Source of the DNA: Pirellula sp.
GTDB lineage: Bacteria > Planctomycetota > Planctomycetia > Pirellulales > Pirellulaceae
Reading direction: 5' to 3'
Length of the DNA stretch: 64,000 bases
Assembly: GCA_021299695.1 (NCBI GenBank)
Contig: JAJTEK010000022.1
Span: 1 to 64,000, forward strand
Shown here: positions 1-64,000 of the stretch, piece after piece
Layout of the letters: each line of letters begins with the position of its first letter
Position numbering within the stretch: the first letter of the stretch is position 1
Position numbers and translations under genes: made by a program
Notes under the pieces: generated by a model
The model's input: only the letters and a program-made list of their open reading frames with translations
Databases searched by the model: none
Told to the model about the DNA's origin: nothing

Positions 1-87
1 AAATGCGAAGCTTGCCCGGATTTGGCTTAAAAAAATTTCGCAAAGGGTGAGGAACCAGCTCGTTTTGATACCATCGCTGCGTTAGGT

Positions 88-1014
88 CTAGTCGGAGATG
101 AAGCCCCGCAGATGAGCGTCGAGCGACTCAGGCAGATGTTCTAAGTGGTAGCCACCTTCTAGAAGCGAGACCAATCTCCCTTGGCAATGCTCCTTCGCTA
201 AAGCTGCTATCCATTTTCCGGCTTCGAAGTAGTGCTCGGATTGCAAACTCAATCCGCCTACCGGATCGTTCTCATGGGCATCAAACCCTGCACTGAGCAA
301 AATCAAATCGGGCTTGAACTTCCTAGCAAACGTTTCCGTCTGAGTTGCAAGTTGATCGAGAAAGCTCTCCGGGCCGGTCTGTGCGTTGACGGGAATATTG
401 ACCGTGGTGCCTAGAGCATCTCCGGTCCCAGTTTCATCGGCACGACCCGTTCCAGGATAAAAAGGGAACCGATGGATCGATACAAATCCTACCGATGGAT
501 CCTCCCAAAACGACGCCTGCGTGCCGTTGCCATGATGCACATCCCAGTCGACGATCAAGACCTTTTGGCAACCCAAAGCGCGTGCGTGCTGCGCCGCGAT
601 CGAAACGCTGTTGAGCAAACAGAATCCCATCGGAGCATCTCGCAAGGCATGATGACCGGGCGGTCGAACCGCACAAAAAGCTTGGGTGTCCTCGCCACGA
701 CAAACGCGACGCACCGCATCGCATGCGGCGCCGGCGGCCAAGGTTGCAGCATCCCATGAGCCCGACGAGACGACCGTGTCGGACTCCACGCGCCCGGCCG
801 ACTCTTCGCACCAACGGTGGAGTTGATCCAGGTAAGTCTCCGTGTGATTTCTCTTGCACTGCTCGAGCGTCGCGGCCATCCAATTCGGCTTCGTGCAACG
901 CTCGATCCAACCTTGTTTCTCAAGCATCCTGTTGACATTGACAATGCGTGCGATGCACTCGGGGTGAGTGCCAGTATCGTGCTTTTCAAATATTTCACTG
1001 TGGTACAGTAACAT
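88..1014 (-). CDS. Histone deacetylase family protein (arginase/deacetylase fold)
   Basis: Predicted zinc-dependent deacetylase of about 308 residues, acting on acetyl-lysine or a small acetylated amine such as an acetylpolyamine; the true substrate cannot be read from sequence. Visible family motifs are RPPGHHA (active-site His pair), DWDVHHGNGT (zinc-ligand Asp and His) and AGFDAHENDP (second zinc-ligand Asp). The length fits a single-domain bacterial HDAC. The frame stays open upstream to 1092, but homology begins at MLLYHSEIF, so I place the start at 1014. It is divergent from the esterase gene at 1210. There is no signal peptide, so it should be cytoplasmic. Confidence 0.9.
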   Translation of the reverse strand: MLLYHSEIFEKHDTGTHPECIARIVNVNRMLEKQGWIERCTKPNWMAATLEQCKRNHTETYLDQLHRWCEESAGRVESDTVVSSGSWDAATLAAGAACDAVRRVCRGEDTQAFCAVRPPGHHALRDAPMGFCLLNSVSIAAQHARALGCQKVLIVDWDVHHGNGTQASFWEDPSVGFVSIHRFPFYPGTGRADETGTGDALGTTVNIPVNAQTGPESFLDQLATQTETFARKFKPDLILLSAGFDAHENDPVGGLSLQSEHYFEAGKWIAALAKEHCQGRLVSLLEGGYHLEHLPESLDAHLRGFISD

Positions 1015-1209
1015 GGTCGTAGCGCTTGCTGCTTGCCGGTTGGTGGTTTGCTCGCTGAGCCTCATGAGCCCAAAGCCCAAAGCCCAAAACATCGCTGAGC
1101 GAATTGTTGGTATACTATGGCTTCGATCGCCTTGGACTTCGTTCCATTTTAGCCCCCTTGGATCCCCTCTGCATCCACAAGCATTTCCTACCTCCAGGAG
1201 ATTTCTGCC
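1015..1209. other. Divergent intergenic region with a 7-bp triple repeat and a -10-like box
   Basis: This gap separates two divergent genes and should hold both promoters. It contains three tandem copies of gcccaaa at 1068-1088. A TATACT box lies at 1111-1116, about 95 nt before the esterase start, but no good -35 hexamer sits at the right distance. The promoter call is therefore weak. Confidence 0.3.
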
Positions 1210-3207
1210 ATGACATTTCGAGATTCCCGCAAAACCGGTTCCGGCTCGATCTGGATCCGAACCCTTGTCGCGACGGCCGCACTGTCCAACCTGTCGTTCG
1301 ATCGAAATGTCGCCTTGGCTATCGAGCCGGTCGATCCGATTCGAGCACCGGAGTCAAAGTACGCTCTGAAGGACCTCGATGGACATTTTCCGTTCGCCGT
1401 CCCTGAGAGCAAGGAGGCTTGGGAGTCTCGGGCCAAGGATCTGCGGCAGCAATTGCTCGTCTCGTTGGGAATGTATCCTATGCCCACGTTGGCGCCGATG
1501 AAACCCGTCGTGCATTCCCGAATGGAGATGGACGGTTATGCGATCGAAAAAGTCTATTTCGAAAGCCTGCCTGGTTTTTTTGTCACCGGAAGTCTCTATA
1601 CACCGACAATCCCGCTGGCCGAGGGACAAAAACGACCTGCGGTTTTATGCCCGCACGGGCATTGGGCCAACGGTCGTTTTTACTACACCTCCGATGCGGA
1701 AATGAAACGCGAGCTGAGTACCGGTGCCGAGCGCTTCGAATCGGCCGCCCATAGCCCCCTCCAAGCCCGCTGCGTGCAGATGGCTCGCATGGGAATCGTC
1801 GTGTTCCACTACGACATGATGGGCAATGCCGACAGCCAGCAAATCAGCGCCGAACGCGTCCATGGGTTCGGGAACAAAGTATCCAACCCAGATGTCGCGG
1901 CCGATAAATGGTTGCTCTATAGCACCAAGGCCGAAGGCATGCTTCAAAACATCATGGGGATGCAAACCATCAACAGCATCCAGTCCTTGGAATTTCTCCT
2001 GCAACGTCCGGATGTCGATGCCAAGCGGATTTCAATCACGGGTGCCAGCGGCGGTGGAACCCAGACCTTCATTGCCTCGGCCATCGAGCCACGCTTCGCA
2101 GGGGCTTATCCGGTCGTCATGGTCAGCACGTCCATGCAAGGTGGATGCACGTGCGAAAATGCTGTCGGCCTGCGGGTCAATACAGGGAATGTGGAAATCG
2201 CAGCCCTGACAGCTCCTCGTCCCTTGGGGGTCAATGCAGCCAACGACTGGACCAAAGACATGGCCAAAGACGGCTTTCCCGAGCTGAAGAAACTCTACGG
2301 TCTGTACGGTGTTCCTGATGCGGTCAGCCTACACAATGCAACCCATTTTCCACACAACTACAATCACGTGACCCGCGTGCCGATGTACGGGTTTATGAAC
2401 CGGCTGTTCGGCTTAGGCCTCGGCGAACCGATCCTTGAAAAAGACTTTCAGGTCCTCCAAGCTGCCCAGATGACGGTTTGGGACGATCAGCATCCCAAGC
2501 CCCCAAGCGGAATCGAGTTCGAAGCCGACCTGCTCAATCGCTGGGCAAACGACGTATCGGCCAAGGTCGCAGCTTCACCCGAAATCCGCCAAACCGGCTG
2601 GAAGACGATCCTCTCGCCTGCCAACGCCATCGCAAAGTCTCTTGCGGTTACGGAAGCAAAATCGGAAGACGGAATCTCCACCATCCGCATCGTCAACGCC
2701 GATGGAACCAACGTAGGTGTCCTCAGATCCGGCTCCCCGCTGGCGGGCAACGCGAACCCCAGCCTGAAAATCCGAATCGTTCAGGACCTCCAAGGCTCTC
2801 AAGTCCCCAAATCCGACGAAGCGATCCTGGCGATCGACGATGCTTGGGGGATCCAATTCGGAGCCTCGGAGCAGTCGCTTGTTAAAAACCCCCGTCCCGC
2901 AGCATGCTATACCTACGGCTATAACCCAAGTTTGTATCTGCGGAAACTCGCCGTGCTGATTGCCCTGCTCGATGCACCCTCGAGCAAATCATTGCAGAAC
3001 GCGGCTTGGCAAGCAGATGGAGCTACAGGTACCCTACTCGATGCGGCCGCTGTGCTTCGGCCCCAACGTATCAAGGTTCCTGAGGCGACCCCAACATTCG
3101 ACTTCGCCAAAGCCTCCTCGATCAAGGATCCGAACCTCTTGCCAGGATCGTTGCGTTTTGGCAATACCGCCGGACTCCATGCGACCGCAATAGAAATGTC
3201 CAAATAA
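1210..3207 (+). CDS. Secreted alpha/beta hydrolase, acetylxylan-esterase-like
   Basis: Predicted 665-residue exported hydrolase, probably a carbohydrate esterase or related carboxyl-ester hydrolase. The N-terminus carries a basic then hydrophobic segment (about residues 8-37) ending near AIEP, consistent with a signal peptide. The core has AVLCPHGHW (oxyanion-hole region), FHYDMMGNADS, and GASGGG with the likely nucleophile Ser near residue 280; a His in the ATHFPHNYNH stretch may complete the triad. Upstream is a purine-rich ggag at about 1198. The small membrane-protein gene at 3230 follows by 22 nt. Large esterases of this type are common next to sulfatases and glycosidases in planctomycetes, but here no such neighbour is adjacent, so the substrate is unknown. 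Confidence 0.8.
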   Translation: MTFRDSRKTGSGSIWIRTLVATAALSNLSFDRNVALAIEPVDPIRAPESKYALKDLDGHFPFAVPESKEAWESRAKDLRQQLLVSLGMYPMPTLAPMKPVVHSRMEMDGYAIEKVYFESLPGFFVTGSLYTPTIPLAEGQKRPAVLCPHGHWANGRFYYTSDAEMKRELSTGAERFESAAHSPLQARCVQMARMGIVVFHYDMMGNADSQQISAERVHGFGNKVSNPDVAADKWLLYSTKAEGMLQNIMGMQTINSIQSLEFLLQRPDVDAKRISITGASGGGTQTFIASAIEPRFAGAYPVVMVSTSMQGGCTCENAVGLRVNTGNVEIAALTAPRPLGVNAANDWTKDMAKDGFPELKKLYGLYGVPDAVSLHNATHFPHNYNHVTRVPMYGFMNRLFGLGLGEPILEKDFQVLQAAQMTVWDDQHPKPPSGIEFEADLLNRWANDVSAKVAASPEIRQTGWKTILSPANAIAKSLAVTEAKSEDGISTIRIVNADGTNVGVLRSGSPLAGNANPSLKIRIVQDLQGSQVPKSDEAILAIDDAWGIQFGASEQSLVKNPRPAACYTYGYNPSLYLRKLAVLIALLDAPSSKSLQNAAWQADGATGTLLDAAAVLRPQRIKVPEATPTFDFAKASSIKDPNLLPGSLRFGNTAGLHATAIEMSK

Positions 3208-3229
3208 TCCCTTCTGGAAATCCCAATCG

Positions 3230-3415
3230 ATGAAACGTTTCAAGGCATTTTGGAAAGAGACACGCTGGCTCTGGACTTTCTATTCTTGCATCCTGGCCGG
3301 ATTGATCCTCCTGGTTCACCCGATCTTTCTAGCCGTGATCCCCATGCTCGTGGTGATCTTCATCTACTTTGCCTTGGTCCGTTACGATCAAGACGGAAAC
3401 TTTATCGGAGCCTAA
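3230..3415 (+). CDS. Small membrane protein, 61 aa, unknown function
   Basis: A 61-residue protein that is basic at the N-terminus and then mostly hydrophobic, with two probable transmembrane segments (about residues 14-32 and 34-52) and a short polar tail ending in DGNFIGA. It starts 22 nt after the esterase stop and has ggaa about 12 nt before the ATG, so it may be cotranscribed with the esterase. I do not recognise a named family. The composition and clean ORF support a real gene. Confidence 0.65.
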   Translation: MKRFKAFWKETRWLWTFYSCILAGLILLVHPIFLAVIPMLVVIFIYFALVRYDQDGNFIGA

Positions 3416-3428
3416 GCTCGTTCTTAGG
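3411..3428. terminator. Short hairpin between convergent genes
   Basis: CCTAAG and CTTAGG pair perfectly around a 6-nt loop, spanning the stop of the small membrane gene and abutting the stop of tilS. There is no T-tract, so it may be a weak or factor-assisted terminator, or chance. Confidence 0.25.
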
Positions 3429-3429
3429 A

Positions 3430-4467
3430 CTACTCCGAGGATGCATCGAACCGTCGGATCTGAAGCTGACCTCGACGGAAGCGAAGCTCGATGCGGCCAG
3501 GCATCTGCATTCTTTGAGGATGGGGCGTCTTGAGAGCTTTTTCAATCCACTTGCGAACTCGATTCCAATGCGGCTGTCCTACATCCCCAAGTGGCCAGCC
3601 CATTCGATGCCAGATCCGAACCAGAGCGCATTGCAGGACCGGCCAAGCCAACCTATCGAGCCCCTTGGAGGCGACAATCTGTAAGGAGTCTAACCCCCAA
3701 TCGATCGCAGCCGAGTCGAGCCACTCTTTGGCCATCCCCTCGATGACATCATGCTCCTGTCGGATCAACTCGCCGGCCGTCCAAAGACGTTCTTTGAGCC
3801 GGTCCGAGCCAACGAATCGCTCCAGGTAGGGCAAGCACTCCTTGCGGATGCGGTTGCGAGTAAATCGATCGCTCAAATTGCTTTCGTCGATGCGGTAGGA
3901 TTGCCCTAACGAACTCAAATACTCCAGCAACTCAGACTTCCAAACCCCGAGCATCGGATGAGCTAGCCACAGATGGTCATCCAAGACCCTTTCGGTACGG
4001 ATCCCAGCCAACCCGGCCGGACCGGTCCCTCGAAGCAGATGGTGAAGCATCGTTTCGACTTGATCGTCGGCCGTGGCACCCGTCGCGATCCATCGGGCAT
4101 CGAATCGGTGAGCCGTGTGCCGGAGAAATTTGCTCCTGGCCTTTCGCCAGCGAGACTCTCCTCCTTGGTGCATCGGCTCCGGAGCAGCCTCCAGGACCGC
4201 TTCTAGACCCAGGCTCTGCGCAAGATCCTTCACGAATGCCTCGTCTTGATCGCTCTGCGCACCGCGGAGTCGGTGGTTCAAGTGCGCTACGATCAGGCGT
4301 GTTTGCCCCGAGACGGCCTGCGATTTTACGATCTCATCGAGTGCCCGGAGCATCGCCACACTGTCGGGACCTCCGCTGAGGGCCACGACCACGGCTTTAC
4401 CACACCAGCGATCCGCAGGCCAGCTCTCGAGTATCGCTTGGCAAACTCGAGGTAAGGAACGGTTCAT
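3430..4467 (-). CDS. tilS: tRNA(Ile)-lysidine synthetase TilS
   Basis: TilS converts C34 of the AUA-reading tRNA-Ile to lysidine using ATP and lysine. This 345-residue protein shows the PP-loop ATP-binding motif SGGPDS at residues 31-36, HLNHRLRGAQS and the family segment TRNRIRKECLPYLE. It is shorter than the E. coli enzyme and seems to lack most of the C-terminal tRNA-recognition domains, as many minimal TilS proteins do. The start ATG at 4467 lies in a small repeated stretch (ggagcagttcgt twice). It is 58 nt downstream of the M16 peptidase gene on the same strand and could be cotranscribed with it. Confidence 0.9.
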   Translation of the reverse strand: MNRSLPRVCQAILESWPADRWCGKAVVVALSGGPDSVAMLRALDEIVKSQAVSGQTRLIVAHLNHRLRGAQSDQDEAFVKDLAQSLGLEAVLEAAPEPMHQGGESRWRKARSKFLRHTAHRFDARWIATGATADDQVETMLHHLLRGTGPAGLAGIRTERVLDDHLWLAHPMLGVWKSELLEYLSSLGQSYRIDESNLSDRFTRNRIRKECLPYLERFVGSDRLKERLWTAGELIRQEHDVIEGMAKEWLDSAAIDWGLDSLQIVASKGLDRLAWPVLQCALVRIWHRMGWPLGDVGQPHWNRVRKWIEKALKTPHPQRMQMPGRIELRFRRGQLQIRRFDASSE

Positions 4468-4469
4468 GG

Positions 4470-4500
4470 AGCAGTTCGTGGAGCAGTTCGTGGAGCGTTG
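4470..4500. repeat. 12-bp tandem duplication upstream of tilS
   Basis: The unit gttcgtggagca occurs about twice just upstream of the tilS start, in the M16-tilS gap. It looks like a replication-slippage duplication. Confidence 0.4.
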
Positions 4501-4525
4501 GTGGCTCTAAAGAGCACTCGCAGGA

Positions 4526-7312
4526 TCAAGGATTCGAGGGTTTGTCCGGAGAGGGTTTCGCGGGAGTCGGTTTGGCGAAATCACCGGCCGTCGCAATGAT
4601 GAACTTGTCGGGATCGATATGTTCGGCAATCGCATCATTGACCGTTTCAACGTCGAGGCTGGCGATCTTCTCTTCGAGCTTCTCGTAATAACTCATATCG
4701 CGGCCGGCAAAGAGGTTCGTCGCGAGGAGACCAGCAAGTGCACCGTCGCGAGAGCGGCTCAATTGCTGGCTCTGTAGAAAGCCTTGAATCCCGGCCTGAA
4801 GTTCTTGCTCGGTCACACCATCCTTGACGAGCTTGCGTACCTCTTGGTCGATCGTCTCGACGAGTTTGTCTCGATTCGAGGGGTTGGCGATCGCATAGAC
4901 GCTCAGCGATGCGAATTCGTCGATAGGGTTGGCTCGCAGCATACTACCGACGCCATAGGAAAGACCTTCTTGTTGGCGGACTCGATCCCCGAGCCTCGAG
5001 GAGAGGGTGCCTCCGCCGAGCACGAAATTGCCCATGAGCAAGGCGGCATAGCTTGGATCATCATCCCGCATGGCGTATTGCTGGGTTGCAAAATAGACCG
5101 AATTGGCCTTATCGGGTGTTTCGACCGATTTCATGGACTTTTGCAGATCGAACGTCGGAGCCACCGCAGCGCGCTGGTAAGGAATATTCGCTTTCCAATT
5201 GCTGAGGATTCCCGAGAGTTTCTCTTGCACCTCGGCAGGGTCGAAATCCCCGACGACGGAAACTTCACCCTGACTCCCCGAAAGGAAGTTAGCGTGGAGG
5301 GATTGGACTTCTTCGAGTTTGAGGGCTTTGATGTCCTGGAGCTCTTCTTCGACGGTCGCATCGTAGCGGATGTCTCCGCGCTCATAAGGGTTCAGCGAAC
5401 GGGTCACGTCCCGCATCGCTAGGACTTGCGGTTCCTGCAACTGGCTTTCGAGTTCGGCGATCGTCTGGGATCGGAGCAACTCAAATTCCTTGGCGTCAAA
5501 ACCAGGTTCTCGGAGCATTTCTCGCATGACATCGAGCACATCGAGAAGGGTTTCTCGTTTGGTTTCAATGCTCACGCTCAGGACCTGGCGGGCCGATTGG
5601 ACGCTCAGATTGGCCTTGAGTTCATCGAGTCGGTCGTTGAACTCTTGAAGTGGCATCTTGGCGGTCCCACGCGAAAGCATGGGGCCGAGCATCTCGATGG
5701 CAGTCGACCTGCCCTTGAGTGAATCCTCGTCGCCGAATCGCAAGTTCAACGTGACGTTGACGGTGCTTCCACGGGTTTTCTTCGGGAGCATCGCAAAGGG
5801 GATCCCCGACTTGAGCTTGCCCTTGGTCACCCGCGATTCGATGTTCTTGGGGCTAGGTTCGAATTGTTCACCCTCGCTGGCCGCTTCGCGTCCGATGTAA
5901 CCGGAAAGCATCGGTTCGAGGTTCGGTCGATCCGGGACCTCGATCCGATCGGCGGCACTGACAGGTTCAAAAATCCCAACGGTTCGGTTGTTTCGGACCA
6001 AGAACCGCTGGGCGGCGTTTTGCACGTCGGCAGCCGTGGTCTTTTCCAAATTGTCTCGGAACAGGAAGTACAACCGCCAGTCGCCTTGGGCCGCCCAGTC
6101 GCTCAAATTGATTGCCAGCGACTGTGTCTTGGCTCCGAGCATCTCGCGTTGGTTGAGCAATTGCCTTCGGACACGCTCGACCTCGGCCTCAGTGATCGGC
6201 TCTTGGGCGAGATTCTCCAAGGTATCGAGCATCGTTTTGCGGGCATCGTCGAGCGACTGTTCCTTGGGAACCTGAGCCAAAATCGTCAGGAGCCCCGGAT
6301 CGTGCAACGCAGGTGCGTCGGCGGCCACAAAGGTCGCTTTCTTCGTCTCGACGAGCGCCTTGTAAAGCCGTCCGCTGGGAACATCGGTTAGGATAACCGA
6401 GAGGATTTCAATCGCAGGGAATAGCGGATCCGAACCCGAAGGGATGTGATACACCGCTCCGACGTATTGCGTGTCTGCCACGCGTCGGACCGTTGTGATC
6501 CGATCCCCGTCCTGGGGGGGCTCTACGGTATAAGTCAGTGGCAATGGGGTCTTGGGTCTAGCCAGAACTCCAAAGTACTTCTGGATCCACTCCAACGCTT
6601 TGTCTTGGTCGAAATTACCCGCGACGATCAGCATGGCATTGTCGGGCCGATAGTACTTGCGATAGAACGCACGCAAGCTATCGACCGGGACCCGCTCGAT
6701 ATCGCTGCGGTTGCCGATGGTGGACTTTCCATAGTTGTGCCACTGATAAGCTGTCGAGAACATGCGTTGTTGAAGGACCCCAACCGGGTTGTTCTCTCCT
6801 TGCTCAAATTCGCTCCGCACAACGGAAAACTCTTTTTGGAGGTCTTCGCCAAGTATCTTGCTGTTGACCAATCGGTCGGCTTCTAGGCGGATGGCGAACT
6901 CTAGGTTCTCATCGCCAGCAGGAAGTGTCTCGTAGTAGTTGGTACGATCCAGCCAGGTCGTTCCGTTAAAGTCCGCCCCTTTGTCCTTGAGCAACTTGGG
7001 AATCTCTGGATGAAGTTCGGTACCCTTGAAAAGCATGTGTTCGAGCAGGTGTGCCATCCCGGCTTCGCCGTAACCTTCGTGCCGAGAACCTACGAAGACC
7101 GTGCAATTGACGGTCACTTTGGGCTGGCTTCGATCCTGAAACAGCAAGACTTTCAATCCGTTTTCCAAAGCGAACTCGGTGATTCCCTCAACCGTGGTAA
7201 TTTTTTCAGGCATTTTGTCGTCGGCAAATCCGTTTGCGGTAAGGCTGATCCAACATCCTAGAGCTAACATAGCCCAATGGCGTACTGGAACGAAACATGG
7301 AGAAAACATCAT
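4526..7312 (-). CDS. M16 family zinc metallopeptidase (insulinase/pitrilysin type), exported
   Basis: About 928 residues from the chosen start. Residues 1-31 form a signal peptide. The inverted zinc motif HLLEH is at residues 88-92 within GMAHLLEHMLFKG, with the conserved NYYET tract after it. Four M16 domains appear to be present: an active N-terminal half and a second half without HxxEH that forms the closed chamber. M16 proteins degrade short peptides; this one should act in the periplasm. The frame is open to 7402, but an ATG at 7312 has GGAG 8 nt upstream and leads directly into the signal peptide. The C-terminus is proline/lysine-rich (TPAKPSPDKPSNP). It lies upstream of tilS on the same strand. 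Confidence 0.9.
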   Translation of the reverse strand: MMFSPCFVPVRHWAMLALGCWISLTANGFADDKMPEKITTVEGITEFALENGLKVLLFQDRSQPKVTVNCTVFVGSRHEGYGEAGMAHLLEHMLFKGTELHPEIPKLLKDKGADFNGTTWLDRTNYYETLPAGDENLEFAIRLEADRLVNSKILGEDLQKEFSVVRSEFEQGENNPVGVLQQRMFSTAYQWHNYGKSTIGNRSDIERVPVDSLRAFYRKYYRPDNAMLIVAGNFDQDKALEWIQKYFGVLARPKTPLPLTYTVEPPQDGDRITTVRRVADTQYVGAVYHIPSGSDPLFPAIEILSVILTDVPSGRLYKALVETKKATFVAADAPALHDPGLLTILAQVPKEQSLDDARKTMLDTLENLAQEPITEAEVERVRRQLLNQREMLGAKTQSLAINLSDWAAQGDWRLYFLFRDNLEKTTAADVQNAAQRFLVRNNRTVGIFEPVSAADRIEVPDRPNLEPMLSGYIGREAASEGEQFEPSPKNIESRVTKGKLKSGIPFAMLPKKTRGSTVNVTLNLRFGDEDSLKGRSTAIEMLGPMLSRGTAKMPLQEFNDRLDELKANLSVQSARQVLSVSIETKRETLLDVLDVMREMLREPGFDAKEFELLRSQTIAELESQLQEPQVLAMRDVTRSLNPYERGDIRYDATVEEELQDIKALKLEEVQSLHANFLSGSQGEVSVVGDFDPAEVQEKLSGILSNWKANIPYQRAAVAPTFDLQKSMKSVETPDKANSVYFATQQYAMRDDDPSYAALLMGNFVLGGGTLSSRLGDRVRQQEGLSYGVGSMLRANPIDEFASLSVYAIANPSNRDKLVETIDQEVRKLVKDGVTEQELQAGIQGFLQSQQLSRSRDGALAGLLATNLFAGRDMSYYEKLEEKIASLDVETVNDAIAEHIDPDKFIIATAGDFAKPTPAKPSPDKPSNP

Positions 7313-7489
7313 CGAGGGACTCCGGGTGTGTCTTTCGAAACTGCAGTAAAAAATAGAACCAGTAGAGATTGTACTTAAGAATTCCAGTTTGGATCGGTCC
7401 AATCTAGGAGCCCGGAATGGGATTCGTTAGATTTCAACACCGCTCAAGCGTCCAAGTCATGAATTTTCTAAAAAGTGGAACCACGAAAG

Positions 7490-7798
7490 ATGGCATTTCA
7501 AGAGGTTGCAACATCCCAAGCCTTAGTCGAGGGCCAAGGGATCGAAGTCGTCTGGCAAGGGAATATCATCGCCCTGTTTCGGCACAGCGGTGCGGTCTAC
7601 GCACTGGATGGACTTTGCATGCATCAAGGAGGCCCGCTTGCCAAAGGCAAACTCGCCGAGGGAACGATCCAGTGCCCTTGGCACGGTTGGAAGTACGATT
7701 TGAAAACCGGAAACAACTCAGCGACCTGCCAATCCATGCTCAAACCCTACTGCGTTCGAGAACAGGATGGGAAAATTGAGATTGACTTCGACGCTTGA
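7490..7798 (+). CDS. Rieske [2Fe-2S] ferredoxin-like protein
   Basis: A 102-residue soluble Rieske protein. Cluster ligands are visible as CMHQGG (C-x-H) and CPWHGW (C-x2-H), the typical non-haem dioxygenase-ferredoxin/NirD arrangement. There is no membrane anchor, so it is probably a cytoplasmic electron carrier; partner oxygenase or reductase is not encoded nearby. A GTG at 7475 is in frame, but the ATG at 7490 begins the conserved part and was chosen. It is divergent from the M16 gene and 85 nt upstream of the L,D-transpeptidase gene. Confidence 0.88.
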   Translation: MAFQEVATSQALVEGQGIEVVWQGNIIALFRHSGAVYALDGLCMHQGGPLAKGKLAEGTIQCPWHGWKYDLKTGNNSATCQSMLKPYCVREQDGKIEIDFDA

Positions 7799-7883
7799 TC
7801 CTCTCTAGCATCGGCCCCGAGTCCGGAGGGTTTCCGGCATTTCGCAACGGATTTCGACAATCGAAACGGTCAGGAGGACCGCA

Positions 7884-9254
7884 GTGCAAACGATCAAAAC
7901 AGCAGTCGTTGTAGTTTTGTTGCTCTTTGTGCTCTACGGCGGTTACATCGCTCTGAATCACCGAGAACCGGAACTAAACCCAGATTTACAAGGTTTGGTC
8001 GGCCCCGATGTATTCAATGCGGATGTCGATTTACCGGAACCAAACTATGCTCCCCTATCGAGCTCTTCGGCCAGCCGAGCAACCCCAGGGAGCCTCCCCT
8101 CGGCCCCCAACGGATCGACTCCTAGCAACGCTTTTGAGGCATTCGCCAAAAATCCGAACCCCTCGTTCTCGGCCCCACCCCCCCTGTCCCTGCCCTCCCC
8201 AGGCCCCGCCCAACCCTCACCCTCTTCCTCCAATCCAACTCTCGATCCTCAGTTACCCGAAATCCCCTCCTTGGAGTTGCCCAAGTCGCAATTGCCTCTA
8301 GAGCCACCCTCGCTCGGAGCACCTGTCGGAACCCTGCTGCCCAAATCCTCCTCTCCGAACCTAGACCCGAACGTCAAGCCCGCTGCCGGTACGAAGTCCA
8401 ACGAGATTCCCGTTTTGGATCTCCCCTCGCTCCACGGCGATGCCAGGACAATGTCCGATGCGACCCGACTTCGCAACCCCGATGCTAACTCGCAGAGTCC
8501 AACGGCCGAGCTTGGGAATACTCCTGCTGCACGGATGCCATCTTCCGTATCAGGCAAGTCTTTTTCCAACGCCAAGCGAATGGCGCTCGAACAAGCAAAC
8601 GCTGGGAAGCTCAAGGAAGCACTCGCCACGCTCTCGGTCTTCTACAACGCTCAGGATCTGACCTACGAACAACAAACCGACTTGATCGACCTGCTCGACG
8701 CCCTGGCCCGCGAGGTGATCTTCTCCCAAAGGCACTTGCTCGATGTACCCTACGTTGTCAATCCAGGTGAAACACTCGAACAAGTAGCCAAAACGTGCAA
8801 CGTACCCGTGTCGATCTTAGCGAAAATCAACGGACTCGACGAACAATCCGCGCTGGCACCCGATAGAAAACTCAAGGTCCTCCAAGGACCATTCCGCGCT
8901 GAAATCGTCCTGGACCGCAGTGAGATGACCCTGTTTCTCGGCGAACTCTACGCAGGTCGTTACCCTGTAAGCTTCGGCGACGAACCGGCCGCACGCCCAG
9001 GAGTCTACGAAGTCCAAGACAAACAAAGGGATCGAAATTACTACTCGGCTAACGGAATGCAAATTCCGGCCAAGGATCCAAGAAACCCTCTGGGTGGATA
9101 CTGGATCGATCTTGGAGAAGAACTTTGCATCCACGGATCGCCAGCCGTCGAAACCGGAACGACGAATATCGGTTGCATCAGCCTATCACCGCTAGATGCA
9201 GGAGATGTTTTTGGTATGCTCGGACGAGGATCCCAAGTATCCATCCGCAAGTAA
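7884..9254 (+). CDS. LysM domain protein with L,D-transpeptidase (YkuD) domain
   Basis: A 456-residue protein with an N-terminal membrane anchor or signal (residues 5-24), a long Pro/Ser-rich linker (about 45-220), a LysM domain (about 288-335, YVVNPGETLEQVAKTC) and a C-terminal YkuD domain. The catalytic region reads IHGSPAVETGTTNIGCISLS, with the His and nucleophile Cys in the expected H...GC arrangement. It should form 3-3 peptidoglycan crosslinks or attach proteins to peptidoglycan in the periplasm. The start is GTG at 7884 with a strong AGGAGG 8 nt upstream. The linker has very high Pro/Ser and C-rich DNA. pyrE follows after 32 nt. Confidence 0.9.
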   Translation: MQTIKTAVVVVLLLFVLYGGYIALNHREPELNPDLQGLVGPDVFNADVDLPEPNYAPLSSSSASRATPGSLPSAPNGSTPSNAFEAFAKNPNPSFSAPPPLSLPSPGPAQPSPSSSNPTLDPQLPEIPSLELPKSQLPLEPPSLGAPVGTLLPKSSSPNLDPNVKPAAGTKSNEIPVLDLPSLHGDARTMSDATRLRNPDANSQSPTAELGNTPAARMPSSVSGKSFSNAKRMALEQANAGKLKEALATLSVFYNAQDLTYEQQTDLIDLLDALAREVIFSQRHLLDVPYVVNPGETLEQVAKTCNVPVSILAKINGLDEQSALAPDRKLKVLQGPFRAEIVLDRSEMTLFLGELYAGRYPVSFGDEPAARPGVYEVQDKQRDRNYYSANGMQIPAKDPRNPLGGYWIDLGEELCIHGSPAVETGTTNIGCISLSPLDAGDVFGMLGRGSQVSIRK

Positions 9255-9286
9255 ACCAAAAACAGTCCATCCACCCAATACGTTCT

Positions 9287-9847
9287 ATGACATACGACCA
9301 AGAGCAACTCAAGGCGCTGGTGCGCAAGCACGCCTTGCAGTTCGGGAACTTTACCCTAGCTAGCGGCAAACAGGCCTCCTTTTATCTCGATTGCCGCAAA
9401 GTGACCCTGCACCCTCAGGGGGCCAACTGCATCGCCGCAGGACTCTTGGATCTGATCGAGTCGAGCTTTCCAGGCCAATTGCCCGCTTCGGTCGGCGGCC
9501 TTGCGATCGGGGCCGATCCAATCACCGCGTCGATCGTCGTGCATGCAGGACAACGAGGCTTGCCCCTGCTGGGCTTCATGGTCCGCAAAGAAGCCAAAAC
9601 ACATGGCACAGGCAAGCTGGTCGAAGGGCCCGTCGAGCCGGGCATGAGTTGCGTGATTGTCGAAGACGTCATCACTAGCGGAGGCAGTGCTCTCAAGGCT
9701 GCCGAATCGGCCAAGGACTTCGGTTTGGAAGTCCAAGGCATCTTTGGGGTCATCGATCGGCTCGAAGGGGGCCGCCAAGCGATCGAGCAAGCTGGCTATC
9801 GACTAGCTACTCTCCTGACGATCGACGATTTCCGCGAATCGACCTAG
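9287..9847 (+). CDS. pyrE: Orotate phosphoribosyltransferase PyrE
   Basis: Converts orotate and PRPP to OMP in de novo pyrimidine synthesis. The 186-residue protein shows FGNFTLASGKQASFYLDCR at the N-terminus and the PRPP-binding loop VIVEDVITSGGSAL. The ATG at 9287 is the start of family homology; the frame upstream overlaps the preceding gene and is not conserved. It lies 32 nt after the L,D-transpeptidase gene and converges on a DUF1559 gene, with palindromic repeats between. Confidence 0.92.
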   Translation: MTYDQEQLKALVRKHALQFGNFTLASGKQASFYLDCRKVTLHPQGANCIAAGLLDLIESSFPGQLPASVGGLAIGADPITASIVVHAGQRGLPLLGFMVRKEAKTHGTGKLVEGPVEPGMSCVIVEDVITSGGSALKAAESAKDFGLEVQGIFGVIDRLEGGRQAIEQAGYRLATLLTIDDFREST

Positions 9848-9868
9848 CACCTTTCGGTAGCTGTCAGT

Positions 9869-9904
9869 CTTGGCCCCGCCGGCATAAAGCCGACGGAGGC
9901 CAAG
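9869..9904. repeat. Interspersed palindromic repeat, copy 1
   Basis: A 36-nt element beginning CTTGGCC and ending GGCCAAG, folding into a stem of about 15 bp with one bulge, one mismatch and an ATAAA loop. It is identical in reverse complement to the copy at 50925-50960. Flanking GTAGCTG is also shared, so the real repeat is probably longer. It lies 22 nt after the pyrE stop. Confidence 0.8.
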
Positions 9905-9983
9905 AAGCCCAACCGTCGGGCTTGTCCCGGCGGAGGCGTAACTAAGCAGCTACAGCGGCTCCCCCCTTAGAGCGCTTAATCTA

Positions 9984-10009
9984 TTTCTTCCGCCTCCAGG
10001 CGGAAGAAA
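9984..10009. repeat. Perfect hairpin in the pyrE-DUF1559 gap
   Basis: TTTCTTCCGCC pairs perfectly with GGCGGAAGAAA around a TCCA loop. The A/T-rich ends are inside the stem with no T-tract following on either strand, so it is not a classical intrinsic terminator, though it could still help separate two convergent transcripts. Confidence 0.5.
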
Positions 10010-10054
10010 AAGATGAAATAGCAGAGTGTCGCGAGGCCTTCGGTAGCCGTCAAC

Positions 10055-10091
10055 CTTGGCCCCGGCGGCATAAAGCCGAATGGAGGCCAAG
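10055..10091. repeat. Interspersed palindromic repeat, copy 2
   Basis: A diverged copy of the CTTGGCC...GGCCAAG element in the same orientation as copy 1, with the ATAAA loop kept and the right arm reading GCCGAATGG. It ends 6 nt before the stop codon of the minus-strand DUF1559 gene, so it falls in that gene's 3' untranslated region. Confidence 0.7.
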
Positions 10092-10097
10092 AAGCCA

Positions 10098-11186
10098 CTA
10101 GTCAGGCATTGCGGCCGTGTATCCTTCAGCCATTCCACCCAATGCGCGGTATGTTTGCAAATCGACTGTGTTGGAGATGAAACGAACACTACCGTCTGCC
10201 CCGGCAAAATTGGCTCCTACCGAGTGGTCGCTGGTAAATCCATAATTGTTTTGCCAATCCTGGAAGCAGTTCTCGTAGCCCTTACGCAATGGTACGCCAG
10301 CGGCCTGCGAGCATACTGGGGGCGCATTCAGAGGGATCGCTACCGTAGCGACACTACCATTGAACCAAAACCACCAGTTGTGATCGGTAAATGAGCCGAC
10401 CGACTCGCCGACCATCAAGGTGTTGCTCAGGCCGTCTTTAACCGCCGCGATCAGCGTGTTGCAGGGAACGCCAAGGTTATTGCCTGAGGGTAACGGAGCA
10501 GGTCCAGGTCCTACATACCCGGCAAAAAAGATTCCGTTGCCATTGCCGATCCCATTGCCGTTGTTCTTGAAAAAAGGATCCGAACCAAAGTTTGAATCAC
10601 CGGTGGTAAAGAAATTGCCCCAGGCCCAATTCGAGCCGGCCACCCCTTTGTAGCTAGTCACCGCATATTGCTGACCGTTCGAGGTACGCTGAGCCCGTAA
10701 TGGGAGAACCGTAGGGGTCGTATCGCTCGGACATCGGTACAACGAAATTCGCTGTTGGGCAATCCATGGATTCGAGTTGACCGTCGGAAGCGTCGGTCCA
10801 CCGACATTCCGTGGGTCATTGCTCACATCGCGCGTCATGTCGATATTGCGAAACAAACTATCTTGTTCAATGTAAGGCAAAATGTTGGTCATCCACGAGA
10901 CCTGAGTGGGCGACCAAGGAGCATTGGGCTGAGGATCGGTAACAATGTCGCGACCCACAACAGCATTCCCGACACTTCCTGGCAATTGCTTGCGGGCCGA
11001 CTCGTGATTGATACACGCCAGAGCGATTTGGCGAATGTTGTTCGCACAGGACATCCGACGCGCTGCTTCCCGGGCCGCTTGCACTGCCGGCAACAGAAGC
11101 CCAACCAAGACCCCAATAATCGCAATGACCACGAGCAGTTCGACGAGCGTAAAGCCCCTGCGTCTTTGAATGATGCTACGGTTCAT
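10098..11186 (-). CDS. DUF1559 domain protein with type II pseudopilin N-terminus
   Basis: A 362-residue protein of the large planctomycete DUF1559 family. It has a prepilin peptidase signal ([18 protein letters not shown]) followed by a hydrophobic helix and the usual [15 protein letters not shown] segment; the C-terminus has the family signature ending GADGSVRFIS. It is expected to be cleaved by a prepilin peptidase and placed at the inner membrane or cell surface; the precise function of the family is not known. The ATG at 11186 has GGAGA about 9 nt upstream. A second, separate family member is at 51609. Confidence 0.9.
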   Translation of the reverse strand: MNRSIIQRRRGFTLVELLVVIAIIGVLVGLLLPAVQAAREAARRMSCANNIRQIALACINHESARKQLPGSVGNAVVGRDIVTDPQPNAPWSPTQVSWMTNILPYIEQDSLFRNIDMTRDVSNDPRNVGGPTLPTVNSNPWIAQQRISLYRCPSDTTPTVLPLRAQRTSNGQQYAVTSYKGVAGSNWAWGNFFTTGDSNFGSDPFFKNNGNGIGNGNGIFFAGYVGPGPAPLPSGNNLGVPCNTLIAAVKDGLSNTLMVGESVGSFTDHNWWFWFNGSVATVAIPLNAPPVCSQAAGVPLRKGYENCFQDWQNNYGFTSDHSVGANFAGADGSVRFISNTVDLQTYRALGGMAEGYTAAMPD

Positions 11187-11423
11187 CTGCGTTTCTCCAG
11201 CGGATAAGTTTTTATTGGGCAAAATTGGGTTCAGTCGACTCGCATCCAATCGATGGACTCAAAAGCTCCATGTCCTATCGATTCCGTTCCAGTCTACAGC
11301 AAGCCATTCGACTCGCGTGCTTAATCCTACGGATCCTTGACGTAATGTCAAGAAAAACCAGACGTTACGCTTCTATGCCCACCCCAGATCGCTGCTCGCC
11401 ATTCGGTTCGACCAAAAAGACAC

Positions 11424-11452
11424 TTGACAGTTTCATCAACTGTCGTAAGATT
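11424..11452 (+). promoter_or_regulatory. Candidate promoter and operator of the arsR-like gene
   Basis: A consensus TTGACA at 11424-11429 is followed after 17 nt by AAGATT, a poor -10. GACAGTT and AACTGTC form a perfect 7-bp inverted repeat with a 5-nt spacer at 11426-11444, overlapping the -35. That geometry would let a dimeric repressor such as ArsR block RNA polymerase. This is inferred from position and symmetry only. Confidence 0.45.
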
Positions 11453-11460
11453 CAATCAGT

Positions 11461-11478
11461 CAATCAAGTGGTTGATTG
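11461..11478 (+). promoter_or_regulatory. Second inverted repeat upstream of the arsR-like gene, candidate operator
   Basis: CAATCAA and TTGATTG form a perfect 7-bp inverted repeat with a GTGG spacer, about 61 nt before the start of the ArsR-type gene. AT-rich symmetric sites like this are typical ArsR/SmtB operators, but a chance palindrome cannot be excluded. Confidence 0.45.
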
Positions 11479-11538
11479 TTTTTCTGTCGCAAACGGCAGA
11501 GCAATACAACGCTAGTCAACACTCCGTAGGTAGCATCG

Positions 11539-11934
11539 ATGGAAACAAGCCGAAATGAGGAGGCTTCTGACGATCGCGATTGCTCGGATCTCGAACACCT
11601 CGAGGCCAAGAGTCCGATGCCGCTTCTGGACCAAGAAATTTGCAAGCGAACCGCAGCGATTTTCCGAGCTATGGGCGACGCGAGCCGCCTTCAACTCCTG
11701 GCACTCCTTGCCAAACGAGAAATGTGCGTCACGGAACTCACTGGCCGTCTATCGGACAATCTGCCAGCGATTTCCCAGCGTCTCAAACTCCTTCGCGCCG
11801 AGAGGCTCGTGAGTACCCGTCGCCAGGGCAAGCACATTTACTACTCGCTTGCCGACAACCACATCGCTTCGTTGATCGAAAACGGTCTAGCTCACGGCAG
11901 TGAGACCGACTGTAAGGTTTGCCCACCTACGTAA
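11539..11934 (+). CDS. ArsR/SmtB family transcriptional regulator
   Basis: A 131-residue winged-helix repressor. The sequence shows an alpha-helical N-terminus, RAMGDASRLQLLALLAKREMCV, the recognition helix region NLPAISQRLKLLRAERLV, and the wing TRRQGKHIYYSL. One Cys lies in the EMCVTEL helix and another in the C-terminal CKVC. These, with nearby His residues, could bind a soft metal, most likely Zn(II) or a related ion. It is followed after 58 nt by a histidine-rich protein, which supports metal homeostasis as its job. Two inverted repeats upstream could be its autoregulatory operators. Confidence 0.88.
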   Translation: METSRNEEASDDRDCSDLEHLEAKSPMPLLDQEICKRTAAIFRAMGDASRLQLLALLAKREMCVTELTGRLSDNLPAISQRLKLLRAERLVSTRRQGKHIYYSLADNHIASLIENGLAHGSETDCKVCPPT

Positions 11935-11992
11935 CACTCCGCTGTTTTACCCTTTGTTTTGTCCTTGAAGAAAGAAATTGAGAGATCTGAAA

Positions 11993-12343
11993 ATGTCACA
12001 CCACCACGAAAACCATGACCATGTCCACGGAAAAGACTGCGGGCATACTGCAGTCGAACATAATGGACATATCGACTATCTCCACGATGGACACTTGCAT
12101 CACCCGACCCTCGACGGGGTGATCGAGGAGCATGTCCTGGAGGTCTCGACTCATAACCCGGCCTCCTGCACCGGCGGACATGCCTGCTCGGCCCACCCGG
12201 CCGACCATGTGCACGGACCTGGTTGTGGACATCCAGCGGTCCCTCACGGCGACCACATCGATTACCTTGTCGATGGCCACTTGCACCACCAGCACAATGG
12301 ACACTGCGACGACCATGGAAAGCTCCAGGTCGTCGGACAGTGA
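11993..12343 (+). CDS. Histidine-rich metal-binding protein
   Basis: A 116-residue protein with roughly a quarter His residues and an internal duplication: GKDCGHTAVEHNGHIDYLHDGHLHH is echoed by a second GPGCGHPAVPHGDHIDYLVDGHLHH block (each half about 45 residues). There is no signal peptide or membrane segment, so it is probably a cytoplasmic zinc (or nickel/copper) buffer or metallochaperone. The ATG at 11993 starts the His-rich part; a TTG at 11978 is also in frame. Directly downstream of an ArsR-type regulator, it is probably its regulated target. No transporter is encoded alongside. Confidence 0.8.
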   Translation: MSHHHENHDHVHGKDCGHTAVEHNGHIDYLHDGHLHHPTLDGVIEEHVLEVSTHNPASCTGGHACSAHPADHVHGPGCGHPAVPHGDHIDYLVDGHLHHQHNGHCDDHGKLQVVGQ

Positions 12344-12571
12344 GCTCGGGTCTAGTTCCCCCACGGTCCCCATCTTTGGGAACTCCCTATTCTTCGGAAA
12401 CTGTTTGATCTACTTGTCTTGAATCCGTCTTGACCTGGCTTCCTTCGGTTGTCTATTCTCCGGGGCAGGCCAGGGCAAGTTCGGTAATTCCGGCGAGCTT
12501 GGTCAGCGTTACAGGATAGACCTGCCAAGCGGATTTAGGTTGAGTGCGTTCAACAAGGATGGTTGAGTTCC
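12344..12571. other. Gap with a weak inverted repeat after the His-rich gene
   Basis: AGTTCCC at 12354-12360 pairs with GGGAACT at 12378-12384, with a nested CCC/GGG, just after the His-rich gene. It may end the arsR transcript, but no T-tract follows. The rest of the gap shows nothing recognisable. Confidence 0.3.
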
Positions 12572-13165
12572 ATGTCCACTACGAAAACAGTCTTTACGAC
12601 CGGCGAGGCTGCAAAGATTTGCAAAGTCAGCCAACAGACAATCATCCGTTGCTTTGACAACGGAACACTAAAAGGATTTCGCGTACCCGGGAGCCGATTT
12701 CGTCGTATCCCTCGCGACCATCTCTTTGTCTTTATGAAAGATAACGGGATCCCAACAGACGCCTTGGAAAGCGGCCGAAAGAAGCTCTTGATCGTCGATG
12801 ACGATCAGGACTTGGTCGATCTGATGCGAGACGGTTTTGAACGCGATGGGCGATTCGAAATCCGCACCGCAAACAACGGTTTCGACGCCGGAATGCAAGT
12901 CAAGGAATTTCGCCCCGACTTGGTGGTCCTGGATGTGATGCTACCGGACATCAATGGCCGCGAAGTCTGCCAACGCGTCCGCTCGGATCGCACCATGGAC
13001 ACCGTCAAAATCCTATGCATCTCTGGGATGGTCGAAGCAGACAAGATCGCCGATCTTCGCTCCGCCGGCGCCAACGACTTCATGCAAAAACCCTTCACCA
13101 TCGATCAACTCATCGAGAGGGTTTGCGATCAACTTGAAGTCGATCGGCCTGTCGCTATGGTCTAG
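12572..13165 (+). CDS. Response regulator with N-terminal excisionase/MerR-type HTH and C-terminal receiver domain
   Basis: A 197-residue protein with reversed domain order. Residues 6-55 form a small winged-helix DNA-binding domain (TTGEAAKICKVSQQTI, then the FRVPGSRFRRIP wing). Residues 71-190 form a CheY-type receiver: acidic pocket DDD 76-78, phospho-acceptor Asp121 in VVLDVMLPD, and the conserved Lys in MQKPF. It probably changes transcription on phosphorylation. A TTG at 12563 is in frame and better placed for the AAGGA at 12554; ATG 12572 begins the conserved part. Its stop shares the CTAG with the stop of the convergent kinase gene. No histidine kinase is encoded nearby. Confidence 0.85.
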   Translation: MSTTKTVFTTGEAAKICKVSQQTIIRCFDNGTLKGFRVPGSRFRRIPRDHLFVFMKDNGIPTDALESGRKKLLIVDDDQDLVDLMRDGFERDGRFEIRTANNGFDAGMQVKEFRPDLVVLDVMLPDINGREVCQRVRSDRTMDTVKILCISGMVEADKIADLRSAGANDFMQKPFTIDQLIERVCDQLEVDRPVAMV

Positions 13166-15456
13166 TCGACCTGCTTGGCGACCTCTTCGAAATACTTGCG
13201 GGCCGCAGGATGGTAAGGTAACCCTTGCCATTCGGCGGCCATCTCTTTGGCGATCAGCCCATCGGTCAATCCTTGGGTCTCATAGAGAGCCTTGAGACAC
13301 TCCTGGACCAATCTTGAAGGGGCGTCGCGCCGGACGACCAACAAGGCGGCTGTCGCAAGCGAACTGACTGGAGCTTCGAGACTCCCTCGATACGCACCTG
13401 CTGGAAATTGGTACAGCCGGAACATCGGCTCGGCAAGTGTCATGTTCGGTGCATCGTCGATCGAGAGCAACCGATACTCTCCTGAGCTAATCAACTCCGA
13501 CAATCCAGGTTGCTCGGCCTTGATCACCGCAAACATCGGCAGTCGGCGCTCACGGACCCCAACGGTATTCCAGTCGCTATCGACGACATCAAGGTCCTTC
13601 TCGCTCATGCCAAAATACTTCAGTAGCTTCAAAGACGCCTGGCGTGTTCCGGAATCCTTGCTCCCTAGGACCACCGATTGACCCTTCAAATCGGTGACCT
13701 TGGAAATCTCGGTACCACGGGGGATCAATATGTGGATTGGCTCAAAGAACAATGGGGCCACCACGGCGACCTGATCGGCTCGAACCGTCGATTCTTGCAT
13801 CAATGCGACATCGGCATGCTTGTCGAGCAACTGTTTGAGGTTCTCGACCGACCCGCCCGTTGCCGTTACCGTCGGTTGCCGCCCATTGCCAGTCCGCATC
13901 CGATCGGAGATTTTACCCGCCAAATCGTAGTACATCCCTCCGGGGGATCCCGATGCGATGGTGATTCGATTCGGAAGACTCCAATCGCGGAATTGATCCC
14001 ATAGGGAGTTTCCCAGCAGTCCGATGGCCAATATGCCAGCAGCGGTTGTAAGGAACAGGTTTTGTGCCCATCGTTGAGAGCGGCTAGGCTCGACCTGTCG
14101 CCCTCCGGTCAGGGCTGCGACAATCGGGATATTCGCTATCCAAAAACGGGCCCGCCGCATGAGTGTCGGGGGTCTGGCCTCGATGGGATGCCCGTTGAGG
14201 AATCGTTCCAAATCGTCAGCAAGGTGAGCCGCTGATGCGTAGCGAAGGTGAGGTTGCTTTTCAAGACACTTGCCGACGATCGTCTCTAGATCGACATGGA
14301 TGTTGGCCTGCTGTTGCCGGACCTGAGGCGCCGGCCTATTGATCACCAGCATAATCGTCTGCATCACCGATTCGGCCTGAAAAGGGGGCTTGCCAGTCAG
14401 CAGCGCAAAAAGAATCGCCCCCATGGCATACACATCGGTTGCAATCCCCTGAGCTTCGCTCTTTCCTGCCGCCTGCTCTGGCGACATATAGCTCGGCGTT
14501 CCAATCGTCGCCCCTGTGGCCGTCAAACCTTGTTCGGCACCCATCTGCTTGGCAAGCCCAAAGTCGGTGATCACTACGCGATCGCTCTCATCGATCAGAA
14601 CATTTGCTGGCTTAAGGTCTCGGTGGACCACCCCGAAGGAATGCGCGTAATGGATGGCCCTGGCCACATCCATAACATACTTGACCGCACGCTTGGCCTC
14701 GAGCGGTCCTTCATTGAGGATTTTCGACAAGTCCGTTCCTGGGATATAGTCCATCGAGAAGTAGTGATGGCCGTTGCTCTCACCGCAATGATAGATCGTC
14801 ACGATACTCGGGTGCGTTAACTTCGCGACGCTTCGGGCCTCGCGGTAAAACCGGTCGACTTCGTCGTCGCTGGCCAATGCCCCAGACCGTATCATCTTGA
14901 CGGCCACTTCACGGTTCAATGCCGTTTGAGTCGCCAAATAAACCACCCCCATCCCTCCACGACCTAAGACACGCTGAAGGATGTAGTCTCCAAAACGGCA
15001 TGGCAGGGCGGCTTGGCTGTTCTCGAGCGAGGGAAAATCGGAAATCTTCCCCCCGGATCCTGCAAGCTCCGAAAGGCTGAAGTCGACCTCATCGCTGAGC
15101 AACCGACGAGGCCTCGAGGGCGAGTCGATCGTCGCTGCGTTCGGATCGTATAGGTCTTGCCCTTGTTCCACCACGTCCCCAGAATCCGCGACTTGCTCAG
15201 ACCCGATCGGTTCACCAGCGATCGATCCGACTGTCGAGGCCTCCTGGTCGGCGATTTCTGCCAAGGTCGGGCCAGCCATCTTCTCGATCCAATCGGCCGT
15301 TTCAAGCAACTGGGCCAACCGATCCCGAAACTGTGGGTATTGCCCTAAGAACACTTCGCGGTCGACGACGTTCTCGGCATCATGCGCTCGCAAAAACTCA
15401 AGCAGAATCTCGTCGAATTCCTCGGTCAACTCATCTTCGGATGGATTTTCAGTCAT
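13162..15456 (-). CDS. Ser/Thr protein kinase fused to an extracytoplasmic TAXI-type solute-binding domain
   Basis: A 764-residue transmembrane kinase. Residues 1-150 are an acidic N-terminal region. Residues 156-420 are a Hanks-type kinase: GRGGMG loop (165-170), VAVK Lys187, HRD 278-280, DFG 298-300 and the GTPSYMSPEQ activation segment are all intact, so it should be active. A hydrophobic helix is at about 467-483. Residues 497-760 match TAXI family TRAP-transporter receptors (ITIASGSPGGMYYDLAGKI, TGGSVENL, VALMQ), which bind small carboxylates such as glutamate. I infer a sensor in which outside ligand binding controls inside kinase activity. No TRAP permease genes are present. Confidence 0.85.
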   Translation of the reverse strand: MTENPSEDELTEEFDEILLEFLRAHDAENVVDREVFLGQYPQFRDRLAQLLETADWIEKMAGPTLAEIADQEASTVGSIAGEPIGSEQVADSGDVVEQGQDLYDPNAATIDSPSRPRRLLSDEVDFSLSELAGSGGKISDFPSLENSQAALPCRFGDYILQRVLGRGGMGVVYLATQTALNREVAVKMIRSGALASDDEVDRFYREARSVAKLTHPSIVTIYHCGESNGHHYFSMDYIPGTDLSKILNEGPLEAKRAVKYVMDVARAIHYAHSFGVVHRDLKPANVLIDESDRVVITDFGLAKQMGAEQGLTATGATIGTPSYMSPEQAAGKSEAQGIATDVYAMGAILFALLTGKPPFQAESVMQTIMLVINRPAPQVRQQQANIHVDLETIVGKCLEKQPHLRYASAAHLADDLERFLNGHPIEARPPTLMRRARFWIANIPIVAALTGGRQVEPSRSQRWAQNLFLTTAAGILAIGLLGNSLWDQFRDWSLPNRITIASGSPGGMYYDLAGKISDRMRTGNGRQPTVTATGGSVENLKQLLDKHADVALMQESTVRADQVAVVAPLFFEPIHILIPRGTEISKVTDLKGQSVVLGSKDSGTRQASLKLLKYFGMSEKDLDVVDSDWNTVGVRERRLPMFAVIKAEQPGLSELISSGEYRLLSIDDAPNMTLAEPMFRLYQFPAGAYRGSLEAPVSSLATAALLVVRRDAPSRLVQECLKALYETQGLTDGLIAKEMAAEWQGLPYHPAARKYFEEVAKQVD

Positions 15457-15566
15457 GCAAGACCTGCGCTAGCGGCGCCTCGAAATCACCTGAATTCCCT
15501 CAACTGCTGTCCAAACACCCTGACCACTATACACGATCTGATGCCGTTTTTGATTTTGCGAAGAGC

Positions 15567-16943
15567 CTAAAGCGGCTTGGCAATGCAGTAAATCCGCGTT
15601 GCAGTCCGGATCAAAACCCGATCCCTCAAAATCGCTGGACTGGCCATTCCCATGTCGTCACTCTCGAATTCATTGGTGTGGAGGACCTTGAACTCATCCC
15701 CCGCTTGAATCACAAACGTTTGGCCTTCTTCGTTCAGGCAGAAGATCTTGTCCCCGTAAGCCCACGGTGAGGAGGTAAATGCCCGTCCGTTGGGGATCCG
15801 TTGCCGACTGTATATCTCCTTGCCCGTCGCCGCATCGAAACAGGCGAACAAGCCCGCATCGTAAAGAACATACAAGCGGCCGTGGTACACCAGCGTCGAT
15901 GGGTTGTACGGAGCCCCTTTAGGGACACTCCATGCGATCGACTCCGAGGAGGTCGAACCCTCCGCTAAGCTGATGTCGCCACTCGCACCGGGCTTGATCG
16001 CATAAATAGGTCTTCTCTGGTCGGCGACATAACCCGAGGTCACATAGAGCAATCCCTCTGCCTCGTAAGGTGTCGCAATCGTGATGCTTGACATTCCTTT
16101 CAAAGACCAAAGCAATTTCCCGTCCAAATCGTAGGATCGCACCTGAGACGTTCCAGCCGTAACAATTTCCGTTCGATTCGAATTCTTCCATATAAATGGA
16201 GTCGACCAATTGCTCTTCTCCTCTCGCCCAACCCTCCAAATCTCCTTGCCCGTGGCTGCATCCAAACAGGCTAGATACGAGGCTCGCTCGTTGTCGTTGC
16301 AAAAGTACAGTCGTCCCTCATGCAAAACCGGAGATGCGGCCGCCCCCCATCCCAATCGCGTTGGCAATGCTTCAAGCTCCGATCGCCAAATCTCGTTGCC
16401 ATCGAAGTCCAAACAGAAAATCCCCAAGCTACCAAAGCAACAATAAATCCGCTCGCCGTCGGTCACGGGTGTCTCCGAGGCAAAACTGCTCTTGATGTGG
16501 ATCGAACTCTTGGGAACACCCTGGTGGACTTGCTTTTCCCAAAGTGTCTCGCCAGTCTTTACGTCCAAGCACAGAACTTTCCATTGGTGCTCCGATTCCG
16601 GAGCCTTACGCTCTCCGCCAAAATAAAGCCCCTTCTTGGCCGGCTCGTAAGCCTCCGAACTGATCACCGTCGTCAAGAACACCTTATCGTCCCAAACCAC
16701 CGGCGATGACCAACCACGACCAGCAACATCCTTCTTCCAAACCACATTGCTCGTCGAAGACCACTTGTCGGGCAACTTGCTGTCCAATGCCGCCCCCGCA
16801 TTGACGACTGCCTCGGTGGATATCCCCCGAGACTGCGGTCCGCGAAACTGCGGCCAACGATCCTGGGCTTGGGCCACGCTCAAGATGGCCAGCCCCAACG
16901 AACCGACCGATAAAAACGTTGCAATTCGTTTTGTTGCCACCAT
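15567..16943 (-). CDS. Exported PQQ-type beta-propeller repeat protein
   Basis: About 458 residues with an N-terminal signal peptide (residues 1-27, cleaved near AQAQ) and repeated blades marked by CLDVKTGETLWEKQ, CLDAATGKEIWRV and FDAATGKEIYSR. These are WD-like quinoprotein propeller repeats. The full PQQ-dependent dehydrogenase catalytic residues are not evident, so it is more likely a binding/scaffold propeller than an alcohol dehydrogenase. The ATG at 16943 has GGGAG 6 nt upstream. The Gfo/Idh gene lies 45 nt upstream on the same strand. A second protein of this type is at 40564. Confidence 0.85.
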   Translation of the reverse strand: MVATKRIATFLSVGSLGLAILSVAQAQDRWPQFRGPQSRGISTEAVVNAGAALDSKLPDKWSSTSNVVWKKDVAGRGWSSPVVWDDKVFLTTVISSEAYEPAKKGLYFGGERKAPESEHQWKVLCLDVKTGETLWEKQVHQGVPKSSIHIKSSFASETPVTDGERIYCCFGSLGIFCLDFDGNEIWRSELEALPTRLGWGAAASPVLHEGRLYFCNDNERASYLACLDAATGKEIWRVGREEKSNWSTPFIWKNSNRTEIVTAGTSQVRSYDLDGKLLWSLKGMSSITIATPYEAEGLLYVTSGYVADQRRPIYAIKPGASGDISLAEGSTSSESIAWSVPKGAPYNPSTLVYHGRLYVLYDAGLFACFDAATGKEIYSRQRIPNGRAFTSSPWAYGDKIFCLNEEGQTFVIQAGDEFKVLHTNEFESDDMGMASPAILRDRVLIRTATRIYCIAKPL

Positions 16944-16988
16944 CTTGCTCCCACTACATGGAAAAAAATCGGCTCGCCGAGGCAAATA

Positions 16989-18182
16989 TCAACTTCGGGC
17001 TCGCGGGTGACTCATCGGCACCCAAGCCCCATTCTGTGCCGAACTGGCCACGCACTGCTGGATGAAAAACATTCCTTCGACCCCATCATGCACGTTCGGA
17101 TAGACCGTGTTGACTCGCTCGATCGACTCACCCTGAGCCACAGCGATCATCGCGTCGTATGCCGAACAGTAGATGTTAGCGAACGCCTCGAAAAACGCCT
17201 CGGGGTGGCCGCTTGGCAAGCGGCAAGCTCCCCGACCACTTGCGTTCATATAAGGTGCATTCGGGTCGCGTGTGTATAGACGATGCGGTTGGCCGTTCTG
17301 TCGAACGACCATCACGTTGGGTTCCTCCTGACGCCAAGACAAAGCGCCCTTGGTCCCATCGATCTCGATCGAGAGATCGTTCTCGCGACCATGGCTGATC
17401 TGGCTAGCCGTAACGGTCCCAAGCCCGCCGTTCTGATAGCGGACGATCGCTGTGCCGTAATCGTCAAGCTTGCGGCCAGGCTCAAACGCTTTCAGATGGC
17501 AACTGATCTCCGAGGGCAAAAGTCCCGTCATGTAACGACCCAAATTGTACGCATGCGTGGCGATGTCGCCAAAACATCCAGCCGCTCCACTCTTGCTCGG
17601 ATCGGTCCTCCATGCGGCTTGCTTCTGGTCGGAATCCTCAAGCTTGGTCCTCAACCAACCCTGGATGTAGTTGGACCGTACCGCCTGAATCTCACCCAAT
17701 TCTCCACCGAGAATCATCTCTCGCGCTTGACGAACCAGCGGATATCCCGTGTAGTTGTGGGTCAATGCAAAGACCGTCTTGGACTTGTCGACAATCGCCG
17801 CAAGCTCTTCGGCTTGCGCTAAATCAAACGTCATCGGCTTGTCGCACACGACGTGGAAGCCCGCTTCCAAGGCGGCTTTTGCCACCTCGAAATGCGTCGA
17901 GTTAGGTGTCGTTACCGATACGAAATCGACCCGCTCACCCAACGGCTTCTTGGCTTCTTGGGCAAACATCGCCCGGTAGGATGCATAAGCCCTCGTTTTG
18001 CAGACGTCATAGTCAGGGGCCGCTTGCAAGGAACGCTCTGCATTGCTCGAAAAAGCTCCCGCGACGACCGTGGCTCGATTGTCCAAACAAGCCGCAATCG
18101 AATGGACCTTGCCGATAAACGATCCCGGTCCCCCCCCTACAAGCCCCATGTTCAGTTTTCGATCGAGAGGTCCGTTGGTCAT
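16989..18182 (-). CDS. Gfo/Idh/MocA family oxidoreductase
   Basis: A 397-residue NAD(P)-dependent dehydrogenase-type protein. The Rossmann motif GLVGGGPGSFIG is at the N-terminus, followed by VCDKPM, the family's conserved Lys-Pro (E/DKP), and the C-terminal beta-sheet domain with HGRENDLSIEIDGTKGAL. Members oxidise or reduce sugars, inositols and related polyols. The start at 18182 has GGAG about 10 nt upstream; the frame extends to 18281 without homology. It is probably cotranscribed with the downstream PQQ propeller gene. No signal peptide or Tat motif was seen from this start. Confidence 0.88.
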   Translation of the reverse strand: MTNGPLDRKLNMGLVGGGPGSFIGKVHSIAACLDNRATVVAGAFSSNAERSLQAAPDYDVCKTRAYASYRAMFAQEAKKPLGERVDFVSVTTPNSTHFEVAKAALEAGFHVVCDKPMTFDLAQAEELAAIVDKSKTVFALTHNYTGYPLVRQAREMILGGELGEIQAVRSNYIQGWLRTKLEDSDQKQAAWRTDPSKSGAAGCFGDIATHAYNLGRYMTGLLPSEISCHLKAFEPGRKLDDYGTAIVRYQNGGLGTVTASQISHGRENDLSIEIDGTKGALSWRQEEPNVMVVRQNGQPHRLYTRDPNAPYMNASGRGACRLPSGHPEAFFEAFANIYCSAYDAMIAVAQGESIERVNTVYPNVHDGVEGMFFIQQCVASSAQNGAWVPMSHPRARS

Positions 18183-18293
18183 TTGTATGCACGCTCCAAA
18201 AAAAGAAACCAGAACAGGAAAGACGCTTCGATAAGTTCTACCAAACCAAAAAGCATTTTCCAGATTCGAATCGAAAATCAAACCAGGAGTTTG

Positions 18294-19868
18294 TTATTTC
18301 CCTAAGGTTTCTGCATGGTCAAAGAGAATTCGACGCAACTCCAACCCCGTTTCGGGATGCTTGAGAATCCCATTGTGGGTTGTGCGAATCCAACGCTCCG
18401 AAACCACCCCGGCTAACTGCGCACTTTCCAACGGAACCAACCCATCGGTCTGGAATAGACCCATAAGCGGACCTCCAACACCTAATATCGTATGCTTGGT
18501 TACCCTCTCGGATGAATCGAGTCTGGCCAAAATCTTCAAAAACGGTTGGTCCGGATCGAGCATGTCGATGCTCGTGGGCAAACCATCTGCAAGTGTCTCC
18601 CGAAATACCCCCGGGTTCTCCTCGATGACCCGATCGATCCCACTCTCGGACTGCACGACCAAAGCACTCGCAAATCGTCCCAAGGACCGTCCGGCAGTAC
18701 TGCTGCCTCGATGCGGTGTTGCGATGAAAACCGCTCGCGAAATCATCGGATGGGGATCGAAATAAAACCGCTCGGCCAACGAAGCTCGTGTTGAATCGTC
18801 GGCCACTAAGGCCTCCAAAGGCAACCTTGATACCGAATCCCAAACCCGCTCCCCACTATACGAAATCATCAGCCGCGTGATCAAGCCGCCCATACTGTGA
18901 CCCACCAACACGCTCGATCGAAGTCGCTCATTGGACAACTCCGGATCGTAAAGCTCGATCACCCGATCCAACTCCGCTCGCAAGTCGCTAGCGGCTCGAA
19001 TAAATGGCTTGCCCGTCGCATACTTAAAAACCCAAACCTGGTAATCGTCCATCAATACCGGATCGGCTCGCAACGCATTGTATATCTCCCCATAAGTATC
19101 CGGGCTCGAGAGCAAACCATGCACAAGGATCAACGGAATCTTGTCGGGCTCGAAGGGCTCGAGCATCGTCAGACGCGATCGATCCTCGGATCGATCTGGA
19201 AAAATGAAATCGCGGTACCGCGTCTGCGGATGATGATGCAACGCATAAGCAATGCTGGCCGTCAAGTCAAAAGCCAAACGAACCTCGAGTCCGTCGATGT
19301 CAATATCGCGAATACTCACCGGATTGTAAAAATCGATGGTGCGACCGTCCGAACTTAAAACCCCTGTGGCCGCGAACGCCGATACTTCCCCGAGAAACGC
19401 TTCGCGAGGATCCCCAAGTGCTCGACGCTCAAGCGATGCACTCTGATGGCCACGACGAACGATCACCACCGGCACCCCAACCCCATCGCTTATCTGCTCG
19501 GTCTTCAATCGCTCATTGCCATAATGTCCGATCAATACCAACTCTTGGAAATCCTCCGGTTCCCATGCAAAGCCATGAAATTGAACCCCCAAAGTCTCAA
19601 TGTGTCCTCCACGATCGACCCTCCAACCTGCCGACAACGGTCCGCTTTGAATCCCCCGGTTCTTGACAAGTAGACTCTTTAAATGATTGTCCGCATCTGC
19701 GGTGTGGGCTAGGCAAGAGAGAATCGGGCCCCCCGGTCCAATCCAAAACGACTTGCACCGAATCGAATGGCATCCGATCCCACTACTCAACGCCAACAAA
19801 GCGGATGCAACTGCCAACAGCAGCCGACCCGATGATCTAGCTAACGACTTGGCCTTGGCATCTGACAT
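18294..19868 (-). CDS. Alpha/beta hydrolase, lipase-like, exported
   Basis: About 524 residues with an N-terminal hydrophobic signal (residues 14-31) ending in a Cys (SSGIGC) that could be lipidated, though the lipobox is not ideal. The hydrolase core shows VHGLLSSPDTYGE (oxyanion region) and the nucleophile elbow GHSMGGLITRL, then IATPHRGS, typical of lipases and PGAP1-like esterases. A late His (TTHNGILKH) could be the catalytic base. It probably acts on lipid or other esters in the periplasm. It lies 111 nt upstream of the Gfo/Idh gene on the same strand. Confidence 0.82.
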   Translation of the reverse strand: MSDAKAKSLARSSGRLLLAVASALLALSSGIGCHSIRCKSFWIGPGGPILSCLAHTADADNHLKSLLVKNRGIQSGPLSAGWRVDRGGHIETLGVQFHGFAWEPEDFQELVLIGHYGNERLKTEQISDGVGVPVVIVRRGHQSASLERRALGDPREAFLGEVSAFAATGVLSSDGRTIDFYNPVSIRDIDIDGLEVRLAFDLTASIAYALHHHPQTRYRDFIFPDRSEDRSRLTMLEPFEPDKIPLILVHGLLSSPDTYGEIYNALRADPVLMDDYQVWVFKYATGKPFIRAASDLRAELDRVIELYDPELSNERLRSSVLVGHSMGGLITRLMISYSGERVWDSVSRLPLEALVADDSTRASLAERFYFDPHPMISRAVFIATPHRGSSTAGRSLGRFASALVVQSESGIDRVIEENPGVFRETLADGLPTSIDMLDPDQPFLKILARLDSSERVTKHTILGVGGPLMGLFQTDGLVPLESAQLAGVVSERWIRTTHNGILKHPETGLELRRILFDHAETLGK

Positions 19869-19985
19869 AAAAAAACATTCAACGCCCAAAGCGATACAGA
19901 ACGATACGGACTCTATAAAGCGACGATTCAGCGAACTATCGACCAAGCCAACGGCGGAATCCCCATAATTCAACAATTTTGCTAT

Positions 19986-20084
19986 CCGTCCGATCTGTCT
20001 GATCTGTCTGATCCGTCTGATCCGTCCGATCCGTCTGATCCGTCTGATCCGTCCGATCCGTCCGATCCGTCCGATCTGTCCGAT
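19986..20084. repeat. 9-bp tandem repeat, 11 units
   Basis: Eleven consecutive copies of YYGTYYGAT (variants ccgtctgat, ccgtccgat, ctgtctgat) fill this stretch between the divergent hydrolase and glycosyltransferase genes. Variation is restricted to C/T changes at three positions. It is a slippage-prone minisatellite in a promoter-bearing gap. Its minus-strand translation is a chance DRT/DQT run, not a gene. Confidence 0.9.
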
Positions 20085-20181
20085 GCATTTCTTGACATCG
20101 TTTAGAAACTTCCATAACTTTCGTATCGATCAAGATCTACACGACCAAGATTTGTAATCCTCTTCACAGGTCCACTCTCAA

Positions 20182-21648
20182 ATGCCTCATTGGACTTTCG
20201 ATCAACATCTCCAAACCATGCGAGATCAAAATGTGCGATTCTCGCCCCGTGTCGGTCAAGGCACGCGTCACTTTCCTCTGATGGACCCTTGCGGAAAACC
20301 CATACAGCGAGATCCAGCCAGCGAACGCTTGGAAATCGAATCTTATCTTTCGAATCAGTCCGCCGAGCACTTGCGTCTGCTCGAACGACTCGCCGATGAG
20401 CTTCCTGCGATGCATGCGAAATGTCGACTCGCGGTGCTTTTGCCATGCCGTAACGAAGCTCAGCACATTCAGGATCGGTTGAACCTAATGGCCGAGCAAT
20501 TTGGAGCCGATGGTCGCTTGCTCGATCGCGATCTCTATGAAGTTATTGTGCTGGTCAATAACGCGGCCGACGAGAATGTCGACTCTACTGCGGAACTGGC
20601 AAGGCGTTGGAGAAACCCCACAGGGATGAACCTATCGGTCATCCAGATGGTTCATGCTGTAGACGAAAGCGCTCCGCTGACGCTCGCTAGGAAAATCCTA
20701 GCCGATTTGGCTCTCCTTCGCGCCTCGCGAAGGAATGTCTATTCCAATCCGCTGTACCTCGTCAGCGAGGATGCCGATGTGGTTTGGAATGATCCTCGTC
20801 AGTTGTCTGAAATGTTAAATGCCTTCGATGCCCAGCCTGCAATCGATGGGATTCGAGGCTACCAAGACCGTTGCCCATGGTTGCTCATCGATCATCCCAT
20901 CGTATTGCTGATGAGAAGATCATGGAATTTCTGCGAATCCTATGCGTCATCGCGTGCGCTTCGACCGGATCGAAACCCCCAATACCAATTCAATTGGAAT
21001 CGACGTGTAACGAGCGGCTGGAACAGTGCCTTTACTGCCGATATCTACGCTCGCATCGGTGGATACAATCGCTTTCGAAAATTCGAAGAAGATCTCGATA
21101 TAGGAGAAAAAATCTCGACGCTCAGAGCTTATGAAACCTCAAAAGGAATGATCCCTCAGGTCAATACCGTCATCGGTTTGCCGATTCGCGCCGAGGCCTC
21201 TCCTCGACGATGGTACTACCGGACCGCAAAAGGAATCGAACCTTATGATGATCGAAATGGATATGAGAATTTCTTTGCGCAGGAACACGAGCAGTTCCTC
21301 AAAAGCAAATCCTTGAACGAACTGAGCCAAGCAATCGCGCCGTTCTCATCGCTCGATCCGGCCAACATCCCACTGCTAGAGGACATGCTCCAGAAGGACT
21401 TTGAATTTCTCTGTCGACTTCATGGCTCAAAGCTCCTCGCCACCAGAGCTTACCAACGAATCCTCTCCTGGCTTGGATTTGAATCGAGCCATACCGATAT
21501 CCGTGATGGACAGGTCTTCGTCCGATCCCTAGAAGGCGTAAGACGGACCATCGATCAATTCGCGGCTCGTACCCCCAAGAAACCCGTTTCCCACCTGGAC
21601 CAAGTCCTCAAGGCTCCGCGACGCAGTTGCCCGATTCGACCCATTTGA
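20182..21648 (+). CDS. Family 2 glycosyltransferase-like protein
   Basis: A 488-residue GT-A fold protein. After about 85 residues comes RLAVLLPCRNEAQHI (nucleotide-binding strand), then VSEDADVVW, which carries the DxD-like metal-binding motif near residue 198, and later GWNSAFTADIY followed by EEDLDIG, the usual GT2 acceptor/catalytic-base motif. No transmembrane helices are seen, so it is likely cytosolic. The donor and acceptor are unknown. It is divergent from the lipase-like gene, with the 9-bp repeat tract between, and converges on moeA. Confidence 0.8.
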   Translation: MPHWTFDQHLQTMRDQNVRFSPRVGQGTRHFPLMDPCGKPIQRDPASERLEIESYLSNQSAEHLRLLERLADELPAMHAKCRLAVLLPCRNEAQHIQDRLNLMAEQFGADGRLLDRDLYEVIVLVNNAADENVDSTAELARRWRNPTGMNLSVIQMVHAVDESAPLTLARKILADLALLRASRRNVYSNPLYLVSEDADVVWNDPRQLSEMLNAFDAQPAIDGIRGYQDRCPWLLIDHPIVLLMRRSWNFCESYASSRALRPDRNPQYQFNWNRRVTSGWNSAFTADIYARIGGYNRFRKFEEDLDIGEKISTLRAYETSKGMIPQVNTVIGLPIRAEASPRRWYYRTAKGIEPYDDRNGYENFFAQEHEQFLKSKSLNELSQAIAPFSSLDPANIPLLEDMLQKDFEFLCRLHGSKLLATRAYQRILSWLGFESSHTDIRDGQVFVRSLEGVRRTIDQFAARTPKKPVSHLDQVLKAPRRSCPIRPI

Positions 21649-21680
21649 CCCACCCCCTACAGGGGGACACGGAGTCCATT

Positions 21681-22925
21681 CTAGGCCGTATCCCAATCGT
21701 AGAACGCAACCATCCCCTGCGATAGACTCCCAGGTGGAACCTCGATGAAGCCGTCGGAAAGTCCAAGCGATCGGATGTCCCCAGATCCCTGGTTGGCCAA
21801 TAACAAAGCGGTGCCGTCGGATTGAATCTGAACCAACCGATACCAAACCAACCCCAAGGTCTTGGAATCCGATCCGACAACATGGATCTTCCATTTTCTC
21901 CGACCCGTCACCCGTCGAGCCATGCGATCCAACAACTCCAACCCCAATCGCCGGAAAGTCACCGCAACACTCACCGGATTGCCCGGCAATCCCATAATCA
22001 ATTGACCCTCGGATCCCACCGCACCCAAAACCGGTGCGCCAGGGCGTATCGCCAATCGATGGAAAATCACCTCTGCCCCACAATGACGTACCGCTGCTGG
22101 AACATGATCGGTATCTCCCATGGAGACGCCCCCAGTCAATAGAACGGCATCGGACACATCCAAGGCCTCCTTCAATCGCGTTTGGATCTCGCTAAGGTCA
22201 TCCCTAGCACTGACTCGGTTCCATTCGATCCATGGGCACACTCGCAGCATACTCTCGAGCAAGGGTCCGTTCGAATCGCGGATCTGCCAAGGCTCGATCG
22301 GTGAATCCATCCCCTTCAATTCATCCCCAGTATTGATGATCGTCACTCGGACCTTCCTCGAAACATCGATCTGTGCTTCGCGGTTCATCGATACGATCGA
22401 CGACATCCTCGGCCCGTCGATACAACAACCTGCCTGTAAACCCACCTCATCCTGCCTCGCATTTTCTCCCTGTCGGCGAATATTCCATCCGAGCGGAATC
22501 TCATCCAAGGGAATCGTCACCCAAACACGGTCGCTCTCCTCACGGCAACGCTCTCGAGGAATGACCACATCGGCTCCCTCAGGCACAACCCCACCGGTAA
22601 AGATCCTTATGGCCGTATCGGCTCTGAGCACCAATCGACGGGCTCCTGCGGCCGCAACGCCACTGACTCCAAAGCAGTCCCCCCCCGTTTGAGCCTGATC
22701 GGAATTCGGCCTAAGCAGCCGATTTTCAAGCTCCTCGTATCGGAAGGCGTAGCCATCCATCGCCGAAACATCCATCGGCGGGCTGTCGCGGAAATTGAGA
22801 ATCGGTCGGGCCAATATCCGCCCAGTCGCCTGCGAAACCTCGATTCGCTCATGCTCGACGACCCGCAGCCGTGACCCGAGCAAAAGATGTTTGGTCTGCA
22901 ATTCGTCTAAGATATTCAGTTGCAT
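21681..22925 (-). CDS. moeA: Molybdopterin molybdenumtransferase MoeA
   Basis: Inserts molybdate into adenylylated molybdopterin. The 414-residue protein shows SAMDGYAF, GGVVPEGADVVIPR, TGGVSMGDTDHVP, and MGLPGNPVS, all conserved in MoeA, and the C-terminal beta domain is present (about residues 330-410). It is soluble. No other molybdenum cofactor genes are adjacent. It is divergent from the sulfatase gene at 23068 and convergent with the glycosyltransferase gene. Confidence 0.93.
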   Translation of the reverse strand: MQLNILDELQTKHLLLGSRLRVVEHERIEVSQATGRILARPILNFRDSPPMDVSAMDGYAFRYEELENRLLRPNSDQAQTGGDCFGVSGVAAAGARRLVLRADTAIRIFTGGVVPEGADVVIPRERCREESDRVWVTIPLDEIPLGWNIRRQGENARQDEVGLQAGCCIDGPRMSSIVSMNREAQIDVSRKVRVTIINTGDELKGMDSPIEPWQIRDSNGPLLESMLRVCPWIEWNRVSARDDLSEIQTRLKEALDVSDAVLLTGGVSMGDTDHVPAAVRHCGAEVIFHRLAIRPGAPVLGAVGSEGQLIMGLPGNPVSVAVTFRRLGLELLDRMARRVTGRRKWKIHVVGSDSKTLGLVWYRLVQIQSDGTALLLANQGSGDIRSLGLSDGFIEVPPGSLSQGMVAFYDWDTA

Positions 22926-22967
22926 CGGTGATCCAAAAGTTGTCGGTTTCTGAAAGGAGGATCCTTC

Positions 22968-23015
22968 ATGGTTTTGAACTCAAAAGGTGTGCGTGCCATC
23001 GATCCTGCCACCTGA
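22968..23015 (+). CDS. Possible 15-aa small ORF with strong Shine-Dalgarno
   Basis: An ATG at 22968 opens a 15-codon frame (MVLNSKGVRAIDPAT) and is preceded 7 nt upstream by GAAAGGAGG, a near-perfect ribosome-binding site. It lies between the divergent moeA and sulfatase genes. The -10-like box at 23019 would start sulfatase transcription after this ORF, so it could only be a leader peptide if a more upstream promoter is used. It may also be chance. Confidence 0.25.
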   Translation: MVLNSKGVRAIDPAT

Positions 23016-23018
23016 CTG

Positions 23019-23024
23019 TATAAT
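23019..23024 (+). promoter_or_regulatory. Consensus -10 box of the sulfatase gene
   Basis: A perfect TATAAT at 23019-23024 lies 44 nt upstream of the sulfatase ATG. No good -35 is at the usual spacing, so either the promoter depends on an activator or the match is chance. Confidence 0.4.
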
Positions 23025-23067
23025 CGAAATTTTGAGACTTATCGATAGGAACCCAAAAGGAACAGCG

Positions 23068-24615
23068 ATGGACCTGACACTCTGTGTAAATCGATCAATC
23101 CGGCAAGTTGGCTCTCTAGTCGCCATATTCCTATCGGCCTTGTGGCTCTTGGGGAACCTACCTTGGGCCTATGGCAAACCCCCAAACATTCTATTTGTCT
23201 TGGTCGACGATCAGTCTCCCTGGGACTTGAAAATCTACAACCCCGCATCGAAACTCGAATCTCCTGTCTTAGACCGACTAGCCCGCCAAGGCATGGTGAT
23301 CGATGGAGCCTACCACATGGGCTCGTTCTCGGGGGCTGTATGCACACCCTCTCGCCACATGATCATGTGCGGTAGAACGCTCTGGCATCTGCCGATCTCA
23401 CCCAAAGTCAAAGAACGCAACCTATGCCCTGCGAATCTTGAACTCCAAACGATCCCAGCGGTTTTTAATCGCGCTGGCTATATCACGATGCGGACCTGCA
23501 AACAAGGGAACAGCTACGAAGCTGCCAATGAGCAATTCGCGATCCGCAAGGACGCGACCAAAAGAGGCGGAACACCCCAGACCGGCAGCGCATGGCACGC
23601 CGAACAAGTCCTAGAATTCCTCGAATCAAGAAACGCCTCGATCCAATCGGGCAAACCCGAAAATCCCTTCTTGATCTATTTCGGATTCTCGCACCCCCAC
23701 GATCAACGCGATGGCACCCCGGAGCTCCTCTCCAAGTACGGTGCAGTCAACCACACCGACCGAAATCAACTCCCTCGATCCAACCCCAACCAACCCCCAG
23801 TCCCTGAAAACTACCTCCCCGAACACCCCTTTCCCCACGGCCATCCGAAACTGCGAGACGAAGTCGATGTCAGCGGTGTTTGGGAGAATCGCGATCCGAA
23901 CACCATCCGAAACGAACTCGGTCGGGAGTTTGCTTGTAGCCAATGGATCGACCAGCAAATCGGTCGCGTGCTGGACAAAATCGATTCCATGGGTGAACTC
24001 GAAAATACTTACGTCGTCTATACATCCGACCACGGAATCGCCATCGGTCGACACGGACTTCAAGGAAAACAGAACCTCTACCAACACACATGGCGGGTTC
24101 CCATGATCGTCAAAGGACCAGGAATCGCACCCGGAACGCGTGCCGAAGGAAATGTCTATTTGCTCGATACCCTGGCGACCCTCTGCGACCTGGCCGGCAT
24201 TCGAGCCCCAGAGTCCAACGAAGGCCTAAGCTTTAAACCAATCCTCATGGGCCAAAAAGAAACCATTCGCGATGTCCTCTATGGTGTCTACAACGGTGGT
24301 ACCAAACCCGGGTTGCGGTGTGTCAAAAAAGGTCCATGGAAACTCATCGAATGGGATGTGCTCGACGGAAAAGTACGCAGAACGCAACTATTCAATCTGG
24401 ACGAAAATCCACTCGAGCTCCTCGACGAACACCATCGTCCCGATATCTACCGTTTGACAGGCACCCAAGCTCTGCCCCACCAAATCAACCTCGCCGAGGA
24501 CCCGAATTACCAGGACAAACTCGCCGAAATGAGAGAATTGCTCCTCTCGGAAATGAAACGCTTGGATGACCCCTGGAGACTCTGGAACCAACCCCAAGAA
24601 GCGCAAACTCCTTAA
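23068..24615 (+). CDS. Exported type I sulfatase (formylglycine-dependent)
   Basis: A 515-residue arylsulfatase-family enzyme that hydrolyses sulfate esters, probably of algal or other polysaccharides. A signal peptide covers residues 1-36. Metal ligands are in LVDDQSP (Asp47, Asp48), and the core motif CTPSR begins at Cys92, which would be oxidised to formylglycine by FGE (not encoded here). Later features are SDHG and GLQGKQNLYQHTWRVPM. DDQ rather than DDLR is a common variant. The ATG at 23068 begins the signal peptide. It converges on the NHL-type gene. Confidence 0.92.
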   Translation: MDLTLCVNRSIRQVGSLVAIFLSALWLLGNLPWAYGKPPNILFVLVDDQSPWDLKIYNPASKLESPVLDRLARQGMVIDGAYHMGSFSGAVCTPSRHMIMCGRTLWHLPISPKVKERNLCPANLELQTIPAVFNRAGYITMRTCKQGNSYEAANEQFAIRKDATKRGGTPQTGSAWHAEQVLEFLESRNASIQSGKPENPFLIYFGFSHPHDQRDGTPELLSKYGAVNHTDRNQLPRSNPNQPPVPENYLPEHPFPHGHPKLRDEVDVSGVWENRDPNTIRNELGREFACSQWIDQQIGRVLDKIDSMGELENTYVVYTSDHGIAIGRHGLQGKQNLYQHTWRVPMIVKGPGIAPGTRAEGNVYLLDTLATLCDLAGIRAPESNEGLSFKPILMGQKETIRDVLYGVYNGGTKPGLRCVKKGPWKLIEWDVLDGKVRRTQLFNLDENPLELLDEHHRPDIYRLTGTQALPHQINLAEDPNYQDKLAEMRELLLSEMKRLDDPWRLWNQPQEAQTP

Positions 24616-24644
24616 GCTCGTTTGCTATGCTCGGGTTTGCGGTG

Positions 24645-24677
24645 TTCGGGTTTGCCTTGGCTAAGGCTTGACCCGAA
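24645..24677. terminator. Imperfect hairpin between convergent genes
   Basis: TTCGGGT at 24645 pairs with ACCCGAA at 24671-24677, and GCCTT with AAGGC inside, giving an imperfect stem between the convergent sulfatase and NHL genes and including the latter's stop codon. No T-run follows. Confidence 0.3.
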
Positions 24678-25680
24678 CCAACTTCATGATCCGCCCCGAA
24701 ACGTTCCAGTCCTGGACATAGAGGTTCCCCTCCTTATCCCAATAGGAACCATGCGTGCCGCTGAAGATCCCCTCGATCCACTGTTCTTGCGGCACATTGA
24801 AATTCCCACCCTTGGCCGGGTCCGGATTGTGACCCAATACCGCCATGATCGTGTTGTTCTTGTCCAGAATAACCACTCGTCCATGCAAATCCGGTACCGA
24901 TACATAATCTCCTTGGATCGCCACCGATGTGGGCATCCCAAGACCCGTGATCACCTCCTCGATGAACTCTCCCTCAAGACTGTAATGGACCAACCTCCCC
25001 TTAGGCTGATGGTTCCGATCGCAAATCAATAACCGAGCAGGGGTATAGCGGGTATCTAAGGTCATGCCGTGGGCTGTATTGAACTCCTTGAGGCCATTGC
25101 CCTGGGTCCCGAAATGACTCAGGTACTTGCCCGTTTTGTCGTAGCGAAAAATATGATTGCTGGCATATCCATTCGAAAGGTAGATGTCCCCATCGAGCCC
25201 CACGGTGATCGCCGTTGGATTGAACTGTTTGAGATTCAGTCCCGACTCCTCTGGATACTTGAGCCTTAAGACCACTTCACCGGTCGATGCGTTGAATTTG
25301 ATCCCTTCGGCGTTAGCATTGCGGGCCCCATAGATAAACTCGCCATTGCCCTCGTCGCGAATCTCCATGTCGTGCAAACGTGTGTAATCTCCCCCAAGGT
25401 AACTGTGGATAACTTTGCCATCCGGAGAAAACACGTACACCCCCTGGTCGGCACTGGTGTAGATATTTCCTGCCTTATCGATCACCACCGATCCGTGAGT
25501 CGGACCAATGGCCGATTTGCCGTCGGGTCGCAGACCCCAGCCCGGAACGGTATCGAACGTCATCAATCCAGCACCCATCCGCACCGGCTTGAGGGCCGTC
25601 GCGGCAGCTTCCTGACCCGAAACGGGTCGAAGCACGGATGTTGTGATCAGCAATGCAAAGGCAAGCAGAGAGGTTTTCAT
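24661..25680 (-). CDS. Exported NHL/six-bladed beta-propeller repeat protein
   Basis: About 339 residues with a clean signal peptide (residues 1-22, ending SGQEA). Repeats such as NIYTSADQGVYVFSPDGKVIHSY, DIYLSNGYASNHIFRYDKTG and LYVQDWNVSGR are NHL propeller blades, as found in peptidylglycine alpha-hydroxylating lyase-like proteins and many planctomycete secreted proteins. A specific activity cannot be assigned. It is divergent from rsmG. Confidence 0.82.
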   Translation of the reverse strand: MKTSLLAFALLITTSVLRPVSGQEAAATALKPVRMGAGLMTFDTVPGWGLRPDGKSAIGPTHGSVVIDKAGNIYTSADQGVYVFSPDGKVIHSYLGGDYTRLHDMEIRDEGNGEFIYGARNANAEGIKFNASTGEVVLRLKYPEESGLNLKQFNPTAITVGLDGDIYLSNGYASNHIFRYDKTGKYLSHFGTQGNGLKEFNTAHGMTLDTRYTPARLLICDRNHQPKGRLVHYSLEGEFIEEVITGLGMPTSVAIQGDYVSVPDLHGRVVILDKNNTIMAVLGHNPDPAKGGNFNVPQEQWIEGIFSGTHGSYWDKEGNLYVQDWNVSGRIMKLVRVKP

Positions 25681-25910
25681 CAGGAATCTCGTCAAAAGGG
25701 AAAAATTTGAATCTAAAGCAATCCATTCGGTTCCGCAGAACGACTTACGGCAGGATCGACCAGAACGGCCCGTATTGTACATCAAGCCATCGATGGGTTG
25801 CTCAGGTCCAAAAGAATGCTTGTAGTGTTGCCCAACTGGGCTACCATGAACCCTTTGAACGTCCGTCTCGTCCCGTCCCCAAGTTCACTCCTGGAGTCTG
25901 CCTAAACACT

Positions 25911-26642
25911 GTGCAAACCGAAGAATCAAAAACACCGGAAACCCACCAGACGATAATCCCTCCGACGGCCGATAATCTCAAGCGTTTGGCTGGTGATCTG
26001 GGGATCGAGGCGATCGACGATCCTACCTGGGCTAAACTTGCGATGTACTGCCAGTTGGCTTGGGACTGGAACTCCAAAATCAATCTCACGCGACACACCA
26101 CTGCGGAACTCTTTGTCCAACGCGATTTGCTCGATAGCTATCAGCTTAGCAAACTCCTTCAACCCAACGAAGAAATCCTCGATCTGGGTACGGGTGGAGG
26201 CGTTCCAGGGATCCTTCTGGCCATCCTCCGCCCAGACCTAGATGTCTCCCTGTGCGATAGCGTAGCGAAAAAAGCCAAGGTCGCCCAAGACATCGTCCAA
26301 AAACTCGGGCTCGACACCCGTGTCTTTCCCATCAGTGGCACCCTCGTGTTGGCCGAGGATCGTTTCGACTCGGTCGTCGCACGCGGCGTCGGCCCTCTGG
26401 TCCGACTCTGCGGGTGGCTCAAAGACGAATGGCACAAGATCGGACGACTTCTTGCCATCAAAGGACCACGTTGGGTCGATGAACGAGGCGAGGCTCGGCA
26501 TCGAGGACTCCTCCAAGGACTGCAACTTCGACGTATGGCGACCTACCCCATGCCGGGGACCGAATCCCAAAGCGTCATTCTTCAGATCGCTCGGAACACA
26601 AGTCCCTTTGCCAAAACTCAAATCGGCACCATCGAAGAGTAA
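25911..26642 (+). CDS. rsmG: 16S rRNA (guanine527-N7)-methyltransferase RsmG
   Basis: Methylates G527 of 16S rRNA using S-adenosylmethionine. The SAM-binding motif reads ILDLGTGGGVPGI, followed by LCDSVAKKAKV and RVFPISGTL. The frame extends to 25653, but the conserved part begins shortly after a GTG at 25911, giving about 243 residues; that start is uncertain and has only a distant GGAG. It converges on the small membrane gene at 26645. Confidence 0.88.
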   Translation: MQTEESKTPETHQTIIPPTADNLKRLAGDLGIEAIDDPTWAKLAMYCQLAWDWNSKINLTRHTTAELFVQRDLLDSYQLSKLLQPNEEILDLGTGGGVPGILLAILRPDLDVSLCDSVAKKAKVAQDIVQKLGLDTRVFPISGTLVLAEDRFDSVVARGVGPLVRLCGWLKDEWHKIGRLLAIKGPRWVDERGEARHRGLLQGLQLRRMATYPMPGTESQSVILQIARNTSPFAKTQIGTIEE

Positions 26643-26644
26643 CC

Positions 26645-26998
26645 CTAGCCCCGGTGCTTACGCAGCCATCCGCGTACCATCGCCGTACCTATCGCCACGG
26701 CGATAAAAGGACCCGTCACCCAAATCGACTTCGGTCGATACACAAACAATCCAAGTACCAAAGTGCATGCGATCATCAACATCGTTCCACCTGGTGCCCG
26801 TCGGATGGCTTCAACCGCAGGCCAAGCCAGCCACATGCAGATCAGCACCAACCCCACCTTGCTAAACGTATCGGTCGCCAACCAACGCTGCCCATCCCAT
26901 ATCGCCGGGGCAAACCGCATCGATAGACCCATGCAAAGTAGCACGACTCCAGAGATCAACGCCACCCACCGCGGCAACGGATTCGAGGTTGGATTCAT
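26645..26998 (-). CDS. Small membrane protein, last gene of the HtrA operon
   Basis: About 117 residues with four probable transmembrane segments (about residues 11-29, 42-62, 70-86, 89-107) and a basic C-terminus. I do not recognise the family. Its ATG overlaps the last base of the upstream gene's TGA (TGATG), so it is almost certainly translationally coupled to the HtrA-like protein, suggesting a role with that system at the inner membrane. Confidence 0.65.
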   Translation of the reverse strand: MNPTSNPLPRWVALISGVVLLCMGLSMRFAPAIWDGQRWLATDTFSKVGLVLICMWLAWPAVEAIRRAPGGTMLMIACTLVLGLFVYRPKSIWVTGPFIAVAIGTAMVRGWLRKHRG

Positions 26999-29058
26999 CA
27001 ATAAGCTTCCAACAACCTGAGCCAACGCTGGACGGGCTGGAGCAACGGGGCCTCAACGAGTTTCGATGAGTCCAAATCGCTCCCCTGCCGCTGCACGCTG
27101 TAGCCGTTCTTGCGGATTCTCTCAACAAAGTCATCGACCCCCTTGTCGCTGCTGTTGACAAAGTAACTCGCCGCCTTAAACGGCTCGCTCGGATTGATGC
27201 GTAGCCCCCGAGGGGCCTTGGGGTTGCTCAACCACACCCCGCGAAACAACTCAGGAAATTGAGCGGCTGTGATGTAGGCGAGGATCGTCCCACTATCAAA
27301 TCCACCTACAGCAATCCGCCTGCGATCGATCGAATAAGTCCTTGCAAGCCAAGTTTGCATCCGCATCCCTACCTCGACCTCCTCAAAGCTCCATCCCTTC
27401 TCGTCCGAGGATTGCGCAACGGCGATGATCCAACGATGCTCCCTGGCAAATGGCTCCCAGGCCGAAGCCCACTGCGATTGATCCAACGATCCGGCATCCC
27501 CAAAAAGGACCAGCAGTCCATGAGGTACCTTCCGACTGTAGTTCGACGGTACAATCGCAAACGCCTTGTTCTTCACGTCGCTCATGGGTACCTGAATCGT
27601 TCCAACCTCCGACTTGCCGTCGGCTGGCTCTGCGGCTGACTCTGCGGCAGGATCCTCTGTGGCCGGCTCACTGGCAGCCTCGGGCGCAACTTCAGGCTGA
27701 TAATCCCACTCGAAGTCACCCTCAGGACGTGTCGAAGGATCGAGCTTGATGCGGCTTGCGACCCCAGCCGCATCGCGAACCCCTAGCTCCAAAGCAACCC
27801 GGTAATTCAAGTTCACCAACTGGTTCTCCAAACTCCGTTTTTCGTCGATTCGGACTCCATTGATCGATTCGATCACCCATCCAGATCGCAATCCAGATCC
27901 AGCCGCCGGTGATCCTGGAACGATATAGCTGATCTTTGGGGCATCGGCCGCAGACGCCGGATCGATCAAAATCCCCAAATAAGGCTCCTTGTACAACGGC
28001 ATTTCGCGAGCCAACGTCGCGGTGATCTCCTTGCGATCCGAGCCTCTCTCAACGACCAAAACCAATTGCATCCCCGCATCGAGCGGACCTATCGCATGCT
28101 TGAATTGGGAATGGTTCGCCACAGGCTTGAGATTCGTTGCACTAGGCCCCGCAGCGACAACCTTGTCCCCAATCTCAACCCCACCCTCGGCCGCCGGAGA
28201 GCCAGGCGTGACCCCTTCGATCACCACCGGTTGACTGTACTCGTCCTCTCCCCGCCAACGGATCCCCACCTTGCCCGGGTAGATGTCCTGCCCGGCTTGC
28301 ATCTTAGGCAAACGCTCGAGCACATCGGTTAAAGGAATCGCAAAACCTATCCCCGAGTCGTACCACTGCTCGACCTCTCCCTCGGTGACGATCCCCGGAT
28401 TGATCGGGGTCAAGATACCCATGACCTTGCCTTGCAAATCGATCAGCGGCCCACCATAGTTCTGAGGCGAAATCTTCGTGTCGGTCTGAATGGCCTTGTC
28501 CCAGATGCGTCCCTGAGCGCTGAGAATTCCAGCCGAACAACTCCCGATCGATGGGTCAAAGGTCTTGCCGATCGCTAAAGCCCACTGGCCAATCAGCCAC
28601 CCGGACCGGTCGCTCGGCATGACGGGCCGGATCGGTGCATCGACCTCAATCTTCAACAACGCCAACTCACGGCTAAAGTCGCGCGCTATTAACTTGGCTG
28701 TCTTGCGCTGCTTGTCCGGTAAGACGACGGTGATCGATGCCGGCGGGAACTTGAAATGAAACGTGCTGGTGATGATCCAACCATCGGCCCCGACGATCGT
28801 ACCGGTCGATGGCCCCGAACTGGCCACTTGCCGATTGATCAACTCGGCCCCACCGAACGTCTCGACCTGAACGACCGAATCTTGAACGAATCGAGTCGCG
28901 GACTCAAAAGCCGACTGCTCGAGTTCCTCGAGTCGAAGCGGACTCTGCGCCAGCGATTGCGATCCTAAGAGCGATCCAAAAACGGTCGAACCGAGAAAAC
29001 CAAAGGCCCAAATCCAACGCAAGTACTTCTGTTTCATGCAACTGCTTCTAATCGGCAT
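26998..29058 (-). CDS. HtrA-like pseudoprotease with two PDZ domains and a degenerate alpha/beta-hydrolase domain
   Basis: A 686-residue exported protein: signal peptide (about 1-38), trypsin-like domain (about 45-235), two PDZ domains (about 255-350 and 365-445), an acidic Ala/Glu/Pro-rich linker (about 455-485), and a C-terminal alpha/beta-hydrolase domain (about 490-686). Compared with active HtrA proteins, the His is kept (His101), but the Asp position is Glu131 and the nucleophile Ser of GNSGG is Tyr201 (QNYGGPL). In the hydrolase domain the elbow reads GGFDSG at 585-590, putting Asp588 where the nucleophile should be. It is therefore probably not a protease or esterase but a binding protein. 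The start at 29058 has TAGGAAA upstream. Confidence 0.85.
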   Translation of the reverse strand: MPIRSSCMKQKYLRWIWAFGFLGSTVFGSLLGSQSLAQSPLRLEELEQSAFESATRFVQDSVVQVETFGGAELINRQVASSGPSTGTIVGADGWIITSTFHFKFPPASITVVLPDKQRKTAKLIARDFSRELALLKIEVDAPIRPVMPSDRSGWLIGQWALAIGKTFDPSIGSCSAGILSAQGRIWDKAIQTDTKISPQNYGGPLIDLQGKVMGILTPINPGIVTEGEVEQWYDSGIGFAIPLTDVLERLPKMQAGQDIYPGKVGIRWRGEDEYSQPVVIEGVTPGSPAAEGGVEIGDKVVAAGPSATNLKPVANHSQFKHAIGPLDAGMQLVLVVERGSDRKEITATLAREMPLYKEPYLGILIDPASAADAPKISYIVPGSPAAGSGLRSGWVIESINGVRIDEKRSLENQLVNLNYRVALELGVRDAAGVASRIKLDPSTRPEGDFEWDYQPEVAPEAASEPATEDPAAESAAEPADGKSEVGTIQVPMSDVKNKAFAIVPSNYSRKVPHGLLVLFGDAGSLDQSQWASAWEPFAREHRWIIAVAQSSDEKGWSFEEVEVGMRMQTWLARTYSIDRRRIAVGGFDSGTILAYITAAQFPELFRGVWLSNPKAPRGLRINPSEPFKAASYFVNSSDKGVDDFVERIRKNGYSVQRQGSDLDSSKLVEAPLLQPVQRWLRLLEAY

Positions 29059-29067
29059 CAGTTTTTC

Positions 29068-30126
29068 CTAAGGACGAATTTGCACACGGAGCAGTTCCGT
29101 GCCCCGTTGTACGAGCAATTGAAAAGAATCCCCCCGTTCGATCGTTTGCAGGATTTGTTCGAACGACTTTTGCGAATCGACCCTCTGTTCATTGACCAAC
29201 AAAATCAAATCATTGGCCTCAATCCCTGCACGAGCAGCAAGCGAATCCTTGCGGATCCGATCGATGTACGCCGGTGTCTTTGGAATCACATTGGGAATCA
29301 GAACCATCCCAAGATCCAATGCCCTGTGCGGATTTTTTGCCAACGTAAGCGATGCACCCGCCGAACGGGTTTTACCAGCCAAAATACGCTCGACCGATGC
29401 GGCTGCAACCTCAGTAGGGATGCTGTAATTAAGCCAAATTCCACTCTGCTCGTCTCGCAACTCCTTGCCGATGACTCCGACCAATTGGCCCCCTAAATCC
29501 ACAAGCGCACCACCGGCCGCACCCGGATTGTTGGTCATCACATCCACCACAATCACCTTCCCGCGATAGACCGAACGAAGTCCTGTGTACTTCGACTGCA
29601 AGTCCGACACGGCCATGACTACCCCCTTTTGGTACGAACAAGCTTCGTTGCCCGCTGCGATACCAAAGAGATTGGTGATCGAAAAAACACGCTGACCAGG
29701 CCTGACCTGGGACTTCGCTTCCAAAACAAATCCAGGCAACTTCGAGTTCTCTACCCGCAAAAGGGCTAGTTCGCACTCAGGGTCTACCCCGATCATCTCG
29801 GCGTCGAGTCGTCGTCCATCGTAGGTCACCACACGCACCTTATCGACATCCAAGACCGTCGACCAACTGGTCAAAATCGTGCTGCCGTCTCCGATGACAA
29901 CCCCACTTTGGTAACTCTCGAGTCCGCGCATTCCTCCGGCCCCATAGAGCTTCACAACAGACCGCTGGGCGTTTTGAAACAACTCCTCGAGTCCACTCAA
30001 GCCACCCTGAGAGATCGGTACCTCTGTACTCGGTTTGTCCTCGGCGATTCCCCACCGAGTATCCAATAAGAACACGACGAGGATCGCAGCGAAGAAATTC
30101 CTCAAACGGATTGCCAGATCGATCAT
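29068..30126 (-). CDS. HtrA-like pseudoprotease with one PDZ domain
   Basis: About 352 residues: signal peptide or anchor (1-28), a trypsin-like domain (about 45-250) and one C-terminal PDZ domain (about 265-350). All three catalytic positions are changed: the His site reads TSWSTV (Ser/Thr at 89-90), the Asp site is Glu119 and the Ser site is Ala204 in PGAAGGALVD. It should bind peptides or partners rather than cleave them. Its ATG overlaps the stop of the upstream active HtrA in an ATGA, and the next pseudoprotease starts 9 nt after its stop, so the three are translationally linked. Confidence 0.85.
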   Translation of the reverse strand: MIDLAIRLRNFFAAILVVFLLDTRWGIAEDKPSTEVPISQGGLSGLEELFQNAQRSVVKLYGAGGMRGLESYQSGVVIGDGSTILTSWSTVLDVDKVRVVTYDGRRLDAEMIGVDPECELALLRVENSKLPGFVLEAKSQVRPGQRVFSITNLFGIAAGNEACSYQKGVVMAVSDLQSKYTGLRSVYRGKVIVVDVMTNNPGAAGGALVDLGGQLVGVIGKELRDEQSGIWLNYSIPTEVAAASVERILAGKTRSAGASLTLAKNPHRALDLGMVLIPNVIPKTPAYIDRIRKDSLAARAGIEANDLILLVNEQRVDSQKSFEQILQTIERGDSFQLLVQRGTELLRVQIRP

Positions 30127-31940
30127 GGCTGAGCTCCCGGAACATCCTCGGTCTTTTCGACGGGCAACGTATCGAGCTTGAGCCATTCGACAACCAATCG
30201 AGATTCCAAACCGTAATTCAATCGCACGCGACTGGGCAAGGGCGCCATCGGCGATGCCGCATCGTAGTCGAAATAAACCTCTGCCGGGTCCGTCTGCCGA
30301 TCGGTAAACAACTCGATCAACTCAATGTCACCGCTTGAGAGCGATGTATACACCTCGGCTGTGACCTCCCCCAAAACCACCCTGGTCATGTCGAGCAACC
30401 CTTGCTTGCCCAAGACCGGGCTCTGGCCGATGTAGATGACCTCTCCGAGCTTGCGGGGACCTAGCTCGTGCCATTGATACCAAAGCCTCATCGCGATCGA
30501 GATGGGAAGTGGGTCCTGGTTCTGAATCCAAGGTCCCGAGCTACCTTTGCCCGAGCTACCTTTGACTGTGATCGAGGAAGTCTTGTCGGCCAGTGTCCAG
30601 TGAATTTTCTCTAGATCGAATCGAGCTTCGACCGCCGTGGATTCCCCGAGCACGCTGCCGACAAATCGGACCTGCAACGAGTCGTTAGAACCGTTGGTTG
30701 GCAACGCAGGTTTACGGGACTCCTGGAGCTTGACGATCCGATCGAGCTCCGAACGATTGAAATAGTAATTTCCAAACCCACGTCGCGATTCGTACTTCTC
30801 AGCCAAACTATCCTTAGACGCTTTCGGCTTGGCCTCGCCAGATCGCTTTGCCCCCTGCTCAGAACTCCCCTCAACGATCTTTTCCAACTCTCCAGGTTGA
30901 TGCAAACTCTGAAGTCGTATCGCCGTTTCTTGAACACCCTGCTCGTTGCGATACCGAAGTGCAACTCGCCAGTAATCAGGGAAAATCCCAAGAACATTCT
31001 TCAACTGGTTCGACGTGGATATGTCGCGATCCCCAAGCCTTAGCACTTCGTCTCCATATCGCAGCCCCCGTCGGTAAGCGTCGCTGGACTCAAGAATGTT
31101 CGAAACCACCACTCGACCCTGGGTGTCTGTCGCTACGGTGAAACCTAAGGTCGCATGGTCGACGATCCGTCCGGATCGCAGATTCCCATAGAAGTTCATC
31201 GCTTGCTTGATCGAAATCGCATAACCTACCCCAACATTGACCCGACCTCGCTTCTCAAACGAACATCGACCGTTGATGCCGATCAACTCCCCATCCGCAT
31301 TGAATAACGGTCCACCCGAATTCCCTGGGTTGATCGACGCATCGGTCTGAATGCAGTCGCTATACTCGAGAATCGTTCCCGATGGATACTGGTACCGCCG
31401 AACGCCACTGATGAGCCCATAGGTCAGCGTGGGCTGCAAATTGGTCGCTAAGACAAACGGATTGCCCGCCGCAAAACACCATTGCCCCACACGCACTCGA
31501 TCCGAATCACCGATCGCCGCCGTCGGGAAATCATCCCGGCCATACATCTTCAAAACCGCCAGATCCCCCGTCGGATCAATTCCCGCCACGACTGCCTCGT
31601 ACATCTTGCCGTCGTTCATGCCGCATCGCATGCGGTGCCCAAACGGACTCGAAACGTGAAAGTTCGTCAGCACATAACCATCGGCCGAGATGCACACCCC
31701 GCTCCCGCCCCCCTGACTGTCCATGCCGAAAACCCCGACCGTCGCCATCGATGCCTTGCGCATCGCCTCGACCCGCTTCTGCTGGGCAGCGAGCACCTCA
31801 GGAGCTAACTCGGGTTCCTGCTGCGGCGCCCCAATTGCAAACCCTGCTCCCAAGAGCAAAAAACAAATCGAAGCCATTCGACGTAGACTGGATACGCTCG
31901 CTGGGGTGTTCGCTGGGTTGTTCACTGGCCGGCTAACCAT
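30123..31940 (-). CDS. HtrA-type serine protease with PDZ domain and C-terminal extension
   Basis: About 605 residues; the only intact protease of the trio. After a signal sequence (about 22-38), the protease domain shows TNFHV (His95), PTGDLAVL (Asp126) and NPGNSGGPL (Ser208). One PDZ domain follows (about 275-360), then a charged linker and a C-terminal region of about 220 residues I cannot assign. The linker holds a short duplicated KGSSG. The start is uncertain: ATG at 31940 was chosen, with an ATG at 31877 as an alternative. It is first in the operon and probably a periplasmic quality-control protease. Confidence 0.85.
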   Translation of the reverse strand: MVSRPVNNPANTPASVSSLRRMASICFLLLGAGFAIGAPQQEPELAPEVLAAQQKRVEAMRKASMATVGVFGMDSQGGGSGVCISADGYVLTNFHVSSPFGHRMRCGMNDGKMYEAVVAGIDPTGDLAVLKMYGRDDFPTAAIGDSDRVRVGQWCFAAGNPFVLATNLQPTLTYGLISGVRRYQYPSGTILEYSDCIQTDASINPGNSGGPLFNADGELIGINGRCSFEKRGRVNVGVGYAISIKQAMNFYGNLRSGRIVDHATLGFTVATDTQGRVVVSNILESSDAYRRGLRYGDEVLRLGDRDISTSNQLKNVLGIFPDYWRVALRYRNEQGVQETAIRLQSLHQPGELEKIVEGSSEQGAKRSGEAKPKASKDSLAEKYESRRGFGNYYFNRSELDRIVKLQESRKPALPTNGSNDSLQVRFVGSVLGESTAVEARFDLEKIHWTLADKTSSITVKGSSGKGSSGPWIQNQDPLPISIAMRLWYQWHELGPRKLGEVIYIGQSPVLGKQGLLDMTRVVLGEVTAEVYTSLSSGDIELIELFTDRQTDPAEVYFDYDAASPMAPLPSRVRLNYGLESRLVVEWLKLDTLPVEKTEDVPGAQP

Positions 31941-32097
31941 CGCAGGGGGTCTTCGGGTCGCTGGCTCCTCAGGGGAGCCAAATCGCAATGCTATGGAGCA
32001 TTGTAGCGACCACAGAAGATATCCAAGCACTCCTGGCCAAAGGATTTTCAGCGGATTTCGCTTTTTTGATCCACTAGAAACATCCTAGAACCGTGCT

Positions 32098-33639
32098 CTA
32101 GTGCGAGCCAGCATCCACATTCTTGGCCTTGTAACCACCCCGGGATCGGAAGTAGAGGAACAAAAGCCCGTAGATCGCAGCCATCGTCAAAGGAACCAAC
32201 GAGGTCAGTCTTAAAGCCTGCCGACCTCCGTAAAGTCCTGCGTCTGTAACGAGTTTTTGATCTTCAGCGGCGGTCTTGGATGCCTCCTGCCACCATGCAG
32301 ATAACTCCTCGTTGTTTTTGTCCGCACGACCCTGGCTCTTGAGAAGCTCCGAGGCCCGTGCCAACTCCTTGCCGCCATCCTCAAGCACTCCTACCTTGGC
32401 TCCATCCAAACCAGTGACCTTGAATCCAAAGAATGAATTCTCTCCCGGAGCTTTGTAACGTTCGTACACCGCAGGACCCGACTGCTTGAGATTCGCCGTC
32501 GCGTTGTAGTCCTGCTTGAACCCAATACCAGGACCACCGAGCAAACCAGCCGACAACATTCCGATGCCACCCAAGGCTCCGATCGTGATCGCTCCACCCT
32601 TAGGGAATTGCTCCGATGCAACAGCGAGCATCGTAGGCCACAGGAACGTCTTTCCTATCGCGTAGACCGTCGCGGCAATCACACATGCAAAGACAGAAGT
32701 CGCCAAACCTAGCATGTTCAAGCCGACGAATCCAAGCAGTGCGCTGACAAACAACAACCCCAGCGGCGAAATTCGATGAACGATCGGTCCGGCAAAAAAA
32801 CGAAGCAAAAACATCAAGGCCGACGTGTACACGAAAAGCAATAGCCCTCGTTGCTTGGACTCCATAATCGTTCCGGTGATCTTCGTGATCCACGAGTCGG
32901 TTCCCAACTCGACGTATCCGACCAATGCATGGACCAACAGCAGCACCAACATCAACGGAGCAAAAACCTGGGTGAACATCTCCACCAAACTCACTCCCGC
33001 TTGGCTCGCCTCAGACCTCGGGAACCTCTGTCCCAAAAGCATCAGGCCATAGAGAACCACAGGCACCAAGAAAAGCGAAATCTGAACCTCCCACGAAATC
33101 GGTTTGCCTCCATCGGGATTCATGAAGTACGAAGCCAATCCACCGACAATCAATCCTCCAGGCCATCCGGCGTGCAGAATGTTCAAGTAGTGGGTCTTGT
33201 TGTTGGGAAACAACGTCGCTACCAACGGATTGACCACCGCTTCTGCAATCCCATTGCCAATCGCAAAAAGGAACATCCCCCAAAACAAACACTGAAATGC
33301 AGCGTCCTTGCCTCCCGAGGCAAACGCATATCCAGCCGCTAATGTCAAAATCGCCGAAACCAAATGCGTTACAAACGCCAAACTCATCAACCGACCATAC
33401 CCCAGCGTGTCGGCCAAGAACGAACTCAACAAAATGATAATCCCAAACCCCGTCAACCCACCTCCAGTGATCTGACCAAGCTCGGTCATCGTAAAACCAA
33501 ACTTCTCAGCCCACTGACTGAGTATCCCAGCCCGGATCGAAAAACCGACCCCGGCTGCAAGAATGGCCATAAAACCTGCCCATAACAATCGCTGGGCATT
33601 GGGGGACGACACCCCGGTCGTTTCGGTCGCTGTACTCAT
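32098..33639 (-). CDS. Major facilitator superfamily transporter with a large soluble insertion
   Basis: A 513-residue MFS permease with about 12 hydrophobic segments, starting at MSTATETTG with a cytoplasmic tail. Most helices are in residues 15-370. Between the penultimate and last helices is a polar insertion of about 100 residues (about 370-475: KQDYNATANLKQS..., then KAPGENSFFGFKV and an acidic/Lys-rich stretch), which is unusual. Substrate is unknown; it could be a sugar or nucleoside proton symporter. It is alone, divergent from the gene at 33974. Confidence 0.85.
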   Translation of the reverse strand: MSTATETTGVSSPNAQRLLWAGFMAILAAGVGFSIRAGILSQWAEKFGFTMTELGQITGGGLTGFGIIILLSSFLADTLGYGRLMSLAFVTHLVSAILTLAAGYAFASGGKDAAFQCLFWGMFLFAIGNGIAEAVVNPLVATLFPNNKTHYLNILHAGWPGGLIVGGLASYFMNPDGGKPISWEVQISLFLVPVVLYGLMLLGQRFPRSEASQAGVSLVEMFTQVFAPLMLVLLLVHALVGYVELGTDSWITKITGTIMESKQRGLLLFVYTSALMFLLRFFAGPIVHRISPLGLLFVSALLGFVGLNMLGLATSVFACVIAATVYAIGKTFLWPTMLAVASEQFPKGGAITIGALGGIGMLSAGLLGGPGIGFKQDYNATANLKQSGPAVYERYKAPGENSFFGFKVTGLDGAKVGVLEDGGKELARASELLKSQGRADKNNEELSAWWQEASKTAAEDQKLVTDAGLYGGRQALRLTSLVPLTMAAIYGLLFLYFRSRGGYKAKNVDAGSH

Positions 33640-33973
33640 GGTCTCGTGTTCGCTAGCTGGAAGGATCTAAAGGAAGGATCGCCCGGGGACTACAAACCGT
33701 TCATCACCCCCCCGGGTCTAACCCCGAGAGTCTAATCGCCAACGGTCTTGATGGCTACCACACTAGCAAGATAAAGGCCTAATCCATGACCTTACCTCCG
33801 CTCGGATAACGGGTTTCTCAGAAAATACGACATTTCTTCGCCAATCGTCAAGTTCCCTTTGCCCGGCCTACCCAAACCCCCAAGGCTCCCGATTCCCCCT
33901 TGATTTCAAAGGGAATTCTCAGCTATTTACCGACTCGATCGTCCCATGACAACGCTTCAAATCTCCCAGCTCT
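33640..33973. other. Intergenic region with one imperfect hairpin
   Basis: A 334-nt gap between the MFS gene and the small membrane gene. ATTCCC at 33892 pairs imperfectly with GGGAAT at 33911-33916. I see no other repeats or promoter-like boxes that stand out. Confidence 0.35.
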
Positions 33974-34429
33974 ATGCAACTCCCTAAGCCCGCCAACTCG
34001 AAATCGAAAGCCAAATCGCCAGGCCATCCCCGCGTTTGCTTCGATGTCCTTTGGCTCTCTGGCCAAAAACCTTCTCCCGATCCCCTACCCTCACGCGAAG
34101 AATTTCTCGAGCTCCACACCACTGAGCACCCAACAAAAAAGAAAAAACGAACCAGCGTCAATATCCTTGCTTCCCTTCTAGCCGTCGGACTTTGCTCCCT
34201 GGCCTCCTACGCCCTACTCCAATCTGGCTGGCTCCCCGGCGAAAACCCACAGGGAACCCCACACGAGATCACCGCCGAAAATCCCAGTTCCCATGCCAAC
34301 TCACTCGCCCCGGCACCCTTGACTCCCGAACAACAACGGCAAGCCGACGAGACGATCGAAGCGATCCTAGCCCTCCAAGAAATGGCCGTGCCGAACAACC
34401 CAAATCCAACTCCGACCCAAAAACGTTGA
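33974..34429 (+). CDS. Single-pass membrane protein, unknown function
   Basis: A 151-residue protein with a basic, Ser/Pro-rich cytoplasmic N-terminus (1-55), one transmembrane helix (about 59-79, NILASLLAVGLCSLASYALL), and a polar, Pro-rich tail with PLTPEQQRQADETIEAILALQE. I do not recognise a family. It lies 37 nt upstream of the SH3-domain gene on the same strand and may be part of the same transcript. Confidence 0.6.
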   Translation: MQLPKPANSKSKAKSPGHPRVCFDVLWLSGQKPSPDPLPSREEFLELHTTEHPTKKKKRTSVNILASLLAVGLCSLASYALLQSGWLPGENPQGTPHEITAENPSSHANSLAPAPLTPEQQRQADETIEAILALQEMAVPNNPNPTPTQKR

Positions 34430-34466
34430 TCCCGGCCTTGGCCGTTCCCAACCTAAGGAATCTCGA

Positions 34467-36541
34467 ATGATCATCTTGCGATCCTTCCAAAGACCTCTCC
34501 CCTCGATCCGCCTCTTTCGCTCCATCGGCCGCTCGATCGCACTGGCCGCTTGCGCCGCTCTGCCCCTGAACTCCCTTGCGCAATGGCAACTCGAAGACAA
34601 ACCATCCAAACCCTCATCTGCCAAACCCGCGTCGGCCAAACCAAACCCGACGAAGCCGGCCTCTACCAAAACAACCTCTACCAAAGCCGAACCTGCAAAA
34701 CCCATCCCATCGACACCCAAACAAGAAACCACACCGAAATCCAAACCGTTTCAGAACAACCAATCCGTCGTCGAGCCGGCGGCCAAACCATCCCAAATGC
34801 ACGCGGTCGATCAAGATCACCTGCGCTTCGTCCAAGTCCCCCGCGCGACGGTTCGCTGCGGACCAGGCTCCGATTACTACCCTACCACGACCCTAACGAA
34901 AGGCTCGAGCGTCGAAGTCTACGTCCAGACCGATGACGGTTGGTCCGGTATTCGCCCTCCTGAGGGTAGCCATAACTGGGTCCAAGCCGATGCGCTGTAC
35001 CTGATGCCAGGCGGACGAATGGCCGAGGTCGCTCAAGACTCTGTTCCCGCTTGGGTCGGATCCGATACGGCCAAAAACGAAAAACTCCTGTTTCAAACCG
35101 AACTCTCCAAAACCCAACCCGTCGCAATCCTGGGTGAAGCCTATCGAGGCCAAGGCGACGAAAGGAAACTCTGGTTTCGAATCGCTCCACCCCAAGGTGA
35201 ATTTCGATGGATCAAGTCCTCGATGATCGGGGTAACGCCCGTCGCGAAAGATCCTGCCGCGAAAGATCCTGCCGCGGAAGATCCTGCCGACCTAGAAAGA
35301 TCGGGAGAAAAGCCTAACTCACTCGTCAGCCAAGCCACCTACCAAGAACCGACCGAATCGAAATTGGCCTGGAGCGACGAAGCCGAACAAACCCAACGCG
35401 CTCGCCAAGAAATCCAACGCGAACAACAAAAAATCGATCAGGAACTTAAGGCAAGCCGAATCGAAACCAAATCCAAGTCCTCGATCCTCGCGAAATCTCC
35501 TACTCAGACGCAACCAAACCAATCGCAATCAACCCAATCGAGGCCCAAACAAGGACGCAACCCAATTCCAGAGCTCCATCGTACCGGCCGACAAACAACC
35601 AACCACGGCAGCGAATCTCACAGCGCCAGGTCGGACCCGAACAAACCGACTCGATGAACCACGTCCTAGGAATCTTCGGTCTGAGCTTGGTCGATCCAAA
35701 CAACATCCAAGGACACCCACTCCAAGGACGTACACGAGCGCCGGCCCCACAACCGTATGCCAACGCTGCGCCCTATGCCAACGCTGCACCCTATGCCAAC
35801 GCTGCGCCCTACGGCTCTGCCACAGCCAACCCGAACCCAGGAGCCATTGCGGGTATCGAACATCTGCCTCGTCCCTCAGGTCGCTACGCTCCAAACCGAG
35901 TTCCCCAGATGAGCTACAACCCAGAGGACTCCCTTGCTATCGATTCGGCAGGCTCCTACCCAGAAGATCGCTTGAAAGTTTCCGCTGCGTCGTTTGCCCC
36001 ATCGGCCTCCTACAACCCAGAGGCGATGCAAAACGAAATCGAGTCGTTTCAAACACCCCAAATCCAAGACGCCCTGGTCCAACTCTCGGTGATCGTAAGT
36101 CGCCCGGCCGAACAATGGAACCTCGCCCCACTTCGAGACTCGGCCCAAATGTGGATCGAACGGGGCGAAACACCCCTCGTGCGCGGTGAAGCAAGACTGC
36201 TTCTCGATCGCATCGAACGCTTCGAATCAGTCCGGCAACGATCCTCTGCCTCGCCCATCGCCCCCCCGACGAATTTCTCAGACGCGCTACCCCTGAGATC
36301 CCCAGCCTCGGAGTCCGAAATGTCCGGTTGGCTGGTCGCTGTCCATACCTCTTTGCCAGGTCAGCCAGAATTCGCTCTCACCGATGACCTCGGAAACGTC
36401 AAAGCCTACGTCCGACCTACCACGGGTCTGAACCTCAGGCGCTATGTCCAACAAGCTGTCACCGTTTTTGGACCCCAAGGCTTCTTGCCGAACCTCAACG
36501 CCAAACAAGTCGTCGCCGATCGTGTCGTCCGCTTGCGATAG
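34467..36541 (+). pseudogene. SH3-domain envelope protein gene, split by an apparent frameshift
   Basis: Two abutting frames. The first (34467-35657) has a signal peptide, a Pro/Lys-rich region, two SH3-type domains (RATVRCGPGSDYYPT, then a second) and a low-complexity tail. The second (35654-36541) begins without a signal peptide and contains the domain that usually follows the SH3 domains in planctomycete proteins of this type (QDALVQLSVIVSRPAEQWNL, GWLVAVHTSLPG). The second frame is open from about 35450, 200 nt before its ATG, so a single indel in 35450-35654 would restore one protein of about 690 residues. The ATGA overlap at 35654 also permits coupled translation of two proteins. In-frame repeats: 15 bp three times at 35244-35288, and 18 bp three times at 35756-35809. 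Confidence 0.65.
35756..35809 (+). repeat. 18-bp tandem repeat, three units (YANAAP)
   Basis: Three copies of an 18-bp unit encoding YANAAP, nearly identical at the DNA level, near the start of the second frame of the SH3 gene. The near identity suggests recent slippage. Confidence 0.8.
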
Positions 36542-36646
36542 AAAGCCGAGACAAGTTCCCTGTTTTTGAAATGGCTAGAGCAAGCATCCTACGCCCTTCG
36601 GTCTGCATTGCTTTGTTCTGGCTGTTCGTCGAGCACGAGCAACGTT

Positions 36647-37459
36647 TCACTCAGCGCCAGGGGGCTCGGAACGTCCCTTACGCCGTGTCACAGACCCATG
36701 GGAAGGATCAAAAGCCCTCCCCTTGAACCACGCCTTCGAGGCCCGGAGCGTATCGTACCAACTCTGACGCTGTGCTCTCGGTGGCAACAAAAACTCAAAC
36801 TCGGAAAACTCCCGACGCATCACACTCCGAGCCAGTTTCTTCTGCGTTGTCCGCAACGATTCAAAAACATACTGAGCACACTCGGATTTGCTGGTCCCTT
36901 TGGGAAAACACATCGGCTTTCCAAACCGCGCTGCGATCATCGGCTTGGCCTCCTCCCAAAAAGGATACTCCAGAGCTAGTGGCACAAAGGCCGTGTCAGG
37001 AGAACTTGCTGCCAAATGGGCCAAGCCTGGCATGAACGGTCGATCGTGCTCTCGACAATCGGCAAAGTCTCCCTCAGGAGTGATCCAAATCGACGAGCGA
37101 GGATCCTTGAGGATCTCCCGCGATGTCTTTAAAAATTCAGATGCACCCGCATAGGATTCCAACTCCAGTCCATAGAACCCCATCTTGCGAAATACGCCGT
37201 AAGCCTCCAACGCTTTAGAGTCGATCGGCGCATAAAAGATGTGATTCGAATAGTACCTCTTGCGCAATAGCATCGCGACGATCGGATCCCACCATCCGAC
37301 GTGGTTGACATAGAAAACCAACGAGCGATCCTGAGCGATCACCGAACCTTGATCCTGCTCAAACTGTACCCCTAAGCAGGTAAAGTTCTTACGGACCATC
37401 CTGGTGGTAAAGCGGCAGAAACCATCGACCAACCAAGCTTTAGATTGCGGTATGGGCAT
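36647..37459 (-). CDS. 1-acylglycerol-3-phosphate acyltransferase-like protein (PlsC family)
   Basis: A 270-residue acyltransferase. The catalytic NHVGWWD motif (H-x4-D) and ITPEGDF (acyl-acceptor binding) are present. There is no clear transmembrane anchor. It begins 22 nt after the carotenoid-desaturase-type gene and has no lipid synthesis neighbours, so I infer it acylates a carotenoid or its glycoside, like CrtO of staphyloxanthin-type pathways, rather than making phosphatidate. The start at 37459 was preferred over the upstream frame because that would overlap the previous gene by 62 nt. Confidence 0.75.
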   Translation of the reverse strand: MPIPQSKAWLVDGFCRFTTRMVRKNFTCLGVQFEQDQGSVIAQDRSLVFYVNHVGWWDPIVAMLLRKRYYSNHIFYAPIDSKALEAYGVFRKMGFYGLELESYAGASEFLKTSREILKDPRSSIWITPEGDFADCREHDRPFMPGLAHLAASSPDTAFVPLALEYPFWEEAKPMIAARFGKPMCFPKGTSKSECAQYVFESLRTTQKKLARSVMRREFSEFEFLLPPRAQRQSWYDTLRASKAWFKGRAFDPSHGSVTRRKGRSEPPGAE

Positions 37460-37481
37460 TGCCTGAACGAAATCAAAAGTT

Positions 37482-39035
37482 CTATCGCTTCGAGCCTGCA
37501 AGTTTTCCAGCTTGCGAATCCTGATCGACCGTATCGCCAGCAATCCATCCGCTCATCATGACCATCGGCATTCCAGGCCCCGGATGCGCGGCTCCCCCGG
37601 CAAGGTACAGACCCTTGAGGTCCTTAGATCGATTCGCAGGCTTGAACGCACCAAGGTACTTTCCGTGGCTGGCCAATCCATAAATCGCTCCGTTGAGAAC
37701 CCGATACCTCTTGTGAATTCCCTCAGGGGTCAAATGGCTCTCGGTCGCGATGTTGTCTCGCAAACCTTTCATCTTGCCGGTGTACTCGAGCTTGTCCAAA
37801 ATCACCTCGCGGTACTTCGGCAACATCTCAGACCAATTGTGGTCAGGCCTTAAATAAGGCGTATGCACCAATACGTACAACGCTTCTCCACCAGGAGGTG
37901 CTACACCTGGCTCCGACGACGATGGCGCACACACGTAAGCCGTCGGATCGGGTGCAGGTCGACCCCGGTTGTAAATGTAATCAAACTCCCGATGCGGGTC
38001 CTTGCTAAACACAAAGTTGTGATGCAACAGGTGCTCGTAACGCTTCTTGAGCCCCAAATACAATACGACACCCGAACAGGCCGGCTCGTACTTCCGACGA
38101 CCCTCGAACTTCGATGCAACATTGGAACCTTCAAGCAACTCTCGGTGCGTTCGAACCGAATCGCAGTTCGATACAATGCAATCGAATTCGTACTTCTCTC
38201 CCTGAGAGGTGGTCAAACCCGTAACCCTCTTGAGGTCATGCTCGATCTTGACGATGTCGGTGCTAGGCTTGAATACCACCCCAAGCTCCGTGGCCAACTT
38301 CTCCAAGGCGATCGGTACGGCTCGCGTTCCACCCATGGGATACCAAACACCCTCCTTGGTCTGCATGCTGGCAATCCCACACAAAACCGCCGGGGATGCT
38401 TCCGGCGAGGATCCGACATACTGGGTGAAGTGGTCGATCATCTGCGCAACGTTTTCGTCCTGGATGTACTTACGGACCAAGCTTGCGACCGAGGTCCCCA
38501 TCCGCAAACTCATCACGTCGGCCATCACCATCGGCGATAACGCACCGCCGATCTGCATCGTGTCTCGCAACCCACCGACACTTCTCCAAAAGAAAAATTT
38601 GTCCGATACAGAGTGCAGTCTCGATGCGACCTTCATGAACTGCTCGTATCCGTCGGGCACACTCAAGAGCGCCGAAAACCGCTCAAGATTCTTTCGCATC
38701 TGGTCCGGGTCTGGCACAAGGTCCAAAACCCCACCGCCATCAAAAAAACTTCGCCACTGCGGATCGAGCAAAACCAATTCCATGTAATCCTCGACGTTCC
38801 GACCCGCCTCAGCGAATATTCGCTTCAAAACCGATGGCATCGTCAAAATCGTCGGACCCATGTCAAAACGATATCCGTCCTGATGGTGGACCGCCGCCTT
38901 CCCTCCAAACCATGGATTCTTGTCGAATAGCGTGACCTGATGGCCCCGTGCAGCAAGCGTGCATGCGGCTGCCAAGCCCGCCAAACCACCGCCGATTACC
39001 CCTACCCTGAGACTCGACTTCGAGCGTTCAATCAT
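37482..39035 (-). CDS. CrtI/CrtN/CrtP-type FAD-dependent carotenoid desaturase or oxygenase
   Basis: A 517-residue FAD enzyme. The dinucleotide-binding motif VIGGGLAGLAAACTLAARGH opens the protein, followed by FDKNPWFGGKA and the substrate-domain signature GYRFDMGPTILTMP; the C-terminus has LAGGAAHPGPGMPMV. This is the phytoene desaturase family. Its neighbours (aldehyde dehydrogenase upstream, acyltransferase downstream) suit the step that oxidises a C30 apocarotenoid end to an aldehyde (CrtP/CrtNb-like). Desaturase and oxygenase members cannot be told apart from motifs alone. ATG 39035 follows AGAAGAA and sits 11 nt after the aldehyde dehydrogenase stop. Confidence 0.85.
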   Translation of the reverse strand: MIERSKSSLRVGVIGGGLAGLAAACTLAARGHQVTLFDKNPWFGGKAAVHHQDGYRFDMGPTILTMPSVLKRIFAEAGRNVEDYMELVLLDPQWRSFFDGGGVLDLVPDPDQMRKNLERFSALLSVPDGYEQFMKVASRLHSVSDKFFFWRSVGGLRDTMQIGGALSPMVMADVMSLRMGTSVASLVRKYIQDENVAQMIDHFTQYVGSSPEASPAVLCGIASMQTKEGVWYPMGGTRAVPIALEKLATELGVVFKPSTDIVKIEHDLKRVTGLTTSQGEKYEFDCIVSNCDSVRTHRELLEGSNVASKFEGRRKYEPACSGVVLYLGLKKRYEHLLHHNFVFSKDPHREFDYIYNRGRPAPDPTAYVCAPSSSEPGVAPPGGEALYVLVHTPYLRPDHNWSEMLPKYREVILDKLEYTGKMKGLRDNIATESHLTPEGIHKRYRVLNGAIYGLASHGKYLGAFKPANRSKDLKGLYLAGGAAHPGPGMPMVMMSGWIAGDTVDQDSQAGKLAGSKR

Positions 39036-39046
39036 TATTTGTTCTT

Positions 39047-40549
39047 CTAGTTCGTCGGTTTCCTTCGAATCGATCGGAGGACTTGCTGCAATCCGCTCAT
39101 CCTGATCTTCCATCCACGTCCATACTGGAATTGTAGCACTCCGTCGAGCAATTGCTCATCCCTCTCCTGCGGCAAATCGCTATGGGGGAGCCATTTTCCT
39201 CTTTTGAAGGATATTACCTGAGGATTCGTCATTTCCAAAAGCCCCTCGTCCCCCCGAGTTACCCCAAATCCACTCTCTCGACGCCCCCCAAAAGGAAGCC
39301 TCGCATCGGCCGTCGGTACCACCAAGTCATTGACAAGAACCGATCCGGCTCGGATCCGAGACACCAATGTCTGTGCCTCCGATTCCATTCCAAAGATACT
39401 CGCACACAGCCCGTATCGACAAGCATCATTGAACTCAATCGCTTGATCAATATCCCGCACCGGAACGATCGAAAGCAACGGCGCAAAAACATCCAGCCCA
39501 TAAATCGACATCCCCGGACGCACCCCCTCGAGCACGATCGGTCCAGTCGAAACCCACTGCCTAGCGACTCCATCCTCAAAAGGAATCTCCAGCTTTTGAC
39601 CCCCTTGCCTCCACGGAATCGCCAGCCTTGCTCCTTGTTCGATCGCTTGGGCTACCAACGGCTCGATCTGCCCATGCGTCGCGGCCGACATCCATGTACT
39701 CCAGGAGCCCTGATTCGGCGGGTCTAGCCTCTGCTTGAGCTGCTGCATGAATCGATCCAGCATCGACTCGATAACGAAAACACGCCGAGGAGCAATGCAC
39801 GTGGCTCCCCCATTCAACCTCAACCCGAATCGTAACAAGTTTGTGACCCGGTCCAAATCCGCACTCGGAAGCACAAACACACTGTCGCACCCACTGAGCT
39901 CCAACGTCGCTGAACTCAAATGCTCCATCGTCTGAGCGATCACTCGCCTTCCACTACCGCTGCTGCCGGTCATCACGACATGATCAACCCCAATCGCCAT
40001 GGCCTGCTTGCCCGCCTCGAGCGAACTGCCCAGGACCTGAACCAGCTCCGATGGCACTCCACACTCCACGCAGAGCTCCACAAGCTTGCCTGTGACCTGT
40101 TCGCACCCCTCGGCAGGCTTGATCAACACTCCGTTGCCTGCGACCAAAGCATGAAGAAGCTGCGAACCCGTGAGATAAATCGGGTAATTCCAAGTACCGA
40201 GAATCAACACCAAGCCTCGCGGAACTCGCTCGACACGCGAATGCAACGACCCGAGCCACATCGGTCGCGACCACCAGGATGTCCTCCGAGCCCGCAAAAC
40301 CCGGCACGCATCGGAGCCGAGCCATTGAGCCGTCTGTGCCAATGGGATCAACTCGGCCGTGATCGTCTCAAGATACCCACCCCTTGTCGGATAAAGCACT
40401 CCATCGGATAGCTCCCGCCGATGCTCGACCAACAAACCCGCAAATCGAGCGATACGCGAGGCGCGTTCTCGAAGTCGAACCGAGCCCCATGACTGCTGAG
40501 CTAGCCTCGCTTGGGCTACCGCCCGATGTACCTCAGCATGCAAGTCCAT
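39047..40549 (-). CDS. Aldehyde dehydrogenase, probable carotenoid-aldehyde type
   Basis: A 500-residue NAD(P)-dependent aldehyde dehydrogenase. Visible features: LELSGCDS (catalytic Glu), NGGATCIAPRRV (nucleophile Cys), and the C-terminal PFGGRRESGFG. It starts upstream of the desaturase-type gene in the same direction. In C30 carotenoid pathways such an enzyme oxidises the terminal aldehyde to the carboxylic acid that is later glycosylated and acylated. The family also covers general aldehydes, so the specific role is an inference from context. Confidence 0.82.
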   Translation of the reverse strand: MDLHAEVHRAVAQARLAQQSWGSVRLRERASRIARFAGLLVEHRRELSDGVLYPTRGGYLETITAELIPLAQTAQWLGSDACRVLRARRTSWWSRPMWLGSLHSRVERVPRGLVLILGTWNYPIYLTGSQLLHALVAGNGVLIKPAEGCEQVTGKLVELCVECGVPSELVQVLGSSLEAGKQAMAIGVDHVVMTGSSGSGRRVIAQTMEHLSSATLELSGCDSVFVLPSADLDRVTNLLRFGLRLNGGATCIAPRRVFVIESMLDRFMQQLKQRLDPPNQGSWSTWMSAATHGQIEPLVAQAIEQGARLAIPWRQGGQKLEIPFEDGVARQWVSTGPIVLEGVRPGMSIYGLDVFAPLLSIVPVRDIDQAIEFNDACRYGLCASIFGMESEAQTLVSRIRAGSVLVNDLVVPTADARLPFGGRRESGFGVTRGDEGLLEMTNPQVISFKRGKWLPHSDLPQERDEQLLDGVLQFQYGRGWKIRMSGLQQVLRSIRRKPTN

Positions 40550-40563
40550 GGATTTGCCGTTTG

Positions 40564-41859
40564 CTAGTTCTTTTGTTGCGAAATTTTCAATAAGTGCTCA
40601 TCCGTTCTCAAAAACATCGCGTCTTGATAAAACGATGGCGTCGCAAACGTTCGACCCGTCAGCTCGTTCTTGCCAAGAACCGCATATTCCACCGACGGTT
40701 TGACCCAGGTCGCGACACCATCTTCACTCAAAAAAAGCACACGCTCGTTGACATAGACCGGCGATGCCGAGTAATTCCCCCCGAGTCGCTCCATCCAATG
40801 CCGTTCCCCAGTTTTTGCATCCACACAGGATGCTATCCCATTGTCCGATACAAAATAAAGCTCTGAACCGACAAGCAAGGGCGTCGGTGTGCTAGGCGCA
40901 CCTCGCGCCGAACGCCACACGACATGGCTCTGCGTTACATCCCCCTGCCCCCCAAGACGTACGGCCATGAGCTCTGGGTTGTCATAGTCGTGATTGTAGA
41001 TCACCATGCCGTCGATCAAGACCGGTTGCGGAACGACCGACCAGCCCGGAGCTAGTACCTTCCACAACTCCTTGCCATCCTCCAAATCATAAGCCGCCAT
41101 GTGGTCCGGACCTGGAGCAAGGACCTGGGTCCTGCCGTCGACTACAGCCATCGCAACGGTTCCAAACGAATGCGAAATCCTCGCCGAAACGCTCCGAGGT
41201 GTTCTCCATACGACCTTGCCATTCCTGGCATCCAACGCACAGACGAATGGATTGGCACTGCCATCGCAGATGATCGCTAATTTGTTGTCTCTCAGGACCG
41301 GGGAACCCCCACTGCCATGCACCGGCGGATAGTCCAACGCCTCACACAACCACTCAATCCCGCCGTCGCTCGGACGAAGCTTGGCCGTCCCTAATGCCCC
41401 AAAATGAACGTAGACCCCATCGTCGCGGACGATCGGCGTGGGACTCGCATGACTGTTCTTGGCATGGATCGCCGGAATTTTCCCAACACGCTTGACCTCA
41501 ATATCCCACATGCTCTTGCCTGAACCAGCCTCCAGAGCCATCGCACGAAGCGATAAGCCCTCTCCCTGAGGGACCGCTGTGGTCAAGTAAACCACCCCGC
41601 GATGGACCGATGGCGAGGACCAACCAAGCCCCTGAATCGGTACCTTCCACTCAATGTTCTGACTATCAGACCACTCCAACGGCGGATGATGACCCACTGC
41701 GTGCGCACCGAAAGGCCCACGGAATTCCGACCATTGACCCGTACCTTCCAACACAGCATTCTCACCCGGCGAAACCTCACCCGGCGAAACCTCATCGCAA
41801 GAATCAGCAAGTCCCGAAAGTGCTAAGCCTAAAACCCAAGCTGCCAAAAGTTCAAACAT
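40564..41859 (-). CDS. Exported PQQ-like beta-propeller protein
   Basis: A 431-residue protein with a signal peptide (1-18) and repeated propeller blades (DIEVKRVGKIPA, ALDARNGKVVWRT, AAYDLEDGKELWKV, SCVDAKTGERHWME). It resembles the protein at 15567. A 15-bp duplication encodes SPGEV twice in the mature N-terminus. It is 14 nt upstream of the aldehyde dehydrogenase gene on the same strand, so it heads that operon. There is no clear evidence for an enzymatic function. Confidence 0.82.
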   Translation of the reverse strand: MFELLAAWVLGLALSGLADSCDEVSPGEVSPGENAVLEGTGQWSEFRGPFGAHAVGHHPPLEWSDSQNIEWKVPIQGLGWSSPSVHRGVVYLTTAVPQGEGLSLRAMALEAGSGKSMWDIEVKRVGKIPAIHAKNSHASPTPIVRDDGVYVHFGALGTAKLRPSDGGIEWLCEALDYPPVHGSGGSPVLRDNKLAIICDGSANPFVCALDARNGKVVWRTPRSVSARISHSFGTVAMAVVDGRTQVLAPGPDHMAAYDLEDGKELWKVLAPGWSVVPQPVLIDGMVIYNHDYDNPELMAVRLGGQGDVTQSHVVWRSARGAPSTPTPLLVGSELYFVSDNGIASCVDAKTGERHWMERLGGNYSASPVYVNERVLFLSEDGVATWVKPSVEYAVLGKNELTGRTFATPSFYQDAMFLRTDEHLLKISQQKN

Positions 41860-42044
41860 CGATCTGCCCCCCTATGGCTCGAATCCAACCCAATGCAATT
41901 CCATCAAGATCCCTCCCTGCCGTGATCCCCATCCCCGCTCAGAGACCTACACCCCGTTCCGTAAAGGTATTTTGTGCCCCAGGCTATGTCAACGATGGCC
42001 AAATCAAACTTAGAATTCCTGCGCGAAACCATACCCACGCGACC

Positions 42045-45000
42045 CTACTTGCCGCCATTCGACGGCGGCGTAAGCCCTACTCCATTGGTCCAATCCCTGG
42101 GCATGGATCTGATATGCAATTCACGCGTCGGATACGACATCTCAATGCACTCCTCCTTGAACCGCTCATGCACCCTGGTCAGCAAATCATGCCTGGTCGG
42201 TAAACGCAAATCCAAACTCGCAAGAAACAATCGGACCTTCAACTGCAAGGTGCTATCGCCAATAATCTCGAAAAATGCAGTCGGCTCCGGATCCTTAAGC
42301 ACATTCGGATGCTCGGCGCAAATCTCCCGGAGGATCTGACAAGCTCGCGTCGTATCGGTACCGTAAGCCACACCGATGTCGAGAATCATCCGATTCGTCG
42401 AGTCCGAAAGGGTCCAATTCAACAGTCGACCGGTGACCAAGTCCTTGTTGGGAATCACCAACTCCTGCTGATCGAAATTCATCACCGTTGTCGCTCGCAT
42501 CCTAATCTTTGATACCGTCCCAGTCGTATCCCCGACCGTCACGACATCCCCAACGCGTACCGGTTGCTCGAAAAGCAAAATCAGACCAGAGACAAAATTG
42601 GCAAAAATCTCCTGAAGCCCAAAACCCAGACCAACCCCCAACGCGGCGACAAGCCACTGGACACTCGCCCAACGTACCCCAAGGCTATTGAATGTCATCG
42701 CGATTCCAAGCATCAAAATGGTATAACGCGATATCGAAGTAATCGCATAACGAACAGCATTCTCAAGCGGCAAGTGCTGAAGTAGCGCGATCTCCAATAA
42801 TCCAGGTAAGTTCTTGGCCGCTACGATCGTCATCACCGCAGCAGGAATCGCCAGAAGCAAATTCGCCAAGGTAACCGGAAGCTTCTCCTCGGGTGTCGCG
42901 CCCGTGACAGTCCAGAGCTTGATCGAATCCAATGCGCCAACAGCCGGCAAGACTCCCGACCATATAAATGCAATCGCGGCGATCGCAGCAAAAAACAAAG
43001 TACTGGACACCAAACGCATCGTCTGTGCATTGATCTGCGACAAATCCGTCGGATCGGCCTGAGGGCTCGAGGTTGCTGCCAGCACCGGGGCCGTCGAATC
43101 CGTATCCCGACGTCGAGCTTCCTCCAATCGCTGCCTGGCCTGCTGCACAATCAGCGTGCGCTTGCGAAGCAGCAACCAACGGCAAATGATGCAATAAAGA
43201 AGGAGGATCCCGACGAGCGTCATGAAACTGGTATGCAAATGCATCGCCAAACGCGTTGCCGTGTAGTGATACCCCATCAAGCTCATACCCAACAGAACGA
43301 TCGGTGCTGCACAAAGTCCCGTGTACCAAACAAAACGCAACCGATCGATCCAGCCACCCGAATTGGCTTCCAAATACTCACGGAAAATACCGTGGCGAGG
43401 ATGCAAAGTGTTGATCAGAAAAATCGAACACATAAAGAGCAAAATCCCGAAAACAACCCGACCCAATGTCTCTTCGGCCTTAGACTCCAATCCATTGGCT
43501 ACAATCGCATAAATACCCACACAAGGTATCGCTAGATCGATCAGCCATCGCAACTGACTACGCAATACACTCGTCGAATGCGCAGACCACTGAAAATGAT
43601 TTTCGGCAAGTCCCCCGGATCGCGCGATCTGCCGCAATACCTCCAGAGGAAAAAAATACCGGGCGCTTACCAGTAAGCCCCAGCCCAAGGCGCTCAGAAA
43701 CTGCTGCTCATCTGCGATCGAAAGCAATCGCCATCCGAGCAACAAGTGAATCATCGGCAAAGGCGACGCTAAAACCAAACACAAGGCAATCGATTGAACC
43801 GTCGGCATGAACGATGTCGTCGTCGATTTGCTTGCAAGTATCCCTGTCTTGGATATCTGCTGCCGCATCCGCTTGGTGTAATACGCAAGCAACAATAAAG
43901 CCAAAATGGCGCCGCTGTAGCCCCAAGTGTGATTGCGAAAGTCCTCGCCGATACGAAGCGGTACTTCGCGCCAATTCGATAAGTCAAAGAATCGCTTCGT
44001 CTGATCCACAACGGAATTCCAATCCGCCAATCCAAAAGGATCCGTCGATCGGATCCAAAGAATATGCTCATCGATGAACTTGCGATACTTCGTCACATGC
44101 TCGATGAGTGACTGATAGACGACAGCAAGATTGAATAGCGTCTCGGCCGCATTGTTCGCATCGATCCGAAACTCATCGACAATTCGACGCTCAGTTGCTA
44201 CCAATAGCGTCCTTTTCTGGTCCTCATTGAGCGTCTCGAAGTCCGATGCGAGCATCTCATACTCTGCCGACGTCGCCCTGGCTGTCTCGCCATTTTCGTA
44301 CTTGGTCTTCAAATCGTCGAGTTCCAGGATCCGTGATTGAACACTGATGATCCGCGTTTGACAATCCTCTAGCTCGCGATTCAATTGCTCGGTCTTGGGT
44401 AAGTCCTCGCGCTGCCTCCGTAAGACATTCGCTACCAAACTCTTCATCCGCGATACGTTCAAGCTCGACGGACTCGAATCGCTCGTGGTACTCGTGTTTC
44501 CCAGACGATCCACCATCGTTCGGTAGCGGTCGGTCAAGTAACGCAAACGATCGCGCTCCTCTTCAAGCTTGCTTCGACTTCTTGCCTGCTCACCGACCAA
44601 TTCACGCCACGAAGCAATCTGCGACTTCAGATCCGAAACGTCCTTAGTCTCCTTGCCGCGATCGGATACCTTCAACTGCTTGCGCAAGCGTTCCAGCAAA
44701 TCGGAATACTTGCCGATCTGCGTCTCGCGTCGCTTCCCGAGTTCCTCGGCGATCTCCTTGAGTTGAGCCTGATAGAACTTTTCCTCCAATAGGTAAAGCT
44801 CCTTTCGCAACGGTAGCAGTTCGTTCTCAGCCTCGTACGTCCGCTGCTCAAGCTCCACGCGCCGTAGGTGCGAGCTGATCGTCGCCAACTTGGCTCGGAT
44901 CAGCAACTGATTCGCCTCGCGAACTCGTGGTTCAGTCCCCTCGGGAATCGGAGCGATAAGCTCTTCATTGAGTTTAGTGATCGCCGACTTGTCGTCGTTG

Positions 45001-45815
45001 ATGAATCGAGGTAGCTCCTTCTTACGAGCCTCACGCGCCGCGATCGTCGTTTCTGTCTCCGTACGATTCTTCGATGCCGATTGCAACTGCGCATTGACCT
45101 GCAACTGCAAAGACTGAAGGTACTCAGGGCTCGCCCAAGTCAGCGAGCCTTCGAAATAAAGGGATTTGAAGTCCGGTTTGTCCTTGCGCCGCTTGGAGTC
45201 CGAAGTCGCACTCGGAGCAAGCTCCAATGCAGCCTGATAGTCTTTGATCGCTTTTTCTTCCTCGAAACGCTTTTTCGTCTCCGCAAGCACCGCCTCGTAG
45301 GCCGTCGTAAGCGTTTGCTTGAGATTCGCATCGAGGTCCGTCGCCGATTGCAACTGTTGCAATTGGGCCGCGACCGATTCGGCCGAGATCGCCGAGGAAT
45401 CTGGGTTCGCCGAATTTACCGCCGGAGAATCCGATGCCGGTGTCTCCTTCAAAGAAGATTCCTTTGCGGGCGGTTCTTTCGCAGTCTGTTCTTTGTTGGA
45501 TGGAGCCTGCCCCGAGGCAGCCGCCTGACGGCTGGCCATCAAGGCTCGGACCGTATTGCGACGCACGGCGGCTCCCGCCGCGTGGTCCCCCTCCCCACCC
45601 GTCGAGGCACTTCCAGTCGGGACACTCCCAGTCGACGGCAAGGGATTTTGAGCCCCTGCAGGCGCAAGGAGCAAAACCAACAAAAGCAGCCCCAGAGGCA
45701 ATTGAGCAATAAGCGTTTTACCTGCATGGAGACATAGGCAGATTCGACTCGCGATCCCCTCGGGTATCCGCAACTTGAGACGTTTCGATTTCCGTTCCGA
45801 AGCAAAGTGTTCCAT
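42045..45815 (-). CDS. Large mechanosensitive channel, MscK/MscM-like (MscS superfamily)
   Basis: About 1256 residues. A signal or first hydrophobic segment (about 35-55, LPLGLLLLVLLLAPAG) is followed by a very Ala/Ser/Glu-rich segment, a long coiled-coil periplasmic region (about 140-580), about ten transmembrane helices, and the C-terminal MscS core: GLGFGLQEIFANFVSG (pore helix TM3) and VRVGDVVTVGDTTGTVSKI (beta domain). It should release solutes under osmotic downshock. A GTG start at 45848 would add 11 residues. This gene is not in an operon with its neighbours; 594 nt of noncoding sequence lie upstream. Confidence 0.88.
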   Translation of the reverse strand: MEHFASERKSKRLKLRIPEGIASRICLCLHAGKTLIAQLPLGLLLLVLLLAPAGAQNPLPSTGSVPTGSASTGGEGDHAAGAAVRRNTVRALMASRQAAASGQAPSNKEQTAKEPPAKESSLKETPASDSPAVNSANPDSSAISAESVAAQLQQLQSATDLDANLKQTLTTAYEAVLAETKKRFEEEKAIKDYQAALELAPSATSDSKRRKDKPDFKSLYFEGSLTWASPEYLQSLQLQVNAQLQSASKNRTETETTIAAREARKKELPRFINDDKSAITKLNEELIAPIPEGTEPRVREANQLLIRAKLATISSHLRRVELEQRTYEAENELLPLRKELYLLEEKFYQAQLKEIAEELGKRRETQIGKYSDLLERLRKQLKVSDRGKETKDVSDLKSQIASWRELVGEQARSRSKLEEERDRLRYLTDRYRTMVDRLGNTSTTSDSSPSSLNVSRMKSLVANVLRRQREDLPKTEQLNRELEDCQTRIISVQSRILELDDLKTKYENGETARATSAEYEMLASDFETLNEDQKRTLLVATERRIVDEFRIDANNAAETLFNLAVVYQSLIEHVTKYRKFIDEHILWIRSTDPFGLADWNSVVDQTKRFFDLSNWREVPLRIGEDFRNHTWGYSGAILALLLLAYYTKRMRQQISKTGILASKSTTTSFMPTVQSIALCLVLASPLPMIHLLLGWRLLSIADEQQFLSALGWGLLVSARYFFPLEVLRQIARSGGLAENHFQWSAHSTSVLRSQLRWLIDLAIPCVGIYAIVANGLESKAEETLGRVVFGILLFMCSIFLINTLHPRHGIFREYLEANSGGWIDRLRFVWYTGLCAAPIVLLGMSLMGYHYTATRLAMHLHTSFMTLVGILLLYCIICRWLLLRKRTLIVQQARQRLEEARRRDTDSTAPVLAATSSPQADPTDLSQINAQTMRLVSSTLFFAAIAAIAFIWSGVLPAVGALDSIKLWTVTGATPEEKLPVTLANLLLAIPAAVMTIVAAKNLPGLLEIALLQHLPLENAVRYAITSISRYTILMLGIAMTFNSLGVRWASVQWLVAALGVGLGFGLQEIFANFVSGLILLFEQPVRVGDVVTVGDTTGTVSKIRMRATTVMNFDQQELVIPNKDLVTGRLLNWTLSDSTNRMILDIGVAYGTDTTRACQILREICAEHPNVLKDPEPTAFFEIIGDSTLQLKVRLFLASLDLRLPTRHDLLTRVHERFKEECIEMSYPTRELHIRSMPRDWTNGVGLTPPSNGGK

Positions 45816-46033
45816 AAGCTTCGAATGTAAGCGATTGAACAAGGCCACAACAAGAGACGAATCGGCCTTGATTTGCTAGCATGCTGGCGCTCAATACCGA
45901 CAAATCGACAATTGGATTGTTTCAAGGAAACGTGGGTTTGAAGGCTAAAGATTTCGGTTGCTCAGTGGATTTAGTAGCTATCCGCAACCTGACTCGCCTT
46001 CGCCTACGGGGGGATTCCGAGGAACCCATGGTA

Positions 46034-46076
46034 GAGCCATTGTCCCCAATGGCTCCCCCCGACGCGCGAGCGTCGG
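46034..46076. repeat. Two adjacent perfect hairpins
   Basis: GAGCCATTG and CAATGGCTC pair around TCCC at 46034-46055, and CCGACGC and GCGTCGG pair around a GCGA tetraloop (GNRA type) at 46059-46076. They are three nt apart. GNRA loops are stable in RNA, so they may be transcribed structures. Confidence 0.6.
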
Positions 46077-46269
46077 CGTCTTACGGCTGTTTTGTCCGGT
46101 CTCATGATCAGACACAAAACGGGTAACTTTATCTCGCCCAAGGATTTCCAATAAACCCGACAGACAATTGGATAGCATTGACTCTTCGCGTCGACCTTTC
46201 ATCACGCATTTCCCTTGCATTACATGGTTTTGACACCTGTATGCTAGGAAATGCGACTTTTTCATGGGT

Positions 46270-46320
46270 AGCCTGTTTTGAAGGTATCAGGCGCAAGGCG
46301 CCAGCCGATGGCTACAGGCT
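46270..46320. repeat. Nested inverted repeat
   Basis: AGCCTGT and ACAGGCT pair at the ends of a 51-nt segment that also has GGCGC and GCGCC at 46290-46302 inside. It may be a palindromic element or a transcript structure in front of the TPR gene. Confidence 0.45.
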
Positions 46321-46442
46321 AAACGATTGTTCGTGCATCGAATCGGATTGGCTTACCTATCCTTTGGCAATTCGCCGAAACAACTCTTGTCGGCATATTC
46401 GGATCCTTGAGCCTTACCAACGTAACGAACGTACATTCTGTC

Positions 46443-47594
46443 ATGACACTCGCATGGCAACTGGCGATGTCCCGCCCGTCCAGACGCTTGACACTTCTGT
46501 TTTTCCTTGTGGTGACCTCGGGAGGCTCGCTCGCCCAGAATCCATCCCAAGAGGAGGTGCTGGACCTCTACCGCGCCGCTTCTGATGCCTATGCGCATCA
46601 AGACTGGGAATTAGCTAGCGAACGTTTTCGCCAAGTCGCTCACTTGCGCCCAGCAACCCCACTTGCAATGGAGTCTGGTTTTTACGATTTGCTAGCGATG
46701 CATCGGCGAATGCAAATCGCAAACCTTCGGGAGGCTTCAACAAGTGAAGATCCGAACACTTTGCCCGAGATGAATCGTCTCCGATTCGCTCAGGCCTGTT
46801 CGGATTGGCATTGCTTGGCCAGCAGTTGGATGCAATCGCAAGGGATCCCGAAACCCCCCAATTACGTCGAAACTCTTACCGTACGCATCGAATCGGTCCT
46901 GCGAATCGAAATCGAGCAAGCTTTCGCATCAAGGAACTACCGCAAAACGCTAAGCCTACTGAATCAAATCCAGCGACAGGCCACTACCGAATCCCTTGAG
47001 CTCGAACTCCTCGGCCTCGAATGCTACGTGCAACTCCAACGATGGACCGATGCGTAAAACTCTGTGCAGTCGTTGCAGCTTCGCGTTGAAGAAGAGCTTG
47101 CGCAGATCCCCCCGCCCGACTGGATTGAGCGTTTTCTGCTTCGACAAGCCGAAGTCGCGATGGTTTTGGCAAAATGGAAAGATGCCGAATCTACCGTTTG
47201 GAAAATTCGTACTCACTTTCCCGAATGCAAGGTATCGGCCCAAGTCGATTATGTTCTAGCACGATGCTGGATTCACGAGGCCAAATTCGAGCAAGCAAGG
47301 CAATTGCTAGCATCGATTTTGGAAAGCCATCGAGACACATCGGGTGACCTTCAGGCGAAAACCTGGTGGACACTCGCCGAATCCCACTTAATGCAACGCA
47401 ATTACCACCAAGCACATGCGTGTTACGAACAGGTTTTGAAAATCGCCGTCGATTCCAAATGGGCTCAATTGGCACAACGTCAAATGGCAATGTGTCGAGA
47501 AGCCTCTGAAAGTGCGATAGCAGATAGATCGAAGGCGAACAACTCCGCAGCGGTTCGTTCCACTCAAAAACAAATGCCCAAACAATCCCGATGA
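46443..47594 (+). pseudogene. TPR-repeat exported protein gene interrupted by an in-frame stop
   Basis: Signal peptide (MTLAWQLAMSRPSRRL, then a hydrophobic run, cleaved near SLAQ) and helical TPR-like repeats (AYAHQDWELASERFRQVAHLRPATPL, later AKFEQARQLLASILE). The frame ends in TAA at 47055-47057 and then continues in the same frame (NSVQSLQLRVEEELAQ) to 47594, with the repeat pattern kept on both sides. One substitution would restore 383 residues. A GTG at 47064 could restart translation of the second half. It overlaps exbB by ATGA, and such TPR proteins usually serve the ExbB/ExbD complex as periplasmic partners. Confidence 0.7.
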
Positions 47595-48583
47595 CTTCCT
47601 CGCTAGGCCTAGCCGCGAAACTATTCACGATCACCCTTGGGTGGGTTTCGCTATTGCTGTGCGCTTGGGCCCAGACGGCCAGCGCACAGAATGGTCGATG
47701 GAATCCAAATCCTCCGACGACTGCACCGGGGTTTTCCAATCAGCCTTCCAATCAGCCTACCGGATTTCCATCGACGGCGCGACCTACGCAAAGCGTGGCC
47801 AACAACGATCCACGCATCGCTTCACTTCCTGCTCCCGGATCGAATGTCAATTATTCGTCGGGTTCGGTTACCAATGGACTCTCGGAGGAATCGACGAAAC
47901 CAAAAATCGCTACGCGGAACTTGCTCCAGGTTTTTTACGACGGGGGGTGGATGATGTATCCGATCGCCTTGTGTTCTTTTGGCCTGACGGTCTTCGCGTT
48001 CGAACGTTCGATAGCGCTTCGACGTTCCCGCGTCGTATCGCGTCCTTTTGTCAATCGGGTCATCGAGCAACTCCAACAGCAGTTGATCGATAAAGACGAG
48101 GCGATTGAGCTGTGCGAAAAAAGTGGAAGCCCGATGGCAAAGATTATGCTTTCGGCTCTTCGTCGCCATGGACGTCCTGCCGTTGAGGTCGAGCAAGCTG
48201 TTTTGGATTGCGGCGAACGCGAAAGCAACTTCCTGCGTCGCAACATGCGAGCCATTCTTGCTATCAGCAACGTCACTCCTCTTTTGGGTTTGCTAGGAAC
48301 GGTACTGGGGATGATCCAGTCCTTCAATGACATCTCGAATTCTCAAGCCATGGGCCGCCCGGAGTTGCTCGCAGGTGGGATTGGCCAAGCCCTTTTGACC
48401 ACTGCAGCCGGATTGCTCGTCGCCATCCCCGCTTACGTCGTCTACATCTTCTTCGTCGCTCGTATCGATAGTCTGATTATTGAATTGGATACTCACGCCC
48501 AGCGCCTCGTCGATATCATCAGCGCCGAAGGGCTGCAGGAAAACGAGGGCTCCCGGACTCGACGCCCCCGAAAAGCAGCTTAG
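47591..48583 (+). CDS. exbB: ExbB/TolQ/MotA-type proton channel protein
   Basis: A 330-residue inner-membrane protein with an N-terminal signal-like segment and a Pro-rich region (about 1-105), then the three TolQ helices: GGWMMYPIALCSFGLTVFA, NVTPLLGLLGTVLGMIQSF with the conserved Thr/Pro region, and GLLVAIPAYVVYIFF. With the ExbD below it forms a proton-motive-force driven motor. No TonB-like gene is visible, so the downstream effector is unclear. ATGA overlap with the TPR gene and 18 nt to exbD indicate one operon. Confidence 0.9.
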   Translation: MTSSLGLAAKLFTITLGWVSLLLCAWAQTASAQNGRWNPNPPTTAPGFSNQPSNQPTGFPSTARPTQSVANNDPRIASLPAPGSNVNYSSGSVTNGLSEESTKPKIATRNLLQVFYDGGWMMYPIALCSFGLTVFAFERSIALRRSRVVSRPFVNRVIEQLQQQLIDKDEAIELCEKSGSPMAKIMLSALRRHGRPAVEVEQAVLDCGERESNFLRRNMRAILAISNVTPLLGLLGTVLGMIQSFNDISNSQAMGRPELLAGGIGQALLTTAAGLLVAIPAYVVYIFFVARIDSLIIELDTHAQRLVDIISAEGLQENEGSRTRRPRKAA

Positions 48584-48601
48584 CCCCAGAGGTCCACGCG
48601 T

Positions 48602-49036
48602 ATGCCTCTTAAAACCTCTAGCGACGAAGAGCTCCCAGCGATCAATCTGACCAGCATGATCGATGTGCTTTTCTTGCTGATCATCTTTTTTATGGTAGGA
48701 ACTCGCTTTAGCGAATCCGAACACCAGATCGCTTTGAAGTTGCCCAAGTCGACTTCGCCTGAGTCGATGATGGACCGTCCTGGCGCGAAAGTTGTCAACC
48801 TCTATGCCGATGGAACCATCGAGCTCGACGGTCGACGACTCAGCAGCGATCAACTTACCGAAATACTCGGACCTATGGTACGAAACTATCCAGACTTGCA
48901 AGTCCGATTTCGACCCGATACCGGGGTTCCGGTCGGACAAGCCAGCCAAGTCATGGAAGCCATTAGCCGATCGGGAGTTCAAGACATTCGGTGGGCAACG
49001 TCCGCTTCGGTCATGCCGGGGAATCGAACACGATAG
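48602..49036 (+). CDS. exbD: ExbD/TolR-type biopolymer transport protein
   Basis: A 144-residue single-pass protein: NLTSMIDVLFLLIIFFMVGT at the N-terminus carries the conserved Asp of ExbD in its only transmembrane helix, and the periplasmic domain (about 40-135) is of TolR type. It completes the ExbB motor. The start of the next gene lies 9 nt downstream. Confidence 0.9.
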   Translation: MPLKTSSDEELPAINLTSMIDVLFLLIIFFMVGTRFSESEHQIALKLPKSTSPESMMDRPGAKVVNLYADGTIELDGRRLSSDQLTEILGPMVRNYPDLQVRFRPDTGVPVGQASQVMEAISRSGVQDIRWATSASVMPGNRTR

Positions 49037-49044
49037 ATCCCGCC

Positions 49045-50852
49045 ATGAACCTTTGGCCATACCCTCTGCTAGGAGCGATCGGAAACCCTGTCTCGGATCG
49101 CGCCTGGGCGATCTTTCTGGGGTGCTTCTTGGCTGCAGTTGCCGTCGGCTTGCTCGTGCTTTCCTGGACGCGATTGGGGCAGTCGAAGCTGCTTACCAAG
49201 TGCATTGCGATCGCCGTCTTGGCACACATCTGGTTGTTGCTCTACGCCTACGGAACTCGTATTCCCTACGGGAGCTCAGCGGATGGAACCGGTTCGCAAG
49301 GCACCCAGCTTGCCCTCGTGCAATCGAAGTCGTCGGTCTCCGTTGCCTGGACGCCCGAGGATTCGACCGCACTACCCCAGGACGATGAGCCCTGGTCGGA
49401 TCCTCCCAGCCTTCAGGAGACCGACACGACCGCTGTCGATACGTCCGAATACCCCAGGACCGATTCTGACTCGAATTCGACACCCCTTTGGAACCGCTCG
49501 CTCGAATCGCCAAGCGTCCCAGACTTTGCATTATCGAATACACAGGTCCTCGCACCCTCGGATCTGTCCGATGAGCACCTGCGTCATCTAGGTCAATTCG
49601 AGGAGCAATCCAGTACCGATTTGCCGCTCGATCCTGCGCTGCTGGCAGATAGCCTTGCGATGTCCTCAGAGCAGGTTCAAGGCTCTATGGACCCATCGGC
49701 GATGGAATCCACGCAGGCCTCTGCATCGAAGTCCAGGTCCGCGAGCTTCATCCCAGAAGCCTATCGCATGCGCTTGGCCCCTGAGCGGTTCGCCCACACG
49801 CTTAAAAATGGTGGCGATGCGAACACCGAACAAGCGGTCCGAGGGGCGCTGGAATTCCTGGCCAAGTCCCAGTCGCCCGATGGGTCCTGGAATGCTCAGG
49901 CCTACGGTGCCGGACAGCGCGCCGTGGCCCCCTCGGCTGAGGCACTCTACCGCTGTTTCTCGGAGCCGGACACACCCACAACGATGGCGGACCCTATGCT
50001 GCCTGCGTCCATCGAGGACTCTCGTATCTATGCCAACAGCAATTTCCCTCGGGAGATTTATCTGGACGTAATCAAATAGGACAACAACCTACGGTCCGCT
50101 ATGCTCGGATGTATAGCCATGGAATCGCCGCGATCGCTCTCGCAGAGGCTTATGCTCTGACTCAAGACCAAGATCTTTTGGCCCCCGTAAAAAGCGCAGT
50201 AGACTATTCGCTTAAAGCGATGAACCCAAGAACCGGTGGATGGCGATACGATTTCGCTTCAGAGGATCCCGGAGACACAAGCCAATTCGGTTGGCAAGCG
50301 ATGCTTCTCAACAGCGCTAGTGTCAGCAATGCCGCTCCCCTCGGAGGACACCACCGCGTCTTGCTCCAACGATTCCTCGACTCAGTCAGCACCGGAAAGT
50401 CCGGAGGTCTGGCCGTTTATCGAAACCTGAATCCTCCATCCCGCCCCGCTAGCGAACAAGCGTCGGTTGCAATGACGGCCGAGGCCTTTGCGATGCGCAC
50501 CATGCTGGGGCTTCCCATGTCGGCTCAAGCCACTCTGGAAGCAAAGCAAATGCTTTTGAGCCAACTGCCAGGCTCCTCCGAACCGAACTTCTACTACTGG
50601 TACTACGCTACCCTTGCGCTCTTTCAATCTCAACCGCACTCAGAGGCTTGGACCCTTTGGAACCAATCCATCAAAAGAGAACTCCTTGCGACGCAAGTGA
50701 GCCAAGGGGACGATGCAGGTTCATGGGACCCCCGATGCATCTGGGGAGGACACGGAGGGAGAATCTACACCACCGCGCTAGGTTGCATGTGTTTAGAAGT
50801 CTACTACCGTTATCTGCCGCTCTACCAATCCGATTCGCTGACCTCCCCCTAG
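49045..50852 (+). pseudogene. Terpene-cyclase-fold (alpha-toroid) membrane protein gene, frameshifted
   Basis: The first frame (49045-50079) has two to three transmembrane helices, a long Ser/Asp-rich region and the start of an alpha/alpha-toroid (ALEFLAKSQSPDGSW). The second (annotated from 50109) continues the toroid (MYSHGIAAIALAEAYALT, TGGWRYDF, GDTSQFGWQAM). Reading the second frame backwards gives TLPLFLGAGHTHNDGGPYAA and further conserved toroid sequence from about 49938, so the break is at about 49925-49940, with a possible small deletion. An intact gene would give about 600 residues. Such proteins commonly follow exbBD in planctomycetes. The catalytic DxDD motif of cyclases was not seen. 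Confidence 0.7.
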
Positions 50853-50872
50853 GATGCCTCCATCGAGCCCTT

Positions 50873-50909
50873 CTTGGCCACCATTCGGCTTTATGTCGGC
50901 GAGGCCAAA
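50873..50909. repeat. Interspersed palindromic repeat, copy 3
   Basis: A CTTGGCC...GGCCAAA element inverted with respect to copies 1 and 2, 20 nt after the stop of the toroid gene. Its arm reads ATTCGGC, matching the GCCGAATGG variant of copy 2 in reverse complement. Confidence 0.7.
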
Positions 50910-50924
50910 ACGTGCCGAGCTCTT

Positions 50925-50960
50925 CTTGGCCTCCGTCGGCTTTATGCCGGCGGGGCCAAG
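50925..50960. repeat. Interspersed palindromic repeat, copy 4
   Basis: The exact reverse complement of copy 1 at 9869-9904 over 36 nt, 15 nt after copy 3. The adjacent GCAGCTAC resembles the GTAGCTG next to copy 1. Confidence 0.85.
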
Positions 50961-50979
50961 ACTTGCAGCTACAGGGGTA

Positions 50980-51122
50980 GGCCCGCAATTTCCGCGCGAA
51001 CCGTCTCGGTCGACGATCCGCGTCGCCGCATTTCAAACAGCCATCGAGTACGAGTACCGTCCGCTAAGGCGGACTGAGTACCGCTTCGCTGAGCACGAGT
51101 ACGACGAAATCCGTTGCGAGGC
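50980..51122. repeat. 143-bp direct repeat, copy A
   Basis: Matches 51261-51403 over 143 nt with about eight substitutions and no gaps. It includes tandem GAGTAC motifs. Confidence 0.85.
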
Positions 51123-51260
51123 ACGAAAGAATTCCGTTGACCGAGTACGAGGAGGAGACTTTACACACGTCAACGACGCTCGATCGAGCACTTCGCTGCA
51201 ATGCTTTGTTCGTACTACTTCTCGTACTCGATTCGATCTAACATGGCGATTCGACCCCAA

Positions 51261-51403
51261 GGCCCGCAATTTCCGCGCGAACCGCCTCGGTCGACAATCC
51301 GCGTCGCCGCATTTCAAACAGCCAGCGAGTACGAGTACCGTCCGCTAAGTCGGACTGAGTACCGCTTCGCTGAGAACGAGTACGTCGCAATCCGATGCGA
51401 GGC
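51261..51403. repeat. 143-bp direct repeat, copy B
   Basis: Second copy, 281 bp downstream of copy A in the same orientation. Both copies give a similar reverse-strand frame starting MKCGDAD that is not otherwise protein-like. Confidence 0.85.
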
Positions 51404-51608
51404 GTTAACGCTTTCTTCATCGTATTTTCATCTGGTCTGCCAGCAATTCGGTCTTTGTTTGGATTGTATTTTGATTCTGTGAAGTTCGCGTGAATCCCGA
51501 ACCTTGCTTCTTTTCAGCTTACTACCTATCGCTATCCTGCGCCCGTCGAGTTCAGGCGTCCCTGAACAAGGAGTTTCTCTGTTTCGTTAGTTTAGAGGGG
51601 TAGAATTG

Positions 51609-52772
51609 ATGAGTCGTCAAATTTTCAGTTCGAGCAGTCGCCGCCGAGCGTTCACGCTCGTCGAACTGCTTGTGGTCATCGCAATCATCGGTATTCTCGT
51701 TGGGCTCTTGCTGCCAGCAGTCCAAGCCGCTCGTGAAGCCGCACGCCGAATGAGCTGCTCGAACAACGTCAAGCAAATCAGCTTGTCGGTCGCCAACCAC
51801 GAGTCGGCGTTCAAAAAGCTTCCACACAGCGGTCAGTGCGGATCGACCGGTAGCACCACGACGGTCTACATGATCCACTCGACTGCAACCCTCTTGCTCC
51901 CTTACATCGAGCAACAGTCGGTTTACAACCAATTCGATTTCACGACCAATTCGATCGCCCACTACGGTGCGTCCCCGAGCGGAAACGCGTTTTCGACCCC
52001 AAGTGGTTGCTTGATCCACCGCAGTTCCAAGGGCAAGGCGTTTGACGATCCGACCCATCCTTCGGGACAGTTGGCCGCTCAAACCCAAATCTCTACCTAC
52101 GTCTGTCCTTCGACACCTCTGGATGCCGGCACACGTGACCCAGTCAACCGACTCGGCGGTATCGATTACATGTTCATCGACCTGTCGGACATCGACCATC
52201 GAGTAGGATCGCCGACCTACGGGGCCCGCACTCCGAGCACCGATCCTCAATTGGCCGAAATGCGCGTTTCGGGGATGCTCGATTGCGAAGGCAGCCGTTT
52301 GGCATCGACCATCGACGGCACCTCGAACACCGTCCTGGTGATCGAAGATGCCGGTCGTGCCAATCCAGCCGTTACCAAGTTCGGTGCGTTGTCGGCCCGC
52401 AGGACCCCTGTTTCGACCCCCGCGTTCCCAGTCAATGCGATGGGCGGAGGTTCGAACGGTCGCCACATGTATGCTTGGGCTGATGCAGACGCCGTTACCA
52501 ACGGTTATTCGGGTCCAAGCAATACGATCGCTCCAGGATCCCGAACCGCGATGATCAACAACTACGGAAACATCATCGGTGGACCACCCGAGTGCCTCTG
52601 GTCGGTCAACAACTGTGGACCTAACGACGAACCTTTCGCCTTCCACGGCGCGGGTGCCAACGCTGGTTTCGGCGATGGCTCGGTCAAGTTCCTTTCGGCC
52701 AACACCGATGGGGTTGTCCTCAAGTGGATGGTCGGTCGAAACGATAGCCGTACCTACGAAATGCCGGAGTAA
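51609..52772 (+). CDS. DUF1559 domain protein with type II pseudopilin N-terminus
   Basis: A 387-residue member of the same family as the gene at 10098: [17 protein letters not shown] prepilin signal and helix, [15 protein letters not shown], and the C-terminal [17 protein letters not shown] signature. The start ATG at 51609 has AGGGG 10 nt upstream. A small lipoprotein gene follows by 9 nt, the arrangement often seen with DUF1559 genes, and both end at a strong terminator, so they are one transcript. Confidence 0.92.
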
Positions 52773-52781
52773 TTGATCCTC

Positions 52782-53144
52782 ATGTTGCGTCTACTCCTCG
52801 TATTAGCTCTGGCTTGTGTTTCCATGGGTTGCCAAGCCAAAGTGCCACTGATGAACACTCCTGTTGACGTGGTCGGCAAACTGACCAAAGCAGGGAAACC
52901 TGTTGGGAATGTAACGCTGACGTTGCAACCACTCGAGACCGGTCATATGGTGCCGATGAAGGTCGGAGCCGATGGATCCTTTAAGGGGAACATCGTCCCG
53001 GGCAAATATGCCTACTATCTTTCCGCGAATGAAGACGGTGGAGAGTCGGCCCTTCAAGGGCTTGACGCTTCACTCAAGGAAGCCAATTTGCAACGCACCG
53101 TGACGGTTCAGGCAGGTCAGTCGAGTATGGAAGTGAACCTGTAG
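52782..53144 (+). CDS. Small lipoprotein with a carboxypeptidase-regulatory-like beta domain
   Basis: A 120-residue protein: short basic N-terminus, hydrophobic segment (4-15) and Cys17 (VSMGC) as the likely lipidation site, followed by a predicted beta-sandwich (VVGKLTKAGKPVGNVTLTLQP, GSFKGNIVPGKYAYYL, VTVQAGQSSMEVNL). That pattern is common in carboxypeptidase-regulatory-like domains. Function is unknown, but linkage to the DUF1559 gene is likely. ATG 52782 was preferred over TTG 52773. Confidence 0.75.
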   Translation: MLRLLLVLALACVSMGCQAKVPLMNTPVDVVGKLTKAGKPVGNVTLTLQPLETGHMVPMKVGADGSFKGNIVPGKYAYYLSANEDGGESALQGLDASLKEANLQRTVTVQAGQSSMEVNL

Positions 53145-53205
53145 ACCTTGATGATTCAACAACCTTGGCTCTGAACGAGATTCAAGCGAAGAGTTCACAA
53201 AATCC

Positions 53206-53240
53206 AAAAGGACGATGGATAAAACCATCGTCCTTTTTTT
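53206..53240 (+). terminator. Rho-independent terminator after the DUF1559-lipoprotein pair
   Basis: AAAAGGACGATGG pairs perfectly (13 bp) with CCATCGTCCTTTT around ATAAAA and continues into a run of seven T. It lies 62 nt after the lipoprotein stop. Confidence 0.92.
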
Positions 53241-53286
53241 CTTTGTCATTCCGAGCGTGGGGTTCCTTGGGCAAGCCCCATTGCCT

Positions 53287-55261
53287 TTAGGGTACGATTT
53301 TCAGCTCTTGTCCCATCAGCACCCAAGCTTTCGGTGCTTGTTTGCCCGACCAGTCGATCGATCGGAGCAGCAACCGAATCGAATCGCCTCGGAATCCTTG
53401 CACTTGAAGGACTGCGGAGAGCTTGGACTCAAGAGTCCCTAGCAAACCTGAATTGGCAACAGCGTCGCTTGCGGTACCGGTCGCTTCGGACAGACCAAAA
53501 ATATCCGTGTCCTCTTCGCGACCTCCGAGCAGGCTTCCGAGATCCAAACCGCCAGAAGCTTCCGGCCGATGAATGACCTTGAACTTCTCGATTTTCGCGT
53601 TCTTGGCAACCATTCCGATCGCATCGTCGAGTCCACCGATCTGGTCGACCAATCGATGCGATTTGCGAAGCGATCTGAAGGAATTTGTCGTAAATCGTTC
53701 CGACCGATTTTTGCATCAAATCGATCTCTTCTTCGCTCCAGGCGTGGTCTAAGGCATTCATCCCTGCGACCGGATCGAGTGTGACCGATTCGACATGCAC
53801 CCCGAGGCGGCGAGCCAAGGCTCCTGCGCTGAGCTTCATCGAGAAGACCCCGATCGAACCGGTGATCGTCCCCTGTTCGGCGAAGATCGGTGATCCGATG
53901 CAAGTAACCCAATAGCCTCCCGACGCGGCAACCTCGCCCATCGAAAACACCAGTGGCTTTTTCTTGGCACAAGCTTCAAGCGCCTGGCGTATTGCTTCGC
54001 TGGCAGTAGCACTCCCACCGGGAGAATTGATACGAACAACGACCCCTTTGACCTTTTCGTCAGCCGTGAGTTCCTCGATCAACTTGACCGTCGGCCCTGA
54101 GACGATGGCGCTGGCATTGGCCTGCTTTCCATCTTCAATCGCCCCGCTCAAATGCACCACAGCGATCGATTCGTCTTTGATTTTCATAGCGCCCTTGGGG
54201 GGGGCCATGGCCTGTCCCATCAATTCAAAAATAGAAAGCTCCTTCTTAGGCTTGGCCTTGGGCATCGTCCACTCATAGCCTTCACCAAGACTGTCCATGA
54301 CAGTTTTTTGCAAGGAGCCATAGGGAACCAGTCGGTCGACTAAGCGGTTAGCTAGAGCTTCGGCAGGCAAGAGGATTCTCTGCTTTTGGAGTTCTCGAAC
54401 CGTACCGACCGAAAGCCCACGTCCTTTGGCAATTCGGGATACTTGTGCGTTGTTGATCGAATCGAGCATCGCTAGGTAATGCTCCTTGAGGTGCTTGGAC
54501 ATCACCGAGTTGACATACGGTTCGACGGCACCTTTGAAGTCCCCGGCGCGGGTTACCGAAGCTTGAATACCCAACAAGTTCATCGCATCGCGGTAGAACA
54601 TCGTCTCCATCGACGACGATGGCATGTCGATGCCCCCGAGGTCTGCCATGAGGATCTCGTCACACCCCGAGGCAATCGACAACTGGACGTTACCGGCCGA
54701 TTCCAACCAAGCGATTAATTTCTTACCATGACCGCGAAGATGCTCGAGATGTCGAGAGAACTCATCCAACTGCGCAGGATTCATCGAGAGCGAAGGGGAC
54801 GAAAGGTCCAGAACAACATGGGTAACGAGCTCCTCGTGACTAAGCTCATCGAGGTAATCGCAGAGTTTATAAAATCCTTTGGGTTTCCCAAGCCCACCGC
54901 CGAGGACAAGATCCATTGGATTCAGTCCGCCGGCACCGGGCAAGTCGACATACTCGCCACTGAGGGGAACGACCCGCACTTGCTTTTTGGCAGGAGCTTT
55001 CTCCGGCTTTTTTTCCTCTTGTTTGTCAGCTTTGTCAGCTTTTTTGTCAGCCTGTTGTTGCTCCGCTGGTACTGCCGTCGCCGCAGCTTGGGACTCTTGG
55101 GGCGGAGCCTCGGGGGCTTTTTCCTGCGCTAGGCTAGGTGGGGATAGAATTCCACCTGCGACCGCGAGCAACCCCAAACTCGCCCAGTTCTTAAGTGACC
55201 AATTCCCAACTGAAAGAGCTCGAAAACGACACGATTTGTGCCACGATAAGCGAATAGACAT
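53287..55261 (-). pseudogene. sppA: Signal peptide peptidase SppA gene with frameshift and internal deletion
   Basis: Exported protein (signal at about 1-45, then an Ala/Glu/Lys/Gln-rich region) with two ClpP-like halves. The second contains the active-site region GGSATASEAI and MGEVAASGGYW with the nucleophile Ser, and GTITGSIGV. The frame then runs to SVGTIYDKFLQIAS and switches: the family continuation LVDQIGGLDDAI is found only in the next frame (to 53287). Between them about 25 residues normally present (the segment with a GRVWTG motif) are absent, so there is a deletion near 53660-53680 whose length is not a multiple of three. A short ATCGC repeat flanks the junction. The protein probably is inactive unless this is an assembly error. 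Confidence 0.7.
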
Positions 55262-55402
55262 GTCGGTGTAGAAAAAAATGAAAGTGGATGATCGATTCGA
55301 AACCACAGAGGAATCCGTTTTGAGCGAAACGCAGCTTTCGTTAAACTGACGGTTCAACGCATTACCTCCGCGGACCTATCATAATTGTAATCAGAAACAC
55401 CC

Positions 55403-56080
55403 ATGATCGTGACAATCGACGGGCCTGCCGGGGCCGGAAAGAGCTCCGTAGCCCTGAAACTCGCCGAAAATCTGGGGTTTTTCTTTCTCGACACCGGGGC
55501 GATGTATCGATGCGTGACGCTCGCGTGCATGAGAGCCCAGGTCGATCTTCATGATCCGGCTGCAACCCTCGAGGTCGCCAACTGCTGTCAAATCGATTTG
55601 GCAAAGGGTTCTGTGGTACTGAATCGGCGCGACGTGACCCGCGAGATCCGAAATCCAGCGGTCGCCAAGGCGATCAAGACCATCGCGGAAAATCCCGAAA
55701 TCCGAGAACTATTGGTTCAGCAGCAACGCCGAATCTGCGCGGGGCAAGACTGCGTTACCGAAGGGAGAGACCAAGGTACCGTGGCTTTTCCGAACGCAGA
55801 GTGCAAGATCTTTCTGACTGCGACAGCCGAGGAACGAGCCAGGAGGCGATATCAACAACTCCTCGATGCGGGCATCGATGCGGATTTCGATGAGATTTTG
55901 ACCCAGCAAAATCAACGCGACGCGAATGACTCCAATCGCCTCACCGGACCTTTGATCGCCGCACCCGATGCCATCGTGGTTGCAACCGATGGCATGAGTG
56001 AGCAGCAAGTGCTCGATAAACTCCTGGAAATCGTGCGCTCTCGCCGTAGCGGACTCTCTAGCCAATCCGTCACAAAATGA
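55403..56080 (+). CDS. cmk: Cytidylate kinase
   Basis: Phosphorylates CMP and dCMP with ATP. The 225-residue protein starts with IDGPAGAGKSS (P-loop) and DTGAMYR, contains GRDQGTVAFPNAECKIFL and ends with the usual lid and C-terminal helix. ATG 55403 opens the protein. It overlaps the acyltransferase gene by ATGA, so both are translated in a coupled manner. It is divergent from sppA. Confidence 0.93.
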   Translation: MIVTIDGPAGAGKSSVALKLAENLGFFFLDTGAMYRCVTLACMRAQVDLHDPAATLEVANCCQIDLAKGSVVLNRRDVTREIRNPAVAKAIKTIAENPEIRELLVQQQRRICAGQDCVTEGRDQGTVAFPNAECKIFLTATAEERARRRYQQLLDAGIDADFDEILTQQNQRDANDSNRLTGPLIAAPDAIVVATDGMSEQQVLDKLLEIVRSRRSGLSSQSVTK

Positions 56081-56832
56081 CCGACGAATCCCCCTCCGAT
56101 CAGGTGATCACCGCCGAAAAAGTCGCTGCAAAAAAGAACATGGTAGGGAGAGATACCGGCACGCATAAGCCCAGGGGGGAGGAAAGCCGATTGAGCCTCC
56201 TGATGCGCCGAATCATCTATCGTGTTTTGCGATTGATCGCAAGAATGCTGTGTGTGTTGTGGTTTCGCATTCGGGTCGAGGGCCGATACCATGTTCCCAG
56301 CCAAGGGGGAGGAATGCTCCTGTCGACCCATCAGTCGGGTCTCGACCCGATCCTGGTCGGTCTGGCCTGCAATCGCAACCTAAACTTCCTTGCAAGAAGC
56401 ACTCTTTTCAGGAATCCAGCCTTCTCTTTCTTGCTGAAAATCCTCGACTCGATTGAAATCGATCGGGAACGCGGTGGCCTTAGCGGCTTGCGGGAGATGC
56501 TCTCAAGATTGCGTTCTGGAAAGGTGGTCCTGTTGTTCCCCGAGGGGACTCGAACCCAGGATGGCTCAATTGGAGTTGTGAAACCCGGATTTTTTCCGAT
56601 CGCGAAACGGTCCGATGTCCCCTTGATCCCTGTGGCGATCGTCGGTGCGTTCGAGTGCATGCCCAAGGGCTCGAAGTGGCTTTTTCCAAAACCGATCGCC
56701 GTGGTTTTTGGCAAGCCAATCCTACCCGAAGACTACCGGAACTGGAGCGAAGAGCAAGCCGTTAGTGCTGTCGCTGTTTCCTTGGGCGAGCTCTACCAAC
56801 AGGGAAAAAACTCTATCGAAGGGGCTTACTAG
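56077..56832 (+). CDS. plsC: 1-acyl-sn-glycerol-3-phosphate acyltransferase
   Basis: Makes phosphatidate from lysophosphatidate and acyl-donor. The 251-residue protein has an N-terminal basic region, one hydrophobic segment (about 46-64), then THQSGLD (H-x4-D catalytic motif), LFPEGTR and the VPLIPVAIVG motif. Coupling to cmk (4-nt overlap) is common in bacteria. It is distinct from the acyltransferase at 36647. Confidence 0.9.
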   Translation: MTDESPSDQVITAEKVAAKKNMVGRDTGTHKPRGEESRLSLLMRRIIYRVLRLIARMLCVLWFRIRVEGRYHVPSQGGGMLLSTHQSGLDPILVGLACNRNLNFLARSTLFRNPAFSFLLKILDSIEIDRERGGLSGLREMLSRLRSGKVVLLFPEGTRTQDGSIGVVKPGFFPIAKRSDVPLIPVAIVGAFECMPKGSKWLFPKPIAVVFGKPILPEDYRNWSEEQAVSAVAVSLGELYQQGKNSIEGAY

Positions 56833-56903
56833 GTGAGGGTTCCGCTCATCGAAATCTGATACATTGAAATTCTCGTCCGAGCACTCCTCATGACCAATCC
56901 AAG

Positions 56904-59426
56904 ATGAAATCTTCTCCGATACCCACCTTCAACCGCAGCCTTCTGCTGTTCCTGCTTTGGTTCCTATGTTTCTTGCCGTCGGCCGTTGGCATCGCCCAGC
57001 AGGAGGATCTGCAATTTGCTGCCTCGAGTGGCATCGATGGCTTATCGCTCGATTCGGCCAGCCTCTCGCCTCGGAGCGTGCTCGTGGGCGATCCACTGAT
57101 TGTTATCCGTTGCAATGTTAGAAACGGCTCGAAAGAAACGCTAACGGGATTTGTCTCGGCACGCATCACTGGAAATCTAACCGACGAGGATCGCTACCGA
57201 ATCACGGTTGGACCCCAACAAATTCGAAGTTGCGAAATTACCGTACGTCCGCTCATCCCTTTGCCTGATGCTAGGTTCGAGGTTGAAGTATCCCTTTATA
57301 AGATCGTCGACGGGAAGGAAGTGCTTTCGGTCGTGGGTGATGAACCGGCCGTCCGCAACGTGACCGTTTTTCGCGGCCCGAAGCTCCCTGTCGTTGCTGC
57401 CTCTGCCCTGGGGATGGAGGCTGCTCCACCACTGGACTGGCGATGGGAAAAGACGGATCCTCTGTACACCTACGAATTGGCAATGGCAAGTCGTGTCGAC
57501 GGCGAACTGAGTAAGGAAGCGGTCGGACTCGATGGAATCCAATTTCCGATCAACCAAAACGATTGGAAGAACACCGACCTGTTGATGCTCGCCGAGCCAG
57601 CACCCTTGCGCGATGCGGCAACGGTCGGAACGCTCAAGAGCTTCCTGAATTCCGGGGGGCGCATTTGGGTCATGCTCGAGGACATCGATACCCAAGATCT
57701 CCAGCCTTTGCTCGAACCAAACCAACAACTCCGCACCGTCGACTCGGTCCAACTGACCAACTTTAGAGTCGACTCAACAGGACCATCGATTCAGGAACAA
57801 GACGCAAGGGTGGACCTGGAAGATCCTGTGATCTTCAAGCGAGTGATGCATCATGGGGGGAGCGTTGGTCACCGAATCGACGGTTGGCCAGCCTCGTTGG
57901 TCATGCCCGTCGGTCGAGGCGAACTGATCATTACGGCACTCGAAAGCAGTGCTTGGATCAAACCCCGCAAGGTACAAACCAGCGAGGATCCGTTTTTCCA
58001 ATCGGACTACGAATTACGATCCTGGGCTCGGAGCATCATCGATACGGTGCAAGCCAAGCGAGCTACGAATATCGTATCGCTCAAGGACCTCGACTATCCG
58101 CTTGAGAGAATTGGCAACCCGGTCATCTCACGCGGGATCGTCGCCGCGATACTCCTTTGCTTTTGCTCGGCCTTAGTCGGTATGAGCATCTGGCGGTTGG
58201 CGGCCAGGGATGCCAAAGCCATGGGCTGGATCGCCCCTGGATTGGCGCTGCTCGCATCGATTCCTTTGGTTTATTTGGCTTGGTCCCAAAAGCGTGAAAT
58301 CCCCGCTATGGTCTCTTTGTTTCAATGGGTTCAGCTCGAGTCCAACAGCGGTGCGATGCTCAGAGAGTCTGGGGCCGTTTACCTACCCCGGGGCACCTCG
58401 ATGGATCTCCAGAGCAAACTCCTCGGATATGCAGCTCCGGATCCCAAGATCCAAAGCGGAATCAAAACGCTTCAGACCGAGGACCTTCAAAGCTGGCGGC
58501 TGAGTAACAAAGATTGGCCTACTGGAACTTGGAGATACCAAACCGAATCCTCCCTCCCGGACCTACAAGCCGCGGCTCAAGGAGAATTCAACAAGGATGG
58601 TGTTCTGATTCGTTTGCCTACGAACCTCCCATCCAAACTACAAAACCCAATCATCGCCTATACCCCTGGTGCCCCGGTCTTAGGCGCTCCGGTGACCGAT
58701 TCTCAGATCCTTATCGACGGCTCTTTCCCCGCCGAAGGCGAGCGTTGGACTCTCGATGCGATCGTCGGGGACGAGCAACGACGCCGCAGTGCTATCTACC
58801 GCAAAGCTCTCGAATCGAACGATCGAACCCAGACCCTCTCCCGTATCGTGATGGGTTGGACCGACTTGTTCGATCAAGGCCCCCAGTGGAACTCCGATAT
58901 CCAACGCCGTGGTGTCGCTCTGGTCACCATGCCATTGATGCTCCAGCGGCCAGAGACGGGCAATCTCTTTACGGTCCCCTATCCATTCATCGATATCAAA
59001 ATTGCCCGAGACGGTAACTCCTCACCCGTGTTTCTCGAAGGCACCGGACGATGGATCAGCCAATCCTCCAATCGCGCCGAATCCAGCTTGGAATTTCGAC
59101 TTCCGGTCGAAGTCCTTCCAATCCAAGTCACCCAAATCGACTTCGATTGGGACCTGCAAGCCCCCCGCCGAAAAGTGAAACTCTCATGGCTTCGATCCCA
59201 AGACAAAGCGTTGGTTGAAATCATCGGCTTTGACGGCCCATCATTGCCATGGAAAGCCTCCAGCACAGACCCGGCCCTGCTCGAGGAATTCCAAGATGGG
59301 CTCCTGACTCTTCGTTTGGAAGTTGCCGAAGACCAGGAGTCTGAAAGCTCGATTCCTTGGCGGATCAAGCATCTTCGTCTCAATGTCCAAGGGATGACAC
59401 AGCCGAGCAACCCGCTGAAACGTTAG
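56904..59426 (+). CDS. Large membrane protein, probable GldG-like partner of the downstream ABC transporter
   Basis: An 840-residue protein: signal peptide (1-32), an Ig-like beta region, a Rossmann-like domain (about 180-310, LLMLAEPAPLRDAATVGTLKSFLNSGG), two transmembrane helices (about 410-430 and 440-458), and a C-terminal beta-rich periplasmic domain (to 840). The Rossmann-like domain with a membrane anchor resembles GldG/DUF4350-type proteins found with ABC-2 transporters. It lies 49 nt upstream of an ABC ATPase. I infer an extracytoplasmic accessory subunit, not a known enzyme. Confidence 0.7.
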   Translation: MKSSPIPTFNRSLLLFLLWFLCFLPSAVGIAQQEDLQFAASSGIDGLSLDSASLSPRSVLVGDPLIVIRCNVRNGSKETLTGFVSARITGNLTDEDRYRITVGPQQIRSCEITVRPLIPLPDARFEVEVSLYKIVDGKEVLSVVGDEPAVRNVTVFRGPKLPVVAASALGMEAAPPLDWRWEKTDPLYTYELAMASRVDGELSKEAVGLDGIQFPINQNDWKNTDLLMLAEPAPLRDAATVGTLKSFLNSGGRIWVMLEDIDTQDLQPLLEPNQQLRTVDSVQLTNFRVDSTGPSIQEQDARVDLEDPVIFKRVMHHGGSVGHRIDGWPASLVMPVGRGELIITALESSAWIKPRKVQTSEDPFFQSDYELRSWARSIIDTVQAKRATNIVSLKDLDYPLERIGNPVISRGIVAAILLCFCSALVGMSIWRLAARDAKAMGWIAPGLALLASIPLVYLAWSQKREIPAMVSLFQWVQLESNSGAMLRESGAVYLPRGTSMDLQSKLLGYAAPDPKIQSGIKTLQTEDLQSWRLSNKDWPTGTWRYQTESSLPDLQAAAQGEFNKDGVLIRLPTNLPSKLQNPIIAYTPGAPVLGAPVTDSQILIDGSFPAEGERWTLDAIVGDEQRRRSAIYRKALESNDRTQTLSRIVMGWTDLFDQGPQWNSDIQRRGVALVTMPLMLQRPETGNLFTVPYPFIDIKIARDGNSSPVFLEGTGRWISQSSNRAESSLEFRLPVEVLPIQVTQIDFDWDLQAPRRKVKLSWLRSQDKALVEIIGFDGPSLPWKASSTDPALLEEFQDGLLTLRLEVAEDQESESSIPWRIKHLRLNVQGMTQPSNPLKR

Positions 59427-59475
59427 AGCCAAAACCCTCCACTTTGAACCTCAATCACTTTACCTCTGACTTGCC

Positions 59476-60423
59476 ATGAGCGACACCGTCGTCGAAACCA
59501 CCAACCTGACCAAAAATTACGGGGATTTTACCGCCCTGAGCGACCTTTCAATCCATGTCAATCGAGGCCAGATCCTCGGATTCATCGGACCCAACGGAGC
59601 CGGTAAAACCACCACCATCAAAATCTTGGTCGGGCTCTCAAAGCCCACCTCCGGCAGCGCAACGATCGCCGGGGTCGATTGCAGTCAGAACGCGTCTAGA
59701 ATCAAACGGCTGGTCGGCTACATGCCCGACAAGTTCGGATCTTATGACAACATGCGGGTCCATGAATACCTAGACTTTTTCGGGGCGATTTTTGGGATCC
59801 CAGCTTCTCAGCGCAAGGCTCGCATCCAAGAAGTCATGGAAACGACGAGCACCACCTACATGCAAGACCGCTACGTCGAGAGCCTTAGTCACGGCATGCA
59901 ACAGCGAGTCGGAATCGCTCGAACGCTCTTGCACGATCCAGAGGTTCTGATCCTCGATGAACCTGCAAACGGTTTGGATCCCAAAGCCCGTATCGAAATG
60001 CGACAACTCCTTTTGCAACTCGCTGCACGAGGAAAAACACTGATCGTCACGAGCCATATCCTGCCGGAACTAGCCCGCATATGCAACGTCGTTGCGATTG
60101 TCACAGCGGGGAAACTCAGGGCTTTCGGCACGGTCGATGAAGTGATGAGCTCGCTCTGTCCGCAACGGAACTATGAAATCCAGTTGGCTAGCGCCTCGCA
60201 CATCAACCAAGCTGAAAAAGTGCTCGGTCAATTGCTCCTGGACTCCGAACCCCTGACCAGTAGCCCCGCGGAATTGACCCTGCGATTCCCGACAGTTCGA
60301 ACCGAGCCAGAGCTAGCCGAACTTTTAAACCAACTCGTTGCCGCCAAGTTACCCGTGACCCAATTTCGTGAACTGACCAGCGACCTCGAAGACGCATTTC
60401 TCTCTGTCGCGGGCAAGGATTAG
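59476..60423 (+). CDS. ABC transporter ATP-binding protein (ABC-2/GldA-like)
   Basis: A 315-residue ATPase: Walker A GPNGAGKTT, signature LSHGMQQRVGIARTL, Walker B VLILDEPANGLDP, and an H-loop in TSHILPEL. A C-terminal extension of about 90 residues is typical of ABC-2 exporters. Together with the permease at 60454 it should export a lipid, polysaccharide or other substrate; the substrate is unknown. Confidence 0.92.
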   Translation: MSDTVVETTNLTKNYGDFTALSDLSIHVNRGQILGFIGPNGAGKTTTIKILVGLSKPTSGSATIAGVDCSQNASRIKRLVGYMPDKFGSYDNMRVHEYLDFFGAIFGIPASQRKARIQEVMETTSTTYMQDRYVESLSHGMQQRVGIARTLLHDPEVLILDEPANGLDPKARIEMRQLLLQLAARGKTLIVTSHILPELARICNVVAIVTAGKLRAFGTVDEVMSSLCPQRNYEIQLASASHINQAEKVLGQLLLDSEPLTSSPAELTLRFPTVRTEPELAELLNQLVAAKLPVTQFRELTSDLEDAFLSVAGKD

Positions 60424-60453
60424 TCTCGGATCCCCTCTTGAAAGCTTCTCGGC

Positions 60454-62118
60454 GTGAATTCACTTTCCTTACTTAAAAACCCAATTCTCCAACGCGAGCT
60501 CATCAGTCGACTGCGGAGTCCTAAAGCCCTCATCGCGATCGCCCTGGTCGCGATCGTTTCGTGCACCCTGGTCCTGATGCGCTGGCCCCGTGAAGCGACG
60601 ATCGATCTGGTCAGCCAAGGATCGATTCAGGTCTTTCGCCCGGTAGCCTATGCAATCGCCATCGCGATCATGATGCTCACTCCGGCCTTTCCTGCGACGG
60701 CTATCGTCTCGGAACGCAGAAAAGGAACCTTGGTTCTAATGCTCAACTCCCCGACTCCACCATGGGTCATCTACATCGGGAAACTCCTTGCCAATGTGCT
60801 TTTGAGCGTGCTGTTGTTTTCTGTGAGTCTGCCTGCAATCTTCGCTTGCTATGCTATGGGTGGGATCTCCATCGCAGGGAATATCGTCCCGCTGGTCCTG
60901 ATCTTTCTCGGCATGGCCTTTCAATATTCCGCACTGGGGCTTTGGGTATCGAGTCGCTCTCAGTCGATCGACGCGAGCCTGCGTTGGACCTATGGCATCC
61001 TGCTTGGCATGGTCGTCCTCTCGATCGGTCCTACAGTCCTCGTGGGCAAACTTTCAGGTCTCCAAGCCTGGATCGCTCAAGCCTTGACCACCCTATCACC
61101 TATTCCCGCGCTGCAGCAAATCACCGGGGCCCAAGGCCAAGCGCAATCCATCGGTATTGCAACCGGATGGATCGAGTTCCTTTTCATGTGCGCAGTCTCG
61201 ACGATCGGCTTTGCCCTGGCAACCTTATACAAACTCCATCCGACCATGATGGACCGCTCGCGCAATGCAGGACAAGTCATCGAGGCGACGCAGTCGAGTT
61301 GGCTGCGACGACTCTCGTACCTAGTCGACCCGAACCGACGAAAGTCCGGCATTCCCTTCTGGCTCAATCCGGTCATGGTCAAAGAGTTCCGAACGCGCAA
61401 ATTCGGCCGCCTGCACTGGCTTCTCCGACTTATTGCCGCTGGAGCCATCGTCTCGATTCTATTGACGGTCGTGGCTGCCACCGGCACGGTCAACTGGGGC
61501 GTCGATCGAATCGCTTCATCGATGGTCATCATGCAGATCGGCTTTCTGCTGTTGCTCGGTCCTAGCTTGGGTGCCAACCTGATCGCCTCGGAGGTCGAAA
61601 GTGGTGGCTGGCAACTGATGCGAGCCTCGCCCATCTCGCCCTGGCGAATTCTTTCAGGAAAACTCCTGAGTACCTTTTTGACCCTACTATTGCTACTGAT
61701 GGCGACCCTGCCTGGATACGTGATGATGAGCTATATCCAGCCAGCCATCGGCGGACAGGTCTCCAACGTGATCATTTCATTGTTGATCGCAACGGCAATG
61801 GTCACCATTCTGAGCGCCTGCGTCAGCGCCTACTCAAAAACCAGTGCTGCAGCGACGGCGGCAAGCTATGCGGTTTTGCTCGTTCTCTTTGCAGGGACCC
61901 TGTTGATCTGGCTCGGGCGAGGGAACCCCTTTGGACCTCTGTTCGTCGAGCGAGCGCTGCTTTTGAATCCCGCAGCAACAGCTCTCGCAGAGATGAAAGC
62001 CCCCGGCTTTGAGACTTTTCAACTCATCCCTAACGGATGGTATGTAGGACTGTCGATTTGTGCGGCAGGCTTGGTGATACTTGTACTGCGAATTGCTCGA
62101 CTCACACGTCCTGATTAA
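60454..62118 (+). CDS. ABC-2 type transporter permease
   Basis: A 554-residue membrane protein with about 12 hydrophobic segments in two halves (about 20-270 and 315-548), resembling a fused pair of ABC-2 permeases. The start is GTG at 60454, 30 nt after the ATPase stop. The HEAT-repeat gene starts 8 nt after its stop, so the four genes from 56904 are one operon. Confidence 0.85.
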   Translation: MNSLSLLKNPILQRELISRLRSPKALIAIALVAIVSCTLVLMRWPREATIDLVSQGSIQVFRPVAYAIAIAIMMLTPAFPATAIVSERRKGTLVLMLNSPTPPWVIYIGKLLANVLLSVLLFSVSLPAIFACYAMGGISIAGNIVPLVLIFLGMAFQYSALGLWVSSRSQSIDASLRWTYGILLGMVVLSIGPTVLVGKLSGLQAWIAQALTTLSPIPALQQITGAQGQAQSIGIATGWIEFLFMCAVSTIGFALATLYKLHPTMMDRSRNAGQVIEATQSSWLRRLSYLVDPNRRKSGIPFWLNPVMVKEFRTRKFGRLHWLLRLIAAGAIVSILLTVVAATGTVNWGVDRIASSMVIMQIGFLLLLGPSLGANLIASEVESGGWQLMRASPISPWRILSGKLLSTFLTLLLLLMATLPGYVMMSYIQPAIGGQVSNVIISLLIATAMVTILSACVSAYSKTSAAATAASYAVLLVLFAGTLLIWLGRGNPFGPLFVERALLLNPAATALAEMKAPGFETFQLIPNGWYVGLSICAAGLVILVLRIARLTRPD

Positions 62119-62126
62119 ATACGATC

Positions 62127-63806
62127 ATGAATAGCCATCGAATCCTCCTCCCCATATTGCTCGTCTTTCTCGCAGTGGATTTTGCCCGGGCTCAACGCGT
62201 CGTGCCTCTCGAGCATCGTTGGGAGGTAGACCCCGGATTTGGCGATATATGGAACACTTCCCACGAACCTCGCGCCAAATTCCTCAACGTCAACGATCTC
62301 AATAGCGATCAGGCGAGCGTGCGTTTCGAAGCGGCCCAAAACATATGCATGAATTACGATCGTCCTGGATTTAGGAACCCCCCAAAAGCATTGACGCTTC
62401 TGCTCGAACAACTCCGTAATCAGGCAAATTCCATCCTTGCCAAAAGATCGATGATCTCGGCGGCGTGCTTGCTGGATGACGGAGCCCATGCGCAAGCCAT
62501 CTGGGATGCTGCACAAAACGATCCTCTGGCCTGTGCCATCGTCGAACCCCACCTAACCAAGTGGAAATCTCCAGTCGCCCTCGAAATCTGGCGCCAGCGA
62601 TTGAAGGATTCAAAATCATCCTCCGCTCAGATCGAAAACGCCCTCAATGGCCTTGCCGTCGTCGGACAAGAGCAAGACCGATCGCTCTGTTTGGCTTGGC
62701 TTGAATCCAATCGCTCGAGTCCCGTCACGCGATTCGTAGCTGCGAAGTCTCTCGGTGCTCTCCAACCCACCGGGCTTACGGATATGGCCAACCAAATCCT
62801 CAATTCGGAGGATCCAGACAAGCATTTGCTTGCCGCCTCTTTGCTTGCTTCACATACCGATCCGAATGCTTTGAAAATACTCGAGACAATTCTTCAAAAT
62901 GGAACATCGGTCGCTCAGCGACTCGCTGCAAACAGTATCAAAGAGCATTTCCCTCAGCAAGGACTAGCCATGGTCGTGGGTTGGACCAAGCACCCCGACG
63001 ACGTGATTCGACTCGCTGCTCTGGAGCTTCTCAAAAGCTCCCCAAGTCAAGAGCACACAAGACTCCAAGCGACCCTACTGGCCGACCCTGACCTGAAAAT
63101 TCGCAAAACCGCACGAACCCAACTCCTGGAACTCGCGGGCAAAGACTTCCGGACGCTCGTCGATGACTGCGTCACCCAAAATCTTGCCTCGGAAACTTGG
63201 CAAGGGATCGAGCAAGCAATCGTCCTGGCCGTCGAACTCCAAGATCGCTCCCGTTGCACAAAATTCATCGAACTTCTCGAACACATGCGTCCCGAAGTGA
63301 ACATGAATGCTGGCTGGGCGCTTATGGAGTTGGCCAACGAACCGACGATACTCGCCGGTTTTGTCCCCCATACCGAGAGATACACAAACGATTTGGCGGC
63401 CGAGAAAAAAATAGCCAAACAGGACTACATTCGTTTGAGCTTTCTGTTTGAGGCCTTCGGTCGCAACCGATACGAGCCCGTCTTGCCAATGCTCCGTAAA
63501 TACGTTCCGAGAGACAATTTCAAAATGGGAAATCTGACCCGAACCTCCGCAATCTGGGCGATCGGAAAGACTATGAAGCAACAGGATGACCCTGCTCTGC
63601 GAGCCCAACTTCATGAAAGAGTTCTCGATTTAGGAACCATGCTCCCAGAAAACTACTTGGTCGGTTATGCCTGCCTACTTACCCTAGGCGAATTTGGATA
63701 TCTCGATTCCAAACCGATTGTCGAACGCCATGCGCAAACTGGTCAGGATGCTCTGAGTTGTGCAGGCCGTTGGGCCAAAGAACAAATCGAAAAATCCGCC
63801 AAGTGA
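62127..63806 (+). CDS. Exported HEAT-repeat protein
   Basis: A 559-residue protein with a signal peptide (1-22) and regularly spaced helical hairpins of 30-40 residues (for example DLNSDQASVRFEAAQNICM, AAKSLGALQPTGLTDMANQIL, HPDDVIRLAALELLKS), typical of HEAT-type alpha-solenoids that bind other proteins. It ends the ABC operon and probably acts as a periplasmic scaffold. No catalytic motif was seen. Confidence 0.8.
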   Translation: MNSHRILLPILLVFLAVDFARAQRVVPLEHRWEVDPGFGDIWNTSHEPRAKFLNVNDLNSDQASVRFEAAQNICMNYDRPGFRNPPKALTLLLEQLRNQANSILAKRSMISAACLLDDGAHAQAIWDAAQNDPLACAIVEPHLTKWKSPVALEIWRQRLKDSKSSSAQIENALNGLAVVGQEQDRSLCLAWLESNRSSPVTRFVAAKSLGALQPTGLTDMANQILNSEDPDKHLLAASLLASHTDPNALKILETILQNGTSVAQRLAANSIKEHFPQQGLAMVVGWTKHPDDVIRLAALELLKSSPSQEHTRLQATLLADPDLKIRKTARTQLLELAGKDFRTLVDDCVTQNLASETWQGIEQAIVLAVELQDRSRCTKFIELLEHMRPEVNMNAGWALMELANEPTILAGFVPHTERYTNDLAAEKKIAKQDYIRLSFLFEAFGRNRYEPVLPMLRKYVPRDNFKMGNLTRTSAIWAIGKTMKQQDDPALRAQLHERVLDLGTMLPENYLVGYACLLTLGEFGYLDSKPIVERHAQTGQDALSCAGRWAKEQIEKSAK

Positions 63807-64000
63807 CCCGAGGCGGGTCTCTACGAACCCAAGAGGCTCTGATCGACGCCAGCATGTTCGAGTCTTGCAGATCGACCTAGGCATTGAGAGCGGACCCAAC
63901 GCAAAGAGGGGCCCTCTACCCAACGATGGAAACAAAAAGCAACAACCAAACTGCAAGCAAACGCGATGAGCATGCCCGCTGCCGCTTGCACGGCTCCCTG
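63807..64000. other. Terminal stretch, no gene seen
   Basis: The last 194 nt hold no convincing coding frame; a frame overlapping the end of the HEAT gene is a shadow. An ATG near 63966 could begin a gene continuing past the window. Confidence 0.4.

Follow-up and report, generated by a model that had tools for sequence, protein, structure and literature searches.

The window analysed here is a stretch of 64,000 nucleotides from the genome (5.49 Mb) of a Pirellula species (lineage Planctomycetia, Pirellulales). Four genes form a tight set on its minus strand, the second and third being separated by 9 nt and the other neighbours overlapping. This arrangement, which an earlier note on the window had described, was confirmed from the sequence.

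30123..31940, minus strand: gene 1 (605 aa), an active HtrA with an S1C protease domain, a PDZ domain and a C-terminal domain
30123..30126, minus strand: ATGA overlap of the gene 1 stop and the gene 2 start, read from the sequence
29068..30126, minus strand: gene 2 (352 aa), a pseudo-HtrA with an S1C domain and one PDZ domain
26998..29058, minus strand: gene 3 (686 aa), a pseudo-HtrA with an S1C domain, two PDZ domains and an alpha/beta-hydrolase-like C-terminus
26996..27000, minus strand: TGATG overlap of the gene 3 stop and the gene 4 start, read from the sequence
26645..26998, minus strand: gene 4 (117 aa), a predicted small membrane protein with four hydrophobic stretches by eye

Proteins 1 to 3 share the S1C-then-PDZ architecture of the HtrA/Deg (S1C) protease family. 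The Pfam Trypsin_2 model was matched above its cut-off by all three (E 1.5e-31, 3.5e-20 and 4.6e-19, respectively), as was the PDZ model by proteins 2 and 3. The PDZ domain of protein 1 falls narrowly below the Pfam cut-off (22.9 vs 23.2 bits); its structure model gave a PDZ fold match (Z 12.8, rmsd 1.8, 86 residues). Against the Do-family model protein 1 scored 205.9 bits (cut-off 416.2). The structure model of protein 3, which carries two PDZ domains overlooked in the earlier note, matches HtrA folds (best Z 21.8, rmsd 3.7, 266 residues). All three N-termini look signal-like by eye, from which a periplasmic location may be inferred.

Two further domains had also been overlooked. Protein 1 ends in a domain of about 200 aa without an assigned family, whose predicted model has a pLDDT mostly of 65 to 91 (the protease part is below 50) and an order of helices and strands that may resemble LolA/RseB. 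DUF4292, which we take to be LolA-related, was matched weakly by 5 of 21 members (best E 0.0052). There was no significant PDB profile match to this C-terminal domain, and the structure-search lists for protein 1 were occupied by PDZ-domain matches. In an attempt to gather LolA relatives, PF17131 was found in 0/25 genomes and PF03548 in 2/40.

The C-terminus of protein 3 (about 190 aa, encoded by 26998-27600) is alpha/beta-hydrolase-like, with weak similarity to PHA depolymerases (NF050058, 33.9 bits vs a cut-off of 150). In the window protein, Asp occupies the nucleophile site of the GxSxG motif, so the Ser expected of an alpha/beta hydrolase is missing. A long part after the PDZ region is present in 106 orthologues of protein 3, and the nucleophile Ser is kept in 11 of these and absent from 95. 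The hydrolase-like domain is found in most of Planctomycetia; as the tail is short in all but one of 15 loci sampled across the phylum, it is probably a later addition.

Gene 4 is a genus-level accessory. Its product has no Pfam match above cut-off. Homologues occur in 20 of the 25 genus genomes with a readable downstream side; the 34 loci from other genera of the order have none, and clustering of neighbour families across loci likewise placed it in genus loci only. The suggestion of the earlier note that this membrane protein serves as a general anchor for the HtrA-like proteins is not supported outside the genus.

On the other side of the set, the upstream neighbour in the window (32098-33639) resembles a membrane transporter by reading. 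Across much of the class, a conserved same-strand gene lies immediately 5' of gene 1 (70 loci among L041-L180, six of which are from the genus), at a median distance of -15 nt between the open frames; in L134, the single example scanned, its product carries an NPCBM domain. Two further upstream gene families are present at 50 and 36 loci.

Active sites of the three HtrA-like proteins

Protein 1 has the catalytic triad attributed to it earlier (His95, Asp126 and Ser208), together with the oxyanion-hole Gly206. His, Asp, Gly and Ser are all intact in 120/120 orthologues, counted over those from canonical loci that passed the domain filter; here and below, proteins too truncated for this filter are left out of the active-site counts. 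The oxyanion Gly is counted among the diagnostic residues after the example of a study of MamO (PMC4794232).

The residues reported for protein 2 were likewise correct: Ser89/Thr90 at the His site, Glu119 and Ala204. The His is found at its triad position in none of 123 orthologues, while the Asp is kept in 35 and the Ser in 11. A His one residue downstream, seen in 24/123, is absent from all 11 that retain Ser. The oxyanion Gly (Gly202 in the window) is kept in 123/123.

Protein 3 has Phe100/His101, Glu131, Gln199 and Tyr201 at the corresponding sites. Glu131 and Tyr201 had been read correctly, whereas the statement that His101 is retained does not hold, since this is not a conserved catalytic residue. 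It aligns to the catalytic His only through a one-residue gap, the ungapped site being Phe100, and it is His in just 6/132 orthologues and Asn or Gln in 90. The six orthologues with His101 all have Tyr in place of the catalytic Ser. At position 100, Phe is found in 110/132 and His in 0/132. Tyr stands at the Ser site in 131/132 and the oxyanion Gly is gone, also in 131/132.

A full triad was thus found in 0/123 orthologues of protein 2 and 0/132 of protein 3, where the earlier note had named full-triad homologues as the finding that would count against it. As judged from their sequences, proteins 2 and 3 are pseudo-proteases.

None of the four genes resembles a decaying pseudogene, as comparison of the window with four relatives gave a low dN/dS throughout, indicating purifying selection. 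Values were 0.066 to 0.131 for genes 1 to 3 (0.081 to 0.116 for gene 2 alone) and 0.082 to 0.095 for gene 4; the fourth relative, close to saturation or past it, gives no value for genes 3 and 4. On these values and the conservation across the class, described below, an explanation by chance or decaying duplicates was rejected.

The view that degenerate triads are a habit of the host genome was not supported, six other HtrA rows (L191-L196) keeping the His/Asp/Ser pattern. Of the other host entries, L197 and L203 were only partly mapped, and L198, L200-L202, L204 and L205 gave no row by the HtrA profiles. A separate trypsin-like pair (L199, contig G000:C48) has a weaker member without mapped catalytic residues, and similar pairs of a strong and a weaker match lie at G107:C1:2840220-2841552 and G222:C1:2106617-2107987. 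Four clustered Trypsin_2 matches at G000:C53:5965-12691 (L200) were missed by the HtrA profiles.

Distribution, order and ancestry of the trio

Genes 1 to 3 are class-wide in Planctomycetia and patchy in the rest of the phylum. In a class sample of 118 genomes, with cut-offs chosen where orthologues are widely separated from ordinary HtrAs (for genes 1 and 3 a best E ≤ 1e-60, for gene 2 ≤ 1e-50), all three were found in 86, none in 31 and a weak gene 2 only in one (G217). Genes 1 and 3 were present in an identical set of 86/118; gene 2 was found in all of these and, as a middling match, in G217. The 32 genomes without genes 1 and 3 comprise 29 of family f96, G211 (f99), G052 (f17) and G217 (f98). 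Since other genomes of f17 and f98 carry the trio, this points to loss of the set as a whole. Gene 1 was rechecked in G052, G217, G211 and G254, which gave ordinary HtrA scores only. An initial search among relatives had returned a match in 60/60 genomes, the host's own included; despite this match, G003 (77% complete) and G052 have ordinary HtrA scores only. All 29 sampled genomes of f96 lack genes 1 and 3 and a strong gene 2.

Across the phylum (149 genomes), the gene 3 profile was matched at E ≤ 1e-65 in 27, eight within the class and 19 among the 141 outside it. Of these 19, the eighteen loci L155-L172 are canonical trios and L173 is divergent; among strong gene 3 matches, a canonical trio was thus seen in 18/141 sampled genomes outside the class. 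A phylum-wide trio was rejected, most sampled genomes outside the class being without a strong gene 3. As f96 lacks the trio and most of these genomes lack a strong gene 3, the trio is not indispensable in the phylum.

The genes lie together and in order in 78/86 class genomes by coordinates. Genes 1 and 2 adjoin with gene 3 elsewhere in G291, G280 and G269, and all three are separated in G308, G164 and G146. In G309 genes 1 and 2 are about 6 kb apart, with a stop within the gene 2 match and gene 3 on another contig, and in G038 the trio is cut by contig ends.

Loci were fetched for closer comparison by strong gene 3 matches, spread over families (60 from relatives, 54 from the class, 26 from the phylum and the window, 141 in all). 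Profiles found an S1C domain in 140/141, L065 being a gene 3 tail only. Eight divergent loci (L173-L180) were set aside, leaving 132 canonical loci. Genes 1, 2 and 3 stand in order on one strand in 117 of these, and L165 shows the same order when domain positions replace frame starts. With the two fused loci described below (L162 and L172) and three in which gene 1 is in place and cut by a contig end (L063, L074 and L083), the order live-dead-dead holds in 123/132. Conservation of gene order, whose lack the earlier note had also held to be damaging, is therefore seen both here and in the class genomes. Seven loci are apart with all three genes present (in G040, G291, G308, G164, G280, G269 and G309), and contig ends interrupt L093 and L095. 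From the gene 1 stop to the start of the gene 2 protease-domain model the median distance is 120 nt (≤ 400 nt in 115/117 loci), and by the same measure from gene 2 to gene 3 it is 145 nt (≤ 400 nt in 113/117), leaving scant intergenic room.

Tandem arrays of any size as the norm were also considered and rejected. In a survey of five complete genomes (PF13365 at E up to 1e-6, coordinates read), no run of three other than the trio was seen. There are also four matches in G041 near C1:5605728-5613237, two-match pairs in G107 and G222, and two matches within one frame in G222.

Genes 1 and 2 are fused, joining a live and a dead domain and followed by gene 3, in L162 and L172 only, of 140 loci; two dead domains are fused in L177 and L179. 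In all four fused forms the total of S1C domains per locus stays at three. The divergent loci, a non-random sample taken from weaker gene 3 matches and several of them for having two close matches, have one full-triad domain and two without a triad in 8/8 cases.

In a tree of 150 rows, made by a quick method with SH-aLRT as the only support measure and a midpoint root, genes 1, 2 and 3 each form one clade (SH-aLRT 99, 100 and 99, respectively). The eight live domains of the divergent loci join gene 1 (98) and eight of their dead domains join gene 3 (89), with the remaining eight near the base. A single old trio is the likely origin; the tree is weak in its deepest placements and contains some long branches. 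Extra trios in G044 (L099) and G029 (L100) branch in each of the three subtrees with the distant families f38, f76, f83 and f95, as transfer of a complete set would predict, and this congruence indicates that the three genes moved or were retained together.

Probable assembly and possible working of the trio

HtrA proteases are known as homotrimers, in which each subunit is both sensor and blade. The near all-or-none presence of the trio, the natural fusions and the congruent placement of L099 and L100 support a joint function of the three proteins. Genes 1 to 3 probably encode one periplasmic protease machine, most likely a hetero-oligomer whose basic unit has three S1C domains, only one of them live; the data suggest that the two dead copies serve as integral control or scaffold components of a single complex. 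Because HtrA proteases are trimeric, we infer that one live subunit is joined to two dead ones, and with this physical complex a stoichiometry and an allosteric role. In its strictest form this would be an obligate 1:1:1 heterotrimeric HtrA, found throughout Planctomycetia and scattered beyond, with a single active site and two dead protomers acting as regulatory inputs in trans. This stricter version is tentative, and we would put it at somewhat under an even chance.

Such a hetero-oligomer would replace the usual HtrA homotrimer. The dead subunits, each with its own PDZ domain and loop L2, could receive signals or substrates and so switch or position the single active site. In HtrA/DegP, control runs from one subunit to the next, the sensor loop L3 of the first acting on LD, the activation loop, of the second (accessible text of PMC6172425), and by this relay a dead neighbour could feed the live subunit in a mixed trimer. 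In the strict 1:1:1 case, a symmetric protease with three active sites would have evolved into an asymmetric machine in which sensing falls to dedicated subunits.

Several observations touch on subunit contacts. By reading, each of the three families has its own conserved stretch around loop L2, as expected if the three proteins touch different partners. Position 146 of protein 2 is presumably equivalent to the trimer-contact residue Phe256 of HtrA2. At this site, with the equivalence made by reading, protein 2 has Arg in 68/123 orthologues and Trp is found in 88/120 of protein 1 and 112/132 of protein 3. Mutual information over 120 paired loci gave a top-20 mean exceeding that of global shuffles, with relatedness uncontrolled and some shuffles reaching the highest single z; for a within-clade control, clustering put 119 of the 120 loci in one group. 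Arg146 of protein 2 goes with Glu47 of protein 3 in 62/65 cases and other residues at 146 with Glu47 in 4/55, relatedness again being uncontrolled. Glu47 belongs to the N-terminal segment of protein 3; the pair, picked after the fact, is suggestive of a contact at most.

Operon structure, co-loss and fusion also fit cooperation without mixed trimers. Live and dead homotrimers could be stacked into a cage of the Deg5/Deg8 or Deg7 type, the dead layers forming substrate-binding or gating rings. The S1C-then-PDZ order kept in each protein suits this arrangement, and it has precedents, in that Deg5/Deg8 hetero-oligomers are assembled from homotrimers (PMC4877387, accessible part) and the inactive domain of Deg7 takes part in trimerization (PMC3473262, accessible part), a point that counts for the mixed complex as well. 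As the live-plus-dead chain of AtDeg7 itself trimerizes and AtDeg5/AtDeg8 are built from homotrimers, the fusions leave a 1:1:1 unit unfixed. Stacking, however, does not require that S1C domains stay at three per locus, fused forms included, and it sits poorly with a Phe256-equivalent site that is often Arg in protein 2 and mostly Trp in proteins 1 and 3; we regard it as rather unlikely.

An unlikely reading, too, is that the dead proteins work on their own in the periplasm as scaffolds or chaperones that bind peptides, handing substrates to the protease or recruiting other factors without entering mixed oligomers. PDZ domains in all three proteins, the extra and mostly dead hydrolase-like domain of protein 3 and the fact that MamO has activities apart from any mixed protease trimer (PMC4794232, accessible text) would agree with such adaptors, but the joining of protease domains in one chain by fusions and the near-strict three-way co-occurrence argue against them. 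It is more improbable by far that proteins 2 and 3 were repurposed for metal binding or other chemistry, sharing only a pathway with protein 1. The di-histidine metal-binding motif of MamO (same source) is a precedent for this, and the oxyanion Gly kept in every protein 2 orthologue means that the old cleft may still bind something; the Tyr at the Ser site and the loss of the Gly in protein 3, on the other hand, make a kept catalytic cleft less likely.

Separating the roles of sensor and blade is hard in homotrimers. If the preferred reading of one live and two dead subunits in one complex is true, a natural one-of-three cutting system would let each HtrA input be mutated separately, and the trio would be a widely conserved bacterial pseudo-protease set. 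It would also give access to a seemingly unstudied part of planctomycete envelope quality control, testable in culturable members of the class.

Comparison with known HtrA systems

The earlier note knew of no described system of this composition. For the threefold form this stands: a literature search, with subscription papers and preprints outside its scope, found no description of an HtrA trio of one live and two dead members. The accessible text of a bacterial PDZ survey reports many PDZ proteins in planctomycetes and does not cover active sites (PMC6411480), and the main text of the Planctopirus essential-gene paper makes no mention of HtrA, DegP or trypsin (PMC10632474). The statement is too broad in one respect, since the pairing of a live with a dead HtrA is known from MamE and MamO (PMC4794232, accessible text). 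The new aspect, as far as this search reached, is thus the conserved set of one live and two dead proteins.

MamE and MamO are, as here, an active HtrA and an inactive HtrA-like protein that are encoded together. According to the accessible text of PMC4794232, MamE-dependent proteolysis needs the presence of MamO and not its triad, and inactive HtrA copies arose independently in three clades of magnetotactic bacteria. The protease domain of MamO alone fails to activate MamE and its TauE domain is required (same source), a warning that the effect of a dead partner may depend on domains other than the protease. In contrast to the trio, this system has two proteins and a magnetosome function, and MamO has a TauE transporter domain to which proteins 2 and 3 have no Pfam match. 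The NCBIfam models for MamE and MamO were matched far below cut-off, the best scores (104/800 bits and 54.8/800 bits, respectively) both being those of protein 1.

Plant Deg7, of clade III, resembles the trio in bringing live and degenerate protease domains into one assembly, the dead one being engaged in trimerization (PMC3473262, accessible part). It differs in being one chain with four PDZ domains, whereas here the genes are separate and fused only in a few distant relatives. Plant Deg5/Deg8 is likewise a hetero-oligomer of HtrA paralogues (accessible part of PMC4877387), as the planctomycete complex would be. It has two partners, however, and is built from homotrimers, and both structures show a rotated catalytic His while the triads are not lost (same source).

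Proteins of the DegP/DegQ/DegS type share the S1C-PDZ architecture of the trio. They are homotrimers made from one gene, with all subunits live, and where this type has its second PDZ domain protein 1 has its extra C-terminal domain.
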